IMG/VR virus record: IMGVR_UViG_3300009285_001845 | Span: 1 to 56,027 of that record | DNA: 56,027 nt | Direction: 5' to 3' (one strand) | Source of the DNA: a virus | In this document: positions 1-56,027 of the stretch, piece after piece | Numbering within the stretch: position 1 is the stretch's first letter | Layout: each line of letters opens with the position of its first letter | Program-made: the position numbers and the translations under genes | The notes under the pieces: model-generated | Told to the model about the DNA's origin: nothing | What the model saw: only the letters and a program-made list of their open reading frames with translations | Databases searched by the model: none

Positions 1-2303
1 GGTTGCTGCTGCATCGTGGTCAACCGTTCGACATTCATATCCAGGAATCGCCCCGCCACGTCCAACTGCCGTTCGAGCAGGAGCCGTCGGTCCGTGTTCT
101 GCTCTTGTACGTAGAGCTTCACGAGCTCCAGCCACGCCTTCAGCCGGTCGCTCTGTGCCCTGGCCTCATGGTCGAGCCGCTTGGTCTTGATGACCTCGTC
201 CTTTTCCTGCAGCGCCTGCATCGCGGCGTCGAGCCGGCCCTTCATCGCGGCCATCTCCGCCTTGACCTGCGGCGGAATCTTCTGGCCGTCCTCGCCCTCG
301 TCCTGATCCTGCAACTGCGGCGGCAGGGCCCGCATGGCCGCATCCGCGATGGCGTCGGCGTCTGGCACATCGATCTTCTTGATGAGATGTGGGGCCATTG
401 CGGCAGCCTGCGGCGGCGCGACCACTTTCATGACTTCAACCATCTGGCTGACGGACTCTTGCCGCCGAGAGCCGGGATCTGGACCCGCACTGACCTCGAC
501 ATCGAACTCCCCCACGCCGATGTCGAACACGCCCTCGACGCCTTTCGGGAGCTCGAAGGGTTTCGGTTGCCCGGTCTGCGGATCGCGCTCGAGGAACTCC
601 TCGCGGCGCGGGTCTTTGTCTTGGCCCGAGTAAACCAGCGCCTTCCAGGTCCGCTCTCCGTCGCCCATGACGCGGATGACCTGCGGGGCATCGTGCACAC
701 GGCGGATCAGTTCAATGAGCTGCTTCCCGGCACACGCGAGCGACAGACGGAGGTTGAACAGGTAGTGCGAGTTGGCATGCTCGTCCTGCCGCTGGCGGGC
801 GATGATCGCCGCCCGGGACTCCTGCGGGCCCCGTTCGCCCATCGAGGCGTCGTGATACCCGGCCGTCGATTTGAGATCCCGGTCCCCCTGCTGGACGGCC
901 ATGACGCTGGCCTCCATCGGCGGGGAGTAACTGTTGCGGATAGGTAACTGGGCAAACTTCCCATCGTCCATCGGCATGGGATCGACTTCGAGGAACGCGA
1001 CCGGCTCCTGATTCGCGTTCTCCCACGCACGGCGCTGCGCAGAGTTGGGGTCCCCGAACTGGCCCTTGTACCCGACAACCGGACTCTTATGGCCGAGCCC
1101 CATGTCCTCGGCGATGCCTGACACGCCCACGTTGTAGAACTTGGCCGCATCCTGCGCGTCACGGGTCACGCCGCGGAAGTCAATCTCGCCCGTGTCGGGA
1201 TTCTCGACCATCTCCCCGATGACGGGAATCAGCGCATGGCTGGTGCCTGGCCACGGGGTTTCTTCGAGGATCTCGGTCGGCGTGATGATGCGGTGCATCC
1301 ATTGTTTCTTGCGCACCGTGCGCTCGCGCTTGACGAGTTCCGGATTCTTCCGCCACCGTTTCACGACCTCGGCGATGGCCTCCGCTGAAATATCCATCGT
1401 CAGGTCCATCTGGGCCTGCTGGAGGTATTCCGCTTCCACCAACTTCTTGAACTCGTCCTCTTTGACAGAGCGGCCATCACCAAGTTCGAGCAGAACGTAC
1501 TCCTCTCGCTCGACGTTGTAGTAATTGGCGAGCCGGATCTTGCCGTTCGGAAACCAATCCGCGATGTGGCCGGTGTCGGTCGAGAAGTCGGTCGTACTGG
1601 GGTCAGGGGCGGGCTTCCCTGTGATCGCCTCGTAGACGTCAGGCTCAACGTCGGTCACATAGAAGACGTACTCGCACGAACTGAAGTCCGGTTCCTCGAC
1701 ACCGTTGGGGTCAAAGACGACCCGCCGCTGGTCGCGGACCGCCTTCATCCGGATGCGCTGACGGAAGCTCGTGTCGTCGGCCCATTCGGTGACAAGCCGG
1801 AAGAACGACAGTCCTTGCTCGGCTTGCTTGTCGCTCGCCGTCGCGTAGATATGTTCGGCGAAACTGTTCCGCTCGATGTTCCGAATTTCGCTCTGTAGGA
1901 TCTCCGCAATCTTCGGGTCGCCGCGGTCGTCGACAGCGGTGACCTTGATCCGGAGGTTCGCCCCGCGGGCCGTGTTGCTGACCATGCGGATAAAGCCGCG
2001 GGTCCGGTTGATGGTCAAGCAGGGGCGATGGTGGGCAGTCCGCTTCTGCCAAATTTCCTCGGGCCACTGGTAGGACTGCTTCCCCCAGGTGCCCATCGCG
2101 AACTCTTGATCGATCTTCGACCAGCGGTGGAAGAACTCGGACGCTAGGAGGCCGTTGCGGAATTGCTTGCGGGCCCGGGCGAGGATGCGGGCTTTTCGGC
2201 TGGCGTCGGTCTCCGTCTCTGATGGCGGCGGCGGCTCTGGCTTCTCGAGCTCGATGGTCGGAAAGACCGGCGGAGTCGGGGTGAGGTCAACTGCGCCAGC
2301 CAT
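1..2303 (-). CDS. P22-type portal protein (3' end beyond the window)
   Basis: Forms the ring at the capsid vertex through which DNA enters and leaves. About 767 codons are present and the frame runs off the left edge. The protein has an acidic/proline-rich N terminus, a segment with RTRGFIRMVSN near residue 95, DPNGVEEPDF near 200, a core with AGYHDASMGERGPQES near 480 (a typical P22-portal segment), and a long charged helical C-terminal region. The length already matches the P22 portal (about 725 residues), so little should be missing. The start ATG at 2303 has AGGAAGG about seven bases upstream. It lies in the usual order behind terS and terL, with small genes and endonucleases between. Confidence 0.9.
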   Translation of the reverse strand, partial: MAGAVDLTPTPPVFPTIELEKPEPPPPSETETDASRKARILARARKQFRNGLLASEFFHRWSKIDQEFAMGTWGKQSYQWPEEIWQKRTAHHRPCLTINRTRGFIRMVSNTARGANLRIKVTAVDDRGDPKIAEILQSEIRNIERNSFAEHIYATASDKQAEQGLSFFRLVTEWADDTSFRQRIRMKAVRDQRRVVFDPNGVEEPDFSSCEYVFYVTDVEPDVYEAITGKPAPDPSTTDFSTDTGHIADWFPNGKIRLANYYNVEREEYVLLELGDGRSVKEDEFKKLVEAEYLQQAQMDLTMDISAEAIAEVVKRWRKNPELVKRERTVRKKQWMHRIITPTEILEETPWPGTSHALIPVIGEMVENPDTGEIDFRGVTRDAQDAAKFYNVGVSGIAEDMGLGHKSPVVGYKGQFGDPNSAQRRAWENANQEPVAFLEVDPMPMDDGKFAQLPIRNSYSPPMEASVMAVQQGDRDLKSTAGYHDASMGERGPQESRAAIIARQRQDEHANSHYLFNLRLSLACAGKQLIELIRRVHDAPQVIRVMGDGERTWKALVYSGQDKDPRREEFLERDPQTGQPKPFELPKGVEGVFDIGVGEFDVEVSAGPDPGSRRQESVSQMVEVMKVVAPPQAAAMAPHLIKKIDVPDADAIADAAMRALPPQLQDQDEGEDGQKIPPQVKAEMAAMKGRLDAAMQALQEKDEVIKTKRLDHEARAQSDRLKAWLELVKLYVQEQNTDRRLLLERQLDVAGRFLDMNVERLTTMQQQ

Positions 2304-2316
2304 CAGAGACCCTTCC

Positions 2317-2553
2317 TCATGTCCGGTCCTGGCCCCGCTCGCGGCTCATGTTGAGGCGCCAACCACCGTGGGGGCCGGCCCCTGTCCCTTGGGGACGCCC
2401 TTTGTGCTCAACGGTCTGTGTCTCGTACGCTTCACTCACTCGCCGCTGATACCGCTGCACCTGTCGCCCGACATCGCGGTGAATCCGCTGTGTTTGCGCG
2501 AGACACAGCGCATCCATGAAGCGATCAATATCGTGCGGCCAGACGTCACTCAT
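2317..2553 (-). CDS. small hypothetical protein
   Basis: Encodes about 78 residues, beginning MSDVWPHDIDRFMDAL and continuing as a charged helical segment with several Gln and Arg. It ends 14 bases before the portal start and is probably cotranscribed. No family recognised. Start is uncertain because no good ribosome binding site precedes it; an upstream in-frame start at 2595 exists. Confidence 0.5.
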   Translation of the reverse strand: MSDVWPHDIDRFMDALCLAQTQRIHRDVGRQVQRYQRRVSEAYETQTVEHKGRPQGTGAGPHGGWRLNMSRERGQDRT

Positions 2554-2635
2554 CAGACAGGGACGCCCAGATCCACAGCACCGCCAGCACCACAAGGCAC
2601 AATTGCAACAGCGATGCGAGCGTGTGCAGGCCCAT

Positions 2636-2707
2636 CTAGAGCCACACGCACACCGCCACCACCACCGCCCAGAGCAGCACCGCCACCCACAGGCCCTTGC
2701 GACTCAT
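2636..2707 (-). CDS. 23-residue membrane micropeptide
   Basis: Starts MSRKGLW and then consists almost wholly of one hydrophobic helix (VAVLLWAVVVAVCVWL). Its ATG overlaps the stop of the preceding 24-codon frame as ATGA, a sign of translational coupling. A GGGGA lies upstream. Too short for homology, so it is supported only by context and composition. Confidence 0.4.
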   Translation of the reverse strand: MSRKGLWVAVLLWAVVVAVCVWL

Positions 2708-2778
2708 GCGGCATCCCCACAGGGCAACACGACCCACCCCGCCAGTTCCACCCAACCGCGCATGTGAGGAACCGTCAT
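2704..2778 (-). CDS. 24-residue micropeptide
   Basis: Frame MTVPHMRGWVELAGWV... ending in CGDAA. The ATG overlaps the upstream stop in a TGATG arrangement and its own stop overlaps the next start as ATGA. It therefore fills the space between two neighbours exactly, which argues for translation. No function can be assigned. Confidence 0.35.
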   Translation of the reverse strand: MTVPHMRGWVELAGWVVLPCGDAA

Positions 2779-2978
2779 CACAGCGCCCCGATCGCACGAA
2801 GGGTCCGTTCGGCCTCTGACACCTCCGGCCGCACGATGGCTTCGGCCGTGCCGATGACGCCTTCAACGCGATCGAGCACCCCAGAGACACGGTGCTGCTG
2901 ACCGGCACGGTACAGCCCAGCGCGATACCCAAGCCACCAGCCACCGCACACGGCCAGCGCGAGCCAGAGGGTGGTCAT
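2778..2978 (-). CDS. small single-pass membrane protein
   Basis: Has 66 residues, with an N-terminal membrane segment (about residues 2-20, LWLALAVCGGWWLGY) followed by a soluble amphipathic tail. The start ATG overlaps the stop of the upstream gene (ATGA) and the stop overlaps the next start. Family unknown; it might be a membrane accessory or phage-exclusion protein, but nothing in the sequence decides. Confidence 0.55.
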   Translation of the reverse strand: MTTLWLALAVCGGWWLGYRAGLYRAGQQHRVSGVLDRVEGVIGTAEAIVRPEVSEAERTLRAIGAL

Positions 2979-3256
2979 ACCGCTACTCCAGTGTGCGCCT
3001 GCGCGGGACACCCTGTGGTGTGCGACTGGTCATCCTCAGACGCTGGCAAGCAGCACGGCAGGTTCGGCCGCAGGAGCGGCTCGAGCAGCCTGCGTACTTC
3101 GTGTGGGTGCTGGGCCTGCGCGACGATCGCTTCGAACTGCTCCCGCGTCTCGATCTGCCGCGCCCGCTGCCGGAGCAAGAGCTGCGTCATGTCCCGGCTT
3201 TCGCGGCCGTTGACCCGGCGGGGCGTGAACGTCTTGAAGGGGGAGGTGCGGCTCAT
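2975..3256 (-). CDS. hypothetical protein, basic and helical
   Basis: About 93 residues. The N-terminal half is strongly basic and helical (LLLRQRARQIETREQFEAI) and a short Cys/His-containing tail follows (PCCLP, HTTGCP). The start at 3256 lies two bases after the stop of the upstream Tat-signal gene, and the stop overlaps the next start. No family recognised. Confidence 0.55.
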   Translation of the reverse strand: MSRTSPFKTFTPRRVNGRESRDMTQLLLRQRARQIETREQFEAIVAQAQHPHEVRRLLEPLLRPNLPCCLPASEDDQSHTTGCPAQAHTGVAV

Positions 3257-3258
3257 GG

Positions 3259-3897
3259 TCACCCGCAAATCAGATCGCAGCGCAACACGTAGTCATCAAT
3301 GGTGATATCGATGACACTGAGCGCCCGCATCACAAGCCCAGTATCCTTGTCAACGTAGAGCGCTCGCCAGACGACTCCGAATGGCACCCACGGAAGCCCG
3401 ACAACGCGAATCTCCGGTGGAAACATCGCTTGAAGTGGCACTTCAACACCACGCGACGGCGTCTCCCATCCAAAGGCGTCCCGCCCTGGGCAGATCGCTG
3501 TCCCATGTATCCAGCCGTTCGTGCTATCCCGAAAGTGTGCGAGGTGAAAGAAAGGGGGCGTGTCGCTAGCCAGGGTCGTCCTCATCACGTAGGAGGTGTT
3601 CCATTGGTGATCGAGATAGCCTTCCTCGGCACTCTGACCGATCTGCTGACGGTCGACAATGCGCATCGACCGGTGCGGCCACGCCGTTCGAAAGGCTGAG
3701 CGAAGGCGTTCAAAGATGTCGTCGCTGAGGCCCTTAAAGAAGTGTTGCTCTGGATTGTTCGGTCCCTCGGCAAGTACGCGAACAGTTCTTGCCACTGGAT
3801 AGAACGTGACCGCGTTTGCACCGATGGGTACATTGGCGAGTGCGCTGGCCCCTAGTGCCGTCAGACCGGTTCGAGTCAGGAATGCGCGTCGATCCAT
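3259..3897 (-). CDS. putative exported protein with twin-arginine-like signal
   Basis: Has 212 residues beginning MDRRAFLTRTGLTALG followed by an Ala-rich hydrophobic stretch, a layout close to the bacterial Tat signal (RRxFL then a weakly hydrophobic core), with a possible cleavage site after GANA. The rest is soluble with aromatic and charged patches and two cysteines near the C terminus. Function unknown. A Tat-type signal is unusual for a phage protein and suggests a folded product sent to the host periplasm, or a gene taken from a host (inference). It follows the 3907-4374 gene by nine bases. Confidence 0.65.
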   Translation of the reverse strand: MDRRAFLTRTGLTALGASALANVPIGANAVTFYPVARTVRVLAEGPNNPEQHFFKGLSDDIFERLRSAFRTAWPHRSMRIVDRQQIGQSAEEGYLDHQWNTSYVMRTTLASDTPPFFHLAHFRDSTNGWIHGTAICPGRDAFGWETPSRGVEVPLQAMFPPEIRVVGLPWVPFGVVWRALYVDKDTGLVMRALSVIDITIDDYVLRCDLICG

Positions 3898-3906
3898 CGT
3901 GAGGCC

Positions 3907-4374
3907 TCAATGCGGCCTGAACCGCGTGTGCTTGTCCCGATCGGCGATACTCTCGATGACGACCCCGCCGTCGTGTTGTGTCGTCGGCCCGTCGTGCCCG
4001 GTCGGCCCCTCGTAGCCGCTCCCGCGCAGGTCCTTGTCAGAGAGCTTCTTGGGGATGAACTTCGCGATGTCCTTCGGCCGCTCGGCCTCACGGAAGCGGA
4101 CAGGGAGGCTGACCGTAATCACGGCCAGGATCCATCGGAGTTCGTCCTCGGAAAATTTGATAGCGGGCTCGAACCTAGCGAAGTACTGCTTCCCGAGACG
4201 GATGAACTCCGCGTCGCCACGGCGCACCATTAGCCAGCGACAGTGGAGGTCGCTGGACGCGATCAACGCCTTGGCGGCGCTCACAATCCACTTCCATCTT
4301 GGCCTGCCTAACACGTACGTATTGCTGGTACGCAGGGGAATGTGCGGCATCAGGTCTGTCAATGAAGCCTTCAT
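3907..4374 (-). CDS. hypothetical protein
   Basis: Has 155 residues from the ATG at 4374, which has GGAGG eight bases upstream and overlaps the stop of the upstream HNH gene (ATGA). It contains a central Trp/Arg-rich helical region and a Gly-rich C-terminal stretch (GPTGHDGP). No family recognised. A longer start at 4389 is possible, but the ribosome binding site favours 4374. Confidence 0.55.
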   Translation of the reverse strand: MKASLTDLMPHIPLRTSNTYVLGRPRWKWIVSAAKALIASSDLHCRWLMVRRGDAEFIRLGKQYFARFEPAIKFSEDELRWILAVITVSLPVRFREAERPKDIAKFIPKKLSDKDLRGSGYEGPTGHDGPTTQHDGGVVIESIADRDKHTRFRPH

Positions 4375-5162
4375 GCCACGTGCCTCCATGCACGGCCGGA
4401 CAGGATGTTGTAGACGGTCCCGATCTTGACACCGTGATGCTCGGCAATTGTCTTCACGGCGATTCCGTTGCTGCGTGCTAGGCGGATTTCATGGACGGCG
4501 GCATCGGTCAGTTTCGCGTAGTGGTTGTGTTCTCCGCGTGGGCTAGGGGCCCTCCGTCCTTTCCGGATCATGTCGTCGACGTTGTCCTGGTGGGTACCAA
4601 GAAATAAATGCGCTGGATTGCAACAACTTGGGTGGTCGCACTGATGGCAGACAAGCCGATCAGCAGGGATTGAACCGTGGGTGAGCACCCAGATGAGCCT
4701 GGTAGCTCTGATTTCTGGGTGACCTGGAAGAACCCAGAGACGAACAAAGCCGTAGCCATACCGACCCGTTGTGGCGATCCAGGGCCAACACTCGTTTGGA
4801 GTTCGACGGTCTACTTTTGACCACAACGAGCGTTCGAGTTGCCCCTTGAAGTGGGTCCAGACACTCTCTTGAAGTTCTTGAATGCTCAATGCGCGCGGTC
4901 GCCCCCTCGGGTGAGATCGCTCGCGCGGAGGATCGTTCTTGGAGTGGCCGAAACGATTGGAATACCGCGGGAGAGACAACGCCGCTGTAATTCTGGCAAT
5001 GGCGTCAGGCGTGTGCCGTTCTCCCTTTCGTGGCATCAGGCTATGGCCTTCGTCGTTCGCAGCGGAATCTGCGGCAGGAGCGGTGTCTGCATGGGGAGGA
5101 GCCGCGCCTAGTGTGCCAACTTTCTCTTGGGCCGTCAAGATGTTCTCCGTTTTAATGGACAT
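4371..5162 (-). CDS. HNH homing-type endonuclease with C-terminal HTH
   Basis: Has 263 residues. The HNH_3-type core is clear: CWPW near residue 130, then TRLIWVLTHG, VCHQCDHPSCCNPAHLFLG with its Cys/His metal ligands, and NVDDM. A helix-turn-helix-like end (VKTIAEHHGVKIGTVYNILSG) should bind DNA. The first 40 residues are low-complexity and Ala-rich and may not belong to the enzyme; ATGs further in (for example near 5036) are possible starts. It overlaps the upstream LAGLIDADG gene by 28 bases. Such enzymes usually spread themselves; no phage role is implied. Confidence 0.85.
   Translation of the reverse strand: MSIKTENILTAQEKVGTLGAAPPHADTAPAADSAANDEGHSLMPRKGERHTPDAIARITAALSLPRYSNRFGHSKNDPPRERSHPRGRPRALSIQELQESVWTHFKGQLERSLWSKVDRRTPNECWPWIATTGRYGYGFVRLWVLPGHPEIRATRLIWVLTHGSIPADRLVCHQCDHPSCCNPAHLFLGTHQDNVDDMIRKGRRAPSPRGEHNHYAKLTDAAVHEIRLARSNGIAVKTIAEHHGVKIGTVYNILSGRAWRHVA
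5109..5138 (-). promoter_or_regulatory. copy of recurrent motif CCCAR-N6-GTTGGCAC
   Basis: On the minus strand this 30-base stretch matches the one before terS (8471-8500) at 26 of 30 positions, starting TTGAC and ending GTTGGCACACTA. Here it lies within the first codons of the HNH gene. Function unknown; a binding site or promoter is inferred only from recurrence. Confidence 0.35.
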
Positions 5163-5788
5163 GCCGGATCTTGGTAATTAGCAGAACATTGGCAGTGGTA
5201 CTTGGCCTTGTGAGTTCGAAACCCCTGAGGCTGAGTAGCCTTCCACTGATGGATGACCTCTCTGATTCTGGCTCGGCGTCTGGCTCCAAGCAATGTGTAT
5301 AGAGTAAACATCCAGCCTATGGCCTGGGGGCCTCTCACGTGAAGGGTGTATTGTGTCTTGTAGCCATGCCCATTATCTGTTCCGGCTCTTGCGTACACTG
5401 ACTGAGCCCCAAACAATTGGGCTGCCTTTCGAACAACATCTTCATCTGTCATTGACAGGGCGATAATCACGCCTGCATTTTTCGGAAAACAGCCTTCACC
5501 TTCTACTAGCCCGGCAAGCCAACAGATTTCTTTCAGTGTCCGATGGCTGGTCCTAGGCGATGGTTGTAATTGGTACTTTGTCTTATACCGTTCTAGAGGA
5601 GGACAGCCCGGCAGTCTTCGAATATTGTAACGGCCGGTAATATATCGAACACCGTCTAAAAATTCGACCAAGACGCTGTTCATTTTGCCGAAGACAATCG
5701 GGCGGCAGTGTTCGCCAAAGCGTTCTGGGAGAAACTTTCTGACGCGCCAGTAGTGTTGAGGGCGAGTGGTAGGATTTGATTTAGCCAT
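5135..5788 (-). CDS. LAGLIDADG-type homing endonuclease
   Basis: Has 217 residues. WLAGLVEGEGCF near residue 90 is a LAGLIDADG helix with its acidic catalytic residue. It is followed by the expected beta-strand pattern (IIALSMTDEDVVRKAA, YTLHVRGPQAIGWM) and TLLGARRRARI. Only one LAGLIDADG motif is evident, so it probably acts as a dimer. This stretch looks poorer in G+C than neighbouring phage genes, which suggests recent arrival. It overlaps the following HNH gene and lies just downstream of the terL nuclease fragment. Confidence 0.82.
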   Translation of the reverse strand: MAKSNPTTRPQHYWRVRKFLPERFGEHCRPIVFGKMNSVLVEFLDGVRYITGRYNIRRLPGCPPLERYKTKYQLQPSPRTSHRTLKEICWLAGLVEGEGCFPKNAGVIIALSMTDEDVVRKAAQLFGAQSVYARAGTDNGHGYKTQYTLHVRGPQAIGWMFTLYTLLGARRRARIREVIHQWKATQPQGFRTHKAKYHCQCSANYQDPACPLKRRTS

Positions 5789-5874
5789 CGTTGACTGCCT
5801 CGAACAGTCGATGCGTGGTTAGGAGCGTGCTGGCACTTACACTGCCTTCACGCTCCGATTATTTTACCACTGCC

Positions 5875-6678
5875 TCACGCCCACATCCACCCGTCGCTCG
5901 ACCCGTCGCCGCGCCCCCGGGTGAACCGGTCGAACGGATCTTTCTTGGTGTCCTGCCGTTGCGCGTACGTCGCCTCGGCTTCCGTCTTGAACTCGTTCAC
6001 GGGGAACATCTCGAGATACCGCGTCGGGTCGAGGCAGTGGTCGTTGGTCTTCACGATGCGCCCTTGCTCGTCCCGGTGATAGAGCCGGTATTCCTCAAAC
6101 CAGGGCTCGCAGCTGGCGAAGACCTTGAGCTTGCCCGTGCTCAGCGAGACCCAGGTTTTTTGCAGCCCGGTCTCGACCGCTTTATTCGCAAGTCGAAGCG
6201 TGAGCCCGAGCCCGCGATAAATCTTCAGGAACTGCTGGCCGTCGTACTTGTTAATGTCGGAGCAATCCCCGACACCAGGGATCCACGCGCCGCGTGCCTT
6301 GATCGCCTCCGCATGAATTGGTGGCTCCGCTTGGCTCCGCTTGTAGCAGGCATACAGATATCGAATGTTCGTCTCCCGATCGAGCGCCTCCCACACTGCG
6401 CCAAACCAGTTCCATCCGTGATCGAGCGAGAACGCCCGCGGCCAGTGGGCTGGGATTGGGAAGTCCGCAACCTTGATGTCTACTTCTGGGATTGGAAAAA
6501 TAGATCCCGATCCAAGTGCTGGGATTCCTTTCGACCTAGCGTCCCGCTGGTACGGAGGAATCGAATCCCAGAGCTCCTTCTTCACCTCGTCTGAGAGATG
6601 GCTACAGTTGTCCCAAGTTGCGAAGGTCACATGTTTCGACATAGACGTTCGGCGTCCGCGCGACGCTTGAGTAACCAC
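5875..6678 (-). CDS. terminase large subunit, C-terminal nuclease part
   Basis: Carries the RNase H-like headful nuclease of a P22-type terminase. Visible pieces are HLSDEVKKELWDSIP, RSKGIPALGSGSIFP, the first catalytic Asp in AFSLDHGWNW, the central CSDINKYDG and the final NDHCLDPTRY. The natural protein would continue from the ATPase half at 7267-7995, but an HNH gene lies between and the halves are in separate reading frames. Translation must start anew, perhaps at ATG 6642 (MSKHVTFATW) inside the 3' end of the HNH gene; no strong ribosome binding site is seen. About 255 plus 242 residues add up to a normal large subunit. Confidence 0.88.
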   Translation of the reverse strand: MVTQASRGRRTSMSKHVTFATWDNCSHLSDEVKKELWDSIPPYQRDARSKGIPALGSGSIFPIPEVDIKVADFPIPAHWPRAFSLDHGWNWFGAVWEALDRETNIRYLYACYKRSQAEPPIHAEAIKARGAWIPGVGDCSDINKYDGQQFLKIYRGLGLTLRLANKAVETGLQKTWVSLSTGKLKVFASCEPWFEEYRLYHRDEQGRIVKTNDHCLDPTRYLEMFPVNEFKTEAEATYAQRQDTKKDPFDRFTRGRGDGSSDGWMWA

Positions 6679-7280
6679 ACGAGTAACGGGGTGTCGTTCT
6701 TAGACGCATTGTTGCTAAACGATGTCACGCATAAGTTATCGAGAACGTGCGCGCCGCCACCCGAGAGAGGTACTACATGGTCGACAGTTGGTTTATCAAT
6801 CAAGTCTCCAGTGTAAGCATCAAGGTACTTATGCCCCACCCTGGATAACTCTAGGACTTGATGATAGAGGTTTGTTTGTGGTTCGGATGCAATAGCATCG
6901 AGCCGCGTATTCCGCCTAAACCAACTCTCGCGTTTCCATGCTGTGGACTTTCGAGGGTGTGTAGCCCTGTACGTCTGTGCGTATATACTGATGTGTTTTC
7001 TGTTCGCGGCCTGCCATTCCCGATTCCATTGACGTTGTTTCGCTTGAAAGACGTCTCCGCCATTACGCCTTCGGGCGTTTTGGTAATTCGCGCAACATCT
7101 CTTGCAGCGCGAGTGCAGAATAACGCTGCGCTTGCCTTGTTTTGTGGTGTAGGAATACCGCGAGAACTGCGATGCCGGTTTGATGTCCTTGCAATCGCTG
7201 CATCTCTTAGTAGCAACACGATCTGCCTTGGGGTTTGCGACCAACTCTTTGAGTTTGTGAGATTGCCTACTCCGTGGCAT
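6627..7280 (-). CDS. HNH endonuclease inserted in terL
   Basis: Has 217 residues: a zinc-ribbon N terminus (CSDCKDIKPASQF, later CKRCC), a basic middle and a typical HNH at about 165-200 (YTGDLIDKPTVDHVVP, then LDNLCVTSFSNNASKND). The gene exactly fills the gap between the two terL parts. Its ATG lies inside the last codons of the ATPase fragment and its stop inside the first codons of the nuclease fragment. Almost no extra sequence is left, so a group I intron core would not fit. The protein is not in frame with terL, so it is not an intein. Confidence 0.87.
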   Translation of the reverse strand: MPRSRQSHKLKELVANPKADRVATKRCSDCKDIKPASQFSRYSYTTKQGKRSVILHSRCKRCCANYQNARRRNGGDVFQAKQRQWNREWQAANRKHISIYAQTYRATHPRKSTAWKRESWFRRNTRLDAIASEPQTNLYHQVLELSRVGHKYLDAYTGDLIDKPTVDHVVPLSGGGAHVLDNLCVTSFSNNASKNDTPLLVWLLKRRADAERLCRNM

Positions 7281-7995
7281 GTGACGCCTGCCCTCCAGGC
7301 ATGAACGACAGTATAAACGGAGTGAGTCCCTGTAAAGGCGTCAGTGTGCAGAAAATAATTCCGTCGCAAGACATCGTTCTGACGAGTGCCTCTGTGTAGA
7401 TCGGGAAATCGGGCTCCTCGTCCATCCAGATGACTTCTTGCGCCGTCCCTTGGAAGGCTTCACGGCCCTCCATGTAGCTCCGGAAGCCGAGCACTGAATG
7501 TCCGCCGGTCGTATGGCGGACCCAGAGGGCTTCGATGGCGTCAGGCGTGCCTTGTTTTGCGGTGCGATGAATCAGGGTTTCAGGCGGAATCATGCCAGTG
7601 CCGTAGGCTCCAGGAGGTCCCACCAGTTTCTCTTGGACGATATCCCGTGTGGTGCGGGCGGTTTCACCGCACGCCCATGCTCGGACAGGTTGCGAAAATC
7701 GTCGTCCTTCCCACCACGGCGGATACCCGCCCGTGAGATGCACGGTCATCTCATAACTGCCAGCGGTTGACTTCCCAACCCGATTTCCGGCGATGAAAGC
7801 ACGTTCTCGGTGCTCCGCGCCAGCCGCGAAGAACTCGACGTGCTTCGGGTAGAGCTCGCGCCGGAACGGACCGTCGTCGGGGAAGATGGTCTGAAAGCGG
7901 CCGCCTTTGCGGCGTTCAAGCTCGGTCAGGATGGCGTTGCGGGCCGCTGCAGCCGCAGCGAGGGTGTCGGCGTGCTGCTCGAGGCCGCTGGTCAC
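7267..7995 (-). CDS. terminase large subunit, N-terminal ATPase part
   Basis: Has 242 residues with the complete packaging ATPase: Walker A GNRVGKST near 71, an adenine/arginine region around ACGETARTT, Walker B VIWMDEEP near 190 and the coupling motif CTLTPLQGLT. The frame stops after FMPGG plus a few residues, where an intact relative would run on into the nuclease domain. The GTG start overlaps the terS stop. The break lies at the inter-domain linker, so this half could fold alone. Whether the two polypeptides reassemble cannot be told from sequence. Confidence 0.9.
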   Translation of the reverse strand: MTSGLEQHADTLAAAAAARNAILTELERRKGGRFQTIFPDDGPFRRELYPKHVEFFAAGAEHRERAFIAGNRVGKSTAGSYEMTVHLTGGYPPWWEGRRFSQPVRAWACGETARTTRDIVQEKLVGPPGAYGTGMIPPETLIHRTAKQGTPDAIEALWVRHTTGGHSVLGFRSYMEGREAFQGTAQEVIWMDEEPDFPIYTEALVRTMSCDGIIFCTLTPLQGLTPFILSFMPGGQASHATE

Positions 7996-8465
7996 GGCGT
8001 CGGTGTCTTACCGGCCAATAGGTTCTGCACCATCTCGGCGTGTTTGAGGGCCTGCTCGAGGTCCTCCGTGCTCATCTTCCCGAGCGTGGCTGGGTCGAGG
8101 TTCCACTGCGGTGGTGGCGGTTGATCTTTTGTGAGCCCGAGATACTTCGCCAGCAACTCCAGCATTCGCCCTTTATCGGCGTGCTTCGGCGCGTCTGCCG
8201 GTGTCGCGAAAGCGACGACGGCGGCTTCCTGCAGCACGCGCTCAGTGGTGATGTCGATTTTCTTGATGATCTGGGCTTGGGCTTTTTGGATGATGGCTTG
8301 GACATCCGGATGCTTCAGGAGCTTGCCGGCATTTACCTGGGCGCCGTTACCAGAGGCGGCGTAACCAGCGCGCTTATAGGCCGCGGTGGCGTTCCGGTCT
8401 TTCAACCACTCGTGCGCGAAGCGTTCGCGCTTGATCTTCGCGGCGGTGGTGCTGGCCTTATACAC
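7992..8465 (-). CDS. terminase small subunit
   Basis: Has 157 residues from a GTG at 8465. The N-terminal DNA-binding part has the Terminase_2 pattern: FAHEWLKDRNATAAYKRAGY, then NAGKLLKHPDVQAIIQ. A helical oligomerisation region follows, then a tail with LGLTKDQ and a Gln/Leu-rich end. It binds the pac site and hands DNA to the large subunit. The stop overlaps the terL start. A copy of the CCCAR-N6-GTTGGCAC motif lies just upstream. Confidence 0.88.
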   Translation of the reverse strand: MYKASTTAAKIKRERFAHEWLKDRNATAAYKRAGYAASGNGAQVNAGKLLKHPDVQAIIQKAQAQIIKKIDITTERVLQEAAVVAFATPADAPKHADKGRMLELLAKYLGLTKDQPPPPQWNLDPATLGKMSTEDLEQALKHAEMVQNLLAGKTPTP

Positions 8466-8470
8466 GAGGG

Positions 8471-8500
8471 TAGTGTGCCAACATGCGCTTGGGCGGTCAA
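8471..8500 (-). promoter_or_regulatory. copy of recurrent motif upstream of terS
   Basis: On the minus strand TTGACC...CCCAAG...GTTGGCACACTA ends five bases before the terS GTG. It is 26/30 identical to the copy at 5109-5138 and shares spacing with copies at 10811-10829 and 15867-15885. It could be a promoter (the TTGAC resembles a -35 element, but no good -10 follows) or a protein-binding site. Confidence 0.4.
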
Positions 8501-8772
8501 GAACTCTTCACGAACTTCCCCGCCGCCGCGTCTGTGAACCCGTCTCTCGGCAGGTCCATCCACCACGAACCCTGTCCCGTGGAGGCCCGAGCAGTCGGCA
8601 TCGGCGTCAGCCCGACCATCTGATGCGGCTGGAGTTGGCGATGCTTTCCCCCGGCCTGCCGCGTGCGACAGCCTGGGCAACAGGTGAGGCCCGCACGCGC
8701 TTCAGCCGCGGTCAACAGACGCGGACACATTGCACAACGCACCGTTGGGGCATCTCCGGGGTGATCCGTCAT
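8497..8772 (-). CDS. zinc-ribbon protein
   Basis: Has 91 residues from MTDHPGDAP. CAMC near residue 12 and CCPGC near residue 31 form a four-cysteine zinc ribbon; the remaining part is short and basic, ending WMDLPRDGF. The start overlaps the preceding stop (ATGA). The exact role is unknown. It sits directly before terS. Confidence 0.6.
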   Translation of the reverse strand: MTDHPGDAPTVRCAMCPRLLTAAEARAGLTCCPGCRTRQAGGKHRQLQPHQMVGLTPMPTARASTGQGSWWMDLPRDGFTDAAAGKFVKSS

Positions 8773-8852
8773 GAGCGAAACAGCCGCGCGCACAACACCC
8801 ACCAACCCACGGCGATGAGCACGATTGACCACAGCGGTGGATGATCGATCAT
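8769..8852 (-). CDS. 27-residue membrane micropeptide
   Basis: Frame MIDHPPLWSIVLIAVGWWVLC..., one hydrophobic helix plus ARLFRS. It begins four bases after the preceding gene's stop and overlaps the following start by four bases. Coding is inferred from this fit and from the clean membrane segment. Confidence 0.45.
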   Translation of the reverse strand: MIDHPPLWSIVLIAVGWWVLCARLFRS

Positions 8853-8856
8853 CGTG

Positions 8857-9057
8857 TCACCGCATGAATGTGGAAATAAATGGAGCCGCGACGGTTCCAA
8901 TAGCCCACGCGATCACGGCAACAGCGGCTATCGCTGGAAAGATCAAAAGCATCGCACCGCGCGTGACGTACGTGCCGACCGCAAGAAGCGCAATGACCCC
9001 CACGATCAGCAAGATCATCACGCCAATCAGTATGGACTCGGCAATATCAACGCTCAT
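8857..9057 (-). CDS. small two-pass membrane protein
   Basis: Has 66 residues with two hydrophobic segments (about 8-28, ILIGVMILLIVGVIALLAV; about 36-58, MLLIFPAIAAVAVIAWAIG). The topology resembles small holins, but the gene is far from the lysis region at 33-37 kb, so the role is open. It starts a short run of overlapping small genes that leads to terS. Confidence 0.6.
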   Translation of the reverse strand: MSVDIAESILIGVMILLIVGVIALLAVGTYVTRGAMLLIFPAIAAVAVIAWAIGTVAAPFISTFMR

Positions 9058-9109
9058 CGCCTCGCTCCCGTTACCCGCCCCGCGTCCGGCTCCCGTGCCT
9101 GATCAGCCA

Positions 9110-9289
9110 TCAGCGTGGAACCTGAGTGGCTTGAGCCGCCGATACGTTGGCTAACCGCTCCATACGGATCAAGTTTTCGACACGCTTCCATGCCGTTTTC
9201 TCGGCTTCTTGCGGGCTGCCCGCGCCTTGTAGACGAACTATCACCGAAACACGCACGTTATAGAGATTCATCCCTGTCTGCTCACTCAT
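9110..9289 (-). CDS. hypothetical protein
   Basis: Has 59 residues beginning MSEQTGMNLYNVRVSVIVRL, a probable beta strand followed by a helix (EAEKTAWKRVENLIRM). The start overlaps the upstream stop as ATGA. No family recognised. Confidence 0.55.
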   Translation of the reverse strand: MSEQTGMNLYNVRVSVIVRLQGAGSPQEAEKTAWKRVENLIRMERLANVSAAQATQVPR

Positions 9290-9627
9290 GCCGTGTCGCC
9301 CTCCGCTGAAGGGGGTGTATCGGCTACATGCAGCGCAATCATTCGCACCAACTCGCGGCCTTCCTCTGTTGAACACGCGCACGTTGCCAAGTGCCGCCCG
9401 ATATACCACGCCTGTTGATCGCGCTTGCCGATGCCCCACGTATCCATGATGCGCGCGGCTTCAACGAAGAACTGCGCCTGCTGGTCATCATCCATCTTGC
9501 AGAACTCCACCGCCAGCGGACGCACTGCTGAATCCGGTAAGGTGTCCCCGAGCGCGGCCAAGAGCCGATCTGCCTGCGTTCGTAACTCGACGGCAATGTC
9601 TCGAATCTCCTTGGTCTGCTCAGGCAT
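9286..9627 (-). CDS. hypothetical protein
   Basis: Has 113 residues, acidic and mainly helical. The middle segment AVEFCKMDDDQQAQFFVEAA is common in small phage proteins annotated only as hypothetical. Its stop overlaps the next start and its start overlaps the DUF551 gene upstream by eight bases. No enzyme motif. Confidence 0.6.
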   Translation of the reverse strand: MPEQTKEIRDIAVELRTQADRLLAALGDTLPDSAVRPLAVEFCKMDDDQQAQFFVEAARIMDTWGIGKRDQQAWYIGRHLATCACSTEEGRELVRMIALHVADTPPSAEGDTA

Positions 9628-9814
9628 CCTCGCTCCCCTCTGGCGCAGGGGCGGGAGGGAGAGGCATCCAGTGGGTGGGATAGCCCGCCGGATTACGGAC
9701 GGAATCTTCCCATCGTCCAGAACGTCTCAACCATCGCACCGCCATCCCACCTTCGCGATAATAGACAAGCCATTGGCCTGGCTTCGCGGTCGCGATCGGC
9801 TGCCACTCGCTCAT
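9620..9814 (-). CDS. DUF551 domain protein
   Basis: Has 64 residues: SEWQPIATA at the start and PTHWMPLPPAPAP at the end are the two halves of the DUF551 signature found in many phage and prophage genomes. Biochemical role unknown. The ATG at 9814 has AGGAG six bases upstream and overlaps the stop of the 34-codon gene before it. Confidence 0.8.
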   Translation of the reverse strand: MSEWQPIATAKPGQWLVYYREGGMAVRWLRRSGRWEDSVRNPAGYPTHWMPLPPAPAPEGSEDA

Positions 9815-9915
9815 CGACATCTCCTGCATAGCCATCGGCCTAGCCAATCACGGAGTTGCCCAATCGGAGTCATCCGCCCACAGACGGCACAGCGCCAGTG
9901 CGTGAGTGCGCTCAT
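9811..9915 (-). CDS. 34-residue zinc-finger micropeptide
   Basis: Frame MSALTHWRCAVCGRMTP...LCRRCR with two CxxC pairs 18 residues apart, a minimal zinc ribbon. It overlaps the stop of the 9912-10808 gene (ATGA) and the start of DUF551 (ATGA), filling the gap exactly. Likely real but without known function. Confidence 0.55.
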   Translation of the reverse strand: MSALTHWRCAVCGRMTPIGQLRDWLGRWLCRRCR

Positions 9916-10808
9916 GGCTGCGGCGCTCCGGTGATCGCGGTGAGCTTATCCCGCCACTTCGTCAACATGCGAACCTGATCCTGCTCATCGGCTGACAAGG
10001 CGCGGGTCGGGCGCTGCAGCACAGTCAGCACGGTTCCCATTTCCATGGCCACGGCCCGCACCTGATCGGCGAGGGAGGGGGAAGGAGCCGGGAGGGAGCT
10101 TAAAAACGCATCGCCCACTGGTGATGTGTCCTGCCTGCTTCGGGTATCCGGCAGACTCCCTCCGGCTCCATCTTGATCCACGCCTGCGAGGGCGTCGGTG
10201 AATCCGCAGTTCTTTGGGTTGCATGCGTCATCAAAACCGCAGGAACATGGTTTTCTCGTACGGCCCACACAACTATTCGTGTGCCGACCACGGCTATATG
10301 TGAAACGATACCCGCACACACACACGAATTGATCGCACGTCAGCTTATGCTTCCCATAGGTTCGCAGCGCCTCGGCTAACTGCGCTTCACGAGGGGTCAT
10401 TGTTGGGGCTCCATCCGCTCCTGTGAGGACCGCAGGGCCTTCCTGGCCCAATAGTTCGTCCTTGAGCGCCGCTTCGAGGGTGGTGAGGAGAGCTTCGGCC
10501 TGCTTGCGTTGTGCTTGCGCGTCACCGGCATCATTGAACGCTTCGACAAATGAAGCATTGGAAGCTCGGCATCCTTTGAGTTCACGTTCCAACTTGGCTA
10601 CCTGCTCCTCCAGCGCGCGGCGGGAGGCCGTTGGATATGGCTGCCTGTCATGGGCGACAGCCAGATCGCGTTCGGCGGTGAGGGCGTCGAGATTGGCCAG
10701 CACCGGCTGAAGTGCAGCTAACAGCGGCTCACGCTGCCCGTGCGCGACATTCGCTTTAATCAACTCCACAATCTGCGCTCGCAGGGCCGCGACCGCCGCG
10801 TCAGTCAT
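9912..10808 (-). CDS. coiled-coil and Cys-rich protein
   Basis: Has 298 residues from the ATG at 10808. The first 130 residues are a long coiled coil (ALEEQVAKLERELKG and flanks). A cysteine/histidine cluster (CDQFVCVCGYRF, HTNSCVGRT, PCSCGFDDAC) follows at about 165-205, then a Pro/Ser linker and a helical end. The Cys cluster should bind zinc. It probably serves as a scaffold or nucleic-acid-binding protein (inference). The motif GTTGGCAC lies directly before its start codon. Confidence 0.6.
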   Translation of the reverse strand: MTDAAVAALRAQIVELIKANVAHGQREPLLAALQPVLANLDALTAERDLAVAHDRQPYPTASRRALEEQVAKLERELKGCRASNASFVEAFNDAGDAQAQRKQAEALLTTLEAALKDELLGQEGPAVLTGADGAPTMTPREAQLAEALRTYGKHKLTCDQFVCVCGYRFTYSRGRHTNSCVGRTRKPCSCGFDDACNPKNCGFTDALAGVDQDGAGGSLPDTRSRQDTSPVGDAFLSSLPAPSPSLADQVRAVAMEMGTVLTVLQRPTRALSADEQDQVRMLTKWRDKLTAITGAPQP

Positions 10809-11013
10809 AAGTGCCAACCTCAAACTGGGTCGTCTGCAACTGCGGCACGTCCTCGCAGAGCTTCTTCCACGTCTCCATCGTCATAATGACGACTGGTTCA
10901 CTGCTCGCGCCGAACGTCCCAAGCACAGGCGATCCAGTCTTACGAAATGGACAGTGCATCACCCAAATCCGCCGCAGGGCCGCGACCGCCGGGGGATTAG
11001 ACGTTTTCGGCAT
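10801..11013 (-). CDS. hypothetical protein
   Basis: Has 70 residues, MPKTSNPPAVAALRRIWVMH onward, with TMETWKKLCEDVPQL near the C terminus. It overlaps the DUF4326 gene upstream and the coiled-coil gene downstream by a few bases. No family recognised. Confidence 0.5.
   Translation of the reverse strand: MPKTSNPPAVAALRRIWVMHCPFRKTGSPVLGTFGASSEPVVIMTMETWKKLCEDVPQLQTTQFEVGTYD
10811..10829 (-). promoter_or_regulatory. copy of recurrent motif CCCAR-N6-GTTGGCAC
   Basis: On the minus strand CCCAG-TTTGAG-GTTGGCAC ends two bases before the ATG of the coiled-coil gene. It has the same spacing as three other copies. Role unknown. Confidence 0.35.
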
Positions 11014-11353
11014 TCGCTAATTCCAAAAGAATTTCAGCATGGCAGGGAACCTTATTGCCGTCTTTGTCAACGAGTGGGCACCAGCACGCGAGGTCTTTGC
11101 CTCGTAACTGCCGGATCTCAGCAGCTTGCGGCGGAAATCCGAACGTTACATCGCCGCGCTGCAACCAGAACCGATACCGCTCAATGGCTTGTTCATGTGA
11201 ACCAACCAGCGCTACTGGAAACGGATTCCCGAACTTCGTCGGCCGTCCCACATACACCGCGTTATCCGGCATCCGCCAGCCCTTCGTCCGCTGCCGCTGA
11301 ATCCGCTTTGGCATCCTCCTACGCTCCCCCTCGATCCGAGCGTCAGCGGGCAT
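10997..11353 (-). CDS. DUF4326 family protein
   Basis: The signature VYVGRPTKFGNPF near the middle and LRGKDLACWC...CHAEIL at the end identify DUF4326, a small domain widespread in phages whose function is unknown; conserved Cys and His suggest metal or nucleotide chemistry. The start is uncertain. MPKRIQRQR at 11314 has AGGAGG touching the ATG, too close to work, so the ATG at 11353 was preferred. Confidence 0.75.
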   Translation of the reverse strand: MPADARIEGERRRMPKRIQRQRTKGWRMPDNAVYVGRPTKFGNPFPVALVGSHEQAIERYRFWLQRGDVTFGFPPQAAEIRQLRGKDLACWCPLVDKDGNKVPCHAEILLELANAENV

Positions 11354-11373
11354 CAGCTTCAACCAGAGGGGGA

Positions 11374-12171
11374 TTAGACAGGCTCATCACAAAGTTCCTC
11401 AACCATTTGCATCCGTCGCCCGATCCAGGCCATCACTGGTACCGCCATTGAATTGCCGAGCGCCTTGTAGCGCGGGCCATCGGCCGCCAACTTGCCCCGA
11501 TATGGAATCAGCGTGTAGTCGTCGGGAAAGCCCTGGAGGCGTTCGCACTCCCGTGGGGTGAGGCGACGAACCTGTATCCGGTGCATCACAATGCCGGGGT
11601 CGCCGTGCCGTCCTGTAATCGGCGGTGCCTGCTCCACGCGATAGCCAATGTCCGTATCGCCAGCCGTGTTCGCAAAGGCCACGGCTCCGACGCCGATGCC
11701 TGCCCGCCCGCCGTTCGGCGTCAGAATCGCGTTCGCTACGCCGTCCTGCCGATACTCCAAATCGTGCGAGCCGTCACGGCCACGAATCGCCAGCGTGAAC
11801 GGATGTTCGTGCATCGTGCCAGCGACGTCCGGCTTGCACTGGCTCCGATTCGCGCGGCTTGTGACTTGCCGCTCATCGAAGCACGCGACGAGCGGCGTCC
11901 CGCGTCCGGTCCCATCCTCCGACGCATCGAAGCCGTCAGCGCGGAGTGAGTGGGCGACTGGAATCATGTAACCAGCCGCAGCATGGTCTGCGCTGTTTGA
12001 CCATCCGCCGCCGCCACTGTTCGCCTTCAGGGTTCCGGCCACGTCAAAGGAACCCCCAATCGGAATCAGCGTCTCGCTCTCCGCATCGATCCGTCCCATC
12101 GCGCCCGCGTTCAGGCACAGAGCCACAGAAGGAAGATTCGTTCGTTCGTTCGTTCGTTCGTTCGTTCGCAA
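11374..12171 (-). CDS. C5-cytosine methyltransferase, C-terminal part (out of frame with 5' part)
   Basis: This frame supplies the C-terminal portion of a phage Dcm-type enzyme: repeated FDVAGTLKAN and ADGFDASEDGTGRGTPLV segments typical of the long variable region of such proteins, then motif IX RRLTPRECERLQGFPDDY and motif X GNSMAVPV. It joins the N-terminal frame only if the repeat at 12137-12168 has 7 or 10 units. With the present 8 it is separated by a frameshift and has no credible start of its own. Confidence 0.85.
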   Translation of the reverse strand: MRTNERTNERTNLPSVALCLNAGAMGRIDAESETLIPIGGSFDVAGTLKANSGGGGWSNSADHAAAGYMIPVAHSLRADGFDASEDGTGRGTPLVACFDERQVTSRANRSQCKPDVAGTMHEHPFTLAIRGRDGSHDLEYRQDGVANAILTPNGGRAGIGVGAVAFANTAGDTDIGYRVEQAPPITGRHGDPGIVMHRIQVRRLTPRECERLQGFPDDYTLIPYRGKLAADGPRYKALGNSMAVPVMAWIGRRMQMVEELCDEPV

Positions 12172-12853
12172 TTAACCCGCCATCGCAGTCGAAGTCGGTC
12201 CCGAGGCCACCGCCTCCAGTGCTGCGGCTAGGGACGGTGGGAGCGACTTCCCCCGCTTCGCGGCACGGCGCAGGATGCCCCGACAGGCTTTCGCGCTCAA
12301 AAAGAACCGCAGCGGCACGTCGCCAGTCTCCAAGATGGCCGACAACGAACACGCGCGCCCGTCGCTGGGCCAGGCCGAAGTACTGAGCGTCCAGCACTCG
12401 GTAGGCGAACCCATACCCGAGTTCTGCCAACCCTCCCAGGAAGGCGCCCAGCGCCCCTCCGTCGTCCGCTGACAGGACGCCAGGGACGTTCTCCCAGACC
12501 ACCCAGCGGGGCCGATAGCGGTCAGCGATAGCAAGATACGTGAGGGCGAGGTTGCCACGCGGATCATCCAAGCCTTTACGGAGTCCGGCGACGGAGAAGG
12601 ACTGGCACGGAGTTCCGCCGACGAGAACATCGACGGTTGCATCAGGCCAGTCGCGGAACTTGGTGATGTCGCCACAGTTCGGAACCTCTGGATAGTGATG
12701 GGCCAGCACGGCTGAGGGAAACTTCTCCACCTCCGCAAATGCCACAGCCTCAAAGCCAAACGGACTCCACGCGACGGAGGCCGCTTCAATACCGCTGCAC
12801 ACGCTCAAATACCTGAGTCGTCCCTCCGTCATCGCGCCGCCTGTCTCAGCCAC
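12044..12853 (-). CDS. C5-cytosine methyltransferase, N-terminal part
   Basis: Begins (GTG 12853 or ATG 12832) with motif I YLSVCSGIEAASVAW, then motif IV with the catalytic Cys GGTPCQSFSVAG, motif VI WENVPGVL and motif VIII QRRARVFVVG. After DGGLIA the frame enters a tetranucleotide repeat read as NERTNERTNE. It then runs into a meaningless arginine/glycine-rich end, because the real continuation is one base out of phase. Full length would be close to 490 residues. It methylates cytosine at C5, probably protecting phage DNA or mimicking host modification. Confidence 0.9.
   Translation of the reverse strand: MAETGGAMTEGRLRYLSVCSGIEAASVAWSPFGFEAVAFAEVEKFPSAVLAHHYPEVPNCGDITKFRDWPDATVDVLVGGTPCQSFSVAGLRKGLDDPRGNLALTYLAIADRYRPRWVVWENVPGVLSADDGGALGAFLGGLAELGYGFAYRVLDAQYFGLAQRRARVFVVGHLGDWRRAAAVLFERESLSGHPAPCREAGEVAPTVPSRSTGGGGLGTDFDCDGGLIANERTNERTNESSFCGSVPERGRDGTDRCGERDADSDWGFL
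12137..12168 (-). repeat. (CGAA)8 tetranucleotide tract inside methyltransferase gene
   Basis: Eight perfect units (TTCG on the plus strand, 32 bases). They lie exactly where the methyltransferase reading frame breaks. Because four is not a multiple of three, each gain or loss of a unit shifts the frame; 7 or 10 units would join the halves, while 8 and 9 do not. This is the structure of contingency-locus (phase-variation) repeats known from bacterial modification genes. Confidence 0.95.
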
Positions 12854-12888
12854 CCAACGCTTTCGGTTTCCGTAAACCGCTGAGGTCG

Positions 12889-13368
12889 TCAGTACTGAAG
12901 ACGCTCAAGTACCTGCTCCTTCACGGCGAGTCCATGAATAATCATTCGCTGAAGGCCACAGCCCAATTTCGCTAACTCCCAATCCTCCCAAATTGGAATC
13001 CGTAAATACTTCTGATACCGACGCTTTAACCATGCCTTAATCCACCGTTTCCGCTGTGCGACTGTCCAGAGCCCACGAGCTCCAAGAGCCGAATTGCACT
13101 CATGGCAGGCTCGAACTTCTACAAACGGATAACGGTTCCCAAGTTGAAGATCCGTGATAGCGGTGCGTGCGACCAGCGGAGGCACATGATCGATGGTGGC
13201 AGACGGGAGTCCGCAATACTCGCAAGCCACTTCAGCCAACGCAACACTTGCATCCTTCCCGTGATGAGCTTTTGACCGGCATGTGCTGGAACAGAATCGA
13301 TGCCAGGACCGTTTGGCCCAGAACGGCGATCCACACACGAGACAAGCACTTTGACGTTGTAAGGCCAT
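12889..13368 (-). CDS. HNH endonuclease
   Basis: Has 159 residues: zinc finger CLVCGSPFWAKRSWHRFCS at the start, then CEYCGLPSATIDHVPPLVA and RACHECNSALGARG, which form the beta-beta-alpha metal site with DH as the catalytic pair. A basic helical tail ends LQRMIIHGLAV. It stands alone between the resolvase and methyltransferase genes and looks poorer in G+C than both, as expected of a mobile homing-type gene. The short leader 13369-13435 holds nothing recognised. Confidence 0.8.
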   Translation of the reverse strand: MALQRQSACLVCGSPFWAKRSWHRFCSSTCRSKAHHGKDASVALAEVACEYCGLPSATIDHVPPLVARTAITDLQLGNRYPFVEVRACHECNSALGARGLWTVAQRKRWIKAWLKRRYQKYLRIPIWEDWELAKLGCGLQRMIIHGLAVKEQVLERLQY

Positions 13369-13435
13369 TGATGCAGCCAGAACTCGTTTGCACGCATTCT
13401 AGCACTATCCTGACAACAATCTGTTGGGTTCATTT

Positions 13436-13585
13436 TCATGCTGAAAGTGCCCTTCCCGCGACCGCCTGAATCGTGATCTGGATGCCAGGCTCGCCACCCC
13501 ACCACTTCCGCACGTGCAGGTCGACGACCGCGTTGTCGTCCTCGAGGAAACGCAGCGCCACGAGCCGGTCCTCGGTTATTGGCAC
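13436..13585 (-). CDS. small overlapping hypothetical protein
   Basis: A 49-codon frame, VPITEDRLVALRFLEDDNAV..., begins at GTG 13585 inside the end of the resolvase gene and stops at 13436. It has a sensible beta-rich sequence and no other gene covers 13436-13575. No ribosome binding site is evident. Confidence 0.35.
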   Translation of the reverse strand: MPITEDRLVALRFLEDDNAVVDLHVRKWWGGEPGIQITIQAVAGRALSA

Positions 13586-14418
13586 GGGAACACTTGGGAC
13601 ATCGGCTGTGATCGCTTCGATCCGTCTTTCTTTTCGATCAGGATGAAGTATTCGATCAGGCCGCGCTTGGCGCCTAACATGGCTAGGATCGGTCGCGCAC
13701 CGGCCGTTGTCGCCACGTCCATTAATTTGTTCCATTCCACAACGCCTAGCGCGCCGTGACGCTTACATTGCACCATCCACACCTCACCAGGGCGAATCGC
13801 AAGTATGTCGATCGGGGTCTTCGATGCTGGTGATCGCTGCGCCCAGAATCCGACCTTCCGGAGTTGATCACGGACTGAGTATTCGAACTGCCGACCCCGC
13901 CGGTAGAGACTTGTGCGCGGCTGCTTCGACTCCATGACCGATTCCCACTCATCACCGAAAAACTGCTTCATCGTGCGGGAGAATCCGAGGTCGTCGTAGC
14001 CCTTCCGCTTACACCACGCGATCAGACCTAAACTGCTCCCTTTGAACTCCGTCCAGACAGCGGCGGCATCCTCTTCCGGCATATAGCGCCACACCGAGAG
14101 ATACCGCTTAGGACGGACCGGATTCGTGAGGCCAAGTTCACCGGCTTTCGAACACACCGACGTCTTGAGCGTGCAGAGTTTCTTTGCCAGCACATTAAGC
14201 GTGCCGTTCGCAGCGTGCGTCTCGTATTCGCGGAGTAGAATTTCAAGGTTTTTAGGTGTCCACACGCGCTTGTTCGGCTTCACTAACCCTGGCCGATGCC
14301 GTTGAAGACGCTCATGGACCGAGCCGCCGCGAATACCAAACCGCCGGCCGACGGTGTAACAAGACCCCGTCTCCAGATAGGCCTCTTCAAGCTCTTCAAC
14401 GCTGACTATTTCGCTCAT
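13576..14418 (-). CDS. Hjc-like Holliday junction resolvase with HTH N terminus
   Basis: Has 280 residues from MSEIVSVEELEEAY. The N-terminal 90 residues are helix-turn-helix-like (YTVGRRFGIRGGSVHERL). The C-terminal part is a PD-(D/E)XK nuclease of archaeal-resolvase type: RRGRQFEYSVRDQL, RSPASKTPIDILAI with the catalytic Asp, and WMVQCKRHG with the Lys. It would cut branched DNA during recombination or before packaging. It follows the helicase-loader and initiator genes, a common place for phage resolvases. Confidence 0.75.
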   Translation of the reverse strand: MSEIVSVEELEEAYLETGSCYTVGRRFGIRGGSVHERLQRHRPGLVKPNKRVWTPKNLEILLREYETHAANGTLNVLAKKLCTLKTSVCSKAGELGLTNPVRPKRYLSVWRYMPEEDAAAVWTEFKGSSLGLIAWCKRKGYDDLGFSRTMKQFFGDEWESVMESKQPRTSLYRRGRQFEYSVRDQLRKVGFWAQRSPASKTPIDILAIRPGEVWMVQCKRHGALGVVEWNKLMDVATTAGARPILAMLGAKRGLIEYFILIEKKDGSKRSQPMSQVFPCQ

Positions 14419-14426
14419 ATCGATTT

Positions 14427-14546
14427 CTACTTCCCGACCCGCACGATGCGCTTCGCATGGTGCGAGGTACGCGGCGGGACGCACGTGAGATGGAACGTTA
14501 AAGAATTGACGGCTAAGCCTGATTGAGTCTCAACCGGTAACGTCAT
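14427..14546 (-). CDS. 39-residue basic protein
   Basis: Frame MTLPVETQSGLAVNSL... ending SHHAKRIVRVGK. Its ATG overlaps the stop of the helicase-loader-like gene (ATGA) and its stop lies nine bases before the resolvase start, so it fills the gap precisely. Function unknown. Confidence 0.45.
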   Translation of the reverse strand: MTLPVETQSGLAVNSLTFHLTCVPPRTSHHAKRIVRVGK

Positions 14547-14968
14547 GCGGGCTCCGACCAGTCTGACGACGCTGGCGGCAGGCTCAACGGCTGCGACCCT
14601 ACGCCGAGTTGCGCCACTTTCTCCTGCCGGCGGTACCAGCAGGGGCACCGCTCGACCTTCGCGCCGTCAGGGTGTGTCACCGTCCGCCAGCCGCGTTGCA
14701 TCTCACACTCACAACAGCCGTCGTATTCCCCGAGCGCTTTGATCATCTCGAGCCGGACGACCTCCGCATCGGCCAGGAGTTCCGCCACCTTTGGGAACCA
14801 CTGCCGCGTCGCGATGGCGCGTTCCACCATCGGCTGCAGGACTGGTACCAGCACAACTTCAAGGGCTTTGTCGTAGATGCGAACCTTCGCGTCTGACAAG
14901 TCTTTAAGCGAAAAGGCTTCCGCCAACATCGCAATCGCCACGCCCCGTTCGCGCTCGGCAAGGGTCAT
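14543..14968 (-). CDS. putative helicase loader or replication accessory protein
   Basis: Has 141 residues: a helical N-terminal domain with WFPKVAELLADAE near residue 65, reminiscent of phage loader/inhibitor proteins acting on DnaB-type helicases, then a four-cysteine cluster (CCECEMQRGW...ERCPCWYRRQ) that may bind zinc. The position directly behind the DUF1376 initiator supports a replication role. Assignment by pattern and context only. Confidence 0.5.
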   Translation of the reverse strand: MTLAERERGVAIAMLAEAFSLKDLSDAKVRIYDKALEVVLVPVLQPMVERAIATRQWFPKVAELLADAEVVRLEMIKALGEYDGCCECEMQRGWRTVTHPDGAKVERCPCWYRRQEKVAQLGVGSQPLSLPPASSDWSEPA

Positions 14969-15723
14969 GGCTTCTCCAATACTCGGAACACCGTCGCCGC
15001 CGCTTCGCTCATCACGCGCTGCGCCTGGGGTTCAACCTCGTCTTGCCATCGGCCCTGATGAAGCCACGTCCTCGGATGCGGGATGAATTGGCCGCCGTCC
15101 TTCTGCCAGTTCGGTGAAAACTTTTGGGCGTTAACAGCCGCGATTATCGCCTCAGTTAGCGCCGCGTCAGGAGCGTGTTTAAGCCACTCCTTCAACGCCG
15201 CGTCTTTGCCGACCTTGCGAGGATAGACGTCCCAGAAGGCGTCGAACCGATCGCGTAAGCGATCAAGGGTTTTTTCGGAACCGGAACCAGAACTGGAGAT
15301 AGGAACCGGAACCGGAACCGGAGGTCGCAGTTGGTTACCTATGTCGTTACCATCATCGTTACCAACCGCGTTACCGCTTCCGTTACCTTGTACGTTACCT
15401 TGTCCGTTACCACGGTTACGGTAGTCGCGTTGCTTCGTCGCCCGCCGTTTTGACTCGCTGATAACCCCGTCGAGTGTCTCGTTATGCCAACCATCTGGGT
15501 ATTCGACAAACCGTGCCATGACGTTATTACGGACCCGCTTCCAGATAAAGGCATCGCCACACGCCTTCGCCAGGATGCGCTCGTCGAGCGGGAGGGCCCC
15601 GCCGCGGAGATGCGCCTCGTCAAGGAGGTTGCGATAGGCGCCCTGCTCTTCGACCGTCATGTCCATGTAGGCGGAACTCTTCCGCCAGCGGTCGATCCAC
15701 CACCAGAGCGCATTTAAGTGCAC
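14965..15723 (-). CDS. DUF1376/YdaU-type replication initiation protein
   Basis: Has 252 residues. The N-terminal winged-helix part has ALWWWIDRWRKSSAYMDMTVEEQG-type sequence (DUF1376: short aromatic start, EEQGAYRNLLDEA). A low-complexity middle of GNxx repeats and PVPVPVP follows, then the C-terminal part typical of phage replisome organisers (FDAFWDVYPRKVGKDAALK, IPHPRTWLHQGRW). It probably recognises the phage origin and recruits helicase, like lambda O. The DNA encoding the GN repeats contains seven 12-bp iterons. Its stop overlaps the next gene's start. Confidence 0.75.
   Translation of the reverse strand: MHLNALWWWIDRWRKSSAYMDMTVEEQGAYRNLLDEAHLRGGALPLDERILAKACGDAFIWKRVRNNVMARFVEYPDGWHNETLDGVISESKRRATKQRDYRNRGNGQGNVQGNGSGNAVGNDDGNDIGNQLRPPVPVPVPISSSGSGSEKTLDRLRDRFDAFWDVYPRKVGKDAALKEWLKHAPDAALTEAIIAAVNAQKFSPNWQKDGGQFIPHPRTWLHQGRWQDEVEPQAQRVMSEAAATVFRVLEKP
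15334..15411 (-). repeat. seven 12-bp iterons, candidate replication origin
   Basis: On the minus strand the hexamer GGTAAC occurs seven times at exact 12-base steps (plus-strand GTTACC at 15334, 15346, 15358, 15370, 15382, 15394 and 15406), usually followed by G. Three CCGGTT copies and an A-rich run follow downstream. The array lies inside the initiator gene, as lambda origin iterons lie inside O. The period also encodes GNxx repeats in the protein, so protein-level selection is an alternative. Confidence 0.6.
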
Positions 15724-15741
15724 GGCACGACTCGCACAGGC

Positions 15742-15864
15742 TTACCTCCCGTGGAAAGGAAAAGACGGCTGGGCTCTCCAGTGAGGTAAGCACCGAAGAC
15801 AAAGGGCAGCCAACCGGCCGGCAGGCCAACCACCCAGCAGAACGGTTCTACCACCAAACCTCAT
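15742..15864 (-). CDS. 40-residue hypothetical protein
   Basis: Frame MRFGGRTVLLGGWPAGRLAA... starting two bases after the GTTGGCAC motif and ending before the DUF1376 gene. It contains CLRC. Weak support: no ribosome binding site, short, Gly/Arg-rich. Confidence 0.25.
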   Translation of the reverse strand: MRFGGRTVLLGGWPAGRLAALCLRCLPHWRAQPSFPFHGR

Positions 15865-15866
15865 TG

Positions 15867-15885
15867 GTGCCAACATCTTTTTGGG
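15867..15885 (-). promoter_or_regulatory. copy of recurrent motif CCCAR-N6-GTTGGCAC
   Basis: On the minus strand CCCAA-AAAGAT-GTTGGCAC directly follows the stop of the 15888-16163 gene and precedes the replication genes. It has the same internal spacing as three other copies. It is in a good place for a promoter or operator of the replication block, but the function is inferred. Confidence 0.35.
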
Positions 15886-15887
15886 TC

Positions 15888-16163
15888 TCAGGCGTCCGCG
15901 AGGGTTGCTTCGGGCTCTAACACGCCCGGGTGGCCGTCCGCCTGCGGCGACGCGAACACGGTCTGGTCCGGTTCGAGCCGCATGATGACCCGGTCCCCTA
16001 TGGCAAATAGCGTATCGATGCCAGGGCGCAGCGTCATGAACAGAATGGCGCAAAACGCCCCTTCCTGGTTGTTGTCAGACACAATGGTCAGCCGCTGGGA
16101 CTCGTGCCCAGAGACGTTGGTGAGCTCCACACCCTTCACGCGCATCGCGATTCGGTCGTTCAT
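15888..16163 (-). CDS. hypothetical protein
   Basis: Has 91 residues, MNDRIAMRVKGVELTNVSGH..., predicted mostly beta, with an acidic Ala-rich tail. A clear ribosome binding site (AAGGAGG) precedes the ATG, which overlaps the stop of the NUMOD4 remnant. It lies in the replication region; no family recognised. Confidence 0.6.
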   Translation of the reverse strand: MNDRIAMRVKGVELTNVSGHESQRLTIVSDNNQEGAFCAILFMTLRPGIDTLFAIGDRVIMRLEPDQTVFASPQADGHPGVLEPEATLADA

Positions 16164-16498
16164 GTCGCGCCCTCCTTGTTATTGATGGCCCACGTAAAGG
16201 CCGATTTTCCAGTGATCACGCTACGTACACGCCTCTCTTGACTCGCTGAATCTCTCCATGTCGCACTAGCCGCGACAACCGTCTTCCTGCAGCCGTCGAC
16301 CATAACCGTGACCTTCGCGTATGCGCCTCTAGGCGTCGAACCAATCACACGCCCTGCCCACGTCAATCGGCCAGGCTCAGTCCGGCGAATACGACCAAGA
16401 GAACTGGCCTCGTATCCTAGGTATCCAGGAATAGGCCGCCATTCTTCATGCGCTACTTGGCTTTCCACGTGTACACCCGTCTCTTTGTGATTGAACAA
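16160..16498 (-). CDS. NUMOD4-containing remnant of an HNH endonuclease
   Basis: Has 112 residues: EEWRPIPGYLGYEASSLGRIRR is a full NUMOD4 DNA-binding module, as found at the start of many HNH homing endonucleases. After the expected strand VTVMVDGCRKTV the HNH core (HRLVA...HxDG...NN...NL) is missing and replaced by an unrelated Ser/Arg-rich end. It is therefore a decayed endonuclease. Both ends overlap neighbouring genes by a few bases, so the deletion restored a compact operon. Confidence 0.6.
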   Translation of the reverse strand: MFNHKETGVHVESQVAHEEWRPIPGYLGYEASSLGRIRRTEPGRLTWAGRVIGSTPRGAYAKVTVMVDGCRKTVVAASATWRDSASQERRVRSVITGKSAFTWAINNKEGAT

Positions 16499-16830
16499 AT
16501 CCGTTTCTGGTATCGCTCAACAAGATCGTGTTTCTCAGCCTCGTGAAGCCTTGGACGTACGGCATTTATGTCAAACGCTGCACCCTCTTCCGCCATCGAT
16601 CGGTACAACTCATAGGCCGTGGGCCACACTCGGTGCACCGCCCAGAACCGCCGGAGCCCGATGAGGACCGCCTGCTCCCGGGCCGGTAGGGTGTCCGCGA
16701 GTTCCCGGTAAACGCTGAGGGAGGTCGCTGCAATCTGCTTCACAACCGGCCGCGGCGCAAACGTCTCAGCCACATCGGCGGCCGGTTCCGGGTTCATGAT
16801 GTCGAAGAGGGTATCGGCGTGCTTCAGCAT
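16453..16830 (-). CDS. winged-helix-like hypothetical protein
   Basis: Has 125 residues, helical, with REQAVLIGLRRFWAVH, the phage-typical WPTAYELYRSMAEEG and a basic end (RYQKRICSITKRRVY). The pattern suggests a small winged-helix DNA-binding protein in the replication region. It overlaps the methyltransferase gene upstream by seven bases. Confidence 0.55.
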   Translation of the reverse strand: MLKHADTLFDIMNPEPAADVAETFAPRPVVKQIAATSLSVYRELADTLPAREQAVLIGLRRFWAVHRVWPTAYELYRSMAEEGAAFDINAVRPRLHEAEKHDLVERYQKRICSITKRRVYTWKAK

Positions 16831-19544
16831 CCGGCCGACTCCGAGGCGAACAGCGGCGCGACAGCGCCGATCCGGCGTTCCGCAATGGCGATGTATTCCG
16901 CTTCACGCTCGATCCCGATGAACGACCGCTGCTCGTATCTGCAGGCCATCCCCGTTGTCCCTGAGCCCATGAATGGATCAAGACAGGTGCCGTTGATCGG
17001 CGTGACGAGCTTCACCAGCCAGCGCATCAACTCGACCGGCTTCACCGTGGGATGAAAGTTCAAACCGCCGCCAGTGCGCCCAGCCCCAGCGCGCGGGTTG
17101 TTGAGGCCAGCGCTGCCGTCCTGTCTGTCCGTGCATTCGCCAGCGGTGCGCGTGGCGAGTCCGCCGCAGCCGTAATCCCGTTCTTCGCGGGAGGGTTTGG
17201 CGACGTAGTAGAAGCGGGATGCTCCGCCGATACTGCCGTCGTGCGGCGCTTCGGCCTTCGTGCCTTCAAACGCGCCGTACACGTTCCGCGTCTTGTCGGT
17301 ATGGCGCTCGCCTGAATAGCTGCCACTCACCAGCTCCCCGCTCTGTTCGTCCAGCACCATCGCCGCGCCGCGTCTAACCGTCCTTCCTGTCGGCTCGAAA
17401 TACTCTAGCCAGCCGTGCGGGATGCTTGATTCCAGAACTTCGAGAGTTCGGCCCTGAGCCGTTCGTTCTCCCCGCGCAGCTTCCTCAACTCGCGCACCAA
17501 GGATTGATGCGTCCGTTTGTGGGTAGCGTTGTCGTGAAGTTCCAGATTGCGATAGCGGTTGTCCTGCTTGTTGCCGTTCCGGTGATGCACCACCTCTGCG
17601 GGCAATAACGGGCGCCCCAACTTCCGCGCCACCACGAGACGATGCTCCGGTATGTATTGGTGATCGCGCTTTCCCACCATCGGTGCGAATAGCCGCTGCT
17701 CCTTCTCCGGCAGGGTCGTAATCAGCACCATCACATAGCCGCGCGCGAGATGCGTTCCGCCCTTCCATTGCGAACTGGCCGGCCCCCGCAGCCCCGCCGC
17801 GATCTTCGTCCGGCGCATTTTGGCGATCGAGTCCGGCCGATGCTTCCTGCCGAACATCGGATGCTTGGAGCCCGTCTGATTCGCGCTCATCCAGGCCCAG
17901 TAGCAAGCCTTCTTGCAGAAGGACGCCTTCCCCTGTTTCACTCGGACCGGATACGTCTCGAAGGAAGTTAGGCATTGCCGACAGATCGCCGTAACCATTG
18001 AAGTACTCCCTGATAACGCGCCCAGCGTCACCAAGGATATTGTATCTCAAACGTAATACTTGTTCATGCCATTCGTCCAGCGCGACGTTGGCAGGCCAGC
18101 GGCCGAGATCCATGCGTCCGACATAGCCGTCGATGGACTTTTGCACGTCACCAGTGCGCGCGAATGTGGACGTGCCTTGCAGTCCGTTATGGCTTGTTCT
18201 TTGCGCTGCTGCTGCTGCTGCTGCTGCTTGATCCTCGTCTGAGGCAAATTCAATTCTGCAGGCGTCGATGTTTAGCGCCCCGGTGCCGTGCTGCTCGACG
18301 TTCGCAGCTACGGTGCCGCGGAATGGCTTCCTGGCGATGGCGATTGGTTCGTACGATGGTTTAAGAGCCGTCCCGAGACCGGCTGGAACCACAGGTTTGC
18401 CGCACCGACCGCAAGGCGTCCACCTTCGTGTAGCTTGTGGCTCTGATTCGTCGGCCAGAGCGACAGATTGATGCGCTCGTTCCGGCGCGTGTTGTGGTCC
18501 TCGTGATGCACCACCTCGCGGCGCGTCAAGGACCTGCCGACCCATCGCGCCATGACGATCCGGTGCTCCATTACGTAACCGTCCGACCTCGCCATCGCGC
18601 CGAACTCCGGCGGGCACCTGACATACTTGGGGCCGATGTAGTTCCCCTTGTTCCGTTTGAACGTGACGCCGCCCTTCCAAGCCGGATTCGACGCTCCGTA
18701 TTGGGGCTGACGCCTGCGACCCTTCATGTTTCCGGAGAACCTGATCAGGTGTTTCGCTCTGAGTGTCCCGTTGCACCGCCGGGAACATACCGGCGTCGTG
18801 ACTCGCGCTCGATGGCTTAGCGGCCGATGAAAAGCCGTCCCGCAGACCGCACACGTCGTCTCCGGCGGCGTCTTCCTGCGTGGATAGGTCCTGGACGCCA
18901 GCGAGCACGGCATCGAACAATACCGATTCCGCGTCGCCTGATACCTCGTCTTCGGCATCCACTCCAGGCGGCAGTGTTCGCAGGTTTTTAGTGGCATCAC
19001 ATTGACAGAATCGTGGATCAGCACTGACGTTGAGGCTTTTTGGAAACCCCTGACCGAAACCCCAGAACAGCATAGCGTCCCTGATCTCAAAGCCAGCCTC
19101 CTCGAGCCCACTCATCATGCGGTGGTGCGAGCGCGGCGCCCCACACACGACAATGTAAGCCCCAGGTTTCAGCACGCGGTACGCAGCCCGCGCCCAATTC
19201 GCCGTCCAGGCCTGGAAGGACTCTTGCCCAGCCAAGGTCCTGTCGTATTCGATCTGACTCGGTGACACAGCCGGTGAACGACGGCGCCCGTGAAGGTTTG
19301 GGTTATCCGACACAATCGGCTGCTCATAGCGTTCGGACTGCGCGACCTCTCCAGGCTTGAACGTGTCCCATTCCTTTCCCATGAACCCGATCCCGTAGGG
19401 CGGATCCGTCACGCAGGCGTCGATTGAGGCATCCGGCAACGTCGCCATCTGCGCAATGCAATCGCCTGCCAGGATCGTTACCTGCACGTAGGACACCCAA
19501 GCGCCGGATTGGTCGCATACACCGTCCGCCGGCAGCAGCGCCAC
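16824..19544 (-). CDS. beta-class DNA methyltransferase with two internal insertions
   Basis: Has 906 residues, about twice the usual size. The motif order is that of beta-class N6-adenine/N4-cytosine enzymes: motif IV TDPPYGIGFMGKEWD near residue 50, TALKPSYEPI near 400, HPTVKPVELM near 835 and SAM-binding LDPFMGSGTTG near 860. Two stretches of about 200 codons (around residues 183-385 and 495-715) look like no methyltransferase; in another frame each encodes an HNH endonuclease. The long frame has no stop through either. If translated it carries two large meaningless loops in the target-recognition region. Starts at GTG 19544. Confidence 0.85.
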   Translation of the reverse strand: MALLPADGVCDQSGAWVSYVQVTILAGDCIAQMATLPDASIDACVTDPPYGIGFMGKEWDTFKPGEVAQSERYEQPIVSDNPNLHGRRRSPAVSPSQIEYDRTLAGQESFQAWTANWARAAYRVLKPGAYIVVCGAPRSHHRMMSGLEEAGFEIRDAMLFWGFGQGFPKSLNVSADPRFCQCDATKNLRTLPPGVDAEDEVSGDAESVLFDAVLAGVQDLSTQEDAAGDDVCGLRDGFSSAAKPSSASHDAGMFPAVQRDTQSETPDQVLRKHEGSQASAPIRSVESGLEGRRHVQTEQGELHRPQVCQVPAGVRRDGEVGRLRNGAPDRHGAMGRQVLDAPRGGASRGPQHAPERAHQSVALADESEPQATRRWTPCGRCGKPVVPAGLGTALKPSYEPIAIARKPFRGTVAANVEQHGTGALNIDACRIEFASDEDQAAAAAAAAQRTSHNGLQGTSTFARTGDVQKSIDGYVGRMDLGRWPANVALDEWHEQVLRLRYNILGDAGRVIREYFNGYGDLSAMPNFLRDVSGPSETGEGVLLQEGLLLGLDERESDGLQASDVRQEASAGLDRQNAPDEDRGGAAGAGQFAMEGRNASRARLCDGADYDPAGEGAAAIRTDGGKARSPIHTGASSRGGAEVGAPVIARRGGASPERQQAGQPLSQSGTSRQRYPQTDASILGARVEEAARGERTAQGRTLEVLESSIPHGWLEYFEPTGRTVRRGAAMVLDEQSGELVSGSYSGERHTDKTRNVYGAFEGTKAEAPHDGSIGGASRFYYVAKPSREERDYGCGGLATRTAGECTDRQDGSAGLNNPRAGAGRTGGGLNFHPTVKPVELMRWLVKLVTPINGTCLDPFMGSGTTGMACRYEQRSFIGIEREAEYIAIAERRIGAVAPLFASESAGC
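17405..17998 (-). CDS. HNH endonuclease nested out of frame in methyltransferase gene (second insertion)
   Basis: Has 197 residues from MVTAICRQCL. The N-terminal zinc finger CRQC...CKKACYWAW is followed by a NUMOD3-like KHPMFGRKH, then the HNH core YIPEHRLVVARKLGRPL and VVHHRNGNKQDNRYRNLEL and a coiled-coil end. The start has AGGGAG seven bases upstream, so it can be translated on its own. Same strand as the methyltransferase but a different frame. Confidence 0.87.
   Translation of the reverse strand: MVTAICRQCLTSFETYPVRVKQGKASFCKKACYWAWMSANQTGSKHPMFGRKHRPDSIAKMRRTKIAAGLRGPASSQWKGGTHLARGYVMVLITTLPEKEQRLFAPMVGKRDHQYIPEHRLVVARKLGRPLLPAEVVHHRNGNKQDNRYRNLELHDNATHKRTHQSLVRELRKLRGENERLRAELSKFWNQASRTAG
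18205..18228 (-). repeat. trinucleotide tract (AGC)8
   Basis: Eight GCT units on the plus strand (AGC on the minus strand), read as eight alanines in the methyltransferase frame between CRIEFASDEDQ and QRTSHNG. Being a multiple of three it changes loop length but not frame. Confidence 0.9.
18308..18997 (-). CDS. HNH endonuclease nested out of frame in methyltransferase gene (first insertion)
   Basis: Has 229 residues from MPLKTCEHC. Three Cys pairs at the start (CEHC, CSMPC, CAVC...CSRRC) form zinc fingers. The HNH core is VMEHRIVMARWVGRSL, VVHHEDHNTRRNERINLSLW, followed by HKLHEGGR. The last 40 codons overlap genuine methyltransferase sequence (CGRCGKPVVPAG in the other frame), which marks the right edge of the insertion. 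No strong ribosome binding site was seen. Confidence 0.85.
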   Translation of the reverse strand: MPLKTCEHCRLEWMPKTRYQATRNRYCSMPCSLASRTYPRRKTPPETTCAVCGTAFHRPLSHRARVTTPVCSRRCNGTLRAKHLIRFSGNMKGRRRQPQYGASNPAWKGGVTFKRNKGNYIGPKYVRCPPEFGAMARSDGYVMEHRIVMARWVGRSLTRREVVHHEDHNTRRNERINLSLWPTNQSHKLHEGGRLAVGAANLWFQPVSGRLLNHRTNQSPSPGSHSAAP

Positions 19545-19584
19545 GTGACGAGGCGGGCCGCGAGTTGGTGGTCGTCGTAGGAGA

Positions 19585-20622
19585 TCATCGCGGAAACTCC
19601 CTCACCCTGAGATCCTCCGGCCACTCGGCCATGTCGCCGCCCTTGCGATCTTTTATGAGCCAGTCGAAGTAGGAGCCCGGCGCATGCTCGCTCTCACCGT
19701 CGTATTCCGCGATGGGCTTCGACCCGACCTGCTTCACGAACACCGGAACACCAGCGGCCTTGCACTGCTGGACGAGGCTGCGCGCCCACGCCAAGTCGAA
19801 CGGTCGCGCTCCTGGCCCGCTCTCGCCGCCGACGATCACCCAATCAAGCCACGGCCGCGCCCATTCCAACGCCGGCCCGGTACCATCACGGGCCGACTGC
19901 TCCCCAATCCAGTGGTCGTACAGATGCACCGGCCCGAGCAGAGGTTCAGCGCTGATGAACCGGACGGTCGCCGGCGTTCGTAGGAGCAACGGAATGCGCT
20001 CGTTCGCGAAGTGCTGGTTCTCCACGGAGACACCGAGCCAGACGTTCTTCGGCGGCCACGCGCCCATGTTGTGCAAACAGGCATCGAGGTCCAGCCAGTC
20101 ACCGTGCGCGTCGTGGATCTTCATGGCGACGTCCTCGCTGACGCGCTTCATCCGCGCGAGCGTGATTTGCTGTCCGGCCTTCTCGCCATATGCCTCTGTG
20201 AACGTCTCAGCGCCAGCAGGCTCGTTCACCCACTGCATGAACGCCAGCATCCTCTCCGGCCGCTTCGTGAGCACCTGGAAAGTATGACGCTCGCAGTAGG
20301 CCATCACCGCGAAGACGGCGGCGATGAACTCGAACGGCACGCCCTCGTGGAACAGGTCCGACATGCTGTTGACAAAGATGCGCTGCGGCTTCCGCCAGGA
20401 CAGCGGCTCGACCAGCGCCGATTCAACGGTGCGAATCTTCCCGGTCCACTGTGGCCCAGCCTTCGTCTGCTTCGTCAGGCCCTCGTAGGCTTTCCCCGGG
20501 CCCCTGAACCGATGCGCCTGCTTCATCGCGTAGCAGTTCACGCAGCCTGGCGAGACGACGGAGCATCCACGTACTGGATTCCAGGTGCGGTCCGTCCATT
20601 CGATCGACGTGTTCGCCGTCAT
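19585..20622 (-). CDS. phage Gp37/Gp68 family protein (DUF5131)
   Basis: Has 345 residues from MTANTSIEWTDRTWNP. The signature SIEWTDRTWNPVRGC...GCVNCYA with three cysteines, then FVNSMSDLFHEGVP, FQVLTKRPERM, WLGVSVENQ, FISAEPLLGPV and VIVGGESGPGARP covers the family along its length. The Cys pattern resembles a radical-SAM iron-sulfur site, but the reaction is not established. Such genes often neighbour phage methyltransferases, as here. Confidence 0.88.
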   Translation of the reverse strand: MTANTSIEWTDRTWNPVRGCSVVSPGCVNCYAMKQAHRFRGPGKAYEGLTKQTKAGPQWTGKIRTVESALVEPLSWRKPQRIFVNSMSDLFHEGVPFEFIAAVFAVMAYCERHTFQVLTKRPERMLAFMQWVNEPAGAETFTEAYGEKAGQQITLARMKRVSEDVAMKIHDAHGDWLDLDACLHNMGAWPPKNVWLGVSVENQHFANERIPLLLRTPATVRFISAEPLLGPVHLYDHWIGEQSARDGTGPALEWARPWLDWVIVGGESGPGARPFDLAWARSLVQQCKAAGVPVFVKQVGSKPIAEYDGESEHAPGSYFDWLIKDRKGGDMAEWPEDLRVREFPR

Positions 20623-20632
20623 CAGAGCTGCT

Positions 20633-20704
20633 CTAATAGCCGCCCTTCGTGCCCGACTTCTTCGTGCCCTTCTTGCCGCTTTTACCGCTGTAGGTTTTTC
20701 CCAT
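20633..20704 (-). CDS. 23-residue Lys/Gly-rich micropeptide
   Basis: MGKTYSGKSGKKGTKKSG... ends GGY and is extremely basic. A good ribosome binding site (GGAGAG, four bases from ATG) and its position in an otherwise empty gap support translation. It could bind nucleic acid; no homologue can be named. Confidence 0.5.
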   Translation of the reverse strand: MGKTYSGKSGKKGTKKSGTKGGY

Positions 20705-20727
20705 CGCACTCTCCTTTTTTTAGGGAC

Positions 20728-21036
20728 TTATATACATGACTCCCTCGGAGCCGTTTTCATTCGCTGGTAGCTGTCCTTCATGTCCTGCCACGTCCACCCG
20801 GCTTTATGGAGCAGAGTCGTGAACATCTCCGTGACTTCTGGACACTCTTCCACTTGCTCGATCGTCTGTTCCTGCTCGATCATCTGCTCCGCGTAGAGAC
20901 ACGGGATGCAGACCGCGCCCGAACGGTGCTTACCGAACGCGGTATCTCCGCCGATGACGTCGGTGTAGTGGTTCGGACAGAACGCATGTCGGCACTTGTA
21001 CCGACGCGCCGCGGCTGTCCTAGGCGATGGAGTCAT
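20728..21036 (-). CDS. Cys/His-containing hypothetical protein
   Basis: Has 102 residues: CRHAFCPNHYTDV and VCIPCLYAEQM could form one zinc site; the C-terminal half is acidic and helical (EQTIEQVEECPEV). Unknown family. It lies upstream of the micropeptide and the Gp37/Gp68 gene. Confidence 0.6.
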   Translation of the reverse strand: MTPSPRTAAARRYKCRHAFCPNHYTDVIGGDTAFGKHRSGAVCIPCLYAEQMIEQEQTIEQVEECPEVTEMFTTLLHKAGWTWQDMKDSYQRMKTAPRESCI

Positions 21037-21054
21037 CTATGTAAGCCCCTTTTT

Positions 21055-21141
21055 TCAGAACCGCCCAGACAGCACGAGCCACGCCCCTACGGTGACGCCG
21101 AGAATAGAACCGTGGAGCCACGCGAAGACGATGTGGATCAC
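21055..21141 (-). CDS. 28-residue membrane micropeptide
   Basis: Frame VIHIVFAWLHGSILGV... ends LVLSGRF, one hydrophobic helix. Its GTG overlaps the previous stop as GTGA. Inferred from fit and composition. Confidence 0.4.
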   Translation of the reverse strand: MIHIVFAWLHGSILGVTVGAWLVLSGRF

Positions 21142-21437
21142 TGGACGCCCTCGCACCACTGCATAGGTACCTCGAGGTACGACGCGACAGACTCTGGCGC
21201 ATCCGCCCGCGTGAGCCTGACGATGCAGTGCCCGGTGGTGCCGATGTACTGCACGTCCCGCTCAGCGAAGAACCCCGGCGCGGCTTCAAACCCCGCCGTT
21301 CGGTAGCCGTCCGGCAGCGACGTGTTCACGGTCGCAGGGGCGACATTCCGCGCCCTGTTCACGTTCCACGCATTCACGCTCCAGAGCGCCACGAAGAGGA
21401 CTCCGAGCAGGACGAGCAGGACGTCACGACGAGACAT
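21138..21437 (-). CDS. membrane-anchored small protein
   Basis: Has 99 residues with an N-terminal membrane helix (about 5-24, VLLVLLGVLFVALWSVNAW) and a soluble domain with two cysteines. It begins right after the exonuclease stop. Function unknown. Confidence 0.6.
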   Translation of the reverse strand: MSRRDVLLVLLGVLFVALWSVNAWNVNRARNVAPATVNTSLPDGYRTAGFEAAPGFFAERDVQYIGTTGHCIVRLTRADAPESVASYLEVPMQWCEGVQ

Positions 21438-22271
21438 TTACGCCTCCACCGCCACGGCCTGCACCGGGAACTCGCCCTTGAGTGCCATCCGCAGAATCTC
21501 GCGCGTGTCGGATGGGCACCAGTCGGCCTTGGCCACCCACTCCATGTAACTCCGCTCCACAATCCTCAGCGGAACGCCTTGATGCTTCCCGAATCCGAAT
21601 GCCGCGTCCCCGTCCTTCCAGCGCAGTTTCCCTTCCTTATCGAGCCACGACGGATCGCGCCCGATCTCGTGGAGCGCGTCGAGGTCGCGCGGGAGGTCGT
21701 CATAGCGAGCGAATTGCCCCACGACGACTCGTAACGTGGCGATCACGTCAGCAGTCGTGCCGTGAGCATCCTCATGGTCGACGCCACAGTAGAACCGCAT
21801 GGCGGCGGCGAGGTCCCGCGGCTCGCGCTTGTGGAAGATGTCGCAGGCGTCGATCAGACGTGCCCCTTCGCAGGGGTTTGGTAGGCCCACGCGGCGGCAC
21901 TCGTTCGCGATCAGCTTCACGTCGAACCGGCGATGGCGGAAGCCGATGAGGTCCGCGCCAGCGAAGAGTAGGCACGCCTGACGCGCCACCGTCCCGAAGA
22001 CCGGCTGGTCCTTCACCTTCTCGTCCGTGATGCCGTGGATGTCGCTGGCGTCCTTCGGGATCGGGCGCCCCGGGTTGACGAGCGCGTGCAGGCTTTCCGT
22101 CTCAGCCGTCGTCGGGTTGAACCGGGCGACCGTGATCTCGACGATCCGGTCCTGCTCAACGTTCACACCGGTTGTCTCGAGGTCGAGCACGGCGAGCGGG
22201 CGCATCGGATTGAGCACCGTCGCGAGCGTGGTCAGCAATTCCCCGATGGCGGCGTGCTGGCTGTCGTTCAT
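21438..22271 (-). CDS. DnaQ-like DEDDh 3'-5' exonuclease
   Basis: Has 277 residues from MNDSQHAAIG (AGGAG seven bases upstream). Exo I is AVLDLETTGVNV with the D/E pair, Exo II is GFRHRRFDVKLI, and Exo III is HEDAHGTTADV with the catalytic His and Asp; DIHGITDEKV is also typical. The C-terminal region has FGKHQGVPLRIV, seen after DnaQ domains in other phage proteins. It probably trims or proofreads DNA ends during replication or recombination. Confidence 0.88.
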   Translation of the reverse strand: MNDSQHAAIGELLTTLATVLNPMRPLAVLDLETTGVNVEQDRIVEITVARFNPTTAETESLHALVNPGRPIPKDASDIHGITDEKVKDQPVFGTVARQACLLFAGADLIGFRHRRFDVKLIANECRRVGLPNPCEGARLIDACDIFHKREPRDLAAAMRFYCGVDHEDAHGTTADVIATLRVVVGQFARYDDLPRDLDALHEIGRDPSWLDKEGKLRWKDGDAAFGFGKHQGVPLRIVERSYMEWVAKADWCPSDTREILRMALKGEFPVQAVAVEA

Positions 22272-22441
22272 CGCTGTTCTCCTGGCCGTCGTTGGCACTT
22301 CGCACACACCGGCAAGTTGCACCCGTTGACATGACTGCATCCGCACGTCCACCGGTCCTCCAGCATGAGCACGGTGATCTCGTAAAGCAGTTGCCGTTGA
22401 AGCTCTAGGGCCTCACAAATCAAGCGCGTGTCGTCGGTCAT
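22268..22441 (-). CDS. small zinc-ribbon protein
   Basis: Has 57 residues from MTDDTRLICEALELQRQLL, a helix followed by CGCSHVNGCNLPVCAKC, a zinc-binding cluster, and a basic end. The start and stop overlap both neighbours by four bases. Confidence 0.6.
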   Translation of the reverse strand: MTDDTRLICEALELQRQLLYEITVLMLEDRWTCGCSHVNGCNLPVCAKCQRRPGEQR

Positions 22442-22683
22442 CGCAATTGATACGCGGCGCGACTCCTCGCGGCGGCGTACTCCGACTGGTAGTGCTCGGC
22501 GATCGGGCCATTGCCGAAGCGCATAACCACGCGCGCGCCGCAGCCATCGCACGCGAACTCGTCGCACGACCACACCTTGTAGGCATCGCCGCGGCTATCT
22601 AATTCCTCGACGATTTGGCCGGTCTTGATCGACTTCATGAACAGACCGCACCGCGAGCAGGCGACACAGGAACTTGTCGGCAT
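22438..22683 (-). CDS. zinc-ribbon protein
   Basis: Has 81 residues with two CxxC pairs (CVACSRCG near the start, CDEFACDGCG in the middle) that can form one or two zinc sites. A charged helical end follows. It is coupled to the next small gene by ATGA. Role unknown. Confidence 0.6.
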   Translation of the reverse strand: MPTSSCVACSRCGLFMKSIKTGQIVEELDSRGDAYKVWSCDEFACDGCGARVVMRFGNGPIAEHYQSEYAAARSRAAYQLR

Positions 22684-22685
22684 GG

Positions 22686-23477
22686 CTATCCCCTTGTCCT
22701 GACCGTCCCCGCATCAAACACCGCAATTCCTGGGACGAGTTTCGCAGCCCCCGGCCCCATCGCCTTGACGATCTTCGTGATGCCGCTTTCGTCTGGCACC
22801 ATGTAATCCCGAGGGATCAGGCTCCGGATGCGCGCCTGCTGCTCACCGGTCAACTTCTTCCACGGGATCGTCTCGCCCAGCTCGTTCGGTACCGTCCCGA
22901 CAAAGTGCCACTTGTAATTGGCCTGGCTGCTGACGCCCTCGACCTCGACGGTCGTATCCGGCAGCACCACGGTCGGGAGCGGCGCCGCGATGGCTTGCTC
23001 CACGATTTGCTCGGCCATCTCCGGCGCCGTCTCCGACAGCGCGGCGGCTTCCTCAAGCGCCTGCGCCTGCAACCGCTGCCGTTCCTCTTCGGCGATCTTC
23101 CTGGCTTCTTCCTCGCGCCGCCGCTGCTCGGCCTGCTCGAACCGGTAGACCTCGCCGTTGAGCACTTTGCGGAGGTCCTGAATCGGCTTGAGCTGCTCGG
23201 TCTCCTTGGCGACGATGGCCTTCCAGGCGTTGTACGAGGCGCCCTTGATGTCTCGAAAGAACGTAACAACGCGGTCTTCCGCCTTCTTCAGGAGCGGTAG
23301 CGACTCCTTCGCCCGCCGGCACGTCTCCAGATCCGTGACCTTCGTCGGGATGTTGGCGAGATGCGCCTGCACCTCCGTGCTCAGCGCCTTGGCTTCCTGC
23401 TCTGGCACGTTGAAGGTGATGTGCGACACGACGTCGCTGACCTGCGTGAACTCCGCGACGCCGGCCCGGGCGGTCAT
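22686..23477 (-). CDS. coiled-coil protein of the recombination module
   Basis: Has 263 residues: an N-terminal helical domain, a strongly charged coiled coil (EQAEQRRREEEARKIAEEER) and a C-terminal domain with YKWHFVG and VVPDESGITKIVKA-like sequence ending in GIAVFDAGTVRTRG. Proteins of this layout are common beside phage recombinases and have no settled function. It overlaps the Phd-like gene by four bases. Confidence 0.65.
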   Translation of the reverse strand: MTARAGVAEFTQVSDVVSHITFNVPEQEAKALSTEVQAHLANIPTKVTDLETCRRAKESLPLLKKAEDRVVTFFRDIKGASYNAWKAIVAKETEQLKPIQDLRKVLNGEVYRFEQAEQRRREEEARKIAEEERQRLQAQALEEAAALSETAPEMAEQIVEQAIAAPLPTVVLPDTTVEVEGVSSQANYKWHFVGTVPNELGETIPWKKLTGEQQARIRSLIPRDYMVPDESGITKIVKAMGPGAAKLVPGIAVFDAGTVRTRG

Positions 23478-23761
23478 ACGCCCCTCAGCGGCGACGAAGG
23501 ATCGGTAGCCTGCCGTGCCTTGGCCTGACCGGTCTGCGCGCCTGTATCACCCTGCGGGATCGGGATGCCTGGCGGCGGCAGCATCGGAGGAGCGGCCTGC
23601 AGCGCATTCTGCATCTCAAGGAACGTGGCGTAGGGCACGACGACCGCCAGCGGCAGCGGACCATCGTGGACCACGAGCGTGGCCGTGAACTCCTTCTCCT
23701 TGCGGAGTTGGGTGATGGAAACGTGACGAATATTTGGATCGACGTACGGCATCTTGTTCAT
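23474..23761 (-). CDS. Phd/YefM-like small protein
   Basis: Has 95 residues. The first 60 residues (VSITQLRKEKEF, LPLAVVVPYATFLEMQ) resemble the strand-helix pattern of Phd/YefM antitoxins. The Pro/Gln-rich tail replaces the usual toxin-binding end. No toxin gene is adjacent. It may be a DNA-binding regulator or just share the fold. Confidence 0.5.
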   Translation of the reverse strand: MNKMPYVDPNIRHVSITQLRKEKEFTATLVVHDGPLPLAVVVPYATFLEMQNALQAAPPMLPPPGIPIPQGDTGAQTGQAKARQATDPSSPLRGV

Positions 23762-24411
23762 ACGGCACTCATTTCATGTTGTGGGGTTACTGACGACCTA
23801 CGGCGTGGATGACGGAGTCGGCGAAGCGAGTCCCATTCACGCGCGCACGGCTTACAGTACGGCGCTCGAATGCGTCCACCACCGAACTCAGTTAACGGTT
23901 TGCACTGTGTGCATCGCGGGCAAATCCTGTCGGTGTTTGGATTTCCGCCGGCTCGCGCAACCCTCGCTCGGACATGTAGGAGCATGTGGTACTCGTGGTC
24001 CTGACAGATCACAAGGTTTCGGTTGGCGTTGTCCCTGCGGTGCCCATTGACGTGATGAACTTCAGCCGGCGCCGCGAGAGGTCTGCCTAATGCGCGCTCA
24101 GCGACGACGACATGTTCCCTGCGACTTTTACCAACGCGCACGTACGATGGATGATCGACAGGGTTGCGCTTGAACGTGCTCAGGCACGCATTCGACGAAC
24201 AAAGCCGCTGTTGTGGATGTCGCGAGGTCGCGATAAACGGAGTCTTGCAGACGGCGCAGAGCCGTGGCTCACGAAATGGCGGCTTTCGAGTAGCGTTGTG
24301 ACCAACGACGAAGCGGCGGTACTCACCCTTGCGATAGCCGTTGCCGGTCTCATCAACAACGGTAGTCTGTTGACCGCAGCCGCACTGACACAAGCCAAGA
24401 GGAATCGTCAT
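23758..24411 (-). CDS. HNH endonuclease with zinc fingers
   Basis: Has 217 residues: CQCGCGQ, CAVCKTPF...CSSNAC and a final CPRCTQCKPL...CKPCA supply zinc sites. The nuclease core is RREHVVVAERALGRPLA, EVHHVNGHRRDNANRNLVI and HEYHMLLHVR. It is inserted between the PD-(D/E)XK nuclease and Phd-like genes with four-base overlaps on both sides, so it disrupts no gene. Confidence 0.87.
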   Translation of the reverse strand: MTIPLGLCQCGCGQQTTVVDETGNGYRKGEYRRFVVGHNATRKPPFREPRLCAVCKTPFIATSRHPQQRLCSSNACLSTFKRNPVDHPSYVRVGKSRREHVVVAERALGRPLAAPAEVHHVNGHRRDNANRNLVICQDHEYHMLLHVRARVARAGGNPNTDRICPRCTQCKPLTEFGGGRIRAPYCKPCAREWDSLRRLRHPRRRSSVTPQHEMSAV

Positions 24412-25145
24412 CGTTCATCGCCCCATGCGATCGGCTGTGCCGGCTGTCGCGCTTGGTCGTTGACCACCGACAGCGCATTCAAAAACATCGAATAATCGCG
24501 GGGGTCCGAGTACATGGTTTCCTGTGCGATTCGCCCGTCCTTTCGAAGACGAATCGCCCGGCGCCGAATCACTGGCGCCTTCACAGATCGAATGATGGCG
24601 TCGAGTTCAGGGTCGGTCGCACGCATCTCCAGCACGGCACCGAGATACGCGGCGAGTTGCAGGTTGCTCGCAACCATTTCGACATCGCCAGACTTGAAGT
24701 CGTCTATTGAAAGAAACCCGTCGTGGTGAAGCGCGAAGAGGTCGAGCGTGCCCGCATACCCATGGCGCGACCAGACACGGAACTCCGCGCGGTACGGTTG
24801 CTTGACGTGCTGCTGGACATACAGCCGGCCCGATTCGATGTAACCCGCGTAGGCCGGATCGATGGAGGATTCATCGAGGTCATCCTCGACTAAATACTGT
24901 AAAAGCGCGTGAATATCCGACCCTCGCTTGCGCGCGACTTCGAGCACACGCAGGCGCTTTTCCATCAGGACCAGCGCCTCAACCCATGTGATCGCTTTCT
25001 GCTCGGCCTTCTCCGCGATGTCCTCGACAAGCCTGATGTACCTCGTGGCCCTCAAAACCTGCGTCACCGACGGCACCACGATGTTGTTGAGCCGGTAGAC
25101 GTGGGCGTCCGCTGAGAAGACGAGCGGGCAGGCGGCGGTCGTCAC
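24408..25145 (-). CDS. PD-(D/E)XK nuclease (RecB/Cas4-like fold)
   Basis: Has 245 residues from GTG 25145, which overlaps the metallopeptidase stop (GTGA). VPSVTQVLRATRYI near the start, AEFRVWSRHGYAGTLDLFA with the catalytic Asp and LSIDDFKSGD with the E/D-x-K pair define the nuclease. It probably works with the nearby annealing-protein candidate in phage recombination, the layout of exonuclease/annealase pairs. No cysteine cluster of true Cas4 is seen. Confidence 0.75.
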   Translation of the reverse strand: MTTAACPLVFSADAHVYRLNNIVVPSVTQVLRATRYIRLVEDIAEKAEQKAITWVEALVLMEKRLRVLEVARKRGSDIHALLQYLVEDDLDESSIDPAYAGYIESGRLYVQQHVKQPYRAEFRVWSRHGYAGTLDLFALHHDGFLSIDDFKSGDVEMVASNLQLAAYLGAVLEMRATDPELDAIIRSVKAPVIRRRAIRLRKDGRIAQETMYSDPRDYSMFLNALSVVNDQARQPAQPIAWGDER

Positions 25146-25792
25146 GCTGAGAGTTCCTGGCGCAGCCCACTCCACGCGATCCAGCACCGACACCGCACGG
25201 CCCGTCGTGTGCCCCTGTCGTCCGATCGCCACACCCAGCCCGGGGTATCCGCACACTCGGCACACGGGTCAAAGCCTTGCGCACTCATCGACCGCCGCAA
25301 GGCTGCAGCAAAGGATTCCAGGTCGGCCTTGTAACAGCCGTGCCGGTCCACCACGGCCGTGAACTCCTCGATGTCATGCTTCCGGACACGGTACACGCGC
25401 CGACCGCGCTCGTCCTCGAGCGGTTCGCCGTTCGCGTCCAGCTTCAAGGCGGCGTGACAGAGTTCGTGGTCGAGCAGGGCTCGGCGCTGAAGCTCCGTGA
25501 CATCGTCCGCCCGCCAGAACCAGCGGGCCAGCAGAATGATGAAGTCGAACTCGGAAAGTTCGCGGTCGAGATCCGACGCCTTCTTGCACTTCCCGAGCGT
25601 GACGCGGCCGTCGACGTCTGGTTTCCAGGACGTACACCACCCCAAGGCAATCCGCGCCTGGCGCAGATCCTCGTGGAACGACTCCACCAATTCATCGAGC
25701 AGGGCATACATCGGCCCCCCGATGACGCTGTCACGCAGGATCAGCTCGTAGCTGACTTTTTTGGGCTTCGGGGCTTTGGCGCGACGGCTCAT
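25142..25792 (-). CDS. putative phage metallopeptidase
   Basis: Has 216 residues from MSRRAKAPKPKKV. LLDHELCHAAL near residue 120 is a variant zincin HExxH motif; FDFIILLARWFW and HDIEEFTAVVDRHG match the phage-metallopeptidase family. The C-terminal end has CAECADTPGW...CRCW, a zinc ribbon. Substrate unknown. It is coupled to the nuclease gene. Confidence 0.7.
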   Translation of the reverse strand: MSRRAKAPKPKKVSYELILRDSVIGGPMYALLDELVESFHEDLRQARIALGWCTSWKPDVDGRVTLGKCKKASDLDRELSEFDFIILLARWFWRADDVTELQRRALLDHELCHAALKLDANGEPLEDERGRRVYRVRKHDIEEFTAVVDRHGCYKADLESFAAALRRSMSAQGFDPCAECADTPGWVWRSDDRGTRRAVRCRCWIAWSGLRQELSA

Positions 25793-25796
25793 CCTT

Positions 25797-26792
25797 CTAC
25801 CCGTCCTCTCCAGGCTGCCGCTCCCCGCGGTCAAAAATCTCGCCCATCGTCACCGGCGGCTCGGTCCTTACCGGCTCCGCGTCCGCGATCGACACGCCCG
25901 CGACGTTGTAGTACGTGCGGCCTTCTTTCTCCGCCTCGGTGTAGGCCAGTTTGACCTTGTGCGTGGAGCCAGCGAAGAGCTTCACATCAGCCCACACGGT
26001 GTCATCGAACGTCGTGAACTTCTGCTCGCCAACGTAGACCGCGTAGGGCTTCTTCTGCTCGAAGATTTTGCCGATGACCCCGATGACGACCTTGGCGTTG
26101 GCGGGGATCGGCTTCGCGGTCGCGGTCCCGGTGGCCGACTTCCGCTGCGGTTGCTTGGGCTCGGCCGCCTTCGGTGCATCCTCGCTGGCGATGGACTCGC
26201 GCAGTTCGTCGGTCAGGTCCTCGAGGTCCTGGGCGAAGATGTCAGATGCGCCGAGCGCCGTCAGGGTGAGCGCCACGAGCGCCCGCTTGGTCGCCATCTT
26301 GAGGATGGTGTTGGCGACGTCGGCCGGGGAACTCCGGATTTGCTTGACCTTGTACGGGGTCGTGCCCTTCATCCACTTCTCACGGCGCATCGCAGGATCG
26401 GTGTCTTCCCACTCCTGGTCGCACACCGGCTTGACCCAGCGATATTTCATTTCCGAAGACGAGCACTCCCCGATCATCTCGCCGACGACCTCGCCGCTGA
26501 CCTGGTTGGTGCCGCGCATCGTGATGCGGTACCGCACTTCGTCTGGCGTCGACAAGTCCTCGATGCACGCCGGCGTCGCCGCGATCCGGAATGTCATCAG
26601 GAGCATCTCGGCGCCCGGCTTGTAGAGCGTGGGCTTGGGGGTGCCTGGAATCGTTCCGAAGTGCGTCCCCTCCCGCATCAACGCCTTCATGACCTCTTGG
26701 ATCCGAAGGACGCGCGTGATGACTTCGGTGGTTTGCAGGACGCCACGGTCGATCATGGCCGTGCCGCTACGTTCAAGAGCTTCGGTTGTCAT
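25797..26792 (-). CDS. candidate ssDNA-annealing/recombination protein
   Basis: Has 331 residues. [43 protein letters not shown] and the helix [15 protein letters not shown] are a recognisable set shared by many uncharacterised phage proteins that sit beside nucleases. The basic/Pro-rich linker is followed by a small beta domain ([14 protein letters not shown]). The position beside a PD-(D/E)XK nuclease suggests single-strand annealing, but this is context, not a proven family assignment. Confidence 0.5.
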
Positions 26793-27424
26793 GCTGATCT
26801 CCTTGTAAGGTCTCCTGACCAGTGCGGTCGCAGGCGCTTGAGGCTCGTCTGCGGCATCGCGAGTAGGCGCGCGGACTCAGAGAATGAGATGCGGGTGCCA
26901 GCGATGGTTATGAGACGGTAGTAGCTCCGTTCCTTGCGTCGGTTCTTGGTCTGCTCACTGCGCGTCGCCCATCGGCAGTTCTCTGGCGAGTACTGGCCGT
27001 CGTTGTCAATGCGGTCAAGCGAGTGCTCAGGAGAGGGGCGACGTCCCATGTCTTCGAGGAATGTCTCAAACGATTCGCGCCATCGCTCGCACACGTAAAT
27101 GCCACGCCCGCCATAGTGTTTGTACGACTTTGTCTTTGGGTTACAGCAACGGTCGAGCATATGCGCCCACGCCCTGTATTCAGGCGTCGTCGCACCCTTG
27201 ACGGTGTCCCCATGCGTACGTGGCCGCGCAACGACTTCGCGCATGAGACATCCGCATGAGCGGACGCGACCAGCGCTGAGCGAGTTGCTGGGTACAACGG
27301 TTTCGACGCCACAATCGCAACGGCAGCGCCATCGGGCCTCACGACTCTTCGTGCGCCCAACGCATTCCAGCGCAGTCAGTCGGCCATATCGTTGAGAAGT
27401 CCGATCTATGAACATCTCAGCCAT
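26789..27424 (-). CDS. HNH homing endonuclease (AP2-like zinc-finger type)
   Basis: Has 211 residues. [20 protein letters not shown] and VRSCGCL form the N-terminal DNA-binding part. [29 protein letters not shown] and [20 protein letters not shown] are the family's HNH core. The last 30 residues contain an HTH-like [14 protein letters not shown]. It belongs to the same family as the plus-strand gene at 46451-47248, so the phage has two relatives at distant sites. Confidence 0.88.
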
Positions 27425-27725
27425 TCCTTCGCTTTATGCCAATCGCGACAACATTGCTTGACTCAGTGACTTGCGCTGGCCTTCGTGTTCGGCGTTGCGC
27501 GCGGAGTGTTTCGCACCAAACCCGCTCGCCGGCCCGGTCGGACTTGCTCCAGTCCATCGTGTCCATGTAGGCATCGCCGTCTTTGCGCCAGCGCGGTTCC
27601 TTGATGAGGGTATCGATCGGGTCGTGGCGGTTCGCGTACCACCGCGAGATCCGCCCCAGGCCGTAGAGCAGCGCGAAGGGCACGGCGAGACAGAGCGCCA
27701 ACGGCACAAGGGTGCGCAGCGTCAT
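27417..27725 (-). CDS. membrane-anchored hypothetical protein
   Basis: Has 102 residues with an N-terminal membrane helix ([18 protein letters not shown]) and a charged soluble tail. The start overlaps the upstream stop (ATGA) and the end overlaps the HNH gene. Function unknown. Confidence 0.6.
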
Positions 27726-27982
27726 ACTTCTCGAATCGGCCCACGCAGGGGCGGCGTCACGGTTCCGTGCTCGTCCACGTGATGCACGTCACCGCTGATG
27801 TTTCCAATAATGTCGTCAACGATGTGCGCCAACGCGGCAATCGCTGCGCCTTGATTCCCGAAGTATTCCGCAACCGTGCGCCCGTTGAACGGCTTGCCGT
27901 CGAAGGCGCTGGCATCGTGCTCCATGTCCTCAGCGATCTCCTTCAGCACGCGCCTGATCTTGGTGAGGTGTTCCGGGTTCAT
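27722..27982 (-). CDS. hypothetical protein
   Basis: Has 86 residues: a helical N terminus (LTKIRRVLKEIAEDMEHD), GKPFNGRTVAEYFGNQGAA in the middle and a Val/Pro end. It is coupled to both neighbours by ATGA overlaps. No family recognised. Confidence 0.6.
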   Translation of the reverse strand: MNPEHLTKIRRVLKEIAEDMEHDASAFDGKPFNGRTVAEYFGNQGAAIAALAHIVDDIIGNISGDVHHVDEHGTVTPPLRGPIREV

Positions 27983-28110
27983 CGTCGCTGCCCCTGCTCA
28001 CCGGTCCAGTCATCGCCGTGCAGGTCGCTCACCCGCCGTGGCCGCTCGACGATCCATGCCCCGACCCCGAGCAGGCCGAGGAACGCGAGCAGAATCAGGA
28101 GTTCGCCCAC
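27979..28110 (-). CDS. 43-residue membrane protein
   Basis: From GTG 28110 with GAGGG seven bases upstream: a hydrophobic helix (LLILLAFLGLLGVGAWIV) followed by an Arg/Asp-rich tail. Part of the cascade of tiny early genes. Function unknown. Confidence 0.5.
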   Translation of the reverse strand: MGELLILLAFLGLLGVGAWIVERPRRVSDLHGDDWTGEQGQRR

Positions 28111-28112
28111 CG

Positions 28113-28271
28113 TCAGACCCTCACTACATACTCGACGTAGACGGCAGACGAATGGCGCTGACGGATATGGCCGATCAGTCCGGTGAGTACGAAGCCGCCA
28201 ATGAGGTCTCGTCCACACCAGCCGCACTCCACGCAATTGACCCACGGCCCGAGCAGGCTCAGGATCTTCAT
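28113..28271 (-). CDS. 52-residue zinc-finger-like protein
   Basis: Frame MKILSLLGPWVNCVECGWCG... with two cysteines, then HIRQRH, a possible CxxC/HxxxxH zinc finger. It starts in a TGATG overlap with the upstream stop and ends next to the following gene's start. Codon pattern and fit support coding. Confidence 0.5.
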   Translation of the reverse strand: MKILSLLGPWVNCVECGWCGRDLIGGFVLTGLIGHIRQRHSSAVYVEYVVRV

Positions 28272-28468
28272 CACTTCTCCCGCCGTTCCCCGCGCGCTCC
28301 GTAGACGGCGGCGGCGATCGCGTTCCCGAGGCGGAGCCCAACCCGCCCATCGTCGTCCACCGCCACGCCGGTCAGCACCATGAAGGCCGCCCGCTCGCGC
28401 GCCTGCGCCTGCTTGGCGGCAGCAATGCTCTCTGGCGTAGGCCGTTCCTCAACACGATAGCGTCTCAT
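28271..28468 (-). CDS. hypothetical protein
   Basis: Has 65 residues: MRRYRVEERPTPESIAAAKQ, a helical Ala/Arg-rich start, then GVAVDDDGRVGLRLGNAIA. Downstream it overlaps the zinc-finger-like gene. No family recognised. Confidence 0.5.
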   Translation of the reverse strand: MRRYRVEERPTPESIAAAKQAQARERAAFMVLTGVAVDDDGRVGLRLGNAIAAAVYGARGERREK

Positions 28469-28477
28469 GTGCGCCTC

Positions 28478-28684
28478 CTATTTCTGGATACGTAACGGAC
28501 AGAGTTGCGTCGCGCGGATCGTGATCGCGGCCACACCTGAGACGCAGTTGTAGTAGCAGATTTTGTTCATGCCGCTTGTCCGTTCGCCAGACAAGAAGCA
28601 GGTCTCGCGACGACCCGCTGCCGAACCGATAGCCGGCACCGCTGCCGACACCACCAGCACTACGAGCAGTAGTCGAAACATCAT
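28478..28684 (-). CDS. small secreted Cys-containing protein
   Basis: Has 68 residues: a clear Sec signal peptide (MMFRLLLVVLVVSAAVPAIG, likely cut near GSAA) and a short mature part with four cysteines (ETCFLSGER, MNKICYYNC, QLCPL), enough for two disulfides. Similar short exported Cys proteins occur in bacteria without known function. Probably an envelope-acting accessory gene. Confidence 0.6.
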   Translation of the reverse strand: MMFRLLLVVLVVSAAVPAIGSAAGRRETCFLSGERTSGMNKICYYNCVSGVAAITIRATQLCPLRIQK

Positions 28685-28905
28685 GATTCGTCCTCCTCGT
28701 CCTCCACCCGCGTGCAACTCGCGCACTCGGCCTTCAGGCTGTTGATCGCTCGGCCGAGGGAGTCGGCCTGCAGCAGCGCGTCGAACTGCTCCTGACTTAC
28801 GCCCTCCATCCGGTAGACACGGCCACCGCGGTAGCAGACTTCGACAATGCCGTCCTCGTAGCCGACGCTCTCGATGGCGGACGACTTGACTGGCGTGCGG
28901 TTCAT
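28681..28905 (-). CDS. KTSC domain protein
   Basis: Has 74 residues. VKSSAIESVGYEDGIVEVCYRGG, with VYRMEGVSQEQFDALL and ADSLGRAINSLK, is the KTSC domain along its length. Function of the domain is not established, though a relation to RNA- or lysyl-tRNA-associated proteins has been proposed for the family. An acidic tail follows. It overlaps the secreted-protein gene by four bases. Confidence 0.8.
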   Translation of the reverse strand: MNRTPVKSSAIESVGYEDGIVEVCYRGGRVYRMEGVSQEQFDALLQADSLGRAINSLKAECASCTRVEDEEDES

Positions 28906-29258
28906 GACAGTTTCTCCGTTGGAATATCGATGACCGTTCTGACAACCACGCCGGGTACTTCTTCGGCCTGCACGGCGAGGAGCTCACGCTGAAAGCGCAG
29001 ATGCTCGACTTGCTTCACCCGCTGCCACGAAATTTGTTCTTGGTCCTTGAAGCCGCGCAAGAGGAATGACGGGCTGATGCCCATCTTGTCAGCCAGCCAC
29101 TTCGGTTCGAGCCGCGCTCGGAGCATGGCCGCTTCAACCATCGCCCCGGATGGCGGCGTCATTTTCTGACGCGCGGTTTCGCCGTCGGCATCGCCATACT
29201 TCAAATTACGAAGTGGCACATCCAAGCGCACGTCCGGTACGGTTGAGCGCATGCCCAT
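28902..29258 (-). CDS. HTH-type regulatory protein candidate
   Basis: Has 118 residues from ATG 29258, with GGGGAGG seven bases upstream. The central part (AAMLRARLEPKWLADKMGIS, then PSFLLRGFKDQEQISW) looks like a helix-turn-helix of phage regulators. Third gene of the leftward early operon, behind cro-like and excisionase-like genes; it could be a CII-like activator or an accessory regulator. Confidence 0.5.
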   Translation of the reverse strand: MGMRSTVPDVRLDVPLRNLKYGDADGETARQKMTPPSGAMVEAAMLRARLEPKWLADKMGISPSFLLRGFKDQEQISWQRVKQVEHLRFQRELLAVQAEEVPGVVVRTVIDIPTEKLS

Positions 29259-29259
29259 C

Positions 29260-29532
29260 TCAGCGCCTCCCCGCCACCTGCGCATCGTGCATAGAGGCGT
29301 CGGCCAAGTACTCGCGGATGATGATGGGAGAAAAGCGGAAGTGCCCGCGCTTGCTGAGCCTGGGGAGACTTGGAATCGGGAATCGGCCTTCCATCGAAAG
29401 CCTTCTGCCGTACCCGTACGAGATCCCGATCCGGCGGCACGCCTCGCGCAGGCCCACCGCCTCGTCACCCTGCAGCACGCGCTCGACGCGGCGCGGGCGG
29501 TGTTGGAGCACCTGGCCGCGTGGCGACGTCAT
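29260..29532 (-). CDS. excisionase/MerR-like HTH protein
   Basis: Has 90 residues: VGLREACRRIGISYGYGRR followed by FPIPSLPRLSKRGHFRFSP and IIIREYLADAS is the winged-HTH pattern of excisionase-type DNA-binding proteins. Located second in the early operon and opposite the integrase side, it could direct excision or act as a regulator. The start overlaps the XRE gene's stop. Confidence 0.6.
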   Translation of the reverse strand: MTSPRGQVLQHRPRRVERVLQGDEAVGLREACRRIGISYGYGRRLSMEGRFPIPSLPRLSKRGHFRFSPIIIREYLADASMHDAQVAGRR

Positions 29533-29750
29533 TGAGTGGCCTCGGTCGGCAGTTCGAAGCCGAGTTCGGATTCGGTCACGCGCAGCGCTTTGGCGAGCTT
29601 CGCGCGTTCTTCTGGTGTCGGCTCGACGTGGCCGTTCTCAATGAAGGAGATTCTTGAGGGATTGATGTGGGCTTTCCTGGAGAGGGTGAGTTGCGTAACG
29701 CGTTGTTCGGCTCTCAAGACGCGCAGGCGATTCGATTCTGGTTTTCCCAC
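29529..29750 (-). CDS. XRE-family regulator (Cro-like position)
   Basis: Has 73 residues: RLRVLRAEQRVTQLTLSRKAH, NPSRISFIENG and EERAKLAKALRV are the five helices of an XRE DNA-binding domain with nothing else attached. It is the first leftward gene facing a second XRE gene across an A+T-rich gap, the classic cro/cI arrangement. Confidence 0.8.
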   Translation of the reverse strand: MGKPESNRLRVLRAEQRVTQLTLSRKAHINPSRISFIENGHVEPTPEERAKLAKALRVTESELGFELPTEATQ

Positions 29751-29848
29751 GCCGGAGATATTTCCATATCAGAAGTAATTTTGCAACAGAATTATTTATT
29801 ATCTGTAACTATTTGACTACGCTGACCTTATCGGACACGCTCTCGCTC
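29751..29848. promoter_or_regulatory. divergent early control region with inverted repeat
   Basis: An A+T-rich gap in an otherwise G+C-rich genome, between two divergent XRE genes. ACAGA at 29786-29790 and TCTGT at 29802-29806 form an inverted repeat around 11 A+T bases, a good operator candidate. A related CAGAAGT lies at 29770. Promoters for both directions should be here, but no consensus -35/-10 pair with good spacing could be fixed. Confidence 0.6.
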
Positions 29849-30166
29849 GTGCGAACCTACGGCGAGCGTCTAAAGGCGCTACGAGACGCGCTCGGGTTGA
29901 CTCAGGAAGCGATGGCCACCCGGATGGGGTACAAGCGGCAGGGCAATTTATCGCTGTACGAGAAGGATAGGAAACGGCCGAGCGTCAAAACTGTCCTACG
30001 GCATGCGAGAGCGTGCGGAAAAAAACCGAGCGAGTTCTTAAATGATGTGGTCGTCACCGAATACGATCGCATCAAATCTGGCGCGTATGACGATGCCGCG
30101 CAAGAGGCGCGGCCGAGAGCGGGGGAAGTCAACGTGCCGACAAAGAAGCGTCGGCAGGCCGGGTGA
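29849..30166 (+). CDS. XRE-family repressor candidate
   Basis: Has about 105 residues from GTG 29849 (a TTG at 29813 in frame would add 12). YGERLKALRDALGLTQEAMA, MGYKRQGNLSLYEKDRKRPS and VKTVLRHARACGKKP form a complete XRE domain. A Lys/Arg-rich tail replaces a peptidase or oligomerisation domain, so it would be a short repressor that cannot self-cleave like lambda CI. First rightward gene of the lysogeny side. Confidence 0.75.
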   Translation: MRTYGERLKALRDALGLTQEAMATRMGYKRQGNLSLYEKDRKRPSVKTVLRHARACGKKPSEFLNDVVVTEYDRIKSGAYDDAAQEARPRAGEVNVPTKKRRQAG

Positions 30167-30273
30167 TTCCGTTCTGGGCACCCTGCACCTGTGGCCGTGG
30201 TCGTCGCTGCTACCCGCGACGCTGCCCGTTGCTGCCGAAGAATGACGTGATTGTCTATTGAAGGAGTTGACTT

Positions 30274-30663
30274 ATGACACGAATGATCGCGCTCTCGCTC
30301 ATCCTGGTTCTGAGTATCCCCGCTGTATCGCTTCGAGCACAGGATGGGCCGATCGCCAAGAGCGCTAGGGCCGCACTCGTTCAAGGAAGCGGGCAGGCCT
30401 CGTCTGGCAAGGCCGGGATGTTCTGGGCTGGCATCGCGCTCATGGGTGCTGGTGCCACGATGAGCATCCTGGCGAATACTGCCCTACGGAAGGAGGAATG
30501 TTTTTTCTCGTTGACCTTCTTTTTCTGCGAGGAATCGCCCAATAAGGCCATGTGGGCGACTGGCGCAGCAATCGGCGCAACGGGCGGCATTCTCACGGCC
30601 ATCGGCGCATCACGGTCCATTGTGATTGGGCCCAATCGCGTCGGGTATCGACTGAGCTTCTAA
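30274..30663 (+). CDS. exported membrane protein, possible lysogeny gene
   Basis: Has 129 residues with a Sec signal (ALSLILVLSIPAVSLRAQ), two later hydrophobic Gly/Ala-rich helices (GMFWAGIALMGAGATMSIL; WATGAAIGATGGILTAIG) and a Cys pair between them. AAGGAG precedes the ATG at a good distance. It lies between repressor and integrase, where superinfection-exclusion or host-altering genes often sit; function unknown. Confidence 0.6.
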   Translation: MTRMIALSLILVLSIPAVSLRAQDGPIAKSARAALVQGSGQASSGKAGMFWAGIALMGAGATMSILANTALRKEECFFSLTFFFCEESPNKAMWATGAAIGATGGILTAIGASRSIVIGPNRVGYRLSF

Positions 30664-30668
30664 GGACA

Positions 30669-31781
30669 GTGCCCCTGAAGCGGCTGTCAACCGGCGTGTA
30701 TCTTGACCGTTATGGCATCCGGGCCATCGTCAACATCGCCGCCGGACGGAAAGAAAAACGGTTTACCCGAGATGCGTCCCTCCGCGACATCAAACGCTGG
30801 CGGAACGAGATGCGCGTCAAGCTGGAACGCCTGCACCCGAAGAAGCGCGCCGGGGCCCTCGCGCGCGGCACGTTCAGCGCCGACGTCAGGCGCTACCTCA
30901 AGACGCTGGCGATCGCGTCCTGGGCGTCCCGTCGCTCTGAGCTCCGCGCATGGGAAAAACGGTTCGGTCCTCTCAAACGTAGTCGGGTTAGCGCCGACCA
31001 TGTCACCGCCACGATCAAGGCGTGGACGGACGCCGAGGTGCCCCCAAAGACCATCCTGAACCGCATCCGTGCGCTGTCGGCGATGTATCACGCCGTGGAC
31101 GGCCGTGACGCCTGGACGCCCGTGGACGGCGTCTCGAGGCCGAAGGTGCGAACGCGGCGGCCGCTCCGGGTCTCCGTGGCGGTCCTCCGAAGTGTGGAGG
31201 AGCAGTTGCGCGCCGGCGACCAGAAGACACACGCGCGGTACATGGTGCTCATCGCCACGGGCGCGCGGCCCGTGCATCTCAAACGCGCCAAGCCCCGCGA
31301 CGTCGACCTTGTCGCACGCAGCTGGAATATCCCGTCCGCCAAAGAAGGTGACCCGATCGAGCTCTGGCTCAATGACGACATGGTGGCGGCCTGGCAGGCG
31401 TTCATCGAGGCCGATGCGTGGGGCGACTTCAACGCCCAGAAGCACGCGCAGGAACTGCGCGCCGCGGGCTGGCCGACGCATATTCCGCCCTACAACGCCA
31501 AGCACACCTTCGGACAGGAGCTCGCGGAGGCGGGGTTCAGCCGGGAGGACATCGCCGACTGGTACGGCCACACGAACCCGGAAACCACGAAGGTCTACTC
31601 GGGCACCGCGAACCTGCGGCGATTGAGCCAAGCGATGGACGGTAGGCTCGGATGGGGACGTCCCACCATGCCACGACCCAACCTGCTCGGGAATACTCGG
31701 CAGTTCAATGTTGGCAGCCTCTCGACCGATGAGCGCAAACAGTTGATGAATCAGTTGTTAGAGGAAATGCTCAAGTCGTAG
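30669..31781 (+). CDS. tyrosine-type phage integrase
   Basis: Has 370 residues from GTG 30669. It has an N-terminal arm-binding-like domain (GVYLDRYGIRAIV, KRFTRDASLRDIKRW), a SAM-like core-binding domain (RRYLKTLAIASW...) and a catalytic domain with Arg in ATGARPVHL near 199, Lys in IPSAKEGD, box II as PYNAKHTFG near 273, His in ADWYGHTNPETT and the nucleophile Tyr in KVYSG near 308. In box II the usual His and Arg are Tyr and Lys, an uncommon pair. It should insert the phage at a host attB. Confidence 0.88.
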   Translation: MPLKRLSTGVYLDRYGIRAIVNIAAGRKEKRFTRDASLRDIKRWRNEMRVKLERLHPKKRAGALARGTFSADVRRYLKTLAIASWASRRSELRAWEKRFGPLKRSRVSADHVTATIKAWTDAEVPPKTILNRIRALSAMYHAVDGRDAWTPVDGVSRPKVRTRRPLRVSVAVLRSVEEQLRAGDQKTHARYMVLIATGARPVHLKRAKPRDVDLVARSWNIPSAKEGDPIELWLNDDMVAAWQAFIEADAWGDFNAQKHAQELRAAGWPTHIPPYNAKHTFGQELAEAGFSREDIADWYGHTNPETTKVYSGTANLRRLSQAMDGRLGWGRPTMPRPNLLGNTRQFNVGSLSTDERKQLMNQLLEEMLKS

Positions 31782-31971
31782 CGTTTGGGCTGGGAGCCAA
31801 AAGGCGGGATGGCGTTACCGGGCACTATTTTACGGCCAATCGCGTGTTTGTGACCAGTTTTCGATCATACGATCCGGCGAGCGCGGCCCCTTGATTTCCT
31901 GAGCAGTTACGAACGATTACCAACCGCAAGGGTAGTTTTCATGTCAGTTAGTGTTGGGAGAATCGTGAGCG

Positions 31972-31977
31972 TATAAT
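31972..31977 (+). promoter_or_regulatory. perfect TATAAT -10 element six bases before an ATG
   Basis: TATAAT lies at 31972-31977 and the next gene's ATG begins at 31984. Transcription would begin at or beside the A of the start codon, giving a leaderless message. The -35 region (TTAGTG at 18 bases) is poor. The rest of 31782-31971, after integrase, shows no gene and no certain terminator or attachment core. Confidence 0.45.
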
Positions 31978-31983
31978 TCGCCA

Positions 31984-32142
31984 ATGGAGCGCCGCGCCTT
32001 CGATGCGTCCATTCGCCAGCGACAAGTCGAGGATGCCGCTCGGTATGCCGCAGCCTATCAGCAGTGCTGGACGCGCCGTGCGCTCGCATGCGAGATTCTC
32101 AAGGCGTGTGGACGGCGCGTGATTTGGCTGGAGCGTGTGTAA
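31984..32142 (+). CDS. 52-residue hypothetical protein
   Basis: MERRAFDASIRQRQVEDAAR..., helical and Arg/Ala-rich with two cysteines. The stop TAA overlaps the next ATG. The first 18 coding bases are repeated exactly at the start of the next gene. Possibly leaderless. Unknown function. Confidence 0.5.
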   Translation: MERRAFDASIRQRQVEDAARYAAAYQQCWTRRALACEILKACGRRVIWLERV

Positions 32143-32345
32143 TGGAGCGCCGCGCCTTCCTCGCCCCCCCTTGGCCACCGCCGTTACATCTGCGTTTCTG
32201 GTGGTGGTTCACGAGCACGATCACGCTTCGCACGCCCCCGTTCCGTTTCTATCGCAGCATTCCGCTACCGCGGTTCCGCATCGGCTATAAATCAACTCCG
32301 CAGCCGCGCCTCTGTTGCGGATGGTGGGGTATTCGACTCGACTGA
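32142..32345 (+). CDS. 67-residue Pro/aromatic-rich protein
   Basis: Begins MERRAFLAPPW, the same six residues as the preceding gene through an exact DNA repeat, then FWWWFTSTITL and a basic/aromatic tail with CCGWW. Not a clear signal peptide. Coding supported by TAATG coupling only. Confidence 0.4.
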   Translation: MERRAFLAPPWPPPLHLRFWWWFTSTITLRTPPFRFYRSIPLPRFRIGYKSTPQPRLCCGWWGIRLD

Positions 32346-32372
32346 GATGGATAGACGATCCTTCCTCACCCT

Positions 32373-32582
32373 ATGATCGACATCGACAACATCTCCGCCC
32401 CACGCTTCGGACTCGGCGCCGTCTACCACCGCGACGGGCGTGACTGGCTGGTGGTGGAAGCGCCTGTGAATGGCGATGAGGTCATGGTTCCCATTCCGGC
32501 CGGCGAAACGGCCTTGGGATTCGGCCGCACGTGGTTTCGAGATGACAAGCATCGGCGACACATGCTGGGCGCTGAACCCTAA
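32373..32582 (+). CDS. hypothetical protein
   Basis: Has 69 residues: LGAVYHRDGRDWLVVEAP, then GDEVMVPIPAGETALGFG, an all-beta small domain. The stop overlaps the next start (TAATG). No family recognised. Confidence 0.5.
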   Translation: MIDIDNISAPRFGLGAVYHRDGRDWLVVEAPVNGDEVMVPIPAGETALGFGRTWFRDDKHRRHMLGAEP

Positions 32583-32773
32583 TGAACCGCCGAGACTTCC
32601 TCGCCCTGCTCGCCTCAGCCCCGATTGCGGCGTTGGCCCCACTGCCGCGCTTTTTGCCAGCGATAGATGATGGCCTTATCCGGACCTTCATTCCGGAGCA
32701 TTGGAGCGATGAGTTATTCGTTACGAGTGGCGGCAACGGTTACATCCTTGACCCGCCAATCCTGAAGCACTAA
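32582..32773 (+). CDS. small exported protein with twin-arginine-like signal
   Basis: Has 63 residues. MNRRDFLALLASAPIAALAP is a near-ideal Tat signal start (RRDFL, Ala/Leu core, APLP end); only about 40 residues remain after it (FIPEHWSDELFVTSGGNGY). A second Tat-type signal in this window. Function unknown. The gap 32774-32908 that follows contains TACAAT at 32867 as a possible -10 for the tRNAs and nothing else seen. Confidence 0.55.
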   Translation: MNRRDFLALLASAPIAALAPLPRFLPAIDDGLIRTFIPEHWSDELFVTSGGNGYILDPPILKH

Positions 32774-32908
32774 CTGGCCTACGCCGCTGGGCGCCGCATC
32801 AAGTCGGCGGGTATGGGCGCCTGACCTGTTCCCAGCTACACCACAACAGCGCAGGCCAACTCGTAGTACAATTCCCTCGTTATGACCGCTGACGGCACAA
32901 CGAACACT

Positions 32909-32984
32909 GCCACCGTAGCTCAACTGGCAGAGCAGCCCTTTCGTAATGGGACGGTTGCGGGTTCGATTCCTGTCGGTGGCTCCA
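32909..32984 (+). tRNA. tRNA-Thr (anticodon CGT)
   Basis: Acceptor GCCACCG pairs with CGGTGGC; D-arm GCTC/GAGC; T-arm GCGGG TTCGATT CCTGT; encoded CCA. The anticodon loop TTCGTAA has T33. The anticodon stem GCCCT/TGGGA has only three good pairs, with mismatches at both ends, which is weak for a working tRNA. Confidence 0.85.
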
Positions 32985-33048
32985 CTCCCTCACTAACTCC
33001 CAGTCGATCCTCATACGCACGACCGCGCTCGTAAAGAGCGCACCGCGC

Positions 33049-33133
33049 GGAGGGTTGTAGCGGAATTGGTATCGCCCCTGTCCCGAAAACAGACGCCTTC
33101 ACAGGCATAGAGGTTCGAATCCTCTACCCTCCG
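33049..33133 (+). tRNA. tRNA with long variable arm, probably Ser (anticodon CGA)
   Basis: Acceptor GGAGGGT/ACCCTCC; a D-arm with GCG/CGC; anticodon stem CTGT/ACAG around loop CCCGAAA; variable stem GCCT/AGGC; T-arm AGAGG TTCGAAT CCTCT. No CCA is encoded. Position 33 is C, not U. The D-arm looks Leu-like, so the identity is less sure than the fold. Confidence 0.75.
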
Positions 33134-33140
33134 CCCATCT

Positions 33141-33217
33141 TGGGATGTAGCCGAGTCTGGCAAGGCGCTCGCCCTGGGAGCGAGAGACCGCTGGTTCGAA
33201 TCCAGCCATCCCAACCA
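33141..33217 (+). tRNA. tRNA-Pro (anticodon TGG)
   Basis: Acceptor TGGGATG/CATCCCA, anticodon stem CTCGC/GCGAG around loop CCTGGGA (anticodon TGG, G37 as usual for Pro), T-arm GCTGG TTCGAAT CCAGC and encoded CCA. Position 33 is C. Confidence 0.88.
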
Positions 33218-33219
33218 TC

Positions 33220-33296
33220 GGGCCACGTAGCTCAATTGGTAGAGCGTCCGCCCCGCAAGCGGAAGGTTGCGAGTTCAACTCTCGCCTGGTCCACCA
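33220..33296 (+). tRNA. tRNA-Ala (anticodon CGC)
   Basis: Acceptor GGGCCA pairs with TGGTCC (one G-U; bases 7 and 66 are unpaired). D-arm GCTC/GAGC; anticodon stem TCCGC/GCGGA around CCCGCAA; T-arm GCGAG TTCAACT CTCGC; encoded CCA. Position 33 is C again. Confidence 0.83.
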
Positions 33297-33297
33297 C

Positions 33298-33382
33298 GGA
33301 GAGCGTCCGGCTGGTCGAGGAAGGCGCCCGCTAAGCGTTCTGCCCGCAAGGGTCACAGGTTCGAGTCCTGTGCTCTCCGCCA
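33298..33382 (+). tRNA. tRNA-Ser (anticodon GCT)
   Basis: Acceptor GGAGAGC/GCTCTCC, Ser-type D-arm, anticodon stem GGCGC/GCGTT (two G-U pairs) around loop CCGCTAA, long variable arm with GCCC/GGGT, T-arm CACAGG TTCGAGT CCTGTG and encoded CCA. Position 33 is C. It ends two bases before the convergent gene. Confidence 0.85.
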
Positions 33383-33384
33383 AC

Positions 33385-33570
33385 TCAATCGGCATCCATG
33401 ACGCGGCCCTGAATGTCGGTCTTGGACGGCTCGAACTTCCGCAGCCTGCCAGAGTCATCCACGGTGCAGGTCTTCCCGCAGTAGGAACACACGCAGCCAT
33501 GCGTCCCCATGTCGCTCAACGTGATGGAGAGCGTCTGCGAGGCGTCGCAGTGCGGGCAGTCAGGGAGCAT
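33385..33570 (-). CDS. zinc-ribbon protein
   Basis: Has 61 residues: CPHCDASQT and CVCSYCGKTC give a standard four-Cys ribbon; an acidic/basic tail follows. The ATG overlaps the preceding stop (TGATG). Last gene of the leftward late block, ending against the tRNA array. Confidence 0.6.
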   Translation of the reverse strand: MLPDCPHCDASQTLSITLSDMGTHGCVCSYCGKTCTVDDSGRLRKFEPSKTDIQGRVMDAD

Positions 33571-33926
33571 CACCGGGCAGCTCGGACTGGCGGCATGGCC
33601 ACCTTGAACCCGATCATGCGTGCAGGATTCACCGTCCACCCATTACCGCCCTCGTCCGTCACTAGGAGCCAGCCGTCACTGCGAATCTGTTGCACAGTGA
33701 CTTCTTCGGCGTAACAGGGGTTGAGCTGTTCACCTCCAGCCATTCCTTTTGACACCGCCTGTGCGACATATTCCGGCAGACACTCCCACAGCACGACGTA
33801 GGTCGTCCCTACGGTGAACAGTGGCGGCGAGGCAGGCGCCGGCTGGGCGCCGAGCGGCCACCACGCCGTGAACGCGACAAGGAGCGCGACGAGCGCCACC
33901 GGCCAGAGCAGGCGGAGACGGGTCAT
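33570..33926 (-). CDS. exported or membrane-anchored hypothetical protein
   Basis: Has 118 residues from MTRLRLLWPVALVALLVAF, a signal anchor, then a soluble beta-rich domain with two cysteines and GWLLVTDEGGNGWTVNP. It lies in the lysis region; could be an inner-membrane or periplasmic accessory. No family recognised. Confidence 0.55.
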   Translation of the reverse strand: MTRLRLLWPVALVALLVAFTAWWPLGAQPAPASPPLFTVGTTYVVLWECLPEYVAQAVSKGMAGGEQLNPCYAEEVTVQQIRSDGWLLVTDEGGNGWTVNPARMIGFKVAMPPVRAAR

Positions 33927-34510
33927 AACGGTTGTCCTTCCCACTTCGCCACGGCGGTCCAGGTCGATTCGTCAAGCGACCCGTGGGTTACGTACTGAAT
34001 GATCGCGCCTTGTGGCTGGCCGCTCGCTGGTCCCTGCACATTGAAACAGAACGCGCCATCGTCGGAATAGAAGCGCGAGACGCGCGAGGGTGCCGTAGTT
34101 ACCGGCACGTTGATCGCCATGCCGCCCGCGCCCTTCGGGTCGAGCTCAATCCCCTTGGACGAGATCCGGCAGATGCACAGCATGTCCTCGTCTGCGTCGG
34201 AATCAGCGGTGCGCTGCATGTAGATTTCGATGCAGGGAAGGGCTGGCTGGCCGTCGGCGTTATCCAGCTTGAACGCGACAAACCCGCGCTCGTTCCGGTG
34301 CGTCTGCGCGCCCTGTTTCGTGAGCACGTCCATGCCGATGACGCCAAGATAGAAATGCTGCCGACCGTCTGCCGGTCGATACGCGCCGTACCGGATCTTG
34401 GTCGGGTCATCCCATGTCGGCGTGCCGTCAGGGTTAGCCTTCTGGTCAAACCCGATCTCGTTCGGAGAGACCTCATGGAGGACGGCGTGCGGCAGATCGG
34501 CGATGCTCAT
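33923..34510 (-). CDS. hypothetical beta-rich protein
   Basis: Has 195 residues from MSIADLPHAVLHEV. Soluble, many strands (FYLGVIGMDVLT, FVAFKLDNADG, CIEIYMQR), no signal peptide. The sequence resembles phage receptor-binding or decoration modules only in composition. Overlaps both neighbours by four bases. Confidence 0.5.
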   Translation of the reverse strand: MSIADLPHAVLHEVSPNEIGFDQKANPDGTPTWDDPTKIRYGAYRPADGRQHFYLGVIGMDVLTKQGAQTHRNERGFVAFKLDNADGQPALPCIEIYMQRTADSDADEDMLCICRISSKGIELDPKGAGGMAINVPVTTAPSRVSRFYSDDGAFCFNVQGPASGQPQGAIIQYVTHGSLDESTWTAVAKWEGQPL

Positions 34511-34809
34511 GCAGACCGCCATGCTCCACGCTCAAGCCAGCCGTGCCAGTCGTGCTGACCGTCGTCTACAAGAATCGATGGCGAGACGGTGATCGTCCCG
34601 TCCTCGTGCTCTGTCACCTGATGTTCACTCAGTCCAGCTAATAATCCGGTTGGTGTCTGTGCGTACCATCGTCCTCGCCACCGTCCGTAATCACCTAGTG
34701 CATATGCAGACAGCGCGCTGTCATCAGGTTTTCTTGTCCCTGTCATCGGTTTACCCCACGCGAACGCGCCTTCCCGCCACGCGGCGACGGCCTCGCGCCA
34801 GTTGCTCAC
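34507..34809 (-). CDS. DUF6527-like phage protein
   Basis: Has 100 residues from GTG 34809. The C-terminal half DGTITVSPSILV...WHGWLERGAW matches the short phage family usually called DUF6527, found near lysis genes. The Trp-rich N terminus (NWREAVAAWREGAFAWGK) is helical. Function unknown. Confidence 0.6.
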   Translation of the reverse strand: MSNWREAVAAWREGAFAWGKPMTGTRKPDDSALSAYALGDYGRWRGRWYAQTPTGLLAGLSEHQVTEHEDGTITVSPSILVDDGQHDWHGWLERGAWRSA

Positions 34810-34818
34810 CGGCCTGCA

Positions 34819-35088
34819 TCACCCCTCTGCCTTTTTAGCGATGACATTCTGGAACGCAACCAGGGCGTCATTCACGGCGTCGTACGCCTTTACTACCTCG
34901 GCATCGTTCAGCAAATCCCGGCCGGTCGCGCCCTCGGCCCCTTCGACGAGCGCGAGAATCAGTTCCCGCACATCTTGCCGTTTCTGTGCGCCCTGTCCAG
35001 ACTGCGACCCGCGAATGCGCTCGATCAGGCCGATGATCTTCGGGAGCGCGGTAATGACGAGTGTCCCGATCCGAATCCAATCCCTCAT
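34819..35088 (-). CDS. small helical protein of the lysis region
   Basis: Has 89 residues: a hydrophobic N terminus (RIGTLVITALPKIIGLI), a charged centre and a C-terminal helix DLLNDAEVVKAYDAVNDA. That helix resembles DLANDAKVQAAATHL in the 35467-35706 product, so the two are probably diverged duplicates. Confidence 0.55.
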   Translation of the reverse strand: MRDWIRIGTLVITALPKIIGLIERIRGSQSGQGAQKRQDVRELILALVEGAEGATGRDLLNDAEVVKAYDAVNDALVAFQNVIAKKAEG

Positions 35089-35091
35089 CGG

Positions 35092-35280
35092 TTATGCCTT
35101 TCTGTTTGGAGTGACGTAGACGGCAACCCACACCAGTAATCCTGCCACGACGTACTCCAGGTTTTGCTGCTGCGTGTCTGGGAGTTCATGTAACCCTGGT
35201 ACCCACGTCACGAGCAGATAGGTCACGAAGTCCGAGAGCGCCGCCGCAAACCCACCCGCCGCCGCTTTCGCTGCACCCAT
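35092..35280 (-). CDS. holin-like membrane protein
   Basis: Has 62 residues with two hydrophobic segments (AAALSDFVTYLLVTWV; YVVAGLLVWVAVYVTPN) separated by a polar turn PDTQQQN, and a positively charged end. This is the layout of small class II holins, and it is close to a SleB-type endolysin. It is the best holin candidate here. Confidence 0.6.
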   Translation of the reverse strand: MGAAKAAAGGFAAALSDFVTYLLVTWVPGLHELPDTQQQNLEYVVAGLLVWVAVYVTPNRKA

Positions 35281-35284
35281 CTGG

Positions 35285-35470
35285 TTATCGCTCCTGGTGG
35301 GACGCGGCCCACGAAATGAAGTGAGAGTTGATAGCCCGCATGTCCTCGCGCAGTAACCGGATCTCGGTCTGTGCGTCCTCCAGTCCAGACGCCATGCGCC
35401 CGTAACTGATGCCCGCGGCGACGATGGAGAAGATGATGCCGCCGGCCGCGATCCACTCTTTGATGTTCAT
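35285..35470 (-). CDS. membrane-anchored coiled-coil protein
   Basis: Has 61 residues: one membrane helix (IAAGGIIFSIVAAGISYG) followed by a coiled coil (LEDAQTEIRLLREDM). The layout suits an inner-membrane spanin or antiholin; no lipoprotein partner is seen. It overlaps the upstream gene by four bases. Confidence 0.5.
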   Translation of the reverse strand: MNIKEWIAAGGIIFSIVAAGISYGRMASGLEDAQTEIRLLREDMRAINSHFISWAASHQER

Positions 35471-35706
35471 GGATTAACCGCAGCCATCGACTCGAACACC
35501 GCCTCGGCCAAGTGGGTCGCCGCCGCTTGGACCTTGGCGTCGTTCGCCAGATCCCGCTTCAGTTTGTCTTCGACGATCCCGAGACCCGTCATCACGATGG
35601 TCACGAGGGCCGCTTTCCGCTTGGCAACCTCAACCCCATCGTCAATCGCCACATCGACGGCGCCGGAGAGCCGAGCCAACCGCCGCAAGAGCTTCAGGAA
35701 TCCCAT
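35467..35706 (-). CDS. small helical protein, paralogue of 34819-35088 product
   Basis: Has 79 residues: basic amphipathic start (MGFLKLLRRLARLSG), a hydrophobic stretch AALVTIVMTGLGIV and DLANDAKVQAAATHLAEAVF, shared in pattern with its neighbour. Could interact with membranes during lysis. Function unknown. Confidence 0.5.
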   Translation of the reverse strand: MGFLKLLRRLARLSGAVDVAIDDGVEVAKRKAALVTIVMTGLGIVEDKLKRDLANDAKVQAAATHLAEAVFESMAAVNP

Positions 35707-35894
35707 GTATCAGTCCTCTCCACGTGTGGCGGGTTGAACATCGTCAGCACGTCGCTATCCCGCCCCAACACCATCCAGCCACGACTCGTCGCCGCTGGTA
35801 AGGCATCCTCACTGATGGTGATGATGGTCGGACGCTTCTGCCCAGGACGAGAGGAAAAGGCCACCAACGCGAACCGTGCGCCATCGTCACGCAT
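35694..35894 (-). CDS. hypothetical protein
   Basis: Has 66 residues from MRDDGARFALVAFSS: strands, then PTIITISEDALP and GWMVLGRDSDVLTMF. Begins eight bases after the endolysin stop and overlaps the next gene by 13 bases. No family recognised. Confidence 0.5.
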   Translation of the reverse strand: MRDDGARFALVAFSSRPGQKRPTIITISEDALPAATSRGWMVLGRDSDVLTMFNPPHVERTDTWDS

Positions 35895-35901
35895 GTCATT
35901 C

Positions 35902-36297
35902 TCATAGACGGAAAAATACGTGGCTGTGCTCAAGGGCGACAATCTTCGTGTCATCCCGCCATGTCGGTGTCGAGTCCACCGTACAATAGTGATTCGCGTT
36001 CGTGAATGGCTCCACGCTCTCGAGGACGGCATCGGCCGCCCGCACACAGGCCGGCCAGCTTGCATCCGTCTCAGTGGGGAACTTTGTTACGTTGGGGTCG
36101 TTCGCGTTGAAGGCTGAGAACTGAAGCCGCTGCGTGATGACGCCCTGATAGGTGTCAGGCCATCTCGAATCCTGCACTCTGTTTTCGATGGTCTGAGCCA
36201 CTAGGCGTTTCCCACGATCCGTCTCACCTCTGGCTTCGCGCCACACCGCCAGCCCGAGAATGAACCGACGCAGCAGTAGAACCGGGTCGTCGTTCAT
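35902..36297 (-). CDS. endolysin, SleB/Hydrolase_2 family
   Basis: Has 131 residues, a single catalytic domain: LAVWREARGETDRGKRLVAQ with the catalytic Glu, IENRVQDSRWPDTYQGVI and FSAFNANDP, then NANHYCT near the end. These enzymes cut peptidoglycan glycan strands. No signal peptide, so release needs a holin, candidates for which lie directly downstream. Confidence 0.85.
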   Translation of the reverse strand: MNDDPVLLLRRFILGLAVWREARGETDRGKRLVAQTIENRVQDSRWPDTYQGVITQRLQFSAFNANDPNVTKFPTETDASWPACVRAADAVLESVEPFTNANHYCTVDSTPTWRDDTKIVALEHSHVFFRL

Positions 36298-36318
36298 GTC
36301 CGTCTGCGGTCGTGACGA

Positions 36319-36657
36319 TCAGCGCCGGCCATCCGCGCGCTCCTCAAACCGCGTTTCAATTTTGGCGAGTTGAATTTCGATCGCCCCGATCCGAGTCTGG
36401 ACAGCACTCCACGTCTGTGAGGACTTCGCTCGCGCTGTCTCTAGCCGGCCATCTATCTTGTCCATATGCGCTTGTAAGTCCTGAATCACTAAATCCCTCG
36501 CGGCCTGTGCCGCGTGTCGCGTGATCTCTGTGACCGCATCCGGTCTCTCGACTCGGCGCTTCCACTCCCCCACATTGATGAGGGTTCGCGAGACAAACCA
36601 CGCCCCGCTGACAAGCGCGAGCGTCAGTTCCAGGCCGTGCTGTGACAGCCACCCCAC
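36319..36657 (-). CDS. membrane-anchored coiled-coil protein of lysis region
   Basis: Has 112 residues from GTG 36657: one membrane helix (LELTLALVSGAWFVSRTL) and a long coiled coil (AAQAARDLVIQDLQAHMDKI ...). Another spanin- or holin-accessory-like layout next to endolysin. Family not recognised. Confidence 0.55.
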   Translation of the reverse strand: MGWLSQHGLELTLALVSGAWFVSRTLINVGEWKRRVERPDAVTEITRHAAQAARDLVIQDLQAHMDKIDGRLETARAKSSQTWSAVQTRIGAIEIQLAKIETRFEERADGRR

Positions 36658-36658
36658 G

Positions 36659-36748
36659 TCACCAGCACAGTCTGATAATCACCGTCAGCAGCACCGCGAC
36701 GCCGAGCCAGTATTCCAGCGCAGGCCAACGCCGACAGATCCACGTCAT
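36659..36748 (-). CDS. 29-residue membrane micropeptide
   Basis: Frame MTWICRRWPALEYW... with hydrophobic LGVAVLLTVIIRLCW. GAGAG lies upstream of the ATG. First gene of the lysis group after the terminator. Inferred from composition and fit. Confidence 0.4.
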   Translation of the reverse strand: MTWICRRWPALEYWLGVAVLLTVIIRLCW

Positions 36749-36775
36749 CGCTCTCTCGTGCTCCCTATAAATGCC

Positions 36776-36812
36776 AAAAGCCCGACAAACCCCCGAAGGG
36801 ATCTGCCGGGCT
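36776..36812 (-). terminator. rho-independent terminator after the ejection-protein gene
   Basis: On the minus strand AGCCCGGCA ... TGTCGGGCT forms a strong hairpin with an internal CCCTTCGGGG, followed by TTTT. It separates the structural genes from the lysis genes. The bases 36813-36901 before the ejection gene's stop hold nothing else recognised. Confidence 0.75.
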
Positions 36813-36901
36813 CGATTCGTGTCGGTCACCCAGCCTGCGCGAACTACGTTCCGGTGCCGTCAGTATGCGCCTGCCTCTACGGAGGGCGCAAGTGGGCGCT
36901 C

Positions 36902-39900
36902 CTACTTCCCGATACTGTCCCGCATTTCTTCTAATCGCGCCCGTAATGTCGCTTTCCGCTTCGGGTCACTCGTGGCGCGATACGCCTGCACCGTAATGTT
37001 CACAAGGCGCTGTAATTCAGCGCGCGCCGCGCCACGCACGGCTGCCCTTGCATCGCTCGCCGCCTTCTCCAGTTCGGCAACTTTCTGGTCAATGGGCATC
37101 CGTAGGTACGCTGGGCTTCTGAGGACCTGGCGCATGGCCGTTGCTTGGGCTCTCCCGGTCGCATGTTCCAGCGCCGTGCGCTGCTTCTGCGTCATGGGGA
37201 GGCCCTTGATCGTGTCGCTTGGATTCGCCAGCCTAGCCCCAGTCGTCTGGAGTTCTGTTCTGAGTTCGTCTTGCGTTTCCGGTGAGGCGTAGACCGGATT
37301 GATGAACCGTGAGATTGGCCCGCCTTTCGTTTCGATGGTCTCGCCAGCAGAATCGATCCGCTCAGGAACATCTTGCGCGAGTCCTGGAATCCCGCTCTTG
37401 ACTTGTTCGGCAATCGTGCGTGGAGCGCGAACTGTTGGGTCCATCGTCCGGTTCACGCTCCGCACAGCCGATGACAGCGGCACGAACCCTGACGCCGTGC
37501 GCCCAAGATACCGAGCGCCTTTTCCTTCCGGGTCGTTGACGGCTTCGGCAAGGTTCAGCACACCAGAGAGGTACGACTGCTGCAGGATGGAGTTACCGAG
37601 CTTAAACACGATCCCGCCAACGTCAGGCGCTTCGCCGGTCTGTTGATACAGTTCAAACGCGTTTGCGATTAGCGCGAGCGGAGTCGCAATCGGTTGCACC
37701 TGGGAATAACTCACCCACGTGTCGCCAATCTTGATCGAGTTCGGCTGTTTCCCTTCGGCGTACCACTGTTCGCGTTCGGTTGAGTTGCTTGGACCTGACC
37801 CTGTGAGCCGTCCTTCTGCGGCAAGGAATGCCGGGTACGCGAGTAAGAGCGACCCAAGGCGTCCCTGTCGCGTGAGCCTAAGATCGCCAGTCAGTTGCCC
37901 CTTGAGCGCCCCATAGGGCGAATAGGCGGCGCCGGCCTTCAGGATATTCGCCGGAGTTTGAATGAACGGGAGCACGAAAGTGCCAACCGGCATCGATGCG
38001 ACAGTGCCAGCGACACGCGCGCCAGTCTTTCCAACAAGTGGCGCGGATCGCTTTTCGACCCAATCGCCAAAATCGGCCATTACCTCATCGACGGCGCGGC
38101 GTGCCGACTGCAAACCGCTCAACGCCTTCCCAGGATCTTGACGAAACGTGCCTTCCTTGCCTGCGCGCGCCATCTCGTCGATGAGATCAGCCGGCCGGTC
38201 GGCCAACAGGCTTGCCATCGCCGTCTCGAATGGTTCCGTGCCAGGCGTGAGACCCTTCGCCTTGATGCGCCTGAAGGCCCCCTGATAGGCCGCCGCTTCA
38301 GCGTTCAGCGTGCGAAAAAACTGATCGCCTGATTCCATCGCTCGGCTCACGACATTCGGGATCTTTCGATTGCCAGCGATGGCGACTTCTGGCCCACGTT
38401 CCACGAGCCGTTCAGCATCATCAAGGCTGAATCCCTCATTGAACATAAAGGCTGCTTTTCTCCAGCCTTCTTTGATGCCAGCCCACGCGCCTGCATATCC
38501 GGCCGCTGTTTCACGAAATTGGAGATCCGCGGCTGGAGATGAAATATCGGCCAGCATTTTCGTGGTGTTGCCAACATTGTTCCGCACTTGCGTGATTGGA
38601 GCCGAGAGCAGATTCGTGAGGTAGTACCAGCGCCAGTAATCCTGCTTCGATGGCTTTGCGAGATCGCGCAGGAACCGATACCTCGAAAGCTGGTCAGGCA
38701 TCGTGGCCAGCGCCGCCGCCGCTTTCATCGTGTCTGCGCCTGATTCGAGCGCCCGACGCACAAAATCGACATCGCCCATTTCACGGGCGTTGACGAGTTT
38801 CTTGTACAGGTTCAGGGTGCGGCCGGCCTCACTCCGTGCGCCGAGTAAGGACTGAATACCAATAACCGCTTCCTGCATGGCCTGGAGCGCGTCAGCCTTC
38901 TCGGCAAGTTTCACCGTCTCACCGGCCGCTTCTGCCGCACGTATTGCGGCGGCCTTCTCTCCGGCCAGCGTGACGAGTCCCATTGCCGTTCGGCGCACGG
39001 TCTCTGTCTGAGCGGCGTTCAGCGCCGTCCCCTGTGGCAGTTTTTTCGACAGGTCCACGACAAGGTCATCTGCCATCGCGCCGGTCTGTTCCCATGTTTG
39101 CACCCGGCCACGTTCTTCCACGAAGTTCGCGCCCTTCTTCAGGATGTCCGCGATGATCGGCCGGTCCACGGCTGGATTGAGCAGGGTGTGACGGTTGATG
39201 AATTGGTCGATACGCGCCGCGTCCTCGGCTTGCTGTGTAGGCGTCAGCGCCTTCGGTGTCAGATCAACATCAGCGGATTTACCTCCACGCTCAATGACAT
39301 CAGAAACACCAGACACCTTACTGAACGGCGAGCGCGACGGATAACGCGGTGGCGGCGGCGTAGCGACTGCTCCTGCTTCGGCCACGGCGATGCGCGGCGC
39401 TTCCTCAGCAATCTCTTTGGCCCCGCGGCGAAACATCCCGCCAAACCGACGCATGGATGCTGGTAGGACACCTGCGGCGAGAATCTTTTCAGGCGCAATA
39501 AAATTCGCTGGGTCGATTCCAATATCGACCGCGATCATTTCAAGCGGGCTCAGTGGCACGCCGCGCTTGATCAATTCTCTTGCTGGTGATGTTTGCTCTT
39601 CAATCGGTTGAAAGACTGCTTTCCCTGCTTCGGTCGCGCCAGCCGCGATGGCCCCAAGCGCATCGCCTGGTTCATCAGCAAGATGGCCGAGCGCAGCGCC
39701 AGCACCAGCACTCGTGGTGCCCAGCATGGACATCGGGGAAGTGCGCGGCGGGAGTGGTCTTCGATCTGGTTCAATCAACACTGGATCGGCAGTCAGAATG
39801 CCGCGTTCAAAGAGTGCTGTTGGGATGGCTGGATCATTCGGGTCGGTGGCAAGGCGCACAGGTGGAGTTGGCGGCGCGTTCATCGTAGGCTGACGAGTCG

Positions 39901-40717
39901 CAAGGTCTTCAGCCGCGTCTACCGTTGACATAGCCTTCGGGTCAAGCGACAACCGGACACGTGGCCCGCGCGCCATAGGTTCAGGCTGCGCAGGCGCCGG
40001 TTCCCCGTCTGATATTTGCCGATGCGTGTTGTACGGCTTGAGGCGCTTCTTGAGTTCAGCGAACGACACGTCTTCACCGGCCGCCTTGTCGATGACACTG
40101 GCGATCGGGTTGTCGCCCCACATCGCCGCCATCGTGGCCGTGCGTGTCTTCGGATCCAGTGCCTTGTACCGCGTGAAGTCCGCTTCGGCGTGCTCCGCGT
40201 CGTCCCAGCGTCCTCCTTGAAGCCCCTGCTCAAGTTGGAAATTCCACAGGCCGCCATCCTCCGTCTCAAAGGCGTAGCGCGGGCGTGGCGTGCCTCCTGT
40301 TTCTGGAGGGAGATCGAAATTGAATCGCCCGCGACGACCACCGACCGTGAGGGTAGGGCTATATCCGGTTGCAAGTCGCGGTGTGATCAGCGGTTCTTCG
40401 GTCTGCTCACGTGACTGGACGAGCCGCGGCGCATTGAACGGCGCCGGATCGCTGGCCATCGTCGACGACGGCAGCATCCCGCGCGTAGCGGCGGCAGGCA
40501 GTGGGGTTGCCATTCGCGGTACCTGGGGTTGACGAATGCCTGCTCCGGCGGTCTCAACGCGACGCACGGCCGGAGCGACCACCGGCGGAGTAACCGGAGG
40601 CGCTGCAACGGGCGTGAGCGGTACGAGAACCGCCGGAGGTCTACGGCTGACGAGCAGTGGCTGTACTGGAGCGTGCGCCTGCTGGTATTCCTCGATGATG
40701 GCGTCCAGTGCCGACAT
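36902..40717 (-). CDS. giant ejection/internal virion protein (LPD38-type C terminus)
   Basis: Has 1271 residues. The first 350 are Pro/Ala-rich and disordered, then helical. The centre includes TLLNPAVDRPIIADILKKG and a domain with WRWYYLTNLLSAPITQVRNNVG. Further on, VGTFVLPFIQTPANILKAG, YPAFLAAEGRLTG, EREQWYAEGKQPNSI and WVSYSQVQPIATPLALIAN match the domain called LPD38 in large phage polyvalent proteins. Such proteins are packed in the virion and ejected with DNA, like T7 gp16. Its position behind three DNA-transfer genes fits. Confidence 0.72.
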   Translation of the reverse strand: MSALDAIIEEYQQAHAPVQPLLVSRRPPAVLVPLTPVAAPPVTPPVVAPAVRRVETAGAGIRQPQVPRMATPLPAAATRGMLPSSTMASDPAPFNAPRLVQSREQTEEPLITPRLATGYSPTLTVGGRRGRFNFDLPPETGGTPRPRYAFETEDGGLWNFQLEQGLQGGRWDDAEHAEADFTRYKALDPKTRTATMAAMWGDNPIASVIDKAAGEDVSFAELKKRLKPYNTHRQISDGEPAPAQPEPMARGPRVRLSLDPKAMSTVDAAEDLATRQPTMNAPPTPPVRLATDPNDPAIPTALFERGILTADPVLIEPDRRPLPPRTSPMSMLGTTSAGAGAALGHLADEPGDALGAIAAGATEAGKAVFQPIEEQTSPARELIKRGVPLSPLEMIAVDIGIDPANFIAPEKILAAGVLPASMRRFGGMFRRGAKEIAEEAPRIAVAEAGAVATPPPPRYPSRSPFSKVSGVSDVIERGGKSADVDLTPKALTPTQQAEDAARIDQFINRHTLLNPAVDRPIIADILKKGANFVEERGRVQTWEQTGAMADDLVVDLSKKLPQGTALNAAQTETVRRTAMGLVTLAGEKAAAIRAAEAAGETVKLAEKADALQAMQEAVIGIQSLLGARSEAGRTLNLYKKLVNAREMGDVDFVRRALESGADTMKAAAALATMPDQLSRYRFLRDLAKPSKQDYWRWYYLTNLLSAPITQVRNNVGNTTKMLADISSPAADLQFRETAAGYAGAWAGIKEGWRKAAFMFNEGFSLDDAERLVERGPEVAIAGNRKIPNVVSRAMESGDQFFRTLNAEAAAYQGAFRRIKAKGLTPGTEPFETAMASLLADRPADLIDEMARAGKEGTFRQDPGKALSGLQSARRAVDEVMADFGDWVEKRSAPLVGKTGARVAGTVASMPVGTFVLPFIQTPANILKAGAAYSPYGALKGQLTGDLRLTRQGRLGSLLLAYPAFLAAEGRLTGSGPSNSTEREQWYAEGKQPNSIKIGDTWVSYSQVQPIATPLALIANAFELYQQTGEAPDVGGIVFKLGNSILQQSYLSGVLNLAEAVNDPEGKGARYLGRTASGFVPLSSAVRSVNRTMDPTVRAPRTIAEQVKSGIPGLAQDVPERIDSAGETIETKGGPISRFINPVYASPETQDELRTELQTTGARLANPSDTIKGLPMTQKQRTALEHATGRAQATAMRQVLRSPAYLRMPIDQKVAELEKAASDARAAVRGAARAELQRLVNITVQAYRATSDPKRKATLRARLEEMRDSIGK

Positions 40718-40719
40718 GG

Positions 40720-41949
40720 TTACGGCTCGCCAAGCACTGCCCCGAGATCGACGTTCACGGCACCTTTGCCGAACGCTTTCCGAATGGCCTCTTTGATCTT
40801 CAATGGATTGAGTTTCGGATGGGCCTTCACCAGTTCAGGCCAGGCCCGCGCGATTTCATCTTCAGCCTCTTCGGCGGTGTACGGTTGCGCGACTGGCGCT
40901 CCAAGCGTGCCATCTGGCCCAGGCAACGCCGCGGCCGGCCCCTTCTTGCGCGTCAGCTCATAAATGTACCGCTGCACACCAAGCGGCAGTTCAGGATCAT
41001 CCGTATTTTTCGGCGGCTTCCGTGACACGACACCAGCGCGGCGTGGCACGAGGCTCGTCACGATCTCGCCTGTCACTGGATCTTCTTCCGTGACTTGCAT
41101 CAAGGCTTCATCAGTCGTCGTCGTTAATTCTTTTGCCTTCTTCTCGACGGCGGCTTTCTGCGTCCCTGTCAGCGTCGGCCACGGACGGCCTGGATACATC
41201 TCTTTTGCCAGCGAGATCAGGCGATCCTTGGGCGTGCCTGGCTCAGGCTCGTCCTTCTTCGGCACCCCCGGTCTGACGATCTTCCCGGTTATTGACCCTT
41301 CCAGATTTCGCGTCGGATCGCGTTGGACGAGCGGTTCCGGCTTCTGCGTCTCGAGCCACTGGACGTAGGTCGTCGCCTCGGTCTTCATCGCCTCTCGATT
41401 GGCCACGCTGAACTCGCGCGCGACCTCCGGTACATGAATCGCTTTCTTGGCGAGCCGATTCAGGGCTGCATCCCATGAGGCTTGATCCGTCGTGGCGCCC
41501 ACTTCCTTAGCGATGGTTTCCGCGCGTTCCTTGGCGAGGGCCTTACCGCGCGTCTCTTTCTCGGCATCGAGTTGGTGATATTTCGTGGCCTCCAGTGGAT
41601 CAACTTGCCCGACGGCTGCGGCGATCCCCTTGTAATCGGGTGTCCCGTCTGGCAAGAGCGGGACTTTCCGCGCCGCATCGCGCAGGGCATCCTCCCGACC
41701 CCAATCCGCCATCGTGCGCTGGCGCTGCTGCCCTTGCCACTGCCGATCCGCGGCACGCTCGGCCTCGGCCTGTGCGGCGGCGCGGCGCGCGTCGCGGGTC
41801 TGCACGAATCCGGCGAGTGCTCGCGGCGCCGCTTGGAAGGCAGACGCAAGCGTCGCTCCTTTGGTCGCGGCGCGCTGTGCCTCGATCCGGCCCCGATCCC
41901 GGATCAGGTCGGCTCCCTGGGCACCGTAGTAGAGTGCGTTCGGCGGCAT
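40720..41949 (-). CDS. internal virion protein, DNA transfer
   Basis: Has 409 residues. Ala/Gln/Arg-rich helices at the start (DARRAAAQAEAERAADRQWQ) resemble the coiled-coil front of podoviral ejection proteins. Later parts are charged helices and linkers without enzyme motifs. It lies between a recognisable DNA-transfer protein and the giant ejection protein. Its ATG overlaps the previous stop. Confidence 0.55.
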   Translation of the reverse strand: MPPNALYYGAQGADLIRDRGRIEAQRAATKGATLASAFQAAPRALAGFVQTRDARRAAAQAEAERAADRQWQGQQRQRTMADWGREDALRDAARKVPLLPDGTPDYKGIAAAVGQVDPLEATKYHQLDAEKETRGKALAKERAETIAKEVGATTDQASWDAALNRLAKKAIHVPEVAREFSVANREAMKTEATTYVQWLETQKPEPLVQRDPTRNLEGSITGKIVRPGVPKKDEPEPGTPKDRLISLAKEMYPGRPWPTLTGTQKAAVEKKAKELTTTTDEALMQVTEEDPVTGEIVTSLVPRRAGVVSRKPPKNTDDPELPLGVQRYIYELTRKKGPAAALPGPDGTLGAPVAQPYTAEEAEDEIARAWPELVKAHPKLNPLKIKEAIRKAFGKGAVNVDLGAVLGEP

Positions 41950-42956
41950 CAGTTCCGACCCGCGTCAAGACCACGGAAGATGCGATCCCAGTAGCTCGAA
42001 TCGGTATAGACGTACTTGCCGAAGGCATCGATGTCCGAGAGCCGATTGCGGTTGAACGACCCCATTCGCAGGCTCTCGTCGAGGGCGCGGTCTTCTTGGC
42101 TAAGGCGACGATCGCCCTGCCGCAGGCTCCAATCCCCTTGCCCGAGCCGGTAGAGATCGGTCCCCATCCCGAACGGATCGAGTTGATTGTTCCGGAAGAC
42201 GCTGTAGTCGAACCCTTCCTTCGCGAAGTCCCGGTTCCACTGGTCGCCGTAAATGCCGGCACGTTGCCCGCGGTCCGCCAGCGTCAACCCAGTGTTCGCG
42301 TTGAAGGCGTTCAGCCCGACAGCATTCTGGTCCGTCCATACGCCCTGCCGGCGGGACCGGTCGCCACTGAACATCCCGAAGGCGTCCAAGAACTCCCCGC
42401 GCGCACGGTTGTAGATGTTGTCGTACTCCTCGCTGGCGACCTGCTGCCCGAACTCGTTGAGGCCCTTCGCGAAGCCGCCGGTAAAGAGCGTCCCGCGCGC
42501 CGCCGCGCTCTTCTCCGCCGCGTCCCGGCCGAGCGCGAGTCGCGCTTGAACAACAGGATTCGTTTGGAGCGTTGCAGGGTCAGGAGCGGTAAATTGTCGA
42601 TCCCACTTGTCGAGCAGATCTGTCGGCATCGCGGTCGGTGTGAACCGCTCCGTGATCGGCTGCATGAGATCGGCGGGGAGCGCACCAAGTGACGGCACGA
42701 AGGATCGGGTCCAGGGCGTATAGGGGACGCTCTGAAGGGTGACCGGGCGCACGCCATCGCCGCCGCCGGCAGCCCCAGAACTCTGGCGCACTTCAGGCTG
42801 ATCTTCTTCCCCAAGCGCCTCAAAGACGCGATGGTAATCCGCTCTGACGGTTCCGCTCTCGTCAGTCGTCGTGTTGCGGCGGACGAAATCCTCGGCGTCT
42901 TCACGCGAGATATTCGCGGCTTCGAGGGCTTCGGCATTGTCATCGAACCACGACAT
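41949..42956 (-). CDS. podoviral DNA-transfer protein
   Basis: Has 335 residues. The segment QARLALGRDAAEKSAAARG, TLFTGGFAKGLNEFGQQVAS and EEYDNIYNRA is the conserved motif of P22-like DNA-transfer/tail-needle-region proteins. A Gln/Arg/Asp-rich C-terminal half (SLRQGDRRLSQEDRALDE) follows. It is expected in the virion and ejected at infection. Confidence 0.7.
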   Translation of the reverse strand: MSWFDDNAEALEAANISREDAEDFVRRNTTTDESGTVRADYHRVFEALGEEDQPEVRQSSGAAGGGDGVRPVTLQSVPYTPWTRSFVPSLGALPADLMQPITERFTPTAMPTDLLDKWDRQFTAPDPATLQTNPVVQARLALGRDAAEKSAAARGTLFTGGFAKGLNEFGQQVASEEYDNIYNRARGEFLDAFGMFSGDRSRRQGVWTDQNAVGLNAFNANTGLTLADRGQRAGIYGDQWNRDFAKEGFDYSVFRNNQLDPFGMGTDLYRLGQGDWSLRQGDRRLSQEDRALDESLRMGSFNRNRLSDIDAFGKYVYTDSSYWDRIFRGLDAGRN

Positions 42957-44176
42957 CAGGCCACCATCCGCGCCCCAAGACGCATCGCTGCTGCGGCTTG
43001 CTGGATTGGTAATTCCCGGATCTCGCCATCAGGGGCCTGCACACGCACACGTTGCGTGGGCACCGGCTGTGTCGTCGACACCGGCGCGCGGCCGAAGTCG
43101 GCCAGCGAGCGCGTCGTGAGCGGGGCTTGTCTCGGTACCGGTTGGGTGGTGAACACACCATCTTGCCCCTGTGACAGGTCGATCACATCGCTCGGTCGGC
43201 CGAAGGAACCGCCCAGCGTCGGCGGGCGCTGCGAAGCGCCTCCAGCCGTCTGTGGCCCGTCGAAGTCATAGCCGTAGGCCGTCCGGCGCCATCCTGGGGC
43301 GAGCTGCCCGTTCTCGCCAATCGGCGACATGCCGCGCGCGGACCAGTAATCCAAGTCCCTGCGCGTCGGCGCTGGTGTTGGTGTTGGACGTGGTGCTGGT
43401 GTCGGTGGCGGTGTCCATCCCGGCCGCGGCGTGTACGTCTGCGGGTCGTAGCCGCCTTCCATCTGCTGCCGGAGATTCGCCGGCATCGTGGGGGTCGGCG
43501 TGTTCGTCACGTAGTCACTGAGCCTGCCTGCAGAGGCGTGGCCGAGCGCGAGATACGGGGCAAAGTCCTGCCTGGCGACGTCCCACTGTTCCCGAAGGAA
43601 CGCCAGCGCCTCCCGATTCGCCTGCAGCTGGGTCTCGGCCGCGCGGTCCGACGCGCCGACCTGCTGCCTCGTGCCCCAAATGTCGCCGAACAGCTCCCCG
43701 CCGAAGATAGCGGCGTCCAACCAACTGCGCGGTGACAGACCCATGAATCCCGCTCCTCCCGCACTCGCGGCCGGCGGGATCACCCCGGTTCCTGCGGCCA
43801 GCGCGGGTGGCGTCAAGGACCCGGACACGAGCGTCCCATCGGCCGCAACGGTGCCAGCCGTCGTGCCGGCCACCGCTGGGGCGACCGCGAGCCCGCCCGC
43901 GACCGTGCCCATACCAATCGCCGCCACCGGCGCCGCGCGCTCAACAAACCCGCGCCTGTTGTCCATGAGCGTGCCGTAGCCGGCCCGTCCGCCAAAGACG
44001 TAGGTGTAACCGTCTGGCACGTCAAAGCCCATCGCACGGAGTTGTTGTGCGGTGAGCGACCCGTTCCGCACCCCTCCGTTCGGGCCGCGGCGCACGAGCG
44101 CCTGCACACGGGGATCGACGCGGAGTCGCGCAGCTAGGGCTTGATCCTCTGGGCGGCGGCTGTCAGTGAAAGGCAT
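42956..44176 (-). CDS. virion DNA-transfer-like protein
   Basis: Has 406 residues: an N-terminal domain with QALVRRGPNGGVRNGSL, a hydrophobic Gly/Ala stretch (PVAAIGMGTVAGGLAVAP) that may cross a membrane, the helix AAETQLQANREALAFLREQW with FAPYLALGHASAGRL typical of podoviral transfer proteins, then Pro/Thr repeats and a polar end. Ala/Gly-rich part could form the channel during ejection. Confidence 0.6.
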   Translation of the reverse strand: MPFTDSRRPEDQALAARLRVDPRVQALVRRGPNGGVRNGSLTAQQLRAMGFDVPDGYTYVFGGRAGYGTLMDNRRGFVERAAPVAAIGMGTVAGGLAVAPAVAGTTAGTVAADGTLVSGSLTPPALAAGTGVIPPAASAGGAGFMGLSPRSWLDAAIFGGELFGDIWGTRQQVGASDRAAETQLQANREALAFLREQWDVARQDFAPYLALGHASAGRLSDYVTNTPTPTMPANLRQQMEGGYDPQTYTPRPGWTPPPTPAPRPTPTPAPTRRDLDYWSARGMSPIGENGQLAPGWRRTAYGYDFDGPQTAGGASQRPPTLGGSFGRPSDVIDLSQGQDGVFTTQPVPRQAPLTTRSLADFGRAPVSTTQPVPTQRVRVQAPDGEIRELPIQQAAAAMRLGARMVA

Positions 44177-44179
44177 CGG

Positions 44180-44437
44180 CTATCGATTCAGTAGTTCATC
44201 GAGCTTGGTTTCGACGCGCCGGAGTTGGTCTTCGACCGTCTCGGTCGCTGGCGCTACCGGAAGGGCCTCGAACGTCCGCCCGTTCCACCGATGCCTGCTG
44301 TAATCCTTCGTGTCGTCGGGCTGCAGCTCGCGATAGGTCCGGCCGGCGACCGGCTGTAGCGTCTGTTCGTCGCCGCCCTGCCACTCGCAGAGGACGTGCC
44401 CGTCACTATCTCGAGTGGTGATAATCCTCTTGCTCAT
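44180..44437 (-). CDS. small virion-module protein
   Basis: Has 85 residues: beta-rich N terminus (IITTRDSDGHVLCEWQGG, RTYRELQPDDTKDY) and a coiled-coil end (VEDQLRRVETKLDELLN). Possibly a trimeric or accessory tail protein. Coupled by four-base overlap to the upstream gene. Confidence 0.5.
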   Translation of the reverse strand: MSKRIITTRDSDGHVLCEWQGGDEQTLQPVAGRTYRELQPDDTKDYSRHRWNGRTFEALPVAPATETVEDQLRRVETKLDELLNR

Positions 44438-45066
44438 ACATGCACCCTGTCGGGAATCAACGCAGGCTCAAGGCTCTGGAGCATCGCCAAATCCTCATTG
44501 CGGTCCGTGATCGCCAGCACGACCGCCTCCGGCAGTCCAGACCGGAACGGTTCGAACATGATGCGCCCGTCTCGTCGCACGAGTCGCCCGTGGAGCTGAT
44601 CGATCCACGGTTCCAGCGGCGTACCCGTCACATCCGTAATGAACTTCTGCGGCGTTGAGCGCGCAATGCGTGGGCTATGCAGGGAGGCGTCGAGCGTGGC
44701 CGTTGCTGGCGTCAGTTGCAAATACGCCCTCATCTCCCGGAAATCGATGAGCCGGTCGACGCCATCAAAGACGGACCAGTAGAAGTCGCCCACCGGCCAG
44801 CCGTACATCGTCACGTCGAGACACACGGCCCCACCGGGCGGGCAGTCGTCCCACGCATCCAGATCCCATGCCTGCGCCGTCGTCGCGTAGGCGGAGGCAA
44901 ACGGGGTGATGCCTCGCTGCGTTTGCTGCGTCCACTCGTTGAGCAGCATCCGCCGCCCATCTCCGATGAGCGACGGCGGGACGACTGGCGCTGGCACCCT
45001 TCCGGCCCACTCCCCAATCCAGTGGCCCGTCTCCTGCCGAAACCACGCGAAGTGCCTATGGACCAT
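44434..45066 (-). CDS. hypothetical tail-module protein
   Basis: Has 210 residues from MVHRHFAWFRQETG, soluble with many aromatic residues (WDLDAWDDCP, MYGWPVGDFYWSVFDG). No recognisable domain. Located among tail genes with start and stop overlaps on both sides; a structural role is likely. Confidence 0.5.
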   Translation of the reverse strand: MVHRHFAWFRQETGHWIGEWAGRVPAPVVPPSLIGDGRRMLLNEWTQQTQRGITPFASAYATTAQAWDLDAWDDCPPGGAVCLDVTMYGWPVGDFYWSVFDGVDRLIDFREMRAYLQLTPATATLDASLHSPRIARSTPQKFITDVTGTPLEPWIDQLHGRLVRRDGRIMFEPFRSGLPEAVVLAITDRNEDLAMLQSLEPALIPDRVHV

Positions 45067-45422
45067 TAGAAGAACTCCGAAACGCAGAAATGATGGATGC
45101 AAGTATCCGTCGCCGTGGCCTTGGTGGCTGTCACTGTCGTGGCATTCGTTAGCGTAGTCCTGATTAACGCGCGATCAATCGCGGTTGTTCCAGCCTCGAT
45201 CCCGCCGTGGTCTAGTATCGCCCGTGTGGTCGTGACTGACGTTATTGTTGCCGTATTGCTGGCGACACCCGCTAACGTAACGGAACCAAACTGCGTGCTC
45301 GACGCCCGCACTGAATAGCTTCCAGCCGTCAGGCTGAAGCCGGTCTTAGTGTTGACCTCGACGAGACGCGAGGCGACGGGAACCTGTGTCCAGACCGCAA
45401 GGGCGTCAAAGAACGTCCTCAT
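45066..45422 (-). CDS. Thr-rich virion protein
   Basis: Has 118 residues, all-beta and Thr/Ala/Val-rich (SNTATITSVTTTRAILDHGG, TLTNATTVTATKAT), as common in phage fibre or decoration proteins. The C-terminal CIHHFCVSEFF is unusual. Function inferred from position and composition. Confidence 0.5.
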   Translation of the reverse strand: MRTFFDALAVWTQVPVASRLVEVNTKTGFSLTAGSYSVRASSTQFGSVTLAGVASNTATITSVTTTRAILDHGGIEAGTTAIDRALIRTTLTNATTVTATKATATDTCIHHFCVSEFF

Positions 45423-45772
45423 GGCGTGTATCGGGTCACATCCGGCACAATGGTCACGACATCCGCCGACGCGGCAAACGCCCTGACGGCGACCCCGCCA
45501 TTCAGCCGATGGCCAACAAGAATCGGCACCAGCCCGCTTTCGGCAGGAATCGTGCGTTCGATGAGATCGTCTGGGTCGGTCACGCCACCCAATTCAATCG
45601 TCAACTTGCGGTCACTGCTGTCCGTGTTCATGGCGTACAACGTCAGTTCGTCGAACTGCCCGCTGGTCGAGGTCGCCGTGTGAATCAAGGTGCCAGGCGT
45701 GGCCGTCGCCGCGACCTTAATCGGTCGCCCGTTGGTGGATCCTGACGGAATCACTGGGGTGAGTGTTGGCAT
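45419..45772 (-). CDS. beta-rich virion protein
   Basis: Has 117 residues: KVAATATPGTLIHTATST, FDELTLYAMNTDSSDRKL and VPILVGHRLNGGVAVRAFAA suggest a head or tail adaptor-like beta sandwich seen in many phage genomes without names. Coupled by ATGA to the next gene. Confidence 0.5.
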   Translation of the reverse strand: MPTLTPVIPSGSTNGRPIKVAATATPGTLIHTATSTSGQFDELTLYAMNTDSSDRKLTIELGGVTDPDDLIERTIPAESGLVPILVGHRLNGGVAVRAFAASADVVTIVPDVTRYTP

Positions 45773-45781
45773 GGTCCTCCA

Positions 45782-46402
45782 CTATCCGAAGAACTGCGAA
45801 GCGTAAATAACATCCGCGTCGTTGCTCGGCCGCCGACGCTCGAACTCAACCCAATTCGATCCATCCGAGACCCCGCTGGCGCCCTCCCATTGCGCATTCA
45901 GGATGCGCGTGGTCGCCCCGCTCCACGTCTGCGACCCGCTCGGATCGATCGTCACCGCGTTGGCGGAACTGTCTGTCTTCACCACGCGGATCTTCTTGCC
46001 CGTGTTTCCGACGGCCGTGTAGAGCGTGATGGTCACGGCGCCGAGCGTGGCATCGACGAGCACGATCACGTCGTCGCCGTCAGTGGCGACCACGACGTAA
46101 TCGGCCGTCTTAGACAGCACCGCGAGAATGCCGGCCTCGGCCGCCGTGCCGGTCGCGTTGTCCACGGTCCACTGTTCCACGCCAGCCGAGTTCTTCAGAA
46201 CAAACTTGTACGCGACGGCGGGATCCAAAAAGATCGAACCCCACAAGCCGGTAGAATCCGCGACGACTGGATTCGCATTCGCAGTGCTGAGTGCGCTGGT
46301 CGTATACGAGTTGGTCCGGGTTGTGGTCCCTGCGGCGAAGACGTCCAGGGTGCCACTTGGGAGAGATGGAATAAATAGCCGCAGCATGGGCATGAGTGCC
46401 AT
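45782..46402 (-). CDS. tail fibre/tailspike N-terminal-type protein
   Basis: Has 206 residues. SLPSGTLDVFAAGTTTRTNS, ANANPVVADSTGLWG and AYKFVLKNSAGVEQWTVDN form the well-known virion-binding head domain of podoviral fibres. The remaining 110 residues are beta-rich but hold no catalytic or receptor domain, so it probably serves as an adaptor or short fibre. Confidence 0.72.
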   Translation of the reverse strand: MALMPMLRLFIPSLPSGTLDVFAAGTTTRTNSYTTSALSTANANPVVADSTGLWGSIFLDPAVAYKFVLKNSAGVEQWTVDNATGTAAEAGILAVLSKTADYVVVATDGDDVIVLVDATLGAVTITLYTAVGNTGKKIRVVKTDSSANAVTIDPSGSQTWSGATTRILNAQWEGASGVSDGSNWVEFERRRPSNDADVIYASQFFG

Positions 46403-46438
46403 TTACGCCATGCCCCCACCGACTACGGGTCGTGCATG

Positions 46439-46444
46439 TATAAT
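46439..46444 (+). promoter_or_regulatory. TATAAT six bases before plus-strand HNH ATG
   Basis: TATAAT at 46439-46444 and ATG at 46451, the same spacing as at 31972/31984. It may give the inverted endonuclease gene its own leaderless transcript. No clear -35. Confidence 0.35.
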
Positions 46445-46450
46445 GTTTCC

Positions 46451-47248
46451 ATGGTGAATCCACAGACGTACGTTAACAAACAATTCCACGACTGGACCGT
46501 GCTTGCGATCCTTTCGCTGACTCGTGTCGGCACTCAGCGACGGCGCTTCGCGAGATGTCGATGCTCCTGCGGGACCATCAAGAATGTCGATCTGTCGCAT
46601 GTTGTGCGCGGCGGTAGCCGCAGTTGCGGGTGTCAAGTGCAAACGCGCCGCTCGATTGGACAACAATTCGGCCGCCTGCACATCGTGGCGCTTTCGCGTA
46701 ACCGCGCTGGTCGACGAATGGCGCGATGCACATGCTCCTGTGGGAATACGAAGGACATTTCGCTGTCGTCCATTCTTCGCGGTACGAGTCGGAGTTGCGG
46801 ATGCAGCATCGGCGAATCTGCGGCCAAGCGTAACCGTACACACGGTATGAGCAAGAGCCGAGAGTACCGAACATGGGCTGCTGCCAAGACGCGGTGCTAC
46901 AACCGACGCACTCGGTCCTACGCTGACTACGGGGCGCGTGGCATCACGATGTGTGACCAGTGGCTGAACGACTTCCCTACGTTCTTCCGAGACATGGGAC
47001 CGAAGCCGAGTCCCCTGCACTCCATGGAACGTATCGACAACAACGGCCAATACGCGCCTGAGAATTGCCGATGGGCACTGACGATTGACCAAAACAACAA
47101 CAACCGGCGCAGTCGGTACATCGAGTTCAACGGCAAGCGGCGCACGCTTGGGCAGTGGCTCGCTGAGACACGCTTGCCGAAGCAGATATTTCTGCTCAAC
47201 GTCATCGACGCGCTGACGGCTGAGAACAAGCGGCTGCGCCGTCAGTGA
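46451..47248 (+). CDS. HNH homing endonuclease (AP2-like), inverted in tail module
   Basis: Has 265 residues from MVNPQTYVNKQFHDW. Two zinc-finger-like units (CRCSCGTIKNV...SCGC; CTCSCGNTKDI...SCGC), then REYRTWAAAKTRCYNR, YADYGARGITMCDQW, SMERIDNNGQYAPENCRWAL and a coiled-coil end. Same family as the 26789-27424 product but with a doubled N-terminal finger. It is the only plus-strand gene in the late block and lies between two tail genes. Confidence 0.87.
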   Translation: MVNPQTYVNKQFHDWTVLAILSLTRVGTQRRRFARCRCSCGTIKNVDLSHVVRGGSRSCGCQVQTRRSIGQQFGRLHIVALSRNRAGRRMARCTCSCGNTKDISLSSILRGTSRSCGCSIGESAAKRNRTHGMSKSREYRTWAAAKTRCYNRRTRSYADYGARGITMCDQWLNDFPTFFRDMGPKPSPLHSMERIDNNGQYAPENCRWALTIDQNNNNRRSRYIEFNGKRRTLGQWLAETRLPKQIFLLNVIDALTAENKRLRRQ

Positions 47249-47250
47249 GA

Positions 47251-47517
47251 TCATTTCCCAACCCACCCGGTCGTGGTGGCCGTTCCGCTCTCTTTCACGA
47301 GAAAGCTCGTTCCTGCGCCGCCATTCGTACGAACGAATAGATCGCCCACGGACCCCGTCACAGCCCCCTCTGGCGTGCCAGTCCCCCACGTGATCCGCCG
47401 ATTCGCCGGCGAGCCCCGGAGCAGATCGGAGAACCATTCGAGAAACAACCGCGCCTCGACCGTGAGCACGCCCGTCTTCGGGTCAACGAATCGGATGGGG
47501 ACGAAGGGGGCAGGCAT
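47251..47517 (-). CDS. small tail-module protein
   Basis: Has 88 residues from MPAPFVPIRFVDPKTGVL: TVEARLFLEWFSDLLRG, then a Gly/Thr-rich strand part (GDLFVRTNGGAGTSFLVKE). Similar short proteins accompany podoviral tail genes. Begins one base after the gp10-like stop. Confidence 0.55.
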   Translation of the reverse strand: MPAPFVPIRFVDPKTGVLTVEARLFLEWFSDLLRGSPANRRITWGTGTPEGAVTGSVGDLFVRTNGGAGTSFLVKESGTATTTGWVGK

Positions 47518-47518
47518 G

Positions 47519-48997
47519 TCAGGCCGCGTCCGCCTCCGCGTCAATCGACGCATCGCGCCAGGCGTGGTCGGTCGGTTCGCTCGTCGCCACCTCGATCACC
47601 CAATCGTTCCCCTGTCCGAGCCGATTGATTTCGGCGCGCGTGCCGTACTGCCCCAGCGCCCCGGTGCCCATCAGGAGTTCATTGGAGTAGGTTTTTCCCC
47701 CGTCCACGCTGTACTTGAACATGACCTGCGGGTTGCTCCCCTGCCCCGTCGTCGCGGCGACACCCGCATCGCAGTCCAGCGCGAAGCGGTTGATCGTCAT
47801 CGACCGTTGCGGAACAAAGACGTGCGGGGCCCGCCGCACCCGGCGGATCGGATCGCCGTTGGCGTTATCGACATCGAGGTCGTCGTAGTAGGCGTCCGCC
47901 CGCAGCTGGTAAATCTTGCCGTCCTTCCGACTCCCGACGAGGTGCTTGTCGCCGAAGGCGAACGTATGGCAGCGCCCAAGGTGCGCTTCCTGCTCGCCGG
48001 TCGCAGGATTGAGATACCCCAGCTCGAACCAGATCGGCGGGTTCGTCGTCATGTTCGCCGCCCACGTCGCCTCTTCGGTCAGGAACGACACGACGAAGAG
48101 GAGCTGTCCGCGATAGAGCATCGTCCAGCACACGGCATCATCGGTGCGAGCGTAGGTCGACCAGATGTCCTCAACCCCGGGATGGCTGAACGGCACTGGG
48201 TTCAGGTTGACATCCCAGTACGCCCGACCTTTGCCGTGCTCGTTCTGCCCGATCCACGCCAAGGAGTTGTGGACCTTCGCAATTCCGGCAAACGGGTCGA
48301 TCCCGTGCTCGATGATGAGTTGCATCGGCGCAAAGGTGACAAGCGAATCCCCTGTGTTCTTCCACGGCTCAATCGTCTTGCTGCCGATCAGGTAGATCGT
48401 CTTGTTCATGACCGAGAGGTTCCGAATGTTGTCCGTCGTCTGCGCCTTCTGAAACACATCGGTGGAACCCCAAGACGTGCCATCAAACAGGTTCGAGTAG
48501 TTGACCTGACGGGTCTGGTACCCGACCGCGAGAAAGTAGCCATCCGAGAAGGCAATGGCCTGCACGTTGTCTGGAAAGTCGCTGTCGGTGATCTCGGCCC
48601 ACACGGAGGTCGACCAATTCCAGATGTAGCCGCTTCCGCCGCTACTGAACATCGCCTGCGATCCGCCGCTGCCGTTGACGGCGATCTGCGCCGGGAGTTG
48701 GCTCGCGGCCACATCCCCGAGCTTGGTCGCGCCGCCGGCTGCGGTGATCTGGTACGCCTCCGTGCCGCTGATGCAGAAACAGCGGTTATCCTCGTACTGG
48801 ATGGCGCGGATGGGACCGTTGCCGGCTGTGGCAAACAGGCGCGAGCCGGGCGTTGGCAGGAAGACCAGCGGCCCTGGCGGGCGGCTGCCCGGCACACCGG
48901 CCACGACGGGAATAAAATTGAGACACTGTTCCACCCCGAGCCGCGGGGATCGGTGGCGATAGGTACCTCCGATGAAGCCCTGGAACGGAATTATCAC
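47519..48997 (-). CDS. P22 gp10-like packaged-DNA stabilisation / tail hub protein
   Basis: Has 492 residues. The N terminus QGFIGGTYRHRSPRLGVEQC, NFIPVVAG and LPTPGSRLFATAG follows the gp10 pattern; the rest is a beta-propeller-like series (AIQYEDNRCFCISG, YIWNWSTSVWAEI, TIYLIGSKTIEPWKN, YARTDDAVCWTMLYRG) ending in a strand-rich domain. In P22 gp10 binds gp4 and the needle and closes the filled head. Order gp4-gp10 is preserved, with an endonuclease between. Confidence 0.82.
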   Translation of the reverse strand: MIIPFQGFIGGTYRHRSPRLGVEQCLNFIPVVAGVPGSRPPGPLVFLPTPGSRLFATAGNGPIRAIQYEDNRCFCISGTEAYQITAAGGATKLGDVAASQLPAQIAVNGSGGSQAMFSSGGSGYIWNWSTSVWAEITDSDFPDNVQAIAFSDGYFLAVGYQTRQVNYSNLFDGTSWGSTDVFQKAQTTDNIRNLSVMNKTIYLIGSKTIEPWKNTGDSLVTFAPMQLIIEHGIDPFAGIAKVHNSLAWIGQNEHGKGRAYWDVNLNPVPFSHPGVEDIWSTYARTDDAVCWTMLYRGQLLFVVSFLTEEATWAANMTTNPPIWFELGYLNPATGEQEAHLGRCHTFAFGDKHLVGSRKDGKIYQLRADAYYDDLDVDNANGDPIRRVRRAPHVFVPQRSMTINRFALDCDAGVAATTGQGSNPQVMFKYSVDGGKTYSNELLMGTGALGQYGTRAEINRLGQGNDWVIEVATSEPTDHAWRDASIDAEADAA

Positions 48998-49794
48998 GCG
49001 AGCTTTTCCTCTGTAGTTGTCTTGAGATAGGCCGTTGCTGCGCGCACGAATGCTTCGTCTTCAAGCGCAGCCAAGCGTGTGTTGCATCCATAGCACAGCA
49101 ATCCACGCACGGTGCCACTAACATGGTGGTGGTCAACAACCAACGGCAATGTTCCGGACTCATAACTGGGCGTCGCTCGACAAATCGCACACGCACCAGC
49201 CTGTGCAACTACGAGAGCGTCGTAGTCGTCCAAGGTGATTCCGTAGTTCTTTCGGAGCGCCTGATCTCTCGCTTTTGTCTTGTTGTACTGAGTCTTCTCG
49301 CAACGTAGCCGACAATCCTTACACCGGCTTGAGAGTAAATCGATGGCTGACGGAGCCTTAGAGAACTCCGTCGATGGTTTCCTTTCGTGACACGTGCTGC
49401 ATGTCTTATGGGCTGGAACCACACGGGCGGTCTTCCTTCGCCGCTCCAACCACCCATGTCCGTGCGCGAGCTTGCACGCACGGCACCACCCGCTGACACC
49501 CAGCCTGTACCGCTTGTCGGCGTAGAAGTCTGACAGCGACTTCGATTCATGACAGTGAGAGCACGTTTTTGTAGTTGGAGGGTCACTGGGCACGATACTG
49601 CGCGGCTGCTCAGTGGCCGCGAGCCGCTGTTGTTTGCGTTTCTCCCACCACATCCGGCAATATGCACTCCGACAGGTTTTACACCATGGATCGAGATTCC
49701 CCCTGTTTCCCCGATCTTGGCGACGCTGATATTCAGATACCGACTTGGTCTCGCCGCACTTTCGGCACTGCTTCATCGTGATGTCCCCAATCAC
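48994..49794 (-). CDS. endonuclease VII-type (HNH) mobile endonuclease
   Basis: Has 266 residues. Three tandem zinc ribbons (CRKCGETKSVSEY, CSHCHESKSLSDF, CSTCHERKPSTEF) precede the nuclease domain LRKNYGITLDDYDALVVAQA, CAICRATP, LVVDHHHVSGTVRGLLCYGCN, a recombination endonuclease VII fold. Inserted between gp4- and gp10-like genes with four-base overlaps. It could resolve branched DNA but its location in the tail operon fits a homing gene better. Confidence 0.85.
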   Translation of the reverse strand: MIGDITMKQCRKCGETKSVSEYQRRQDRGNRGNLDPWCKTCRSAYCRMWWEKRKQQRLAATEQPRSIVPSDPPTTKTCSHCHESKSLSDFYADKRYRLGVSGWCRACKLAHGHGWLERRRKTARVVPAHKTCSTCHERKPSTEFSKAPSAIDLLSSRCKDCRLRCEKTQYNKTKARDQALRKNYGITLDDYDALVVAQAGACAICRATPSYESGTLPLVVDHHHVSGTVRGLLCYGCNTRLAALEDEAFVRAATAYLKTTTEEKLA

Positions 49795-50510
49795 GCGCGA
49801 TACCTCCCAGATTCAATCAAGTAACCGCCTCCGCCCTGCGGAGCGTAGTCATTCCGCATTGGCGGTGGCCCTGGGTCATTCACACGTTCCAAGCGTTTCC
49901 ACGCCATCCGTTCTTCGTCGCGCATGTCAGCCGTCAATGCTTTGCCAAAAGGTCGAGCCAACTTGTTTCGCAACAGCAATCTAAACCACTCTTGGTACCC
50001 TGGGGTGAAGGTGTACTCGGTCGTCAGGTCCGAGAAGCCGGTCAAGGCGGTGGGCGTGCCCACCACGAGCGTCGCCGCCGTCGTCGGGACGGGAATGAAA
50101 AAGAGGGTGGCATTCGTGACCGTCGGCTCCATGAAAATAGAGTCCGGGACCTCACTCGTCAGCGTCTTGTCGTGGTAATAGAGGTATTCCTGCCTCGACA
50201 TGATGTGGAGCGGACTCTCCAGATCCTCCCCCACTCGCTTCACTGTCGCCGAGGCGAGAAAAATGGGACGCGCCTGCACGTAGTTACCGCTCGGGCCAAT
50301 CGTCCGCGAGGCGGTATCGGCCACGAGCGTGTACGAGGACCGCAGCACCGTGTAGATGACGCGCCGATCGAGTTCGGCGGAGTCGATGAGTTCCTGGAGG
50401 TACCGGAGCGCAAGCGTCCCGTCGCGGTCATTCAGCGACCGCCCGACGCCCAACACAGCCAGATCGGTCAGGGCGTCAGTGACGAGATCCTCGCCGGTCA
50501 GGGTGCTCAT
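49791..50510 (-). CDS. P22 gp4-like tail accessory / head-completion protein
   Basis: Has 239 residues: LTGEDLVTDALTDLAVLG, ALRYLQELIDSAE, YTVLRSSYTLVADTASRTIG, TEYTFTPGYQEWFRLLLRNKLA and a C-terminal tail with MAWKRLERVNDP match the gp4 family along the sequence. In P22 it joins the portal and starts tail assembly. Confidence 0.82.
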   Translation of the reverse strand: MSTLTGEDLVTDALTDLAVLGVGRSLNDRDGTLALRYLQELIDSAELDRRVIYTVLRSSYTLVADTASRTIGPSGNYVQARPIFLASATVKRVGEDLESPLHIMSRQEYLYYHDKTLTSEVPDSIFMEPTVTNATLFFIPVPTTAATLVVGTPTALTGFSDLTTEYTFTPGYQEWFRLLLRNKLARPFGKALTADMRDEERMAWKRLERVNDPGPPPMRNDYAPQGGGGYLIESGRYRA

Positions 50511-50523
50511 CGGCGGTCAGGCG

Positions 50524-51108
50524 TTACCCTTCAGCCGGTGCGGTGAGTGCGTCCATGCGCGCCGTCACGGCGGCCAGCACGCCTTTGCGCGGCCCTTTCG
50601 GGTTCCGCTGCTCCCGCGCGACGATCGCGTCCAGCTCGCCCAGATCCCTGATCTCGCCGATGACCTCCTCGGCCTGTGCCACGGTCACGCCCCACAGGCC
50701 GTCCGGACCCTCTGGTGTGTCCACGGCTGCCGGTGACGGCGGTGCCTCGCGCTCGGCCTTGGTCCACGGGTGATCCTGATAACCCGGCCCGAGCGCTAGG
50801 TCTGCCTCTGGACTGCCGACCGTCACGGGTTCCCCACCATCGCGGGGGTAGCGGATGGCCGGGTACGGGATCGGCGGCTTTGACGGCTTGACGTACTGGC
50901 TGACCACCGTGCCTTCCGGCGGATCCTGGGTCAGCGGGACGTAGCCAGAGGCGAACGCGGCCGGACTGTCAACCCAGCCATCACCAAGTTCCGCCTCCTT
51001 GGCAGCATTCAGAATCTCGACACCTTCTGGGGCCAGATCCTTGTGGTACCTGACGCACGGATACTTCCGAAAGACTTTCGGCTTCGCTGGCGCGACTGTG
51101 GCCATCAC
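50524..51108 (-). CDS. virion-module protein with repeated RYxxD-type motifs
   Basis: Has 194 residues. KYPCVRYHKDLAPEGVEILN...GDGWVDSPA and YPAIRYPRDGGEPVTVGS...GPGYQDHPW are two copies of the same unit, commonly seen in phage head-region proteins; the C-terminal part is helical. Function unknown. Confidence 0.6.
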   Translation of the reverse strand: MMATVAPAKPKVFRKYPCVRYHKDLAPEGVEILNAAKEAELGDGWVDSPAAFASGYVPLTQDPPEGTVVSQYVKPSKPPIPYPAIRYPRDGGEPVTVGSPEADLALGPGYQDHPWTKAEREAPPSPAAVDTPEGPDGLWGVTVAQAEEVIGEIRDLGELDAIVAREQRNPKGPRKGVLAAVTARMDALTAPAEG

Positions 51109-51117
51109 TCCCTCCTG

Positions 51118-51441
51118 TTACTTGCCGCCATCGGCAGCGGTTTGCAGCGTCACGCGGGCCGTCCCGCTCGTCCACGCCGAGGCCCGCGCCCGGACGGTGC
51201 TGTAGCCGCCGCAGTTCGCCGACCATGCCCCAGCCGCCGTCGCTGAGGTCGCCGCCGTGGCGCTGTTGCTTGGCACCATGTTCAAGGCGACAAAGGTGCC
51301 ATCTTCAATGCACGCCTCAAACTCAATGGTGCCGACAAACGTACCGGCGAGCTGGAGTCCAACGGCCCCGGCCCCGCGGACATCGATGCTGACGACTTCT
51401 TCATCGGCGTCGATGACGCCGCGGACGCTGTTGTCAATCAT
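51118..51441 (-). CDS. beta-rich head-decoration-like protein
   Basis: Has 107 residues: VVSIDVRGAGAVGLQLAG, TIEFEACIEDGTFVALNM, then Ala/Thr/Ser-rich strands (STVRARASAWTSGTARVTLQ). The pattern resembles small carbohydrate-binding-like decoration proteins of phage capsids (inference). Ends next to the gene above. Confidence 0.5.
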   Translation of the reverse strand: MIDNSVRGVIDADEEVVSIDVRGAGAVGLQLAGTFVGTIEFEACIEDGTFVALNMVPSNSATAATSATAAGAWSANCGGYSTVRARASAWTSGTARVTLQTAADGGK

Positions 51442-52481
51442 GCGGGCACCTGTTGAGAAAGACTGGAGACCTCACGAGGCCAACGGGCACACCAGCGCGC
51501 GGCCAGCACCCCGATGCCAATGCTCACGGCCGTCATCGCCGGATAGAGGTGGTATTCATGGACAAACTCGGTTGAGGCAAACACGAAGCGTGGCGCCACG
51601 TAGATGGCCACCCAGCTAATGACCCAGGCAAGCGTTGGCGCGCGCCGCCAGGCCCACACGCCGATCACGGCGGTTTGAAGCGTGAGCAGTATCGCCACGA
51701 GTCGCGTCGTCAGGGACAGCCCGACAATGTCGTGGTCAATCGAGAACCCGTCTGGCCAGACGACCAGGGGAAGCAGATGCCAGACCGCCGTGAGTTGCAG
51801 GGTCACGAAGGTAGGCCAATCGCTCACCCACCCGCCATTCTGATGGGCCGTCACCACCCAACTCGACACGGTCCACCATGTCGCGCCCGCCACGACCCCG
51901 AGGCCGCACCAGAGCGCATTGAGCAGAAACCCGGTTTGTGGCAGCCAGCGCCGAAAGACCAGCAACGTGAGCACGACGAGCGGCACGGCGATGAGGCCGA
52001 TTTCCTTGCTCAGCGCGGCCCCGAGCAGTGCCGCGCCCGCCACGGCGAGGCGCCACATCCCGCGCTGATCGGTCCAGGTCAGCACCAACCAGACCGCGAG
52101 CAGGCTGAACACTGCCACCAGCAGCTCGCCGCGCGCGCTCAGGTAACTCACGGCTTCGCTCTGCATCGGATGGAGGAGCAGCGCCGTGGCCGCTAGGACG
52201 CCTGCCAGTGGCGTCGCGATCACGGCTGTAACGGTGTAGACGAGGACACCGACAGTGAGATGGAGGCTGACATTGAGAGCGTGCTGTGCCAGCGCGTCTG
52301 TGCCAAGCACCTCGTACGTCCACTGTGTCAGGCCCCGCCCAGGCACCATCCACGTCGCGTCGGCTTGGAGAAAATGCGGATCTTCGTAGACAAACGGAGC
52401 CATCCGCAGAGGGCTGTAGACGAGCGCCGTCATCAAGAGCAGGAGTCCGAGCGTTACTCGGATTGATGTGCGCCGATCCAT
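51438..52481 (-). CDS. multi-pass membrane glycosyltransferase, TMTC/PMT-like
   Basis: Has 347 residues with about eight membrane segments. VYEDPHFLQ near residue 32 carries the acidic loop after the first helix typical of GT-C enzymes; LLHPMQSEAVSYLSARGELL is close to the signature of TMTC-type O-mannosyltransferases, and WPDGFSIDHDI resembles their PxxLSxDY loop. It would use a lipid-linked sugar to modify an exported protein or surface polymer. A metazoan/bacterial TMTC carries TPRs after this domain; here the TPR part is a separate gene directly upstream. Confidence 0.7.
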   Translation of the reverse strand: MDRRTSIRVTLGLLLLMTALVYSPLRMAPFVYEDPHFLQADATWMVPGRGLTQWTYEVLGTDALAQHALNVSLHLTVGVLVYTVTAVIATPLAGVLAATALLLHPMQSEAVSYLSARGELLVAVFSLLAVWLVLTWTDQRGMWRLAVAGAALLGAALSKEIGLIAVPLVVLTLLVFRRWLPQTGFLLNALWCGLGVVAGATWWTVSSWVVTAHQNGGWVSDWPTFVTLQLTAVWHLLPLVVWPDGFSIDHDIVGLSLTTRLVAILLTLQTAVIGVWAWRRAPTLAWVISWVAIYVAPRFVFASTEFVHEYHLYPAMTAVSIGIGVLAARWCARWPREVSSLSQQVPA

Positions 52482-52879
52482 GTGGCCATCCGTTGTATCG
52501 TCGGGCTTTGTGGCATCCGCGTCGCCACCTGGCCGGCCAGTGACACCGCCTCGTACACGTGTCCGGTCTGCAACTGCAAGAGTGCTAAGTTGATCTCGCC
52601 AACCGCTCGCCCGACGATCTGTTCCTCACGGGATCGCCCCGGAGCTTGAGCGAGACGGATCCCGGTTTCGTACGCCTCCGTGGCGAGCGCCTCGTCGCCA
52701 TCGATCACGTACTGTTTCCCGAGGTTGATCCACGGCCTCGGCTTGAGTGGCGCGTGGGCCGCGGCGTCGACCCACAGCGCCGGTTCATTCGTCCACAGAG
52801 GGACCCGCTCCTGGCTGGTGATGACGGTCCAGAGGACCGCCACCACCACCACCGCCGCGATGCGGACCCCTCGCCACAT
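52454..52879 (-). CDS. membrane-anchored TPR protein, possible partner of the glycosyltransferase
   Basis: Has 141 residues from MWRGVRIAAVVVVAVLW (membrane helix), then VPLWTNEPALWVDAAAHAPLKPRP, NLGKQYVIDGDEALATEAYE and NLALLQLQTGHVYEAVSLAG, two TPR units. Trp-rich linker followed by TPRs equals the C-terminal part of TMTC-like proteins. The start overlaps the upstream stop (TGATG) and the stop overlaps the enzyme gene by 28 bases. Confidence 0.6.
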   Translation of the reverse strand: MWRGVRIAAVVVVAVLWTVITSQERVPLWTNEPALWVDAAAHAPLKPRPWINLGKQYVIDGDEALATEAYETGIRLAQAPGRSREEQIVGRAVGEINLALLQLQTGHVYEAVSLAGQVATRMPQSPTIQRMATWIGAHQSE

Positions 52880-53385
52880 CAGCCCGTCCGGTTGAAGCTG
52901 TCCCATGTCAGGGGCAGCGTGTTGGTCCCGCGCCATCGGCTGTTCGACGCCATACAGTTCCAGATGTTGCCGTTGCTGGTATTCACCCACGGTTGGATCG
53001 CGGCCTGCCCGCTGCCGCGCGTGCAATCCTGCGAGAAGTCCGGATCCACCTGCTTGAAGTCGTTGTTCTGCGCAGTGACCAGGATATTCGTCGCGTTATC
53101 ATGCGCCCGCTGTTGGGTCCCGTCCACGCCGCGGCCAATACGGATCAGCGTGGCAGTGCCAGCGGCACCACCAATCAATTCCTGGATCCGCACGACTTCC
53201 CAGTCGATCAGCACGAGTTGTCCCACGACAAAGCCCGTGGAACTCGTGACCGTCATCGTGGTGTCGGTCGCAGCCAGGTTCGCGTTCAGCGTGGTTGCCG
53301 TCAGGAGCCGCTGCGCCTGGGCTGGCAGAGCACTGAGCAGCAGGAGTGCCGCGGCAGTGCTCAGCATCCGCATCGTTGTTTTCAT
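52879..53385 (-). CDS. secreted beta-rich protein
   Basis: Has 168 residues from ATG 53385, with AGGAAGGAG five bases upstream. Sec signal MKTTMRMLSTAAALLLLSAL, cut near AQAQ; then TATTLNANLAATDTTMTVTS and FVVGQLVLIDWEVVRIQEL, a beta domain of a type usual in phage structural proteins, with two Cys pairs in the second half. The same frame is open upstream into the GIY-YIG gene. A signal peptide on this domain is odd and may put it in the host envelope as a glycosylation substrate (inference). Confidence 0.65.
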   Translation of the reverse strand: MKTTMRMLSTAAALLLLSALPAQAQRLLTATTLNANLAATDTTMTVTSSTGFVVGQLVLIDWEVVRIQELIGGAAGTATLIRIGRGVDGTQQRAHDNATNILVTAQNNDFKQVDPDFSQDCTRGSGQAAIQPWVNTSNGNIWNCMASNSRWRGTNTLPLTWDSFNRTG

Positions 53386-54123
53386 CACTGTCTCCTTCCT
53401 GTTTCGATGCGGGTGTCGTCGTGCCACCTCATCGGCTTTACGTTCTGGCGTCAGCGACGCCCACCATGCGCGTTTCTTTTCAGCGATTTGTCCGCCTTGA
53501 TTGAATCCGCGCCGGCTGACTTCAAACGCCTTTTGCTCTGGCGAGAGAGATGCCCACCAAGCGCGCCGATGTCGTGAGTTGGCGTGTCTTGCTTCCGGAG
53601 TGTTTCGCGTCACCTTCAGCCGCGCCTTCGCTGCTTCCGACCACGGAATGCCCTTGTTCCTGGCTTCACGCACAATACCGCTGGCTTCTTCGCGTGCGCG
53701 CCGTTTGAGCTGGCCCTGACGGCATGCTTCTCGAAAGTCCTCAGTCATGACCTTCCCCTTCGACCATGGCACCCGCCCAGTATTGGCGCGAGACATGATC
53801 GCGCGCTGCTCTGGCGGCATCTGCCAACCGTAGTTGCCAGGCCCGCCCCCAGCGATGTTGTAGCCGTTGGGCGACAGTGCACCTCGTTCGAGAATCAGTC
53901 GGCGTTCGAGTTCGACCAATTCCTCGTACGTGGTGGCCGTGGCCAACGGCTCGATGCGAAATGCCTTCGCGCCGTACGTCCGCATCGCGTTGTACAGCGG
54001 CGTCGTCAGACCGTGCCGAAACGCAGCCTGACGATGCCGAGCCATCCGTGAGGCAAGCGATCGGACGGTGATGCCGACGTACTCTTTGCCCGTGATCGTG
54101 TTGAGGATGCGATAGACAGTCAT
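52879..54123 (-). CDS. GIY-YIG homing endonuclease, frame continuous with the secreted protein
   Basis: From ATG 54123 (AGGAGG eight bases upstream; ATG 54129 also possible). The GIY-YIG part is VYRILNTITGKEYVGITVR, with LASRMARHRQAAF and TYEELVELERRLIL, followed by NUMOD3-like repeats (SRANTGRVPWSKGK, RRAWWASLSPEQKAFEVSRR, KKRAWWASLTPERKADEV). No stop occurs before the ATG of the secreted protein at 53385, so ribosomes could make a fusion of about 414 residues. The endonuclease proper is about 54123-53386. Confidence 0.85.
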   Translation of the reverse strand: MTVYRILNTITGKEYVGITVRSLASRMARHRQAAFRHGLTTPLYNAMRTYGAKAFRIEPLATATTYEELVELERRLILERGALSPNGYNIAGGGPGNYGWQMPPEQRAIMSRANTGRVPWSKGKVMTEDFREACRQGQLKRRAREEASGIVREARNKGIPWSEAAKARLKVTRNTPEARHANSRHRRAWWASLSPEQKAFEVSRRGFNQGGQIAEKKRAWWASLTPERKADEVARRHPHRNRKETVMKTTMRMLSTAAALLLLSALPAQAQRLLTATTLNANLAATDTTMTVTSSTGFVVGQLVLIDWEVVRIQELIGGAAGTATLIRIGRGVDGTQQRAHDNATNILVTAQNNDFKQVDPDFSQDCTRGSGQAAIQPWVNTSNGNIWNCMASNSRWRGTNTLPLTWDSFNRTG

Positions 54124-54135
54124 GTGCATCGCCTC

Positions 54136-55350
54136 CTATGAAGTTACGCGGCAACAAAAATCCCCGTACATCTGCTTGCCGCCGAAGAGCACGTCCGCCC
54201 GGCAGAGTTCCTTGTTCTTCCGGATGTCGTACCCCTTCTCGATGCGGATGGAGAGGCCGAGCTGCGGCAGTTTCGCCCGAGCCGACATATCCAGCCCCTT
54301 GTGCAAGGGCAGATCGACGAACGCCGCCGTCATCCACTCCTTGTGGAACCCGAGACCCTGACGGGTTGCGGTGCTTGCGTAGGAGCTAGCGTGTCCGAAG
54401 ATGCGCACCGCCCCGTCGTTGGTCGGCGCGGCGGAGACGTTCTGGTAGGCCCCGGAGAGCACGATCGACGGCGAGATGTTGATCGTCATCTGCCCTGAGC
54501 CGTTGGCCGTCCCTGCTGCCGTGACGGTGAACTGCCGCAGGTTCCCGGTGGAATCCTTCGACATGGGATTCACGCCGTTGCTGCCTGCAAAGTCCACGAT
54601 GTCGCCTTGGGCGATCGCGCCCGTCGTCGCCGTCCAGCCGTCGGTATCGATGGTCGTGCCGTCCTGCGATGCGCCGTTGATGAGTGGCGTGCCGCCGAGC
54701 GCCCCAACGGTGTGGGATCGGATGTTCTGGTTGAAGGCGAACTCGAACCCGAGCGCGTAGCCCATCTGCCCCGTGCGGTACTGCTCGGCAATCGAACCAG
54801 CCGCTTGGAACAGCCCCTGCAGCGCGTTGATGATCGTCGCCTGCATCTGCGGGCTGATGATCATGGTGCGGTCGCCTGGTGGGACGCCGTAGTCCGACAT
54901 GGTGACGCCGGCGTTCAGGTACGTCTGGGTGGAGGTCGGCACGGTGCCCGGGGTGCCTTGGAAGTTCGGCACGTCCAAATACCGCGTCGCGAAGAACCGA
55001 TCGATGCGGTTGGCGATGAACGCCATCGACGTGTCGAGGTAGCGGCCGCGGAAGTCGTCCACCTTGAGCGTGAGATCGACGTCGGAGAAGCTGAGGTCTT
55101 GCCCTTCGAGCTGGTCGATGACCAGATCGACGGACTGTTCCTCGATGTCCTCCTCGTTCATCTCCTCGCCCTGCCGGCCCTGGACGCGAACCGGGTAGCG
55201 GATCCCGAGCGTGTCGCCGATCTTCTTGCCGTCCCGGGCAAACTTCGCTTCGTAGCGTCGATTGATTTTTTTGGTGATCGTGAGGTTGTTCTCGACAATC
55301 ATCAACGATTCTTTGGCGATGATGTCGTCGGTTAGGATGACGTTAGCCAT
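54136..55350 (-). CDS. major capsid (coat) protein, P22 gp5-like
   Basis: Has 404 residues: ILTDDIIAKESLMIVENNL, INRRYEAKFARDGKKIGDTL, VQGRQGEEMNEEDIEEQSVD and FSDVDLTLKVDDFRGRYLDT are the N-arm and early-core pattern of P22-type coat proteins; MIISPQMQATIINALQGLF and a beta-insertion-like middle follow. It builds the capsid shell with a scaffold. AGGGG lies eight bases before the ATG. It is followed directly by the GIY-YIG gene. Confidence 0.9.
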   Translation of the reverse strand: MANVILTDDIIAKESLMIVENNLTITKKINRRYEAKFARDGKKIGDTLGIRYPVRVQGRQGEEMNEEDIEEQSVDLVIDQLEGQDLSFSDVDLTLKVDDFRGRYLDTSMAFIANRIDRFFATRYLDVPNFQGTPGTVPTSTQTYLNAGVTMSDYGVPPGDRTMIISPQMQATIINALQGLFQAAGSIAEQYRTGQMGYALGFEFAFNQNIRSHTVGALGGTPLINGASQDGTTIDTDGWTATTGAIAQGDIVDFAGSNGVNPMSKDSTGNLRQFTVTAAGTANGSGQMTINISPSIVLSGAYQNVSAAPTNDGAVRIFGHASSYASTATRQGLGFHKEWMTAAFVDLPLHKGLDMSARAKLPQLGLSIRIEKGYDIRKNKELCRADVLFGGKQMYGDFCCRVTS

Positions 55351-55354
55351 GTGG

Positions 55355-56027
55355 CTATCCCCTCAGACCCAATTCCCTGCGCTGCTTCTGCCGAACAGCC
55401 ATGTACTCGCTGGCGTCTTCATCGGCTTCGGCAATCGCGTGCAGGGAGCGGGTCGGTGATGCGCGCCCGGTGACCTCGGAGGCCGGCGCTGGCGCGCTGG
55501 ATGTTGGGCGTGAAGGCGCAGACACGCGGGAGGCCGACGCGGCGGCAGCGGCCGGGGGCTGCCCTTCGTAGGAGTTGAGCGGGTCGAATGCCCGCCACCA
55601 AAAGACGTCATCGGGCTCGACTCGTTCCTTCTTGCTGCCTGCCCCATCACGCTCGAAGTACAACACTGATCCTAAGTCGTCCCCCGGCACCGGCCGAATC
55701 TGGTCAGGCCGCACGGGCCACGCCTCAGCCAGCGGGGAGAAGGTCGTCTGCGTGCCGAGCGCGTAGCTCTGCCCGCCCAACAAGTAGAACGAGAACATCT
55801 CCTCGACCCACCGTGACCAGCTCGCCCAGCGGTTGACCCGACGGCACAGCTTGCTCGCCCAGTGGGTCTGCGGGAACGGGTCAATCTCGCCGTAGTCGTC
55901 CATGCGCCGGCCGACCTGCACACGGATGCCGCCCGCGGTCTGCGCAATCAGCGAGATGGCGCTGAACACGTACGGGTTGCCGCCGTAGCCCTCGCGGGCG
56001 TACGTGGCGTAGTCGCGGCTCGCCCAC
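55355..56027 (-). CDS. HK97-type portal fragment with scaffold-like tail (5' end beyond the window)
   Basis: About 223 codons, open through the right edge. YAREGYGGNPYVFSAISLIA, MFSFYLLGGQSYALGT, EAWPVRPDQIRPVPGDDLG and DDVFWWRAFDPLNSYEGQPP are the N-terminal half of an HK97-family portal. The frame then changes abruptly to an Ala/Ser/Pro-rich linker and ends DASEYMAVRQKQRRELGLRG, basic as in scaffold C termini. The C-terminal half of the portal is absent. It may be a chimera, a deletion product or an assembly join. Confidence 0.65.
   Translation of the reverse strand, partial: WASRDYATYAREGYGGNPYVFSAISLIAQTAGGIRVQVGRRMDDYGEIDPFPQTHWASKLCRRVNRWASWSRWVEEMFSFYLLGGQSYALGTQTTFSPLAEAWPVRPDQIRPVPGDDLGSVLYFERDGAGSKKERVEPDDVFWWRAFDPLNSYEGQPPAAAAASASRVSAPSRPTSSAPAPASEVTGRASPTRSLHAIAEADEDASEYMAVRQKQRRELGLRG

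Follow-up and report, generated by a model that had tools for sequence, protein, structure and literature searches.

A large terminase gene in two pieces, divided recurrently at one point in related phages

Described phage genes in pieces include nrdA of Aeh1, which is split by mobE, gene 43 of phage 25 (43A/43B) and topoisomerase genes 60/39 of T4; reassembly of the pieces into an active enzyme has been shown for nrdA and gene 43, and is probable for the T4 topoisomerase (PMC2988022). In the Jug phages it is the large terminase gene (terL) that is split, there by group I introns that are spliced (PMC12363816). For mitochondrial cox2 of bilaterians, an insertion is reported to have divided an essential gene into two that complement each other (PMC5374615). 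In packaging models for T4, Sf6 and D6E, it is the lid of the large terminase that couples ATP hydrolysis to the rest of the motor, all in a single chain (PMC5727402).

Here a terL locus is analyzed within a 56,027-nucleotide stretch of viral DNA (termed here the window). A preliminary description had suggested that an HNH gene has divided this terL into two genes working as two polypeptides, with Aeh1 nrdA as the precedent; that precedent is valid (PMC2988022). A search of the open-access literature found no two-gene or split large terminase without introns.

The terminase locus and the position of the break

Table 1. Genes at and around the terminase locus of the window
Feature	Coordinates	Strand	Remarks
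terS (small terminase subunit)	7992..8465	-	Terminase_2, E 5.7e-20; 4 nt overlap with terL-N
terL-N	7267..7995	-	ATPase core of large terminase: Walker A, Walker B, motif III
HNH / endonuclease VII-like gene	6627..7280	-	Occupies the seam between the terL halves
terL-C	5875..6642	-	Final strand of the ATPase core, followed by lid and RNase H-like nuclease
LAGLIDADG-like endonuclease gene	5135..5788	-	3' of terL-C
Second HNH endonuclease gene	4371..5162	-	Downstream of terL-C
Putative portal-protein-like ORF	3..2303	-	Open at window edge; identity from position and resemblance

Along the minus strand the genes are ordered terS, terL-N, HNH, terL-C, LAGLIDADG-like, second HNH and, further on, the portal-like ORF (Table 1). 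Several features of a large terminase of the Terminase_6 type are found together, namely an ATPase core, an RNase H-like nuclease, an adjoining terS and a nearby portal-like ORF, but the ATPase and the nuclease are not on one polypeptide; stops occur in all frames between the halves. The upstream half (terL-N) begins with GTG and encodes 242 residues, among them Walker A (AGNRVGKS), Walker B with the catalytic Glu (VIWMDEE) and motif III (TLTP). It matches Terminase_6N (E 1.5e-12) and also PHROG 31467, which is labeled 'unknown function' (E 4e-62). The Walker A/B half reported earlier is a real ORF carrying its motifs. The downstream half (terL-C, 255 residues) matches Terminase_6C (E 8e-9), aligns with the P22 and D6E TerL proteins and retains the conserved nuclease Asp residues. 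The RNase H-like half had been placed at 5875-6678; the ORF itself stands, but its start was moved from the frame-opening GTG at 6678 to the ATG at 6642, nine codons before a conserved Trp, 6642 being both the onset of homology and the start point in split relatives.

The seam HNH gene (217 residues; PHROG 1035, endonuclease VII family, E 1.4e-22) fills the gap and overlaps both halves, as had been noted, by 14 nt with terL-N and by 16 nt with terL-C; its strong Shine-Dalgarno sequence, GGAGG, sits within terL-N codons. NCBIfam terL models matched neither half, and a PDB sequence search with a profile of the N-terminal half gave no match. A second terL, which the preliminary description had named as evidence against its reading, is absent from the 56,027-bp record (which is linear and may be a fragment). 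Three endonuclease genes are crowded at this locus, the seam HNH gene and, in tandem, the LAGLIDADG-like and second HNH genes; elsewhere in the window, at 32909-33296, lies a cluster of four tRNA genes (Thr, Ser, Pro, Ala).

An intein had earlier been excluded for want of a shared frame. The two terL ORFs do in fact share a frame, their starts being 1317 = 3 x 439 nt apart; the exclusion nevertheless holds, because this common frame holds many stops between the halves and the HNH gene lies in a different one. The absence of a group I intron is borne out: Rfam yielded no intron model match at the gathering threshold in the window or in 19 locus records (the window among them), nor in the seam at a lax threshold, and the window insert consists almost wholly of HNH coding sequence. 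An endonuclease ORF lies between the halves, with no catalytic core of a group I or group II intron detectable. The intact, endonuclease-free relatives for which a search had been proposed also exist: relative L001 is intact without an endonuclease at the site, and L071 is the intact sister of the HNH-bearing L052.

The break lies inside the ATPase domain, about 12 residues past motif III, and not at the domain linker where it had been thought to fall. The first piece is the ATPase core minus its last strand; the second is this last strand together with the lid and the nuclease. Thus the Terminase_6N ATPase profile spans the break, with positions 2-146 of its 215 in terL-N and 161-212 in terL-C. 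In the structure that AlphaFold2 predicts for L001, an intact relative (mean pLDDT 91), the loop corresponding to the seam (residues about 212-221) lies within the ATPase domain (residues 11-263). It follows the motif III strand and a short helix and precedes strand 223-227 and the two lid helices; this loop is the least confident part of the domain, and the strand that follows is confident. Residues 11-263 of the model superimpose on the P74-26 TerL ATPase domain (Z 20.7, rmsd 2.5 over 210 residues) and residues 261-444 on the P22 nuclease (Z 25.2, rmsd 2.1 over 183). Moreover, the alignment of terL-C with D6E TerL begins at residue 200, and the lid-to-nuclease linker of D6E TerL is at 230-241 (PMC5727402); hence the break is not at the ATPase/nuclease linker. 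When the window terL-C was modeled alone with AlphaFold2, its first strand remained unformed (pLDDT 54 over the first ten residues), the simplest reading of which is that this strand would fold only on joining the terL-N sheet.

Recurrence of the split and the genes within the seam

The preliminary description had treated the split as one event. The same point is split in 68 of 186 non-redundant relatives (the window and 67 further copies), a proportion (37%) that is no census, the loci having been chosen by similarity to alignments that contain split members. These 186, all with both halves, come from viral contigs, phage records and genome contigs; one of them (L155) was counted as intact, its insertion being elsewhere than in the seam. 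Among genome contigs with both halves, 22 of 40 are split, and split copies occur in isolates of Azospirillum agricola, Acetobacter musti LMG 30640, Sphingomonas melonis, Vibrio galatheae, Neptunomonas marina, Eilatimonas milleporae DSM 25217 and Halomonas. A closed 54,159-bp phage-plasmid of Endozoicomonas gorgoniicola carries a capsid gene, terS, and terL-N and terL-C 10 nt apart (annotated as 'terminase family protein' and 'hypothetical protein', respectively), and no other terL. Of seven host genomes tested, four (Vibrio galatheae, Neptunomonas, Litchfieldella and Eilatimonas) contain just one Terminase_6N match, and terL is also split in a circular 40-kb metagenomic phage genome (MW202785); among the records inspected, no cultured lytic phage had a split copy. 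L037/L038, to which the window is most closely related, has the split but no HNH gene in it. The split is, then, a recurrent architecture, present in dozens of phages and prophages, and not the accident of a single phage.

The start of terL-C is fixed. Counting back from the conserved Trp (MSKxxVxATW), an ATG or GTG stands at precisely the ninth codon in 33 of 47 split copies versus 1 of 99 intact ones; nearly all of the remaining split copies start at codon -14 (MPEISxSKYLV), and one or the other position is used in all 22 of the genome cases. The downstream half is a genuine gene. The halves are adjacent or overlapping in 35 split pairs, of which 18 overlap by exactly 4 nt (ATGA, GTGA or TTGA), the arrangement of translational coupling; start-stop distances in adjacent pairs range from -23 to +28 nt in varying frames, the halves being mostly in different ones. 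In another 33 pairs, 68 nt to 9.3 kb of varied genes lie between the halves. Predicted ribosome pairing upstream of the terL-C start is stronger in all split copies than at the matching point in intact ones (one-sided p 0.0013), with medians of -6.0 kcal/mol for adjacent pairs, -4.1 for separated pairs and -3.5 for intact copies. The site in the window is weak (-3.2), and coupling of terL-C to translation of the HNH gene is therefore the likely arrangement there.

Both halves are maintained. Hardly any variation is seen in the Walker and motif III residues, whether the copy is split or intact, and the nuclease Asp residues are retained in at least 60 of 68 split copies; the catalytic residues, as had been claimed for the window, are thus intact in the window and also in its split relatives. 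Purifying selection persists in each half: dN/dS is about 0.07-0.28 in those split pairs whose dS is usable, a measure that comes from relatives, the nearest relative of the window being too distant for the test. The window terL sits on a long branch and shares with L037 a common deletion and an altered motif near the second nuclease Asp (5878-6642; GVGDxxxINxYDG versus GxIDPASxGRSQxDG); the window copy could be decaying, though its frames are open.

Split and intact copies are interleaved. There are 22 changes between the two states on a tree of 186 rows, and 20 on a 94-row IQ-TREE tree, eight being forced by strongly supported branches in each case; a single clade of split copies is rejected with p-AU 4e-6 (for 31 rows picked for known interleaving, a set not named beforehand). 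On the evidence of these trees, a single origin of the split is rejected. Nor does the HNH gene alone explain it, as had been assumed: L037 and L038 are split without one, and in roughly half of the split copies the two halves are not parted by any gene. Where the halves are separated, the seam contains small ORFs, a resolvase, a Dam methylase, or Tad1/Acb2-like and Tad2-like anti-defense genes, and most of these other seams hold no recognizable endonuclease; the terL seam looks like a cargo site. In one seam (L008) an AP2-like tail of a former endonuclease seems to be left, as judged by eye and without a library match. In L052 an endonuclease VII-type gene occupies the loop that is uninterrupted in its sister, and the terL-C start codon lies within the 3' end of this gene, likewise in the window. 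HNH genes are best explained as one of the ways in which the split arises, and also as one of several passengers in the seam. Because the sister L037/L038 is split without it, the HNH gene in the window lineage may be a later arrival than the split.

The kin of the window HNH gene were found only within other terL seams. The HNH genes in seams L205 and L221 are related to it at 45 and 30% identity; a 45% match lies at this seam in an isolate genome of Roseomonas. A pattern search of viral contigs revealed no close relatives. In L221 the HNH gene (7399-7992) begins MPAITESRYLVQA and terL-C (starting at 7992) begins MPAITASRYLVQA: 12 of 13 residues are identical, and seven consecutive codons are all synonymously changed. 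Weaker HNH copies of the terL-C head occur in L205 and L016, and a copy like that of L221 is not detectable in the window HNH gene. These sequences suggest that HNH genes of this kind enter terL-C a few codons in from its start, take over that start and furnish a recoded replacement. Apparent inteins were also seen in this group, at Walker A (GKC) of terL in L027 (2083-3609) and at the last nuclease Asp motif of terL-C in L016 (7551-8690).

A probable two-chain terminase and its alternatives

The reading preferred here, with a probability of roughly 0.85, is that the locus encodes a translationally coupled large terminase made as two polypeptides that reassemble non-covalently. That this terminase works as two polypeptides, as first proposed, is most likely on grounds of recurrence, fixed start and selection in relatives. 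Ribosomes would complete terL-N and restart on the overlapping downstream gene, the HNH gene in the window and terL-C directly in many relatives. A point against this is that terL-C of the window, with its weak ribosome site, would come third in the order of translation. By its first strand terL-C would then insert into the terL-N sheet, docking the two proteins and rebuilding one terminase subunit without a covalent link. As to how such splits arise, HNH-type endonuclease genes probably make some of them by inserting in a variable surface loop and supplying the terL-C start codon; the endonuclease may later decay or give way to other genes, the split remaining.

Several other explanations were weighed against this one. 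That the HNH insertion killed terL, leaving its pieces as remnants of a defective genome, is improbable: the window is indeed a metagenomic contig with a long-branch terL, and three endonuclease genes crowd the locus, but all frames are open, the catalytic residues are intact, the sister L037/L038 is likewise split, split copies elsewhere have dN/dS below 0.3 in both halves, and the closed phage-plasmid carries a split copy only. Joining of the halves in the transcript by a self-splicing intron, degenerate or of unknown type, that houses the HNH gene would have a parallel in the Jug phages, for which RNA reads confirm that the group I introns splitting terL are spliced (PMC12363816). Yet neither the window nor the other locus records searched with Rfam match any intron model, the window insert is nearly all HNH coding sequence, the 35 adjacent or overlapping pairs leave no room for an intron and others contain several genes, and the halves of most adjacent pairs are in different frames, all of which makes such splicing highly improbable.

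Joining at the protein level is equally hard to credit. A small frameshift in adjacent pairs would yield a fusion protein, and insertions resembling inteins are present in terL genes of this group (in terL-C of L016 and at Walker A of L027); but programmed frameshifting or ribosome hopping would have to cope with start-stop distances from -23 to +28 nt in differing frames, and with the 33 pairs that are farther apart, often by whole genes. Because these 33 are 0.07-9.3 kb apart, neither a splice nor a frameshift can be general; as for a split intein, the halves end and begin within a few residues of homology, leaving no space for one. Sequencing or assembly frameshift errors might be suspected, many pairs being metagenomic with overlaps of a few bases, but they can practically be dismissed as the source of the split copies: the start codon stands at one fixed position in split and not in intact copies, the split is seen in isolate genomes and a complete plasmid, and in nearly half of the pairs the two pieces stand 68 nt to 9.3 kb apart. 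A more far-reaching and unlikely reading is that, in a large group of phages, the ATPase core and the lid-nuclease are separate, exchangeable subunits, the nuclease differing from the ATPase ring in stoichiometry or timing; some cores might lack a lid-nuclease, for example, or the nuclease might be swapped between cutting and pumping.

Implications and comparison with known systems

Nature appears to have repeatedly cut the chain between core and lid, with both parts under selection, which suggests that a packaging machine invariably taken for a single chain can work as two proteins. The role of the covalent link between core and lid thus becomes directly testable, and two-part terminases are offered for reconstitution. 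A practical consequence concerns annotation: with terL split, automatic procedures leave one half as a 'hypothetical protein' or as of 'unknown function' (as in PHROG 31467). That family matches only the N-terminal half of intact TerL, and was probably built from split terL-N proteins. Surveys that rely on terL, a standard marker for phages, will miss split copies or count them twice.

The intact TerL proteins of EBPR podovirus 1, PaP3, phiEco32 and P22 belong to the same family, and both window halves align to a single protein in each; unlike these single-chain enzymes, the window TerL is in two. The split cox2 of mitochondria concerns an organelle and a different enzyme, whereas here the divided protein is a packaging motor. 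As in the Jug phages, terL is in pieces with endonuclease genes nearby, but the Jug introns are spliced, whereas here no intron is detectable and, in half of the pairs, the pieces lie too close together to accommodate one. There is a likeness to Aeh1 nrdA, phage 25 and T4, in that a free-standing endonuclease gene accompanies two halves of an essential phage gene without splicing. The differences from these are that the gene is the large terminase, that one point has been split recurrently across many phages, and that the terL splits mostly lack an endonuclease and persist while the intervening genes change. Functional phage genes in pieces are already known; an unspliced, two-gene large terminase that recurs at one point did not turn up in the open-access literature searched.

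Follow-up and report, generated by a model that had tools for sequence, protein, structure and literature searches.

Two HNH genes nested in an open methyltransferase frame

We analyzed a 56,027-nucleotide stretch of viral DNA (positions 1 to 56,027 of IMG/VR record IMGVR_UViG_3300009285_001845), referred to here as the window. The virus encodes a P22-type coat protein. On the minus strand, a frame of 906 codons without a stop encodes an N6/N4-DNA methyltransferase (MT) (Table 1). Its start codon is uncertain and the true start probably lies a little further in. The protein retains the conserved columns of aligned relatives, including DPPY and DPFxGSG, and the catalytic motifs DPPY and FxGxG of N6/N4 DNA methyltransferases are present. 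Two HNH genes lie inside this gene on the same strand, both offset by +1, that is, one base ahead of the MT frame. This arrangement had been proposed in a preliminary description made from the sequence alone, and we could confirm it for both genes, with 0 stops in the MT frame. PHROGs assigns an HNH endonuclease to both nested ORFs while the Pfam domains HNH_3 and NUMOD3 were found in HNH-B only. For HNH-A, which had no Pfam match, the assignment is supported by PHROGs and close relatives alone (60% identity to the nested gene of L136 and 54% to that of L142; L numbers denote sequences compared with the window). A scan for HNH-A across GTDB genomes yielded nothing, and no obvious Shine-Dalgarno sequence could be seen for this gene.

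The preliminary description had further suggested that relatives without insertions could define the insert edges. Such relatives, empty at these sites, were found (L011, L012, L032 and L020, without either insert) and were used to set the edges. Within the MT protein, insert A is flanked by GFPKSLNV on one side and GLGTALKP on the other, and insert B by GRWPANVALDE and AAMVLDEQSG. The HNH-A ORF overruns the 3' edge of insert A by 73 nt and therefore overlaps conserved MT codons. Only a few relatives have an HNH gene where insert B is located (L027, L316 and L130). HNH-B weakly matches the HNH located within the ShiLan methylase (ca. 29% identity), to which it is distantly related.

Table 1. 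Features of the methyltransferase locus in the window (window positions).
Feature	Position	Strand and frame	Support
N6/N4-DNA methyltransferase (MT) frame, both inserts included	16824..19544	minus	PF01555 E=4e-29; PHROG 67
Insert A	18381..19025 (edges +/- about 10 nt; 215 codons)	minus	absent from L011, L012, L014, L032
HNH-A gene	18308..18997	minus, +1 vs MT frame	PHROG 20891 E=8e-18
Putative zinc clamp, 5' half (Cys180-x-Cys182)	18999..19007	minus, MT frame	co-occurrence of CxC and CxxC in site-A segments
Putative zinc clamp, 3' half (Cys378-x-x-Cys381)	18402..18413	minus, MT frame	co-occurrence; Cys codons vary only at MT wobble base
Insert B	17370..18071 (edges +/- about 20 nt; 234 codons)	minus	absent from L011, L020, L032
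HNH-B gene	17405..17998	minus, +1 vs MT frame	PF13392 HNH_3 and PF07460 NUMOD3 above cut-offs
Shine-Dalgarno-like AGGGAG, 7 nt ahead of HNH-B ATG	18006..18011	minus	read from sequence

Two other ORFs of the window carry nuclease-related domains. Directly downstream of the MT gene, a short NUMOD4-bearing ORF (16160-16498) is perhaps the remnant of a third homing-type endonuclease, and an ORF with a GIY-YIG nuclease domain (52879-54129) adjoins the P22-type coat protein gene.

Absence of stop codons from the methyltransferase frame

Stop codons were counted in the other frames over both HNH spans, a check put forward in the preliminary description. The MT frame alone is free of stops (0 in each span); the antisense frames contain 3-10, and the third same-strand frame contains 7 and 6. 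Expected values were obtained by a permutation test in which synonymous codons were shuffled for 100,000 rounds while the HNH protein and its codon counts were kept fixed. For the MT frame, this test predicts 5.24 stops in insert A (P=0.00086) and 4.86 in insert B (P=0.0011) where none are seen; for the third frame, it predicts 6.6 and 6.4 where 6 are seen. The earlier argument that an open shadow frame occurring twice is unlikely to be due to chance is thus borne out at a P value of about 0.001 per gene, with a normal third frame. In the +1 register, a host-frame stop requires a T at the HNH wobble position preceding a codon that starts with AA, AG or GA. In the two window HNH genes, a wobble T is found at 0 of 37 such positions compared with 35% elsewhere in the same genes. 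In the remaining genes of the window, such stops are avoided only slightly (264 vs 298 expected).

One competing account attributes the open frame to G+C-rich codon usage together with the HNH protein sequence, as a side effect without any selection. Both window HNH genes have a GC3 of 0.76-0.78, high GC3 makes this particular shadow frame the easiest one to leave open, and of 164 200-codon windows taken from ordinary genes of the window, 7 are indeed open in it. Permutation, however, preserves both protein and codon usage and still gives the low P values above. We extended the comparison to other nested HNH genes, which were gathered mainly via HNH similarity or methylase motifs and not via open frames. 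The survey comprises 235 distinct segments covering site A, the site of insert A. Of these, 59 are HNH-bearing and form 42 clusters at 70% identity while 176 are HNH-free. Nested HNH genes share ancestry and survey counts are consequently not independent.

Among HNH-bearing segments, the host frame is open in 56 of 59, with 0 stops where 366 would be expected, while control frames of these 56 cases are at expectation (567 stops vs 528). Openness is not confined to G+C-rich sequences: the AT-rich L002 has 0 host-frame stops compared with 10.4 expected, and L145 and L130 are likewise AT-rich and open. Wobble T before AA, AG or GA occurs at 0 of 531 positions in nested genes of the +1 register (51% elsewhere in them). 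The corresponding values are 50% vs 54% for free-standing HNH genes and 33% vs 37% for nested genes at +2, where this T is irrelevant. The preliminary description had named comparable open shadow frames in free-standing HNH relatives as the result that would refute it, leaving composition as sufficient cause. This test did not refute it, given that in the 41 free-standing relatives with a GC3 of at least 0.6, the +1 frame is open in 1 and the +2 frame in 0. A G+C artefact is rejected based on permutation, AT-rich open cases and free-standing controls, and we regard the by-product account as scarcely credible. The absence of stops goes far beyond chance.

Openness is not universal. Three hosts (L401, L414 and L424) contain 12, 10 and 9 stops in the host frame at site A, compared with 11.3, 11.2 and 9.9 expected under a neutral rate, indicating that stops build up freely once the frame has been lost. 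A further exception is a second HNH gene in the MT gene of L002 (L002:4074-4505), which, in contrast to the first one, disrupts the host frame and has no Rfam match. L401 (2393-2992) has both cysteine pairs described below at its insert ends together with its 12 host-frame stops and appears to be a decayed case.

Selection might also keep the frame open for the benefit of HNH expression rather than of the host enzyme, for example by coupling translation of the two genes, escaping Rho-dependent polarity or allowing frameshifts from MT into HNH. The lack of a clear ribosome-binding site for HNH-A would fit such a role, as would the location of most nested HNH genes on the host strand. HNH-B, however, has its own AGGGAG, and several HNH ORFs start right at an ATG. 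In five segments, the HNH gene is antisense to its host (L126, L127, L380, L395 and L419): the host frame is open in 5 of 5, with 0 stops vs 15.9 expected, and the cysteine motifs persist as well. Translation of the host strand is useless to an antisense HNH gene, yet these host frames are open and host-frame cysteines are selected, which points to a methylase that is made and folded with the loop. HNH expression as the cause of openness is accordingly disfavoured by the antisense cases as well as by the conservation of the cysteine codons in the host frame, and we consider it improbable. Selection on the host reading, as claimed in the preliminary description, remains as the supported explanation (0 vs 366 stops in 56 of 59 cases; 5 of 5 antisense cases) although the long protein itself is inferred.

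Distribution and inferred mobility of the inserts

Both viral contigs and bacterial assemblies (L204, L216, L222 and L223) contain nested HNH genes. They are not restricted to one methylase class, with L199 and Constella carrying HNH genes nested in C5 methylases whose host frame is again open. In L199 (2306-3880) and L119 (1641-3095), the HNH gene lies at +2 within a C5-cytosine methylase and the host frame is open; L199 is AT-rich and has 0 stops vs 3.2 expected. Many MTs, including L053, L091, L117 (BigNuz) and L444 (TwoPeat), have an in-frame extra segment of ca. 80 residues at site A and no HNH gene.

The inserts are patchily distributed and absent from close homologues. The nearest MT relatives of the window enzyme (64% identity for L011, followed by 57%, 57% and 55%) are empty while the nearest homologues of HNH-A occupy distant MTs. 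Similarly, L002 and L144 are 69% identical in their HNH proteins compared with 37% in the MT core. Judged from these sequence comparisons, the distribution and the incongruence between HNH and MT fit homing; homing activity itself is inferred.

Conserved cysteines at the ends of insert A

To separate what is conserved for the HNH protein from what is conserved for the MT, amino acid identity among relatives was compared with simulations that impose HNH conservation and an open frame. In the insert interior, MT-frame identity was 0.303 vs 0.277 simulated, and the third frame showed the same small excess (0.326 vs 0.305). Amino acid-level selection on the loop interior was therefore not found, MT-frame identity being no higher than HNH conservation forces it to be. 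It follows that the HNH protein is conserved while the MT reading is merely kept stop-free.

The situation is different at the insert ends, where conservation extends to the MT-frame residues themselves. A CxC motif at the start and a CxxC motif at the end of the insert occur together in the MT frame of 48 of 59 HNH-bearing site-A segments, compared with 0 of 176 segments lacking an HNH gene (Fisher 9e-40). Any differences among relatives at these cysteine codons are confined to the third codon position of the MT (TGT/TGC), corresponding to the second position of the HNH codon; across the HNH interior, variation is highest at the wobble position of the HNH codons. The cysteine codons are thus under selection in the host frame. 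The motif pair accompanies antisense HNH genes (L126, L127, L380, L395 and L419) and HNH genes of a different type (Optimus, SG4, StellaBean and Molly). Insert B has no such cysteine clamp.

Based on motif pattern and codon evolution, we infer that CxC and CxxC form a zinc clamp that closes the base of the loop at site A. Metal binding is an inference for which neither binding data nor distances are available. In an AlphaFold model of L359, C149/C151 and C302/C305 are located in blocks with pLDDT values of 77 and 87 while the loop between them is at 36-45, so that support from modeling is limited to local confidence. The model of the window enzyme has a confident core, with inserts at pLDDT values of about 30-40, and is uninformative for the loops.

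The clamp might be a property of the host site and not of the element. Openness would then be real, with the cysteine pairs marking an MT subtype preferred by these HNH genes. Different HNH types found with the clamp at one site look as if the site owned it. Both motifs, however, are found in 0 of the 176 HNH-free segments. Clamp-bearing MTs without an HNH gene were detected neither with a dedicated clamp profile nor among ordinary homologues of phage and plasmid origin. In addition, L129 carries the whole CxC-HNH-CxxC unit elsewhere, immediately ahead of SGFPKS, and its regular site A is without the motif. We thus consider ownership by the host site rather unlikely, though not negligible, and favor a clamp that is part of the element.

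Proposed mode of persistence

HNH genes are commonly carried by group I introns, and the inserts might be introns or inteins of an unrecognized type that are removed from the MT. Inside an intein-like MT segment of L172 (2452-3399), L193 (1362-2420) and L223 (1205-2038), an HNH gene of the same family does lie out of frame; the segment shows a YG|CLxEDTEIL start, gives a weak Pfam intein match in L193 and has an open host frame. The intron reading was dropped because no Rfam match was obtained in the window at E values up to 1, nor in L002, L209, L130, L136 or L199. The intein reading was dropped as well since no splicing domain, that is, no Pfam or NCBIfam intein family, was detected on the 906-residue window protein. 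Moreover, an intron needs no open frame, and neither intron nor intein needs terminal cysteines that vary only silently. Removal by splicing is therefore very unlikely, in line with the earlier claim that the arrangement is unlike introns or inteins.

We instead propose that both inserts are non-spliced homing elements whose host MT frame is held open so that the loop is tolerated, with a clamp at site A only. We hold this to be likely even in the absence of RNA, protein or activity data. Each insert would represent an HNH endonuclease gene placed at a conserved position within a phage MT gene in another reading frame. The HNH protein, presumably translated from its own internal start codon, would cleave the conserved site of empty alleles, and repair would copy the insert into the cut allele. 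The element would be removed from neither RNA nor protein. Instead, the stop-free host frame would allow an MT to be made with an extra loop of ca. 200 residues, the interior of which is otherwise unconstrained. At site A, the CxC start and CxxC end supplied by the element in the host frame may bind a metal ion, pin the two ends and pinch the loop off from the enzyme while the clampless insert B must be tolerated in some other way. Tolerance via a stop-free host frame is strongly supported by the selection evidence; translation of both proteins and retained enzyme activity are inferred. Whether this amounts to a third lifestyle for a mobile gene in a coding gene, in addition to introns and inteins, seems to us evenly balanced. 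Such a lifestyle would combine a zinc staple with stop-free filler in the host frame and no splicing, where the staple moves together with the element and the HNH cargo can be swapped or inverted.

A homing gene that is not spliced out could survive within an enzyme gene in this way, and the idea becomes testable through the proposed zinc clamp. Many phage methylase annotations of 600-900 aa contain passenger loops of 200 residues while the HNH genes are missed because annotation usually permits one frame.

Comparison with known systems

The general arrangement is already published as the ShiLan domain (2023/2025). These papers describe an out-of-frame HNH insertion in mycobacteriophage methylases, note the open frame, propose a non-interfering loop and find no splicing element (PMC9957025, PMC11855218). 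The window resembles this system in its out-of-frame HNH genes in a phage methylase, stop-free host frame, lack of intron or intein features and patchy distribution. It differs in position, given that the ShiLan insert lies within the EPI..ARKP motif region and splits the M motif region while inserts A and B occupy other sites, and in register (+1 compared with +2 in ShiLan). Unlike ShiLan, the window has two inserts in one gene, a clamp in insert A and a phage with a P22-type coat protein. Separately, the ShiLan paper reports no detectable ribosome-binding site for the HNH; in L112, L122 and L123 (ShiLan, Starcevich and MISSy), we note a GGAGG 4 nt ahead of a GTG as a possible ShiLan HNH start.

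Out-of-frame HNH genes in the same general or a similar arrangement, each in another phage and at another site, are described for Pacc40 gp60 (PMC11855218) and the Applejack methylase (PMC12613952). In the GenBank records of StellaBean, Molly and Constella, the HNH is annotated as a separate gene within a methylase gene. StellaBean and Molly share the site of insert A and its clamp, and their HNH belongs to another type (PF01844, as tested on Optimus), while the host in Constella is a C5 methylase, unlike the N6/N4 host of the window.

The ShiLan publications, to the extent that their text was accessible, report no selection test, antisense case or clamp (PMC11855218; PMC9957025). Within the same limits, new aspects of our analysis are the presence of two elements at two other sites of a single gene, formal selection evidence (56 of 59), antisense and AT-rich cases, the putative clamp and spread beyond actinobacteriophages. 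At scale, selection is seen to maintain two overlapping readings through a selfish insert, for which only qualitative evidence existed in case of the ShiLan domain. HNH-bearing inteins and group I introns likewise carry homing endonucleases at conserved positions of coding sequences. In their case, splicing regenerates the host product whereas the host frame of the window simply reads through.

Follow-up and report, generated by a model that had tools for sequence, protein, structure and literature searches.

Four of five tRNAs in a phage array carry C in place of U at position 33

Five tRNA genes are encoded on the plus strand at positions 32909-33382 of the virus record IMGVR_UViG_3300009285_001845, in the order Thr-CGT, Ser-CGA, Pro-TGG, Ala-CGC and Ser-GCT, and in all of them except Thr-CGT the base at position 33 is C. 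Elongator tRNAs are taught to have an invariant U33, a rule from which four of the five array tRNAs depart. The window that was analysed is the entire virus record, 56,027 bases with a GC content of 61.6%. The array is extreme in its share of C33, which is far above the phage average.

Whole-window ARAGORN returned the first four tRNAs, whereas the fifth was called by a lenient run on the sub-region. The tRNA-Thr(CGT) gene (32909-32984; loop TTCGTAA; 3' end TCCA) scored 54.4 bits against the cloverleaf model RF00005, and in the register scan described below its anticodon stem had two mismatches, at 27-43 and 31-39. The tRNA-Ser(CGA) gene (33049-33135; 31.6 bits; loop CCCGAAA; C33 at 33083) has a class II variable arm and the 3' end GCCC, with no encoded CCA. 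A perfect 5-bp anticodon stem and an ACCA end were present in both tRNA-Pro(TGG) (33141-33217; 64.6 bits; loop CCTGGGA; C33 at 33174) and tRNA-Ala(CGC) (33220-33296; 54.7 bits; loop CCCGCAA; C33 at 33253). The weakest of the five calls was the class II tRNA-Ser(GCT) (33298-33382; loop CCGCTAA; C33 at 33329; GCCA end), which reached 28.2 bits against the tRNA clan (tRNA-Sec model), below the gathering score; base pairing is present in all its stems (acceptor, anticodon, variable and T), and the gene encodes CCA. The RF00005 gathering score was exceeded by the other four tRNAs, and CCA is encoded in every array tRNA except Ser-CGA. Ser-GCT is overlooked at default settings, which is a warning for annotation tools. 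The acceptor stem of Pro-TGG (33141-33217) starts with T1-A72, as in tRNA-Gln, where bacterial tRNA-Pro usually has C1-G72, and an anticodon switch is possible.

As originally predicted, C was found at position 33 in four of the five tRNAs, and T only in Thr-CGT (at 32941). This was confirmed with ARAGORN, the RF00005 alignment and a register scan, in which each anticodon loop was slid by 1-4 bases in both directions and the stem pairs were counted. The RF00005 alignment set C opposite the U33 of the model in Ser-CGA, Pro-TGG and Ala-CGC. The C33 register gave 4-5 stem pairs in the four C33 tRNAs, and any T33 register gave at most 3; no T33 register with a better stem was found by RF00005, lenient ARAGORN or the register scan.

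The frequency of C33 in viruses was assessed in two samples of IMG/VR tRNA contigs, obtained with patterns that leave out the anticodon loop, which were pooled and made unique. The resulting 1150 tRNAs comprised 1098 with T33, 47 with C33 and 5 with A33 or G33, so that the non-U bases were nearly all C. Raw counts of pattern matches put C33 slightly too high, because some matches were tRNA-Trp one base out of register. The proportion of C33 depended on the GC content of the contig, with 10/679 (1.5%) below 45% GC, 13/239 at 45-55%, 9/119 at 55-65% and 15/113 above 65% (37/471 at 45% or more versus 10/679 below; P = 1.5e-7). For viral contigs of at least 55% GC, C33 was present in about 1 tRNA in 10 (24/232; 10.3%). 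At this background, the chance of at least four C33 tRNAs out of five would be approximately 5e-4, a value uncorrected for the choice of this array by its odd look. Of the 97 viral contigs from which four or more tRNAs had been sampled, none had 50% or more C33, the maximum being 4/12 (33%). Scans with Pro and Ala C33 patterns were biased by design and served only as a source of examples. C33 was also present in cultured phages of Mycobacterium, Rhodobacter, Caulobacter and roseobacters, including Val-CAC and Val-GAC of the Bxz1-like mycobacteriophage LinStu, 4 of the 28 tRNAs of RcXuper, tRNAs of CcrRogue and DSS3_MAL1, and Ile-GAT of roseophages (loop CCGATAA). At one corresponding site, the roseophages EE36phi1 and DSS3phi2 carry tRNAs that resemble each other in their bodies, an Ile-GAT tRNA with C33 (CCGATAA) and a CAT tRNA with U33 (CTCATAA); in this pair, the anticodon change accompanies the change of base 33.

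Among 345 unbiased tRNAs from contigs of at least 45% GC, T to C changes numbered 30 at position 33, 5 at position 54 and 3 at position 55. Two large syntenic viral arrays, L294 and L296, carried C33 in 10/35 and 12/37 tRNAs, respectively, with C33 common to both in five tRNAs. When 32 tRNA pairs from these arrays were compared (75% identity), the number of differing pairs was 9 at position 33, 5 at position 32 and 7 at position 38, against 1 for T54, 2 for T55 and none for C56 and A58; the pairs are best matches with the same anticodon, and those at 64-70% identity may include non-orthologous pairs. Flips between T and C at position 33 are thus as frequent as changes at variable loop positions, while T54, T55, C56 and A58 are near-constant, and U33 therefore appears to behave as pyrimidine 33 in GC-rich phages. 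In the Caulobacter phages Rogue, Magneto, Colossus, PW and RB23, which represent several genera, one copy of Ile-GAT keeps C33, with base 32 changed to T in two of the five phages; the second Ile-GAT copy retains U33 in those of the examined loci that have one. C33 was unevenly distributed among isotypes (Val 9/25 and Ala 5/21, versus Arg 2/64, Met 0/40 and Gly 0/23). This bias, high in Val, Ala and Asn and near zero in Arg, Met and Gly, was reached by none of 2000 permutations, and was only partly visible in a smaller replicate (8 C33 among 135 tRNAs at 45% GC or more). In the first unbiased set, C33 was not significantly overdispersed among contigs (417 of 2000 permutations), and therefore no general phage-level C33 trait is claimed.

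One identical pattern was applied to viruses and bacterial chromosomes. It matched 8 C33 and 139 T33 tRNAs in viruses, versus 2 C33 and about 1610 T33 in 199 Pseudomonadota genomes (~0.1%; the T33 total was scaled up from a mean of 8.05 for the first 41 of 200 genomes) and 7 C33 and about 1144 T33 in 118 Actinomycetota genomes (~0.6%; extrapolated from 13 genomes). Four or five of the 7 Actinomycetota C33 tRNAs belonged to one Thr-GGT lineage. The genomes at the centre of the samples had been picked for a C33 match, and those matches were left out of the counts. With the C33 pattern only, 3 matches were obtained in 59 Acidobacteriota genomes, and in a scan of 85,000 genomes with a C33 pattern the matches listed were mostly Val-TAC, Met-CAT and Ala-TGC. 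Chromosomal C33 exists, but is rare, and phage tRNAs have C33 about 10-50 times as often as chromosomal tRNAs. The array loops differ at position 33 from this chromosomal background, which represents three sampled phyla that may not include the host. The occurrence of C33 in tRNAs of the host lineage had been named as evidence that would count against the original prediction; C33 was very rare in the chromosomes of the three phyla, outside which the host may lie. C33 tRNAs were present in arrays on three chromosome contigs without clear phage genes. The possibility that chromosomal C33 arrays are prophages received no support from the contigs examined. A second array with a C33 majority (8 of 13 tRNAs) was seen on a 3.5-kb contig of an Actinobacteria metagenome-assembled genome, and many Bacteroidales chromosomes (eight loci) appear to hold a Val-TAC tRNA with C33 (CCTACAA).

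Codon usage was calculated from 25 phage ORFs (9,383 codons). ACG accounted for 48% of Thr codons and GCG for 42% of Ala codons, TCG and AGC made up 29% and 25% of Ser codons, and CCA and CCG together 76% of Pro codons, with CCG read by wobble with Pro-TGG. The most frequent Thr, Ser and Ala codons of the phage (ACG, TCG and GCG), plus AGC and CCA/CCG, are thus covered by the array anticodons. The proposal that the array reads codons in an unusual way was not supported, as all five anticodons fit the preferred codons of the phage by standard reading. This match is the picture that would be expected of codon supplementation, but it falls short of proof because GC content alone favours some of the matched codons. 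In the unbiased set, unpaired stem symbols averaged 1.18 in C33 tRNAs and 1.39 in U33 tRNAs of the same contigs (P = 0.64). With intact stems, CCA in four of five and the codon match, the array tRNAs look functional.

The explanation that we favour over selected escape from nucleases, with confidence and doubt in equal measure, is that these are working decoding tRNAs in which the requirement for U33 is relaxed to a pyrimidine (Y33). The array would then consist of ordinary decoding tRNAs that supplement translation of the preferred codons of the phage, and its members would be expressed, charged and used for decoding with C33, retaining a U-turn good enough for this purpose. Under GC-rich mutation pressure, T33 would drift to C33 and back, isotype by isotype, since C at 33 is a single transition from U that such pressure would favour. 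Older in vitro work, by Bare in 1983 and Dix in 1986, reportedly found that C at position 33 is not lethal to decoding. A U33C change in yeast tRNA-Gln gave a phenotype interpreted as poorer decoding or charging (PMC3664417), changing base 33 lowers decoding according to Santos 1996 as cited in that article, and in a human mitochondrial tRNA the formation of t6A was not prevented by U33C (PMC7102964). At the level of sequence, the established part comprises C33 in well-formed tRNAs, the codon match, the recurrence in other phages, the GC dependence and the free exchange of T and C. As C33 also occurs in chromosomal arrays without clear phage genes, a conflict between phage and host is not required to account for it. 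Against relaxation of U33, simple GC drift leaves the excess of T to C changes at 33 over T54 and T55 unexplained, although unequal tolerance would explain it; the isotype bias is not explained by tolerance alone; and the Ile-GAT paralogue with C33 has been kept across several genera of Caulobacter phages.

A possible, but more tentative, explanation is that C33 has been selected because a change at this position protects the phage tRNAs against host anticodon nucleases that recognise the U-turn or cleave adjacent to base 33, and translation would thereby continue while host tRNAs are cut. It has been proposed that phage tRNAs whose anticodon loops are altered at nuclease sites act in this manner (PMC10264068), and PrrC cleaves 3' to the canonical U33, as does RloC (PMC2610378). 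Selection is also favoured by the predominance of C among non-U bases at 33, by the excess of C33 in phage tRNAs over chromosomes, by the persistence of the C33 Ile-GAT alongside its U33 paralogue in Caulobacter phages, and by the C33 share of the window array. Drift would account just as well for the GC dependence and for the frequent T/C exchange between relatives, however, and no tRNA repair gene was recognised among the scanned phage proteins. It also counts against selection that the C33-rich isotypes (Val, Ala, Asn, Glu, Lys and Ile) do not correspond to the targets of any nuclease known to us. AriB, for instance, cuts at 40-41, distant from 33 (PMC12409363). The original prediction is supported in part: the nuclease resistance that it suggested is compatible with the data, in that C33 alters the base 5' of the PrrC cut and T to C is favoured over other substitutions, but a tolerated substitution would explain equally well the rise of C33 with GC, its ready exchange with T between relatives and its presence in chromosomal arrays. 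The present data do not separate tolerance from nuclease selection: C specificity at 33, the Caulobacter phage paralogue pair and the four of five in the window lean toward selection, and the GC trend, free flips and chromosomal arrays toward tolerance. A broader proposal, which we consider doubtful, is that C33 would be a general convergent adaptation by which phages of GC-rich hosts hide whole tRNA sets from U-turn-recognising nucleases at a tolerable decoding cost; if so, the window would be the most complete case seen.

It is unlikely that the C33 tRNAs serve outside decoding, as decoys that occupy nucleases or synthetases or in another RNA function, with U33 being dispensable. Ser-CGA lacks an encoded CCA, Ser-GCT scores low and a weakened U-turn would reduce decoding, but the encoded CCA in the other four tRNAs, the intact stems and the fit of the anticodons to phage codon preference argue for decoding, and the stems of C33 tRNAs are preserved as well as those of U33 tRNAs. 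C-to-U editing of tRNAs occurs elsewhere, and post-transcriptional editing of C33 to U33 by a host or phage deaminase would make the mature tRNAs ordinary and account for the free T/C exchange in the genes; this is highly improbable, as no tRNA deaminase was recognised among the scanned phage proteins and the cultured phages with C33 have diverse hosts. An artefact, whether from a misplaced register, a sequencing error or defunct tRNA genes, for which the two stem mismatches of Thr-CGT and the sub-gathering Rfam score of Ser-GCT might be cited, is scarcely credible, because the stem is lost in every T33 register and the same change recurs in independent cultured phages.

Natural exceptions to U33 include C33 in the eukaryotic initiator tRNA and G33 in Candida tRNA-Ser(CAG); both are single specialised tRNAs, whereas the window has several elongator isotypes with C33 in one genome. 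Anticodon loops unlike those of the host were described for tRNAs of cluster C1 mycobacteriophages (van den Berg et al. 2023, eLife 12:e85183), where the loop alterations are linked to particular VapC cleavage sites and the phages avoid Ser-CGA; the window phage, in contrast, encodes Ser-CGA with C33, and position 33 is not mentioned in the main text of that study. Dense same-strand arrays are also known from the tRNA array units of mycobacterial chromosomes, plasmids and phages (PMC5966550) and from viral tRNA clusters (PMC6409571), in which the term U33 is absent and compared with which the window array is short. In phages that escape retron-Eco7, PrrC or PARIS, phage-supplied tRNAs replace cleaved host tRNAs, with no link to position 33 in the available parts of those reports (PMC11555353; PMC12409363). 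A search of the open full-text literature, with subscription papers and supplements outside its scope, found no report of the C33 pattern in phage tRNAs. If phages routinely replace U33, natural phage tRNAs would provide many independent tests of the role of U33 in decoding, as well as a simple and general hypothesis for how phage tRNAs could evade anticodon nucleases. Whether C33 is merely tolerated or protects against host anticodon nucleases is now a testable question.

Virion proteins, a terminase, a tyrosine integrase and a P22-type coat protein (54136-55350) were recognised in the window, and no end repeats were found in its 56,027 bases. The integrase gene (30552-31781, plus strand; PF00589, 2.3e-9; PHROG integrase, 5e-19) lies upstream of the tRNA array and shares its strand, while nearly all other recognised phage genes are on the opposite strand. 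No near DNA relative of the window phage was found among the sequenced phages searched. Protein searches returned one relative for the coat protein (30%), none for a 1271-aa virion protein, and one for the integrase (42%), which was without tRNAs. The best match of the coat protein (37%) was to a Xanthomonas phage, a weak hint as to host identity. The terminase large subunit is in two pieces (7267-7995 and 5875-6678), between which lies an endonuclease VII/HNH-like ORF (6627-7280), as if the terminase gene had been invaded by a homing endonuclease. A DNA methyltransferase/primase-like protein is divided between the overlapping ORFs 12044-12853 and 11374-12171. Homing-type endonucleases (HNH, endonuclease VII and GIY-YIG) are unusually numerous (4371-5788, 23758-24411, 26789-27424, 48994-49794 and 52879-54129), and one of them directly adjoins the coat protein gene.
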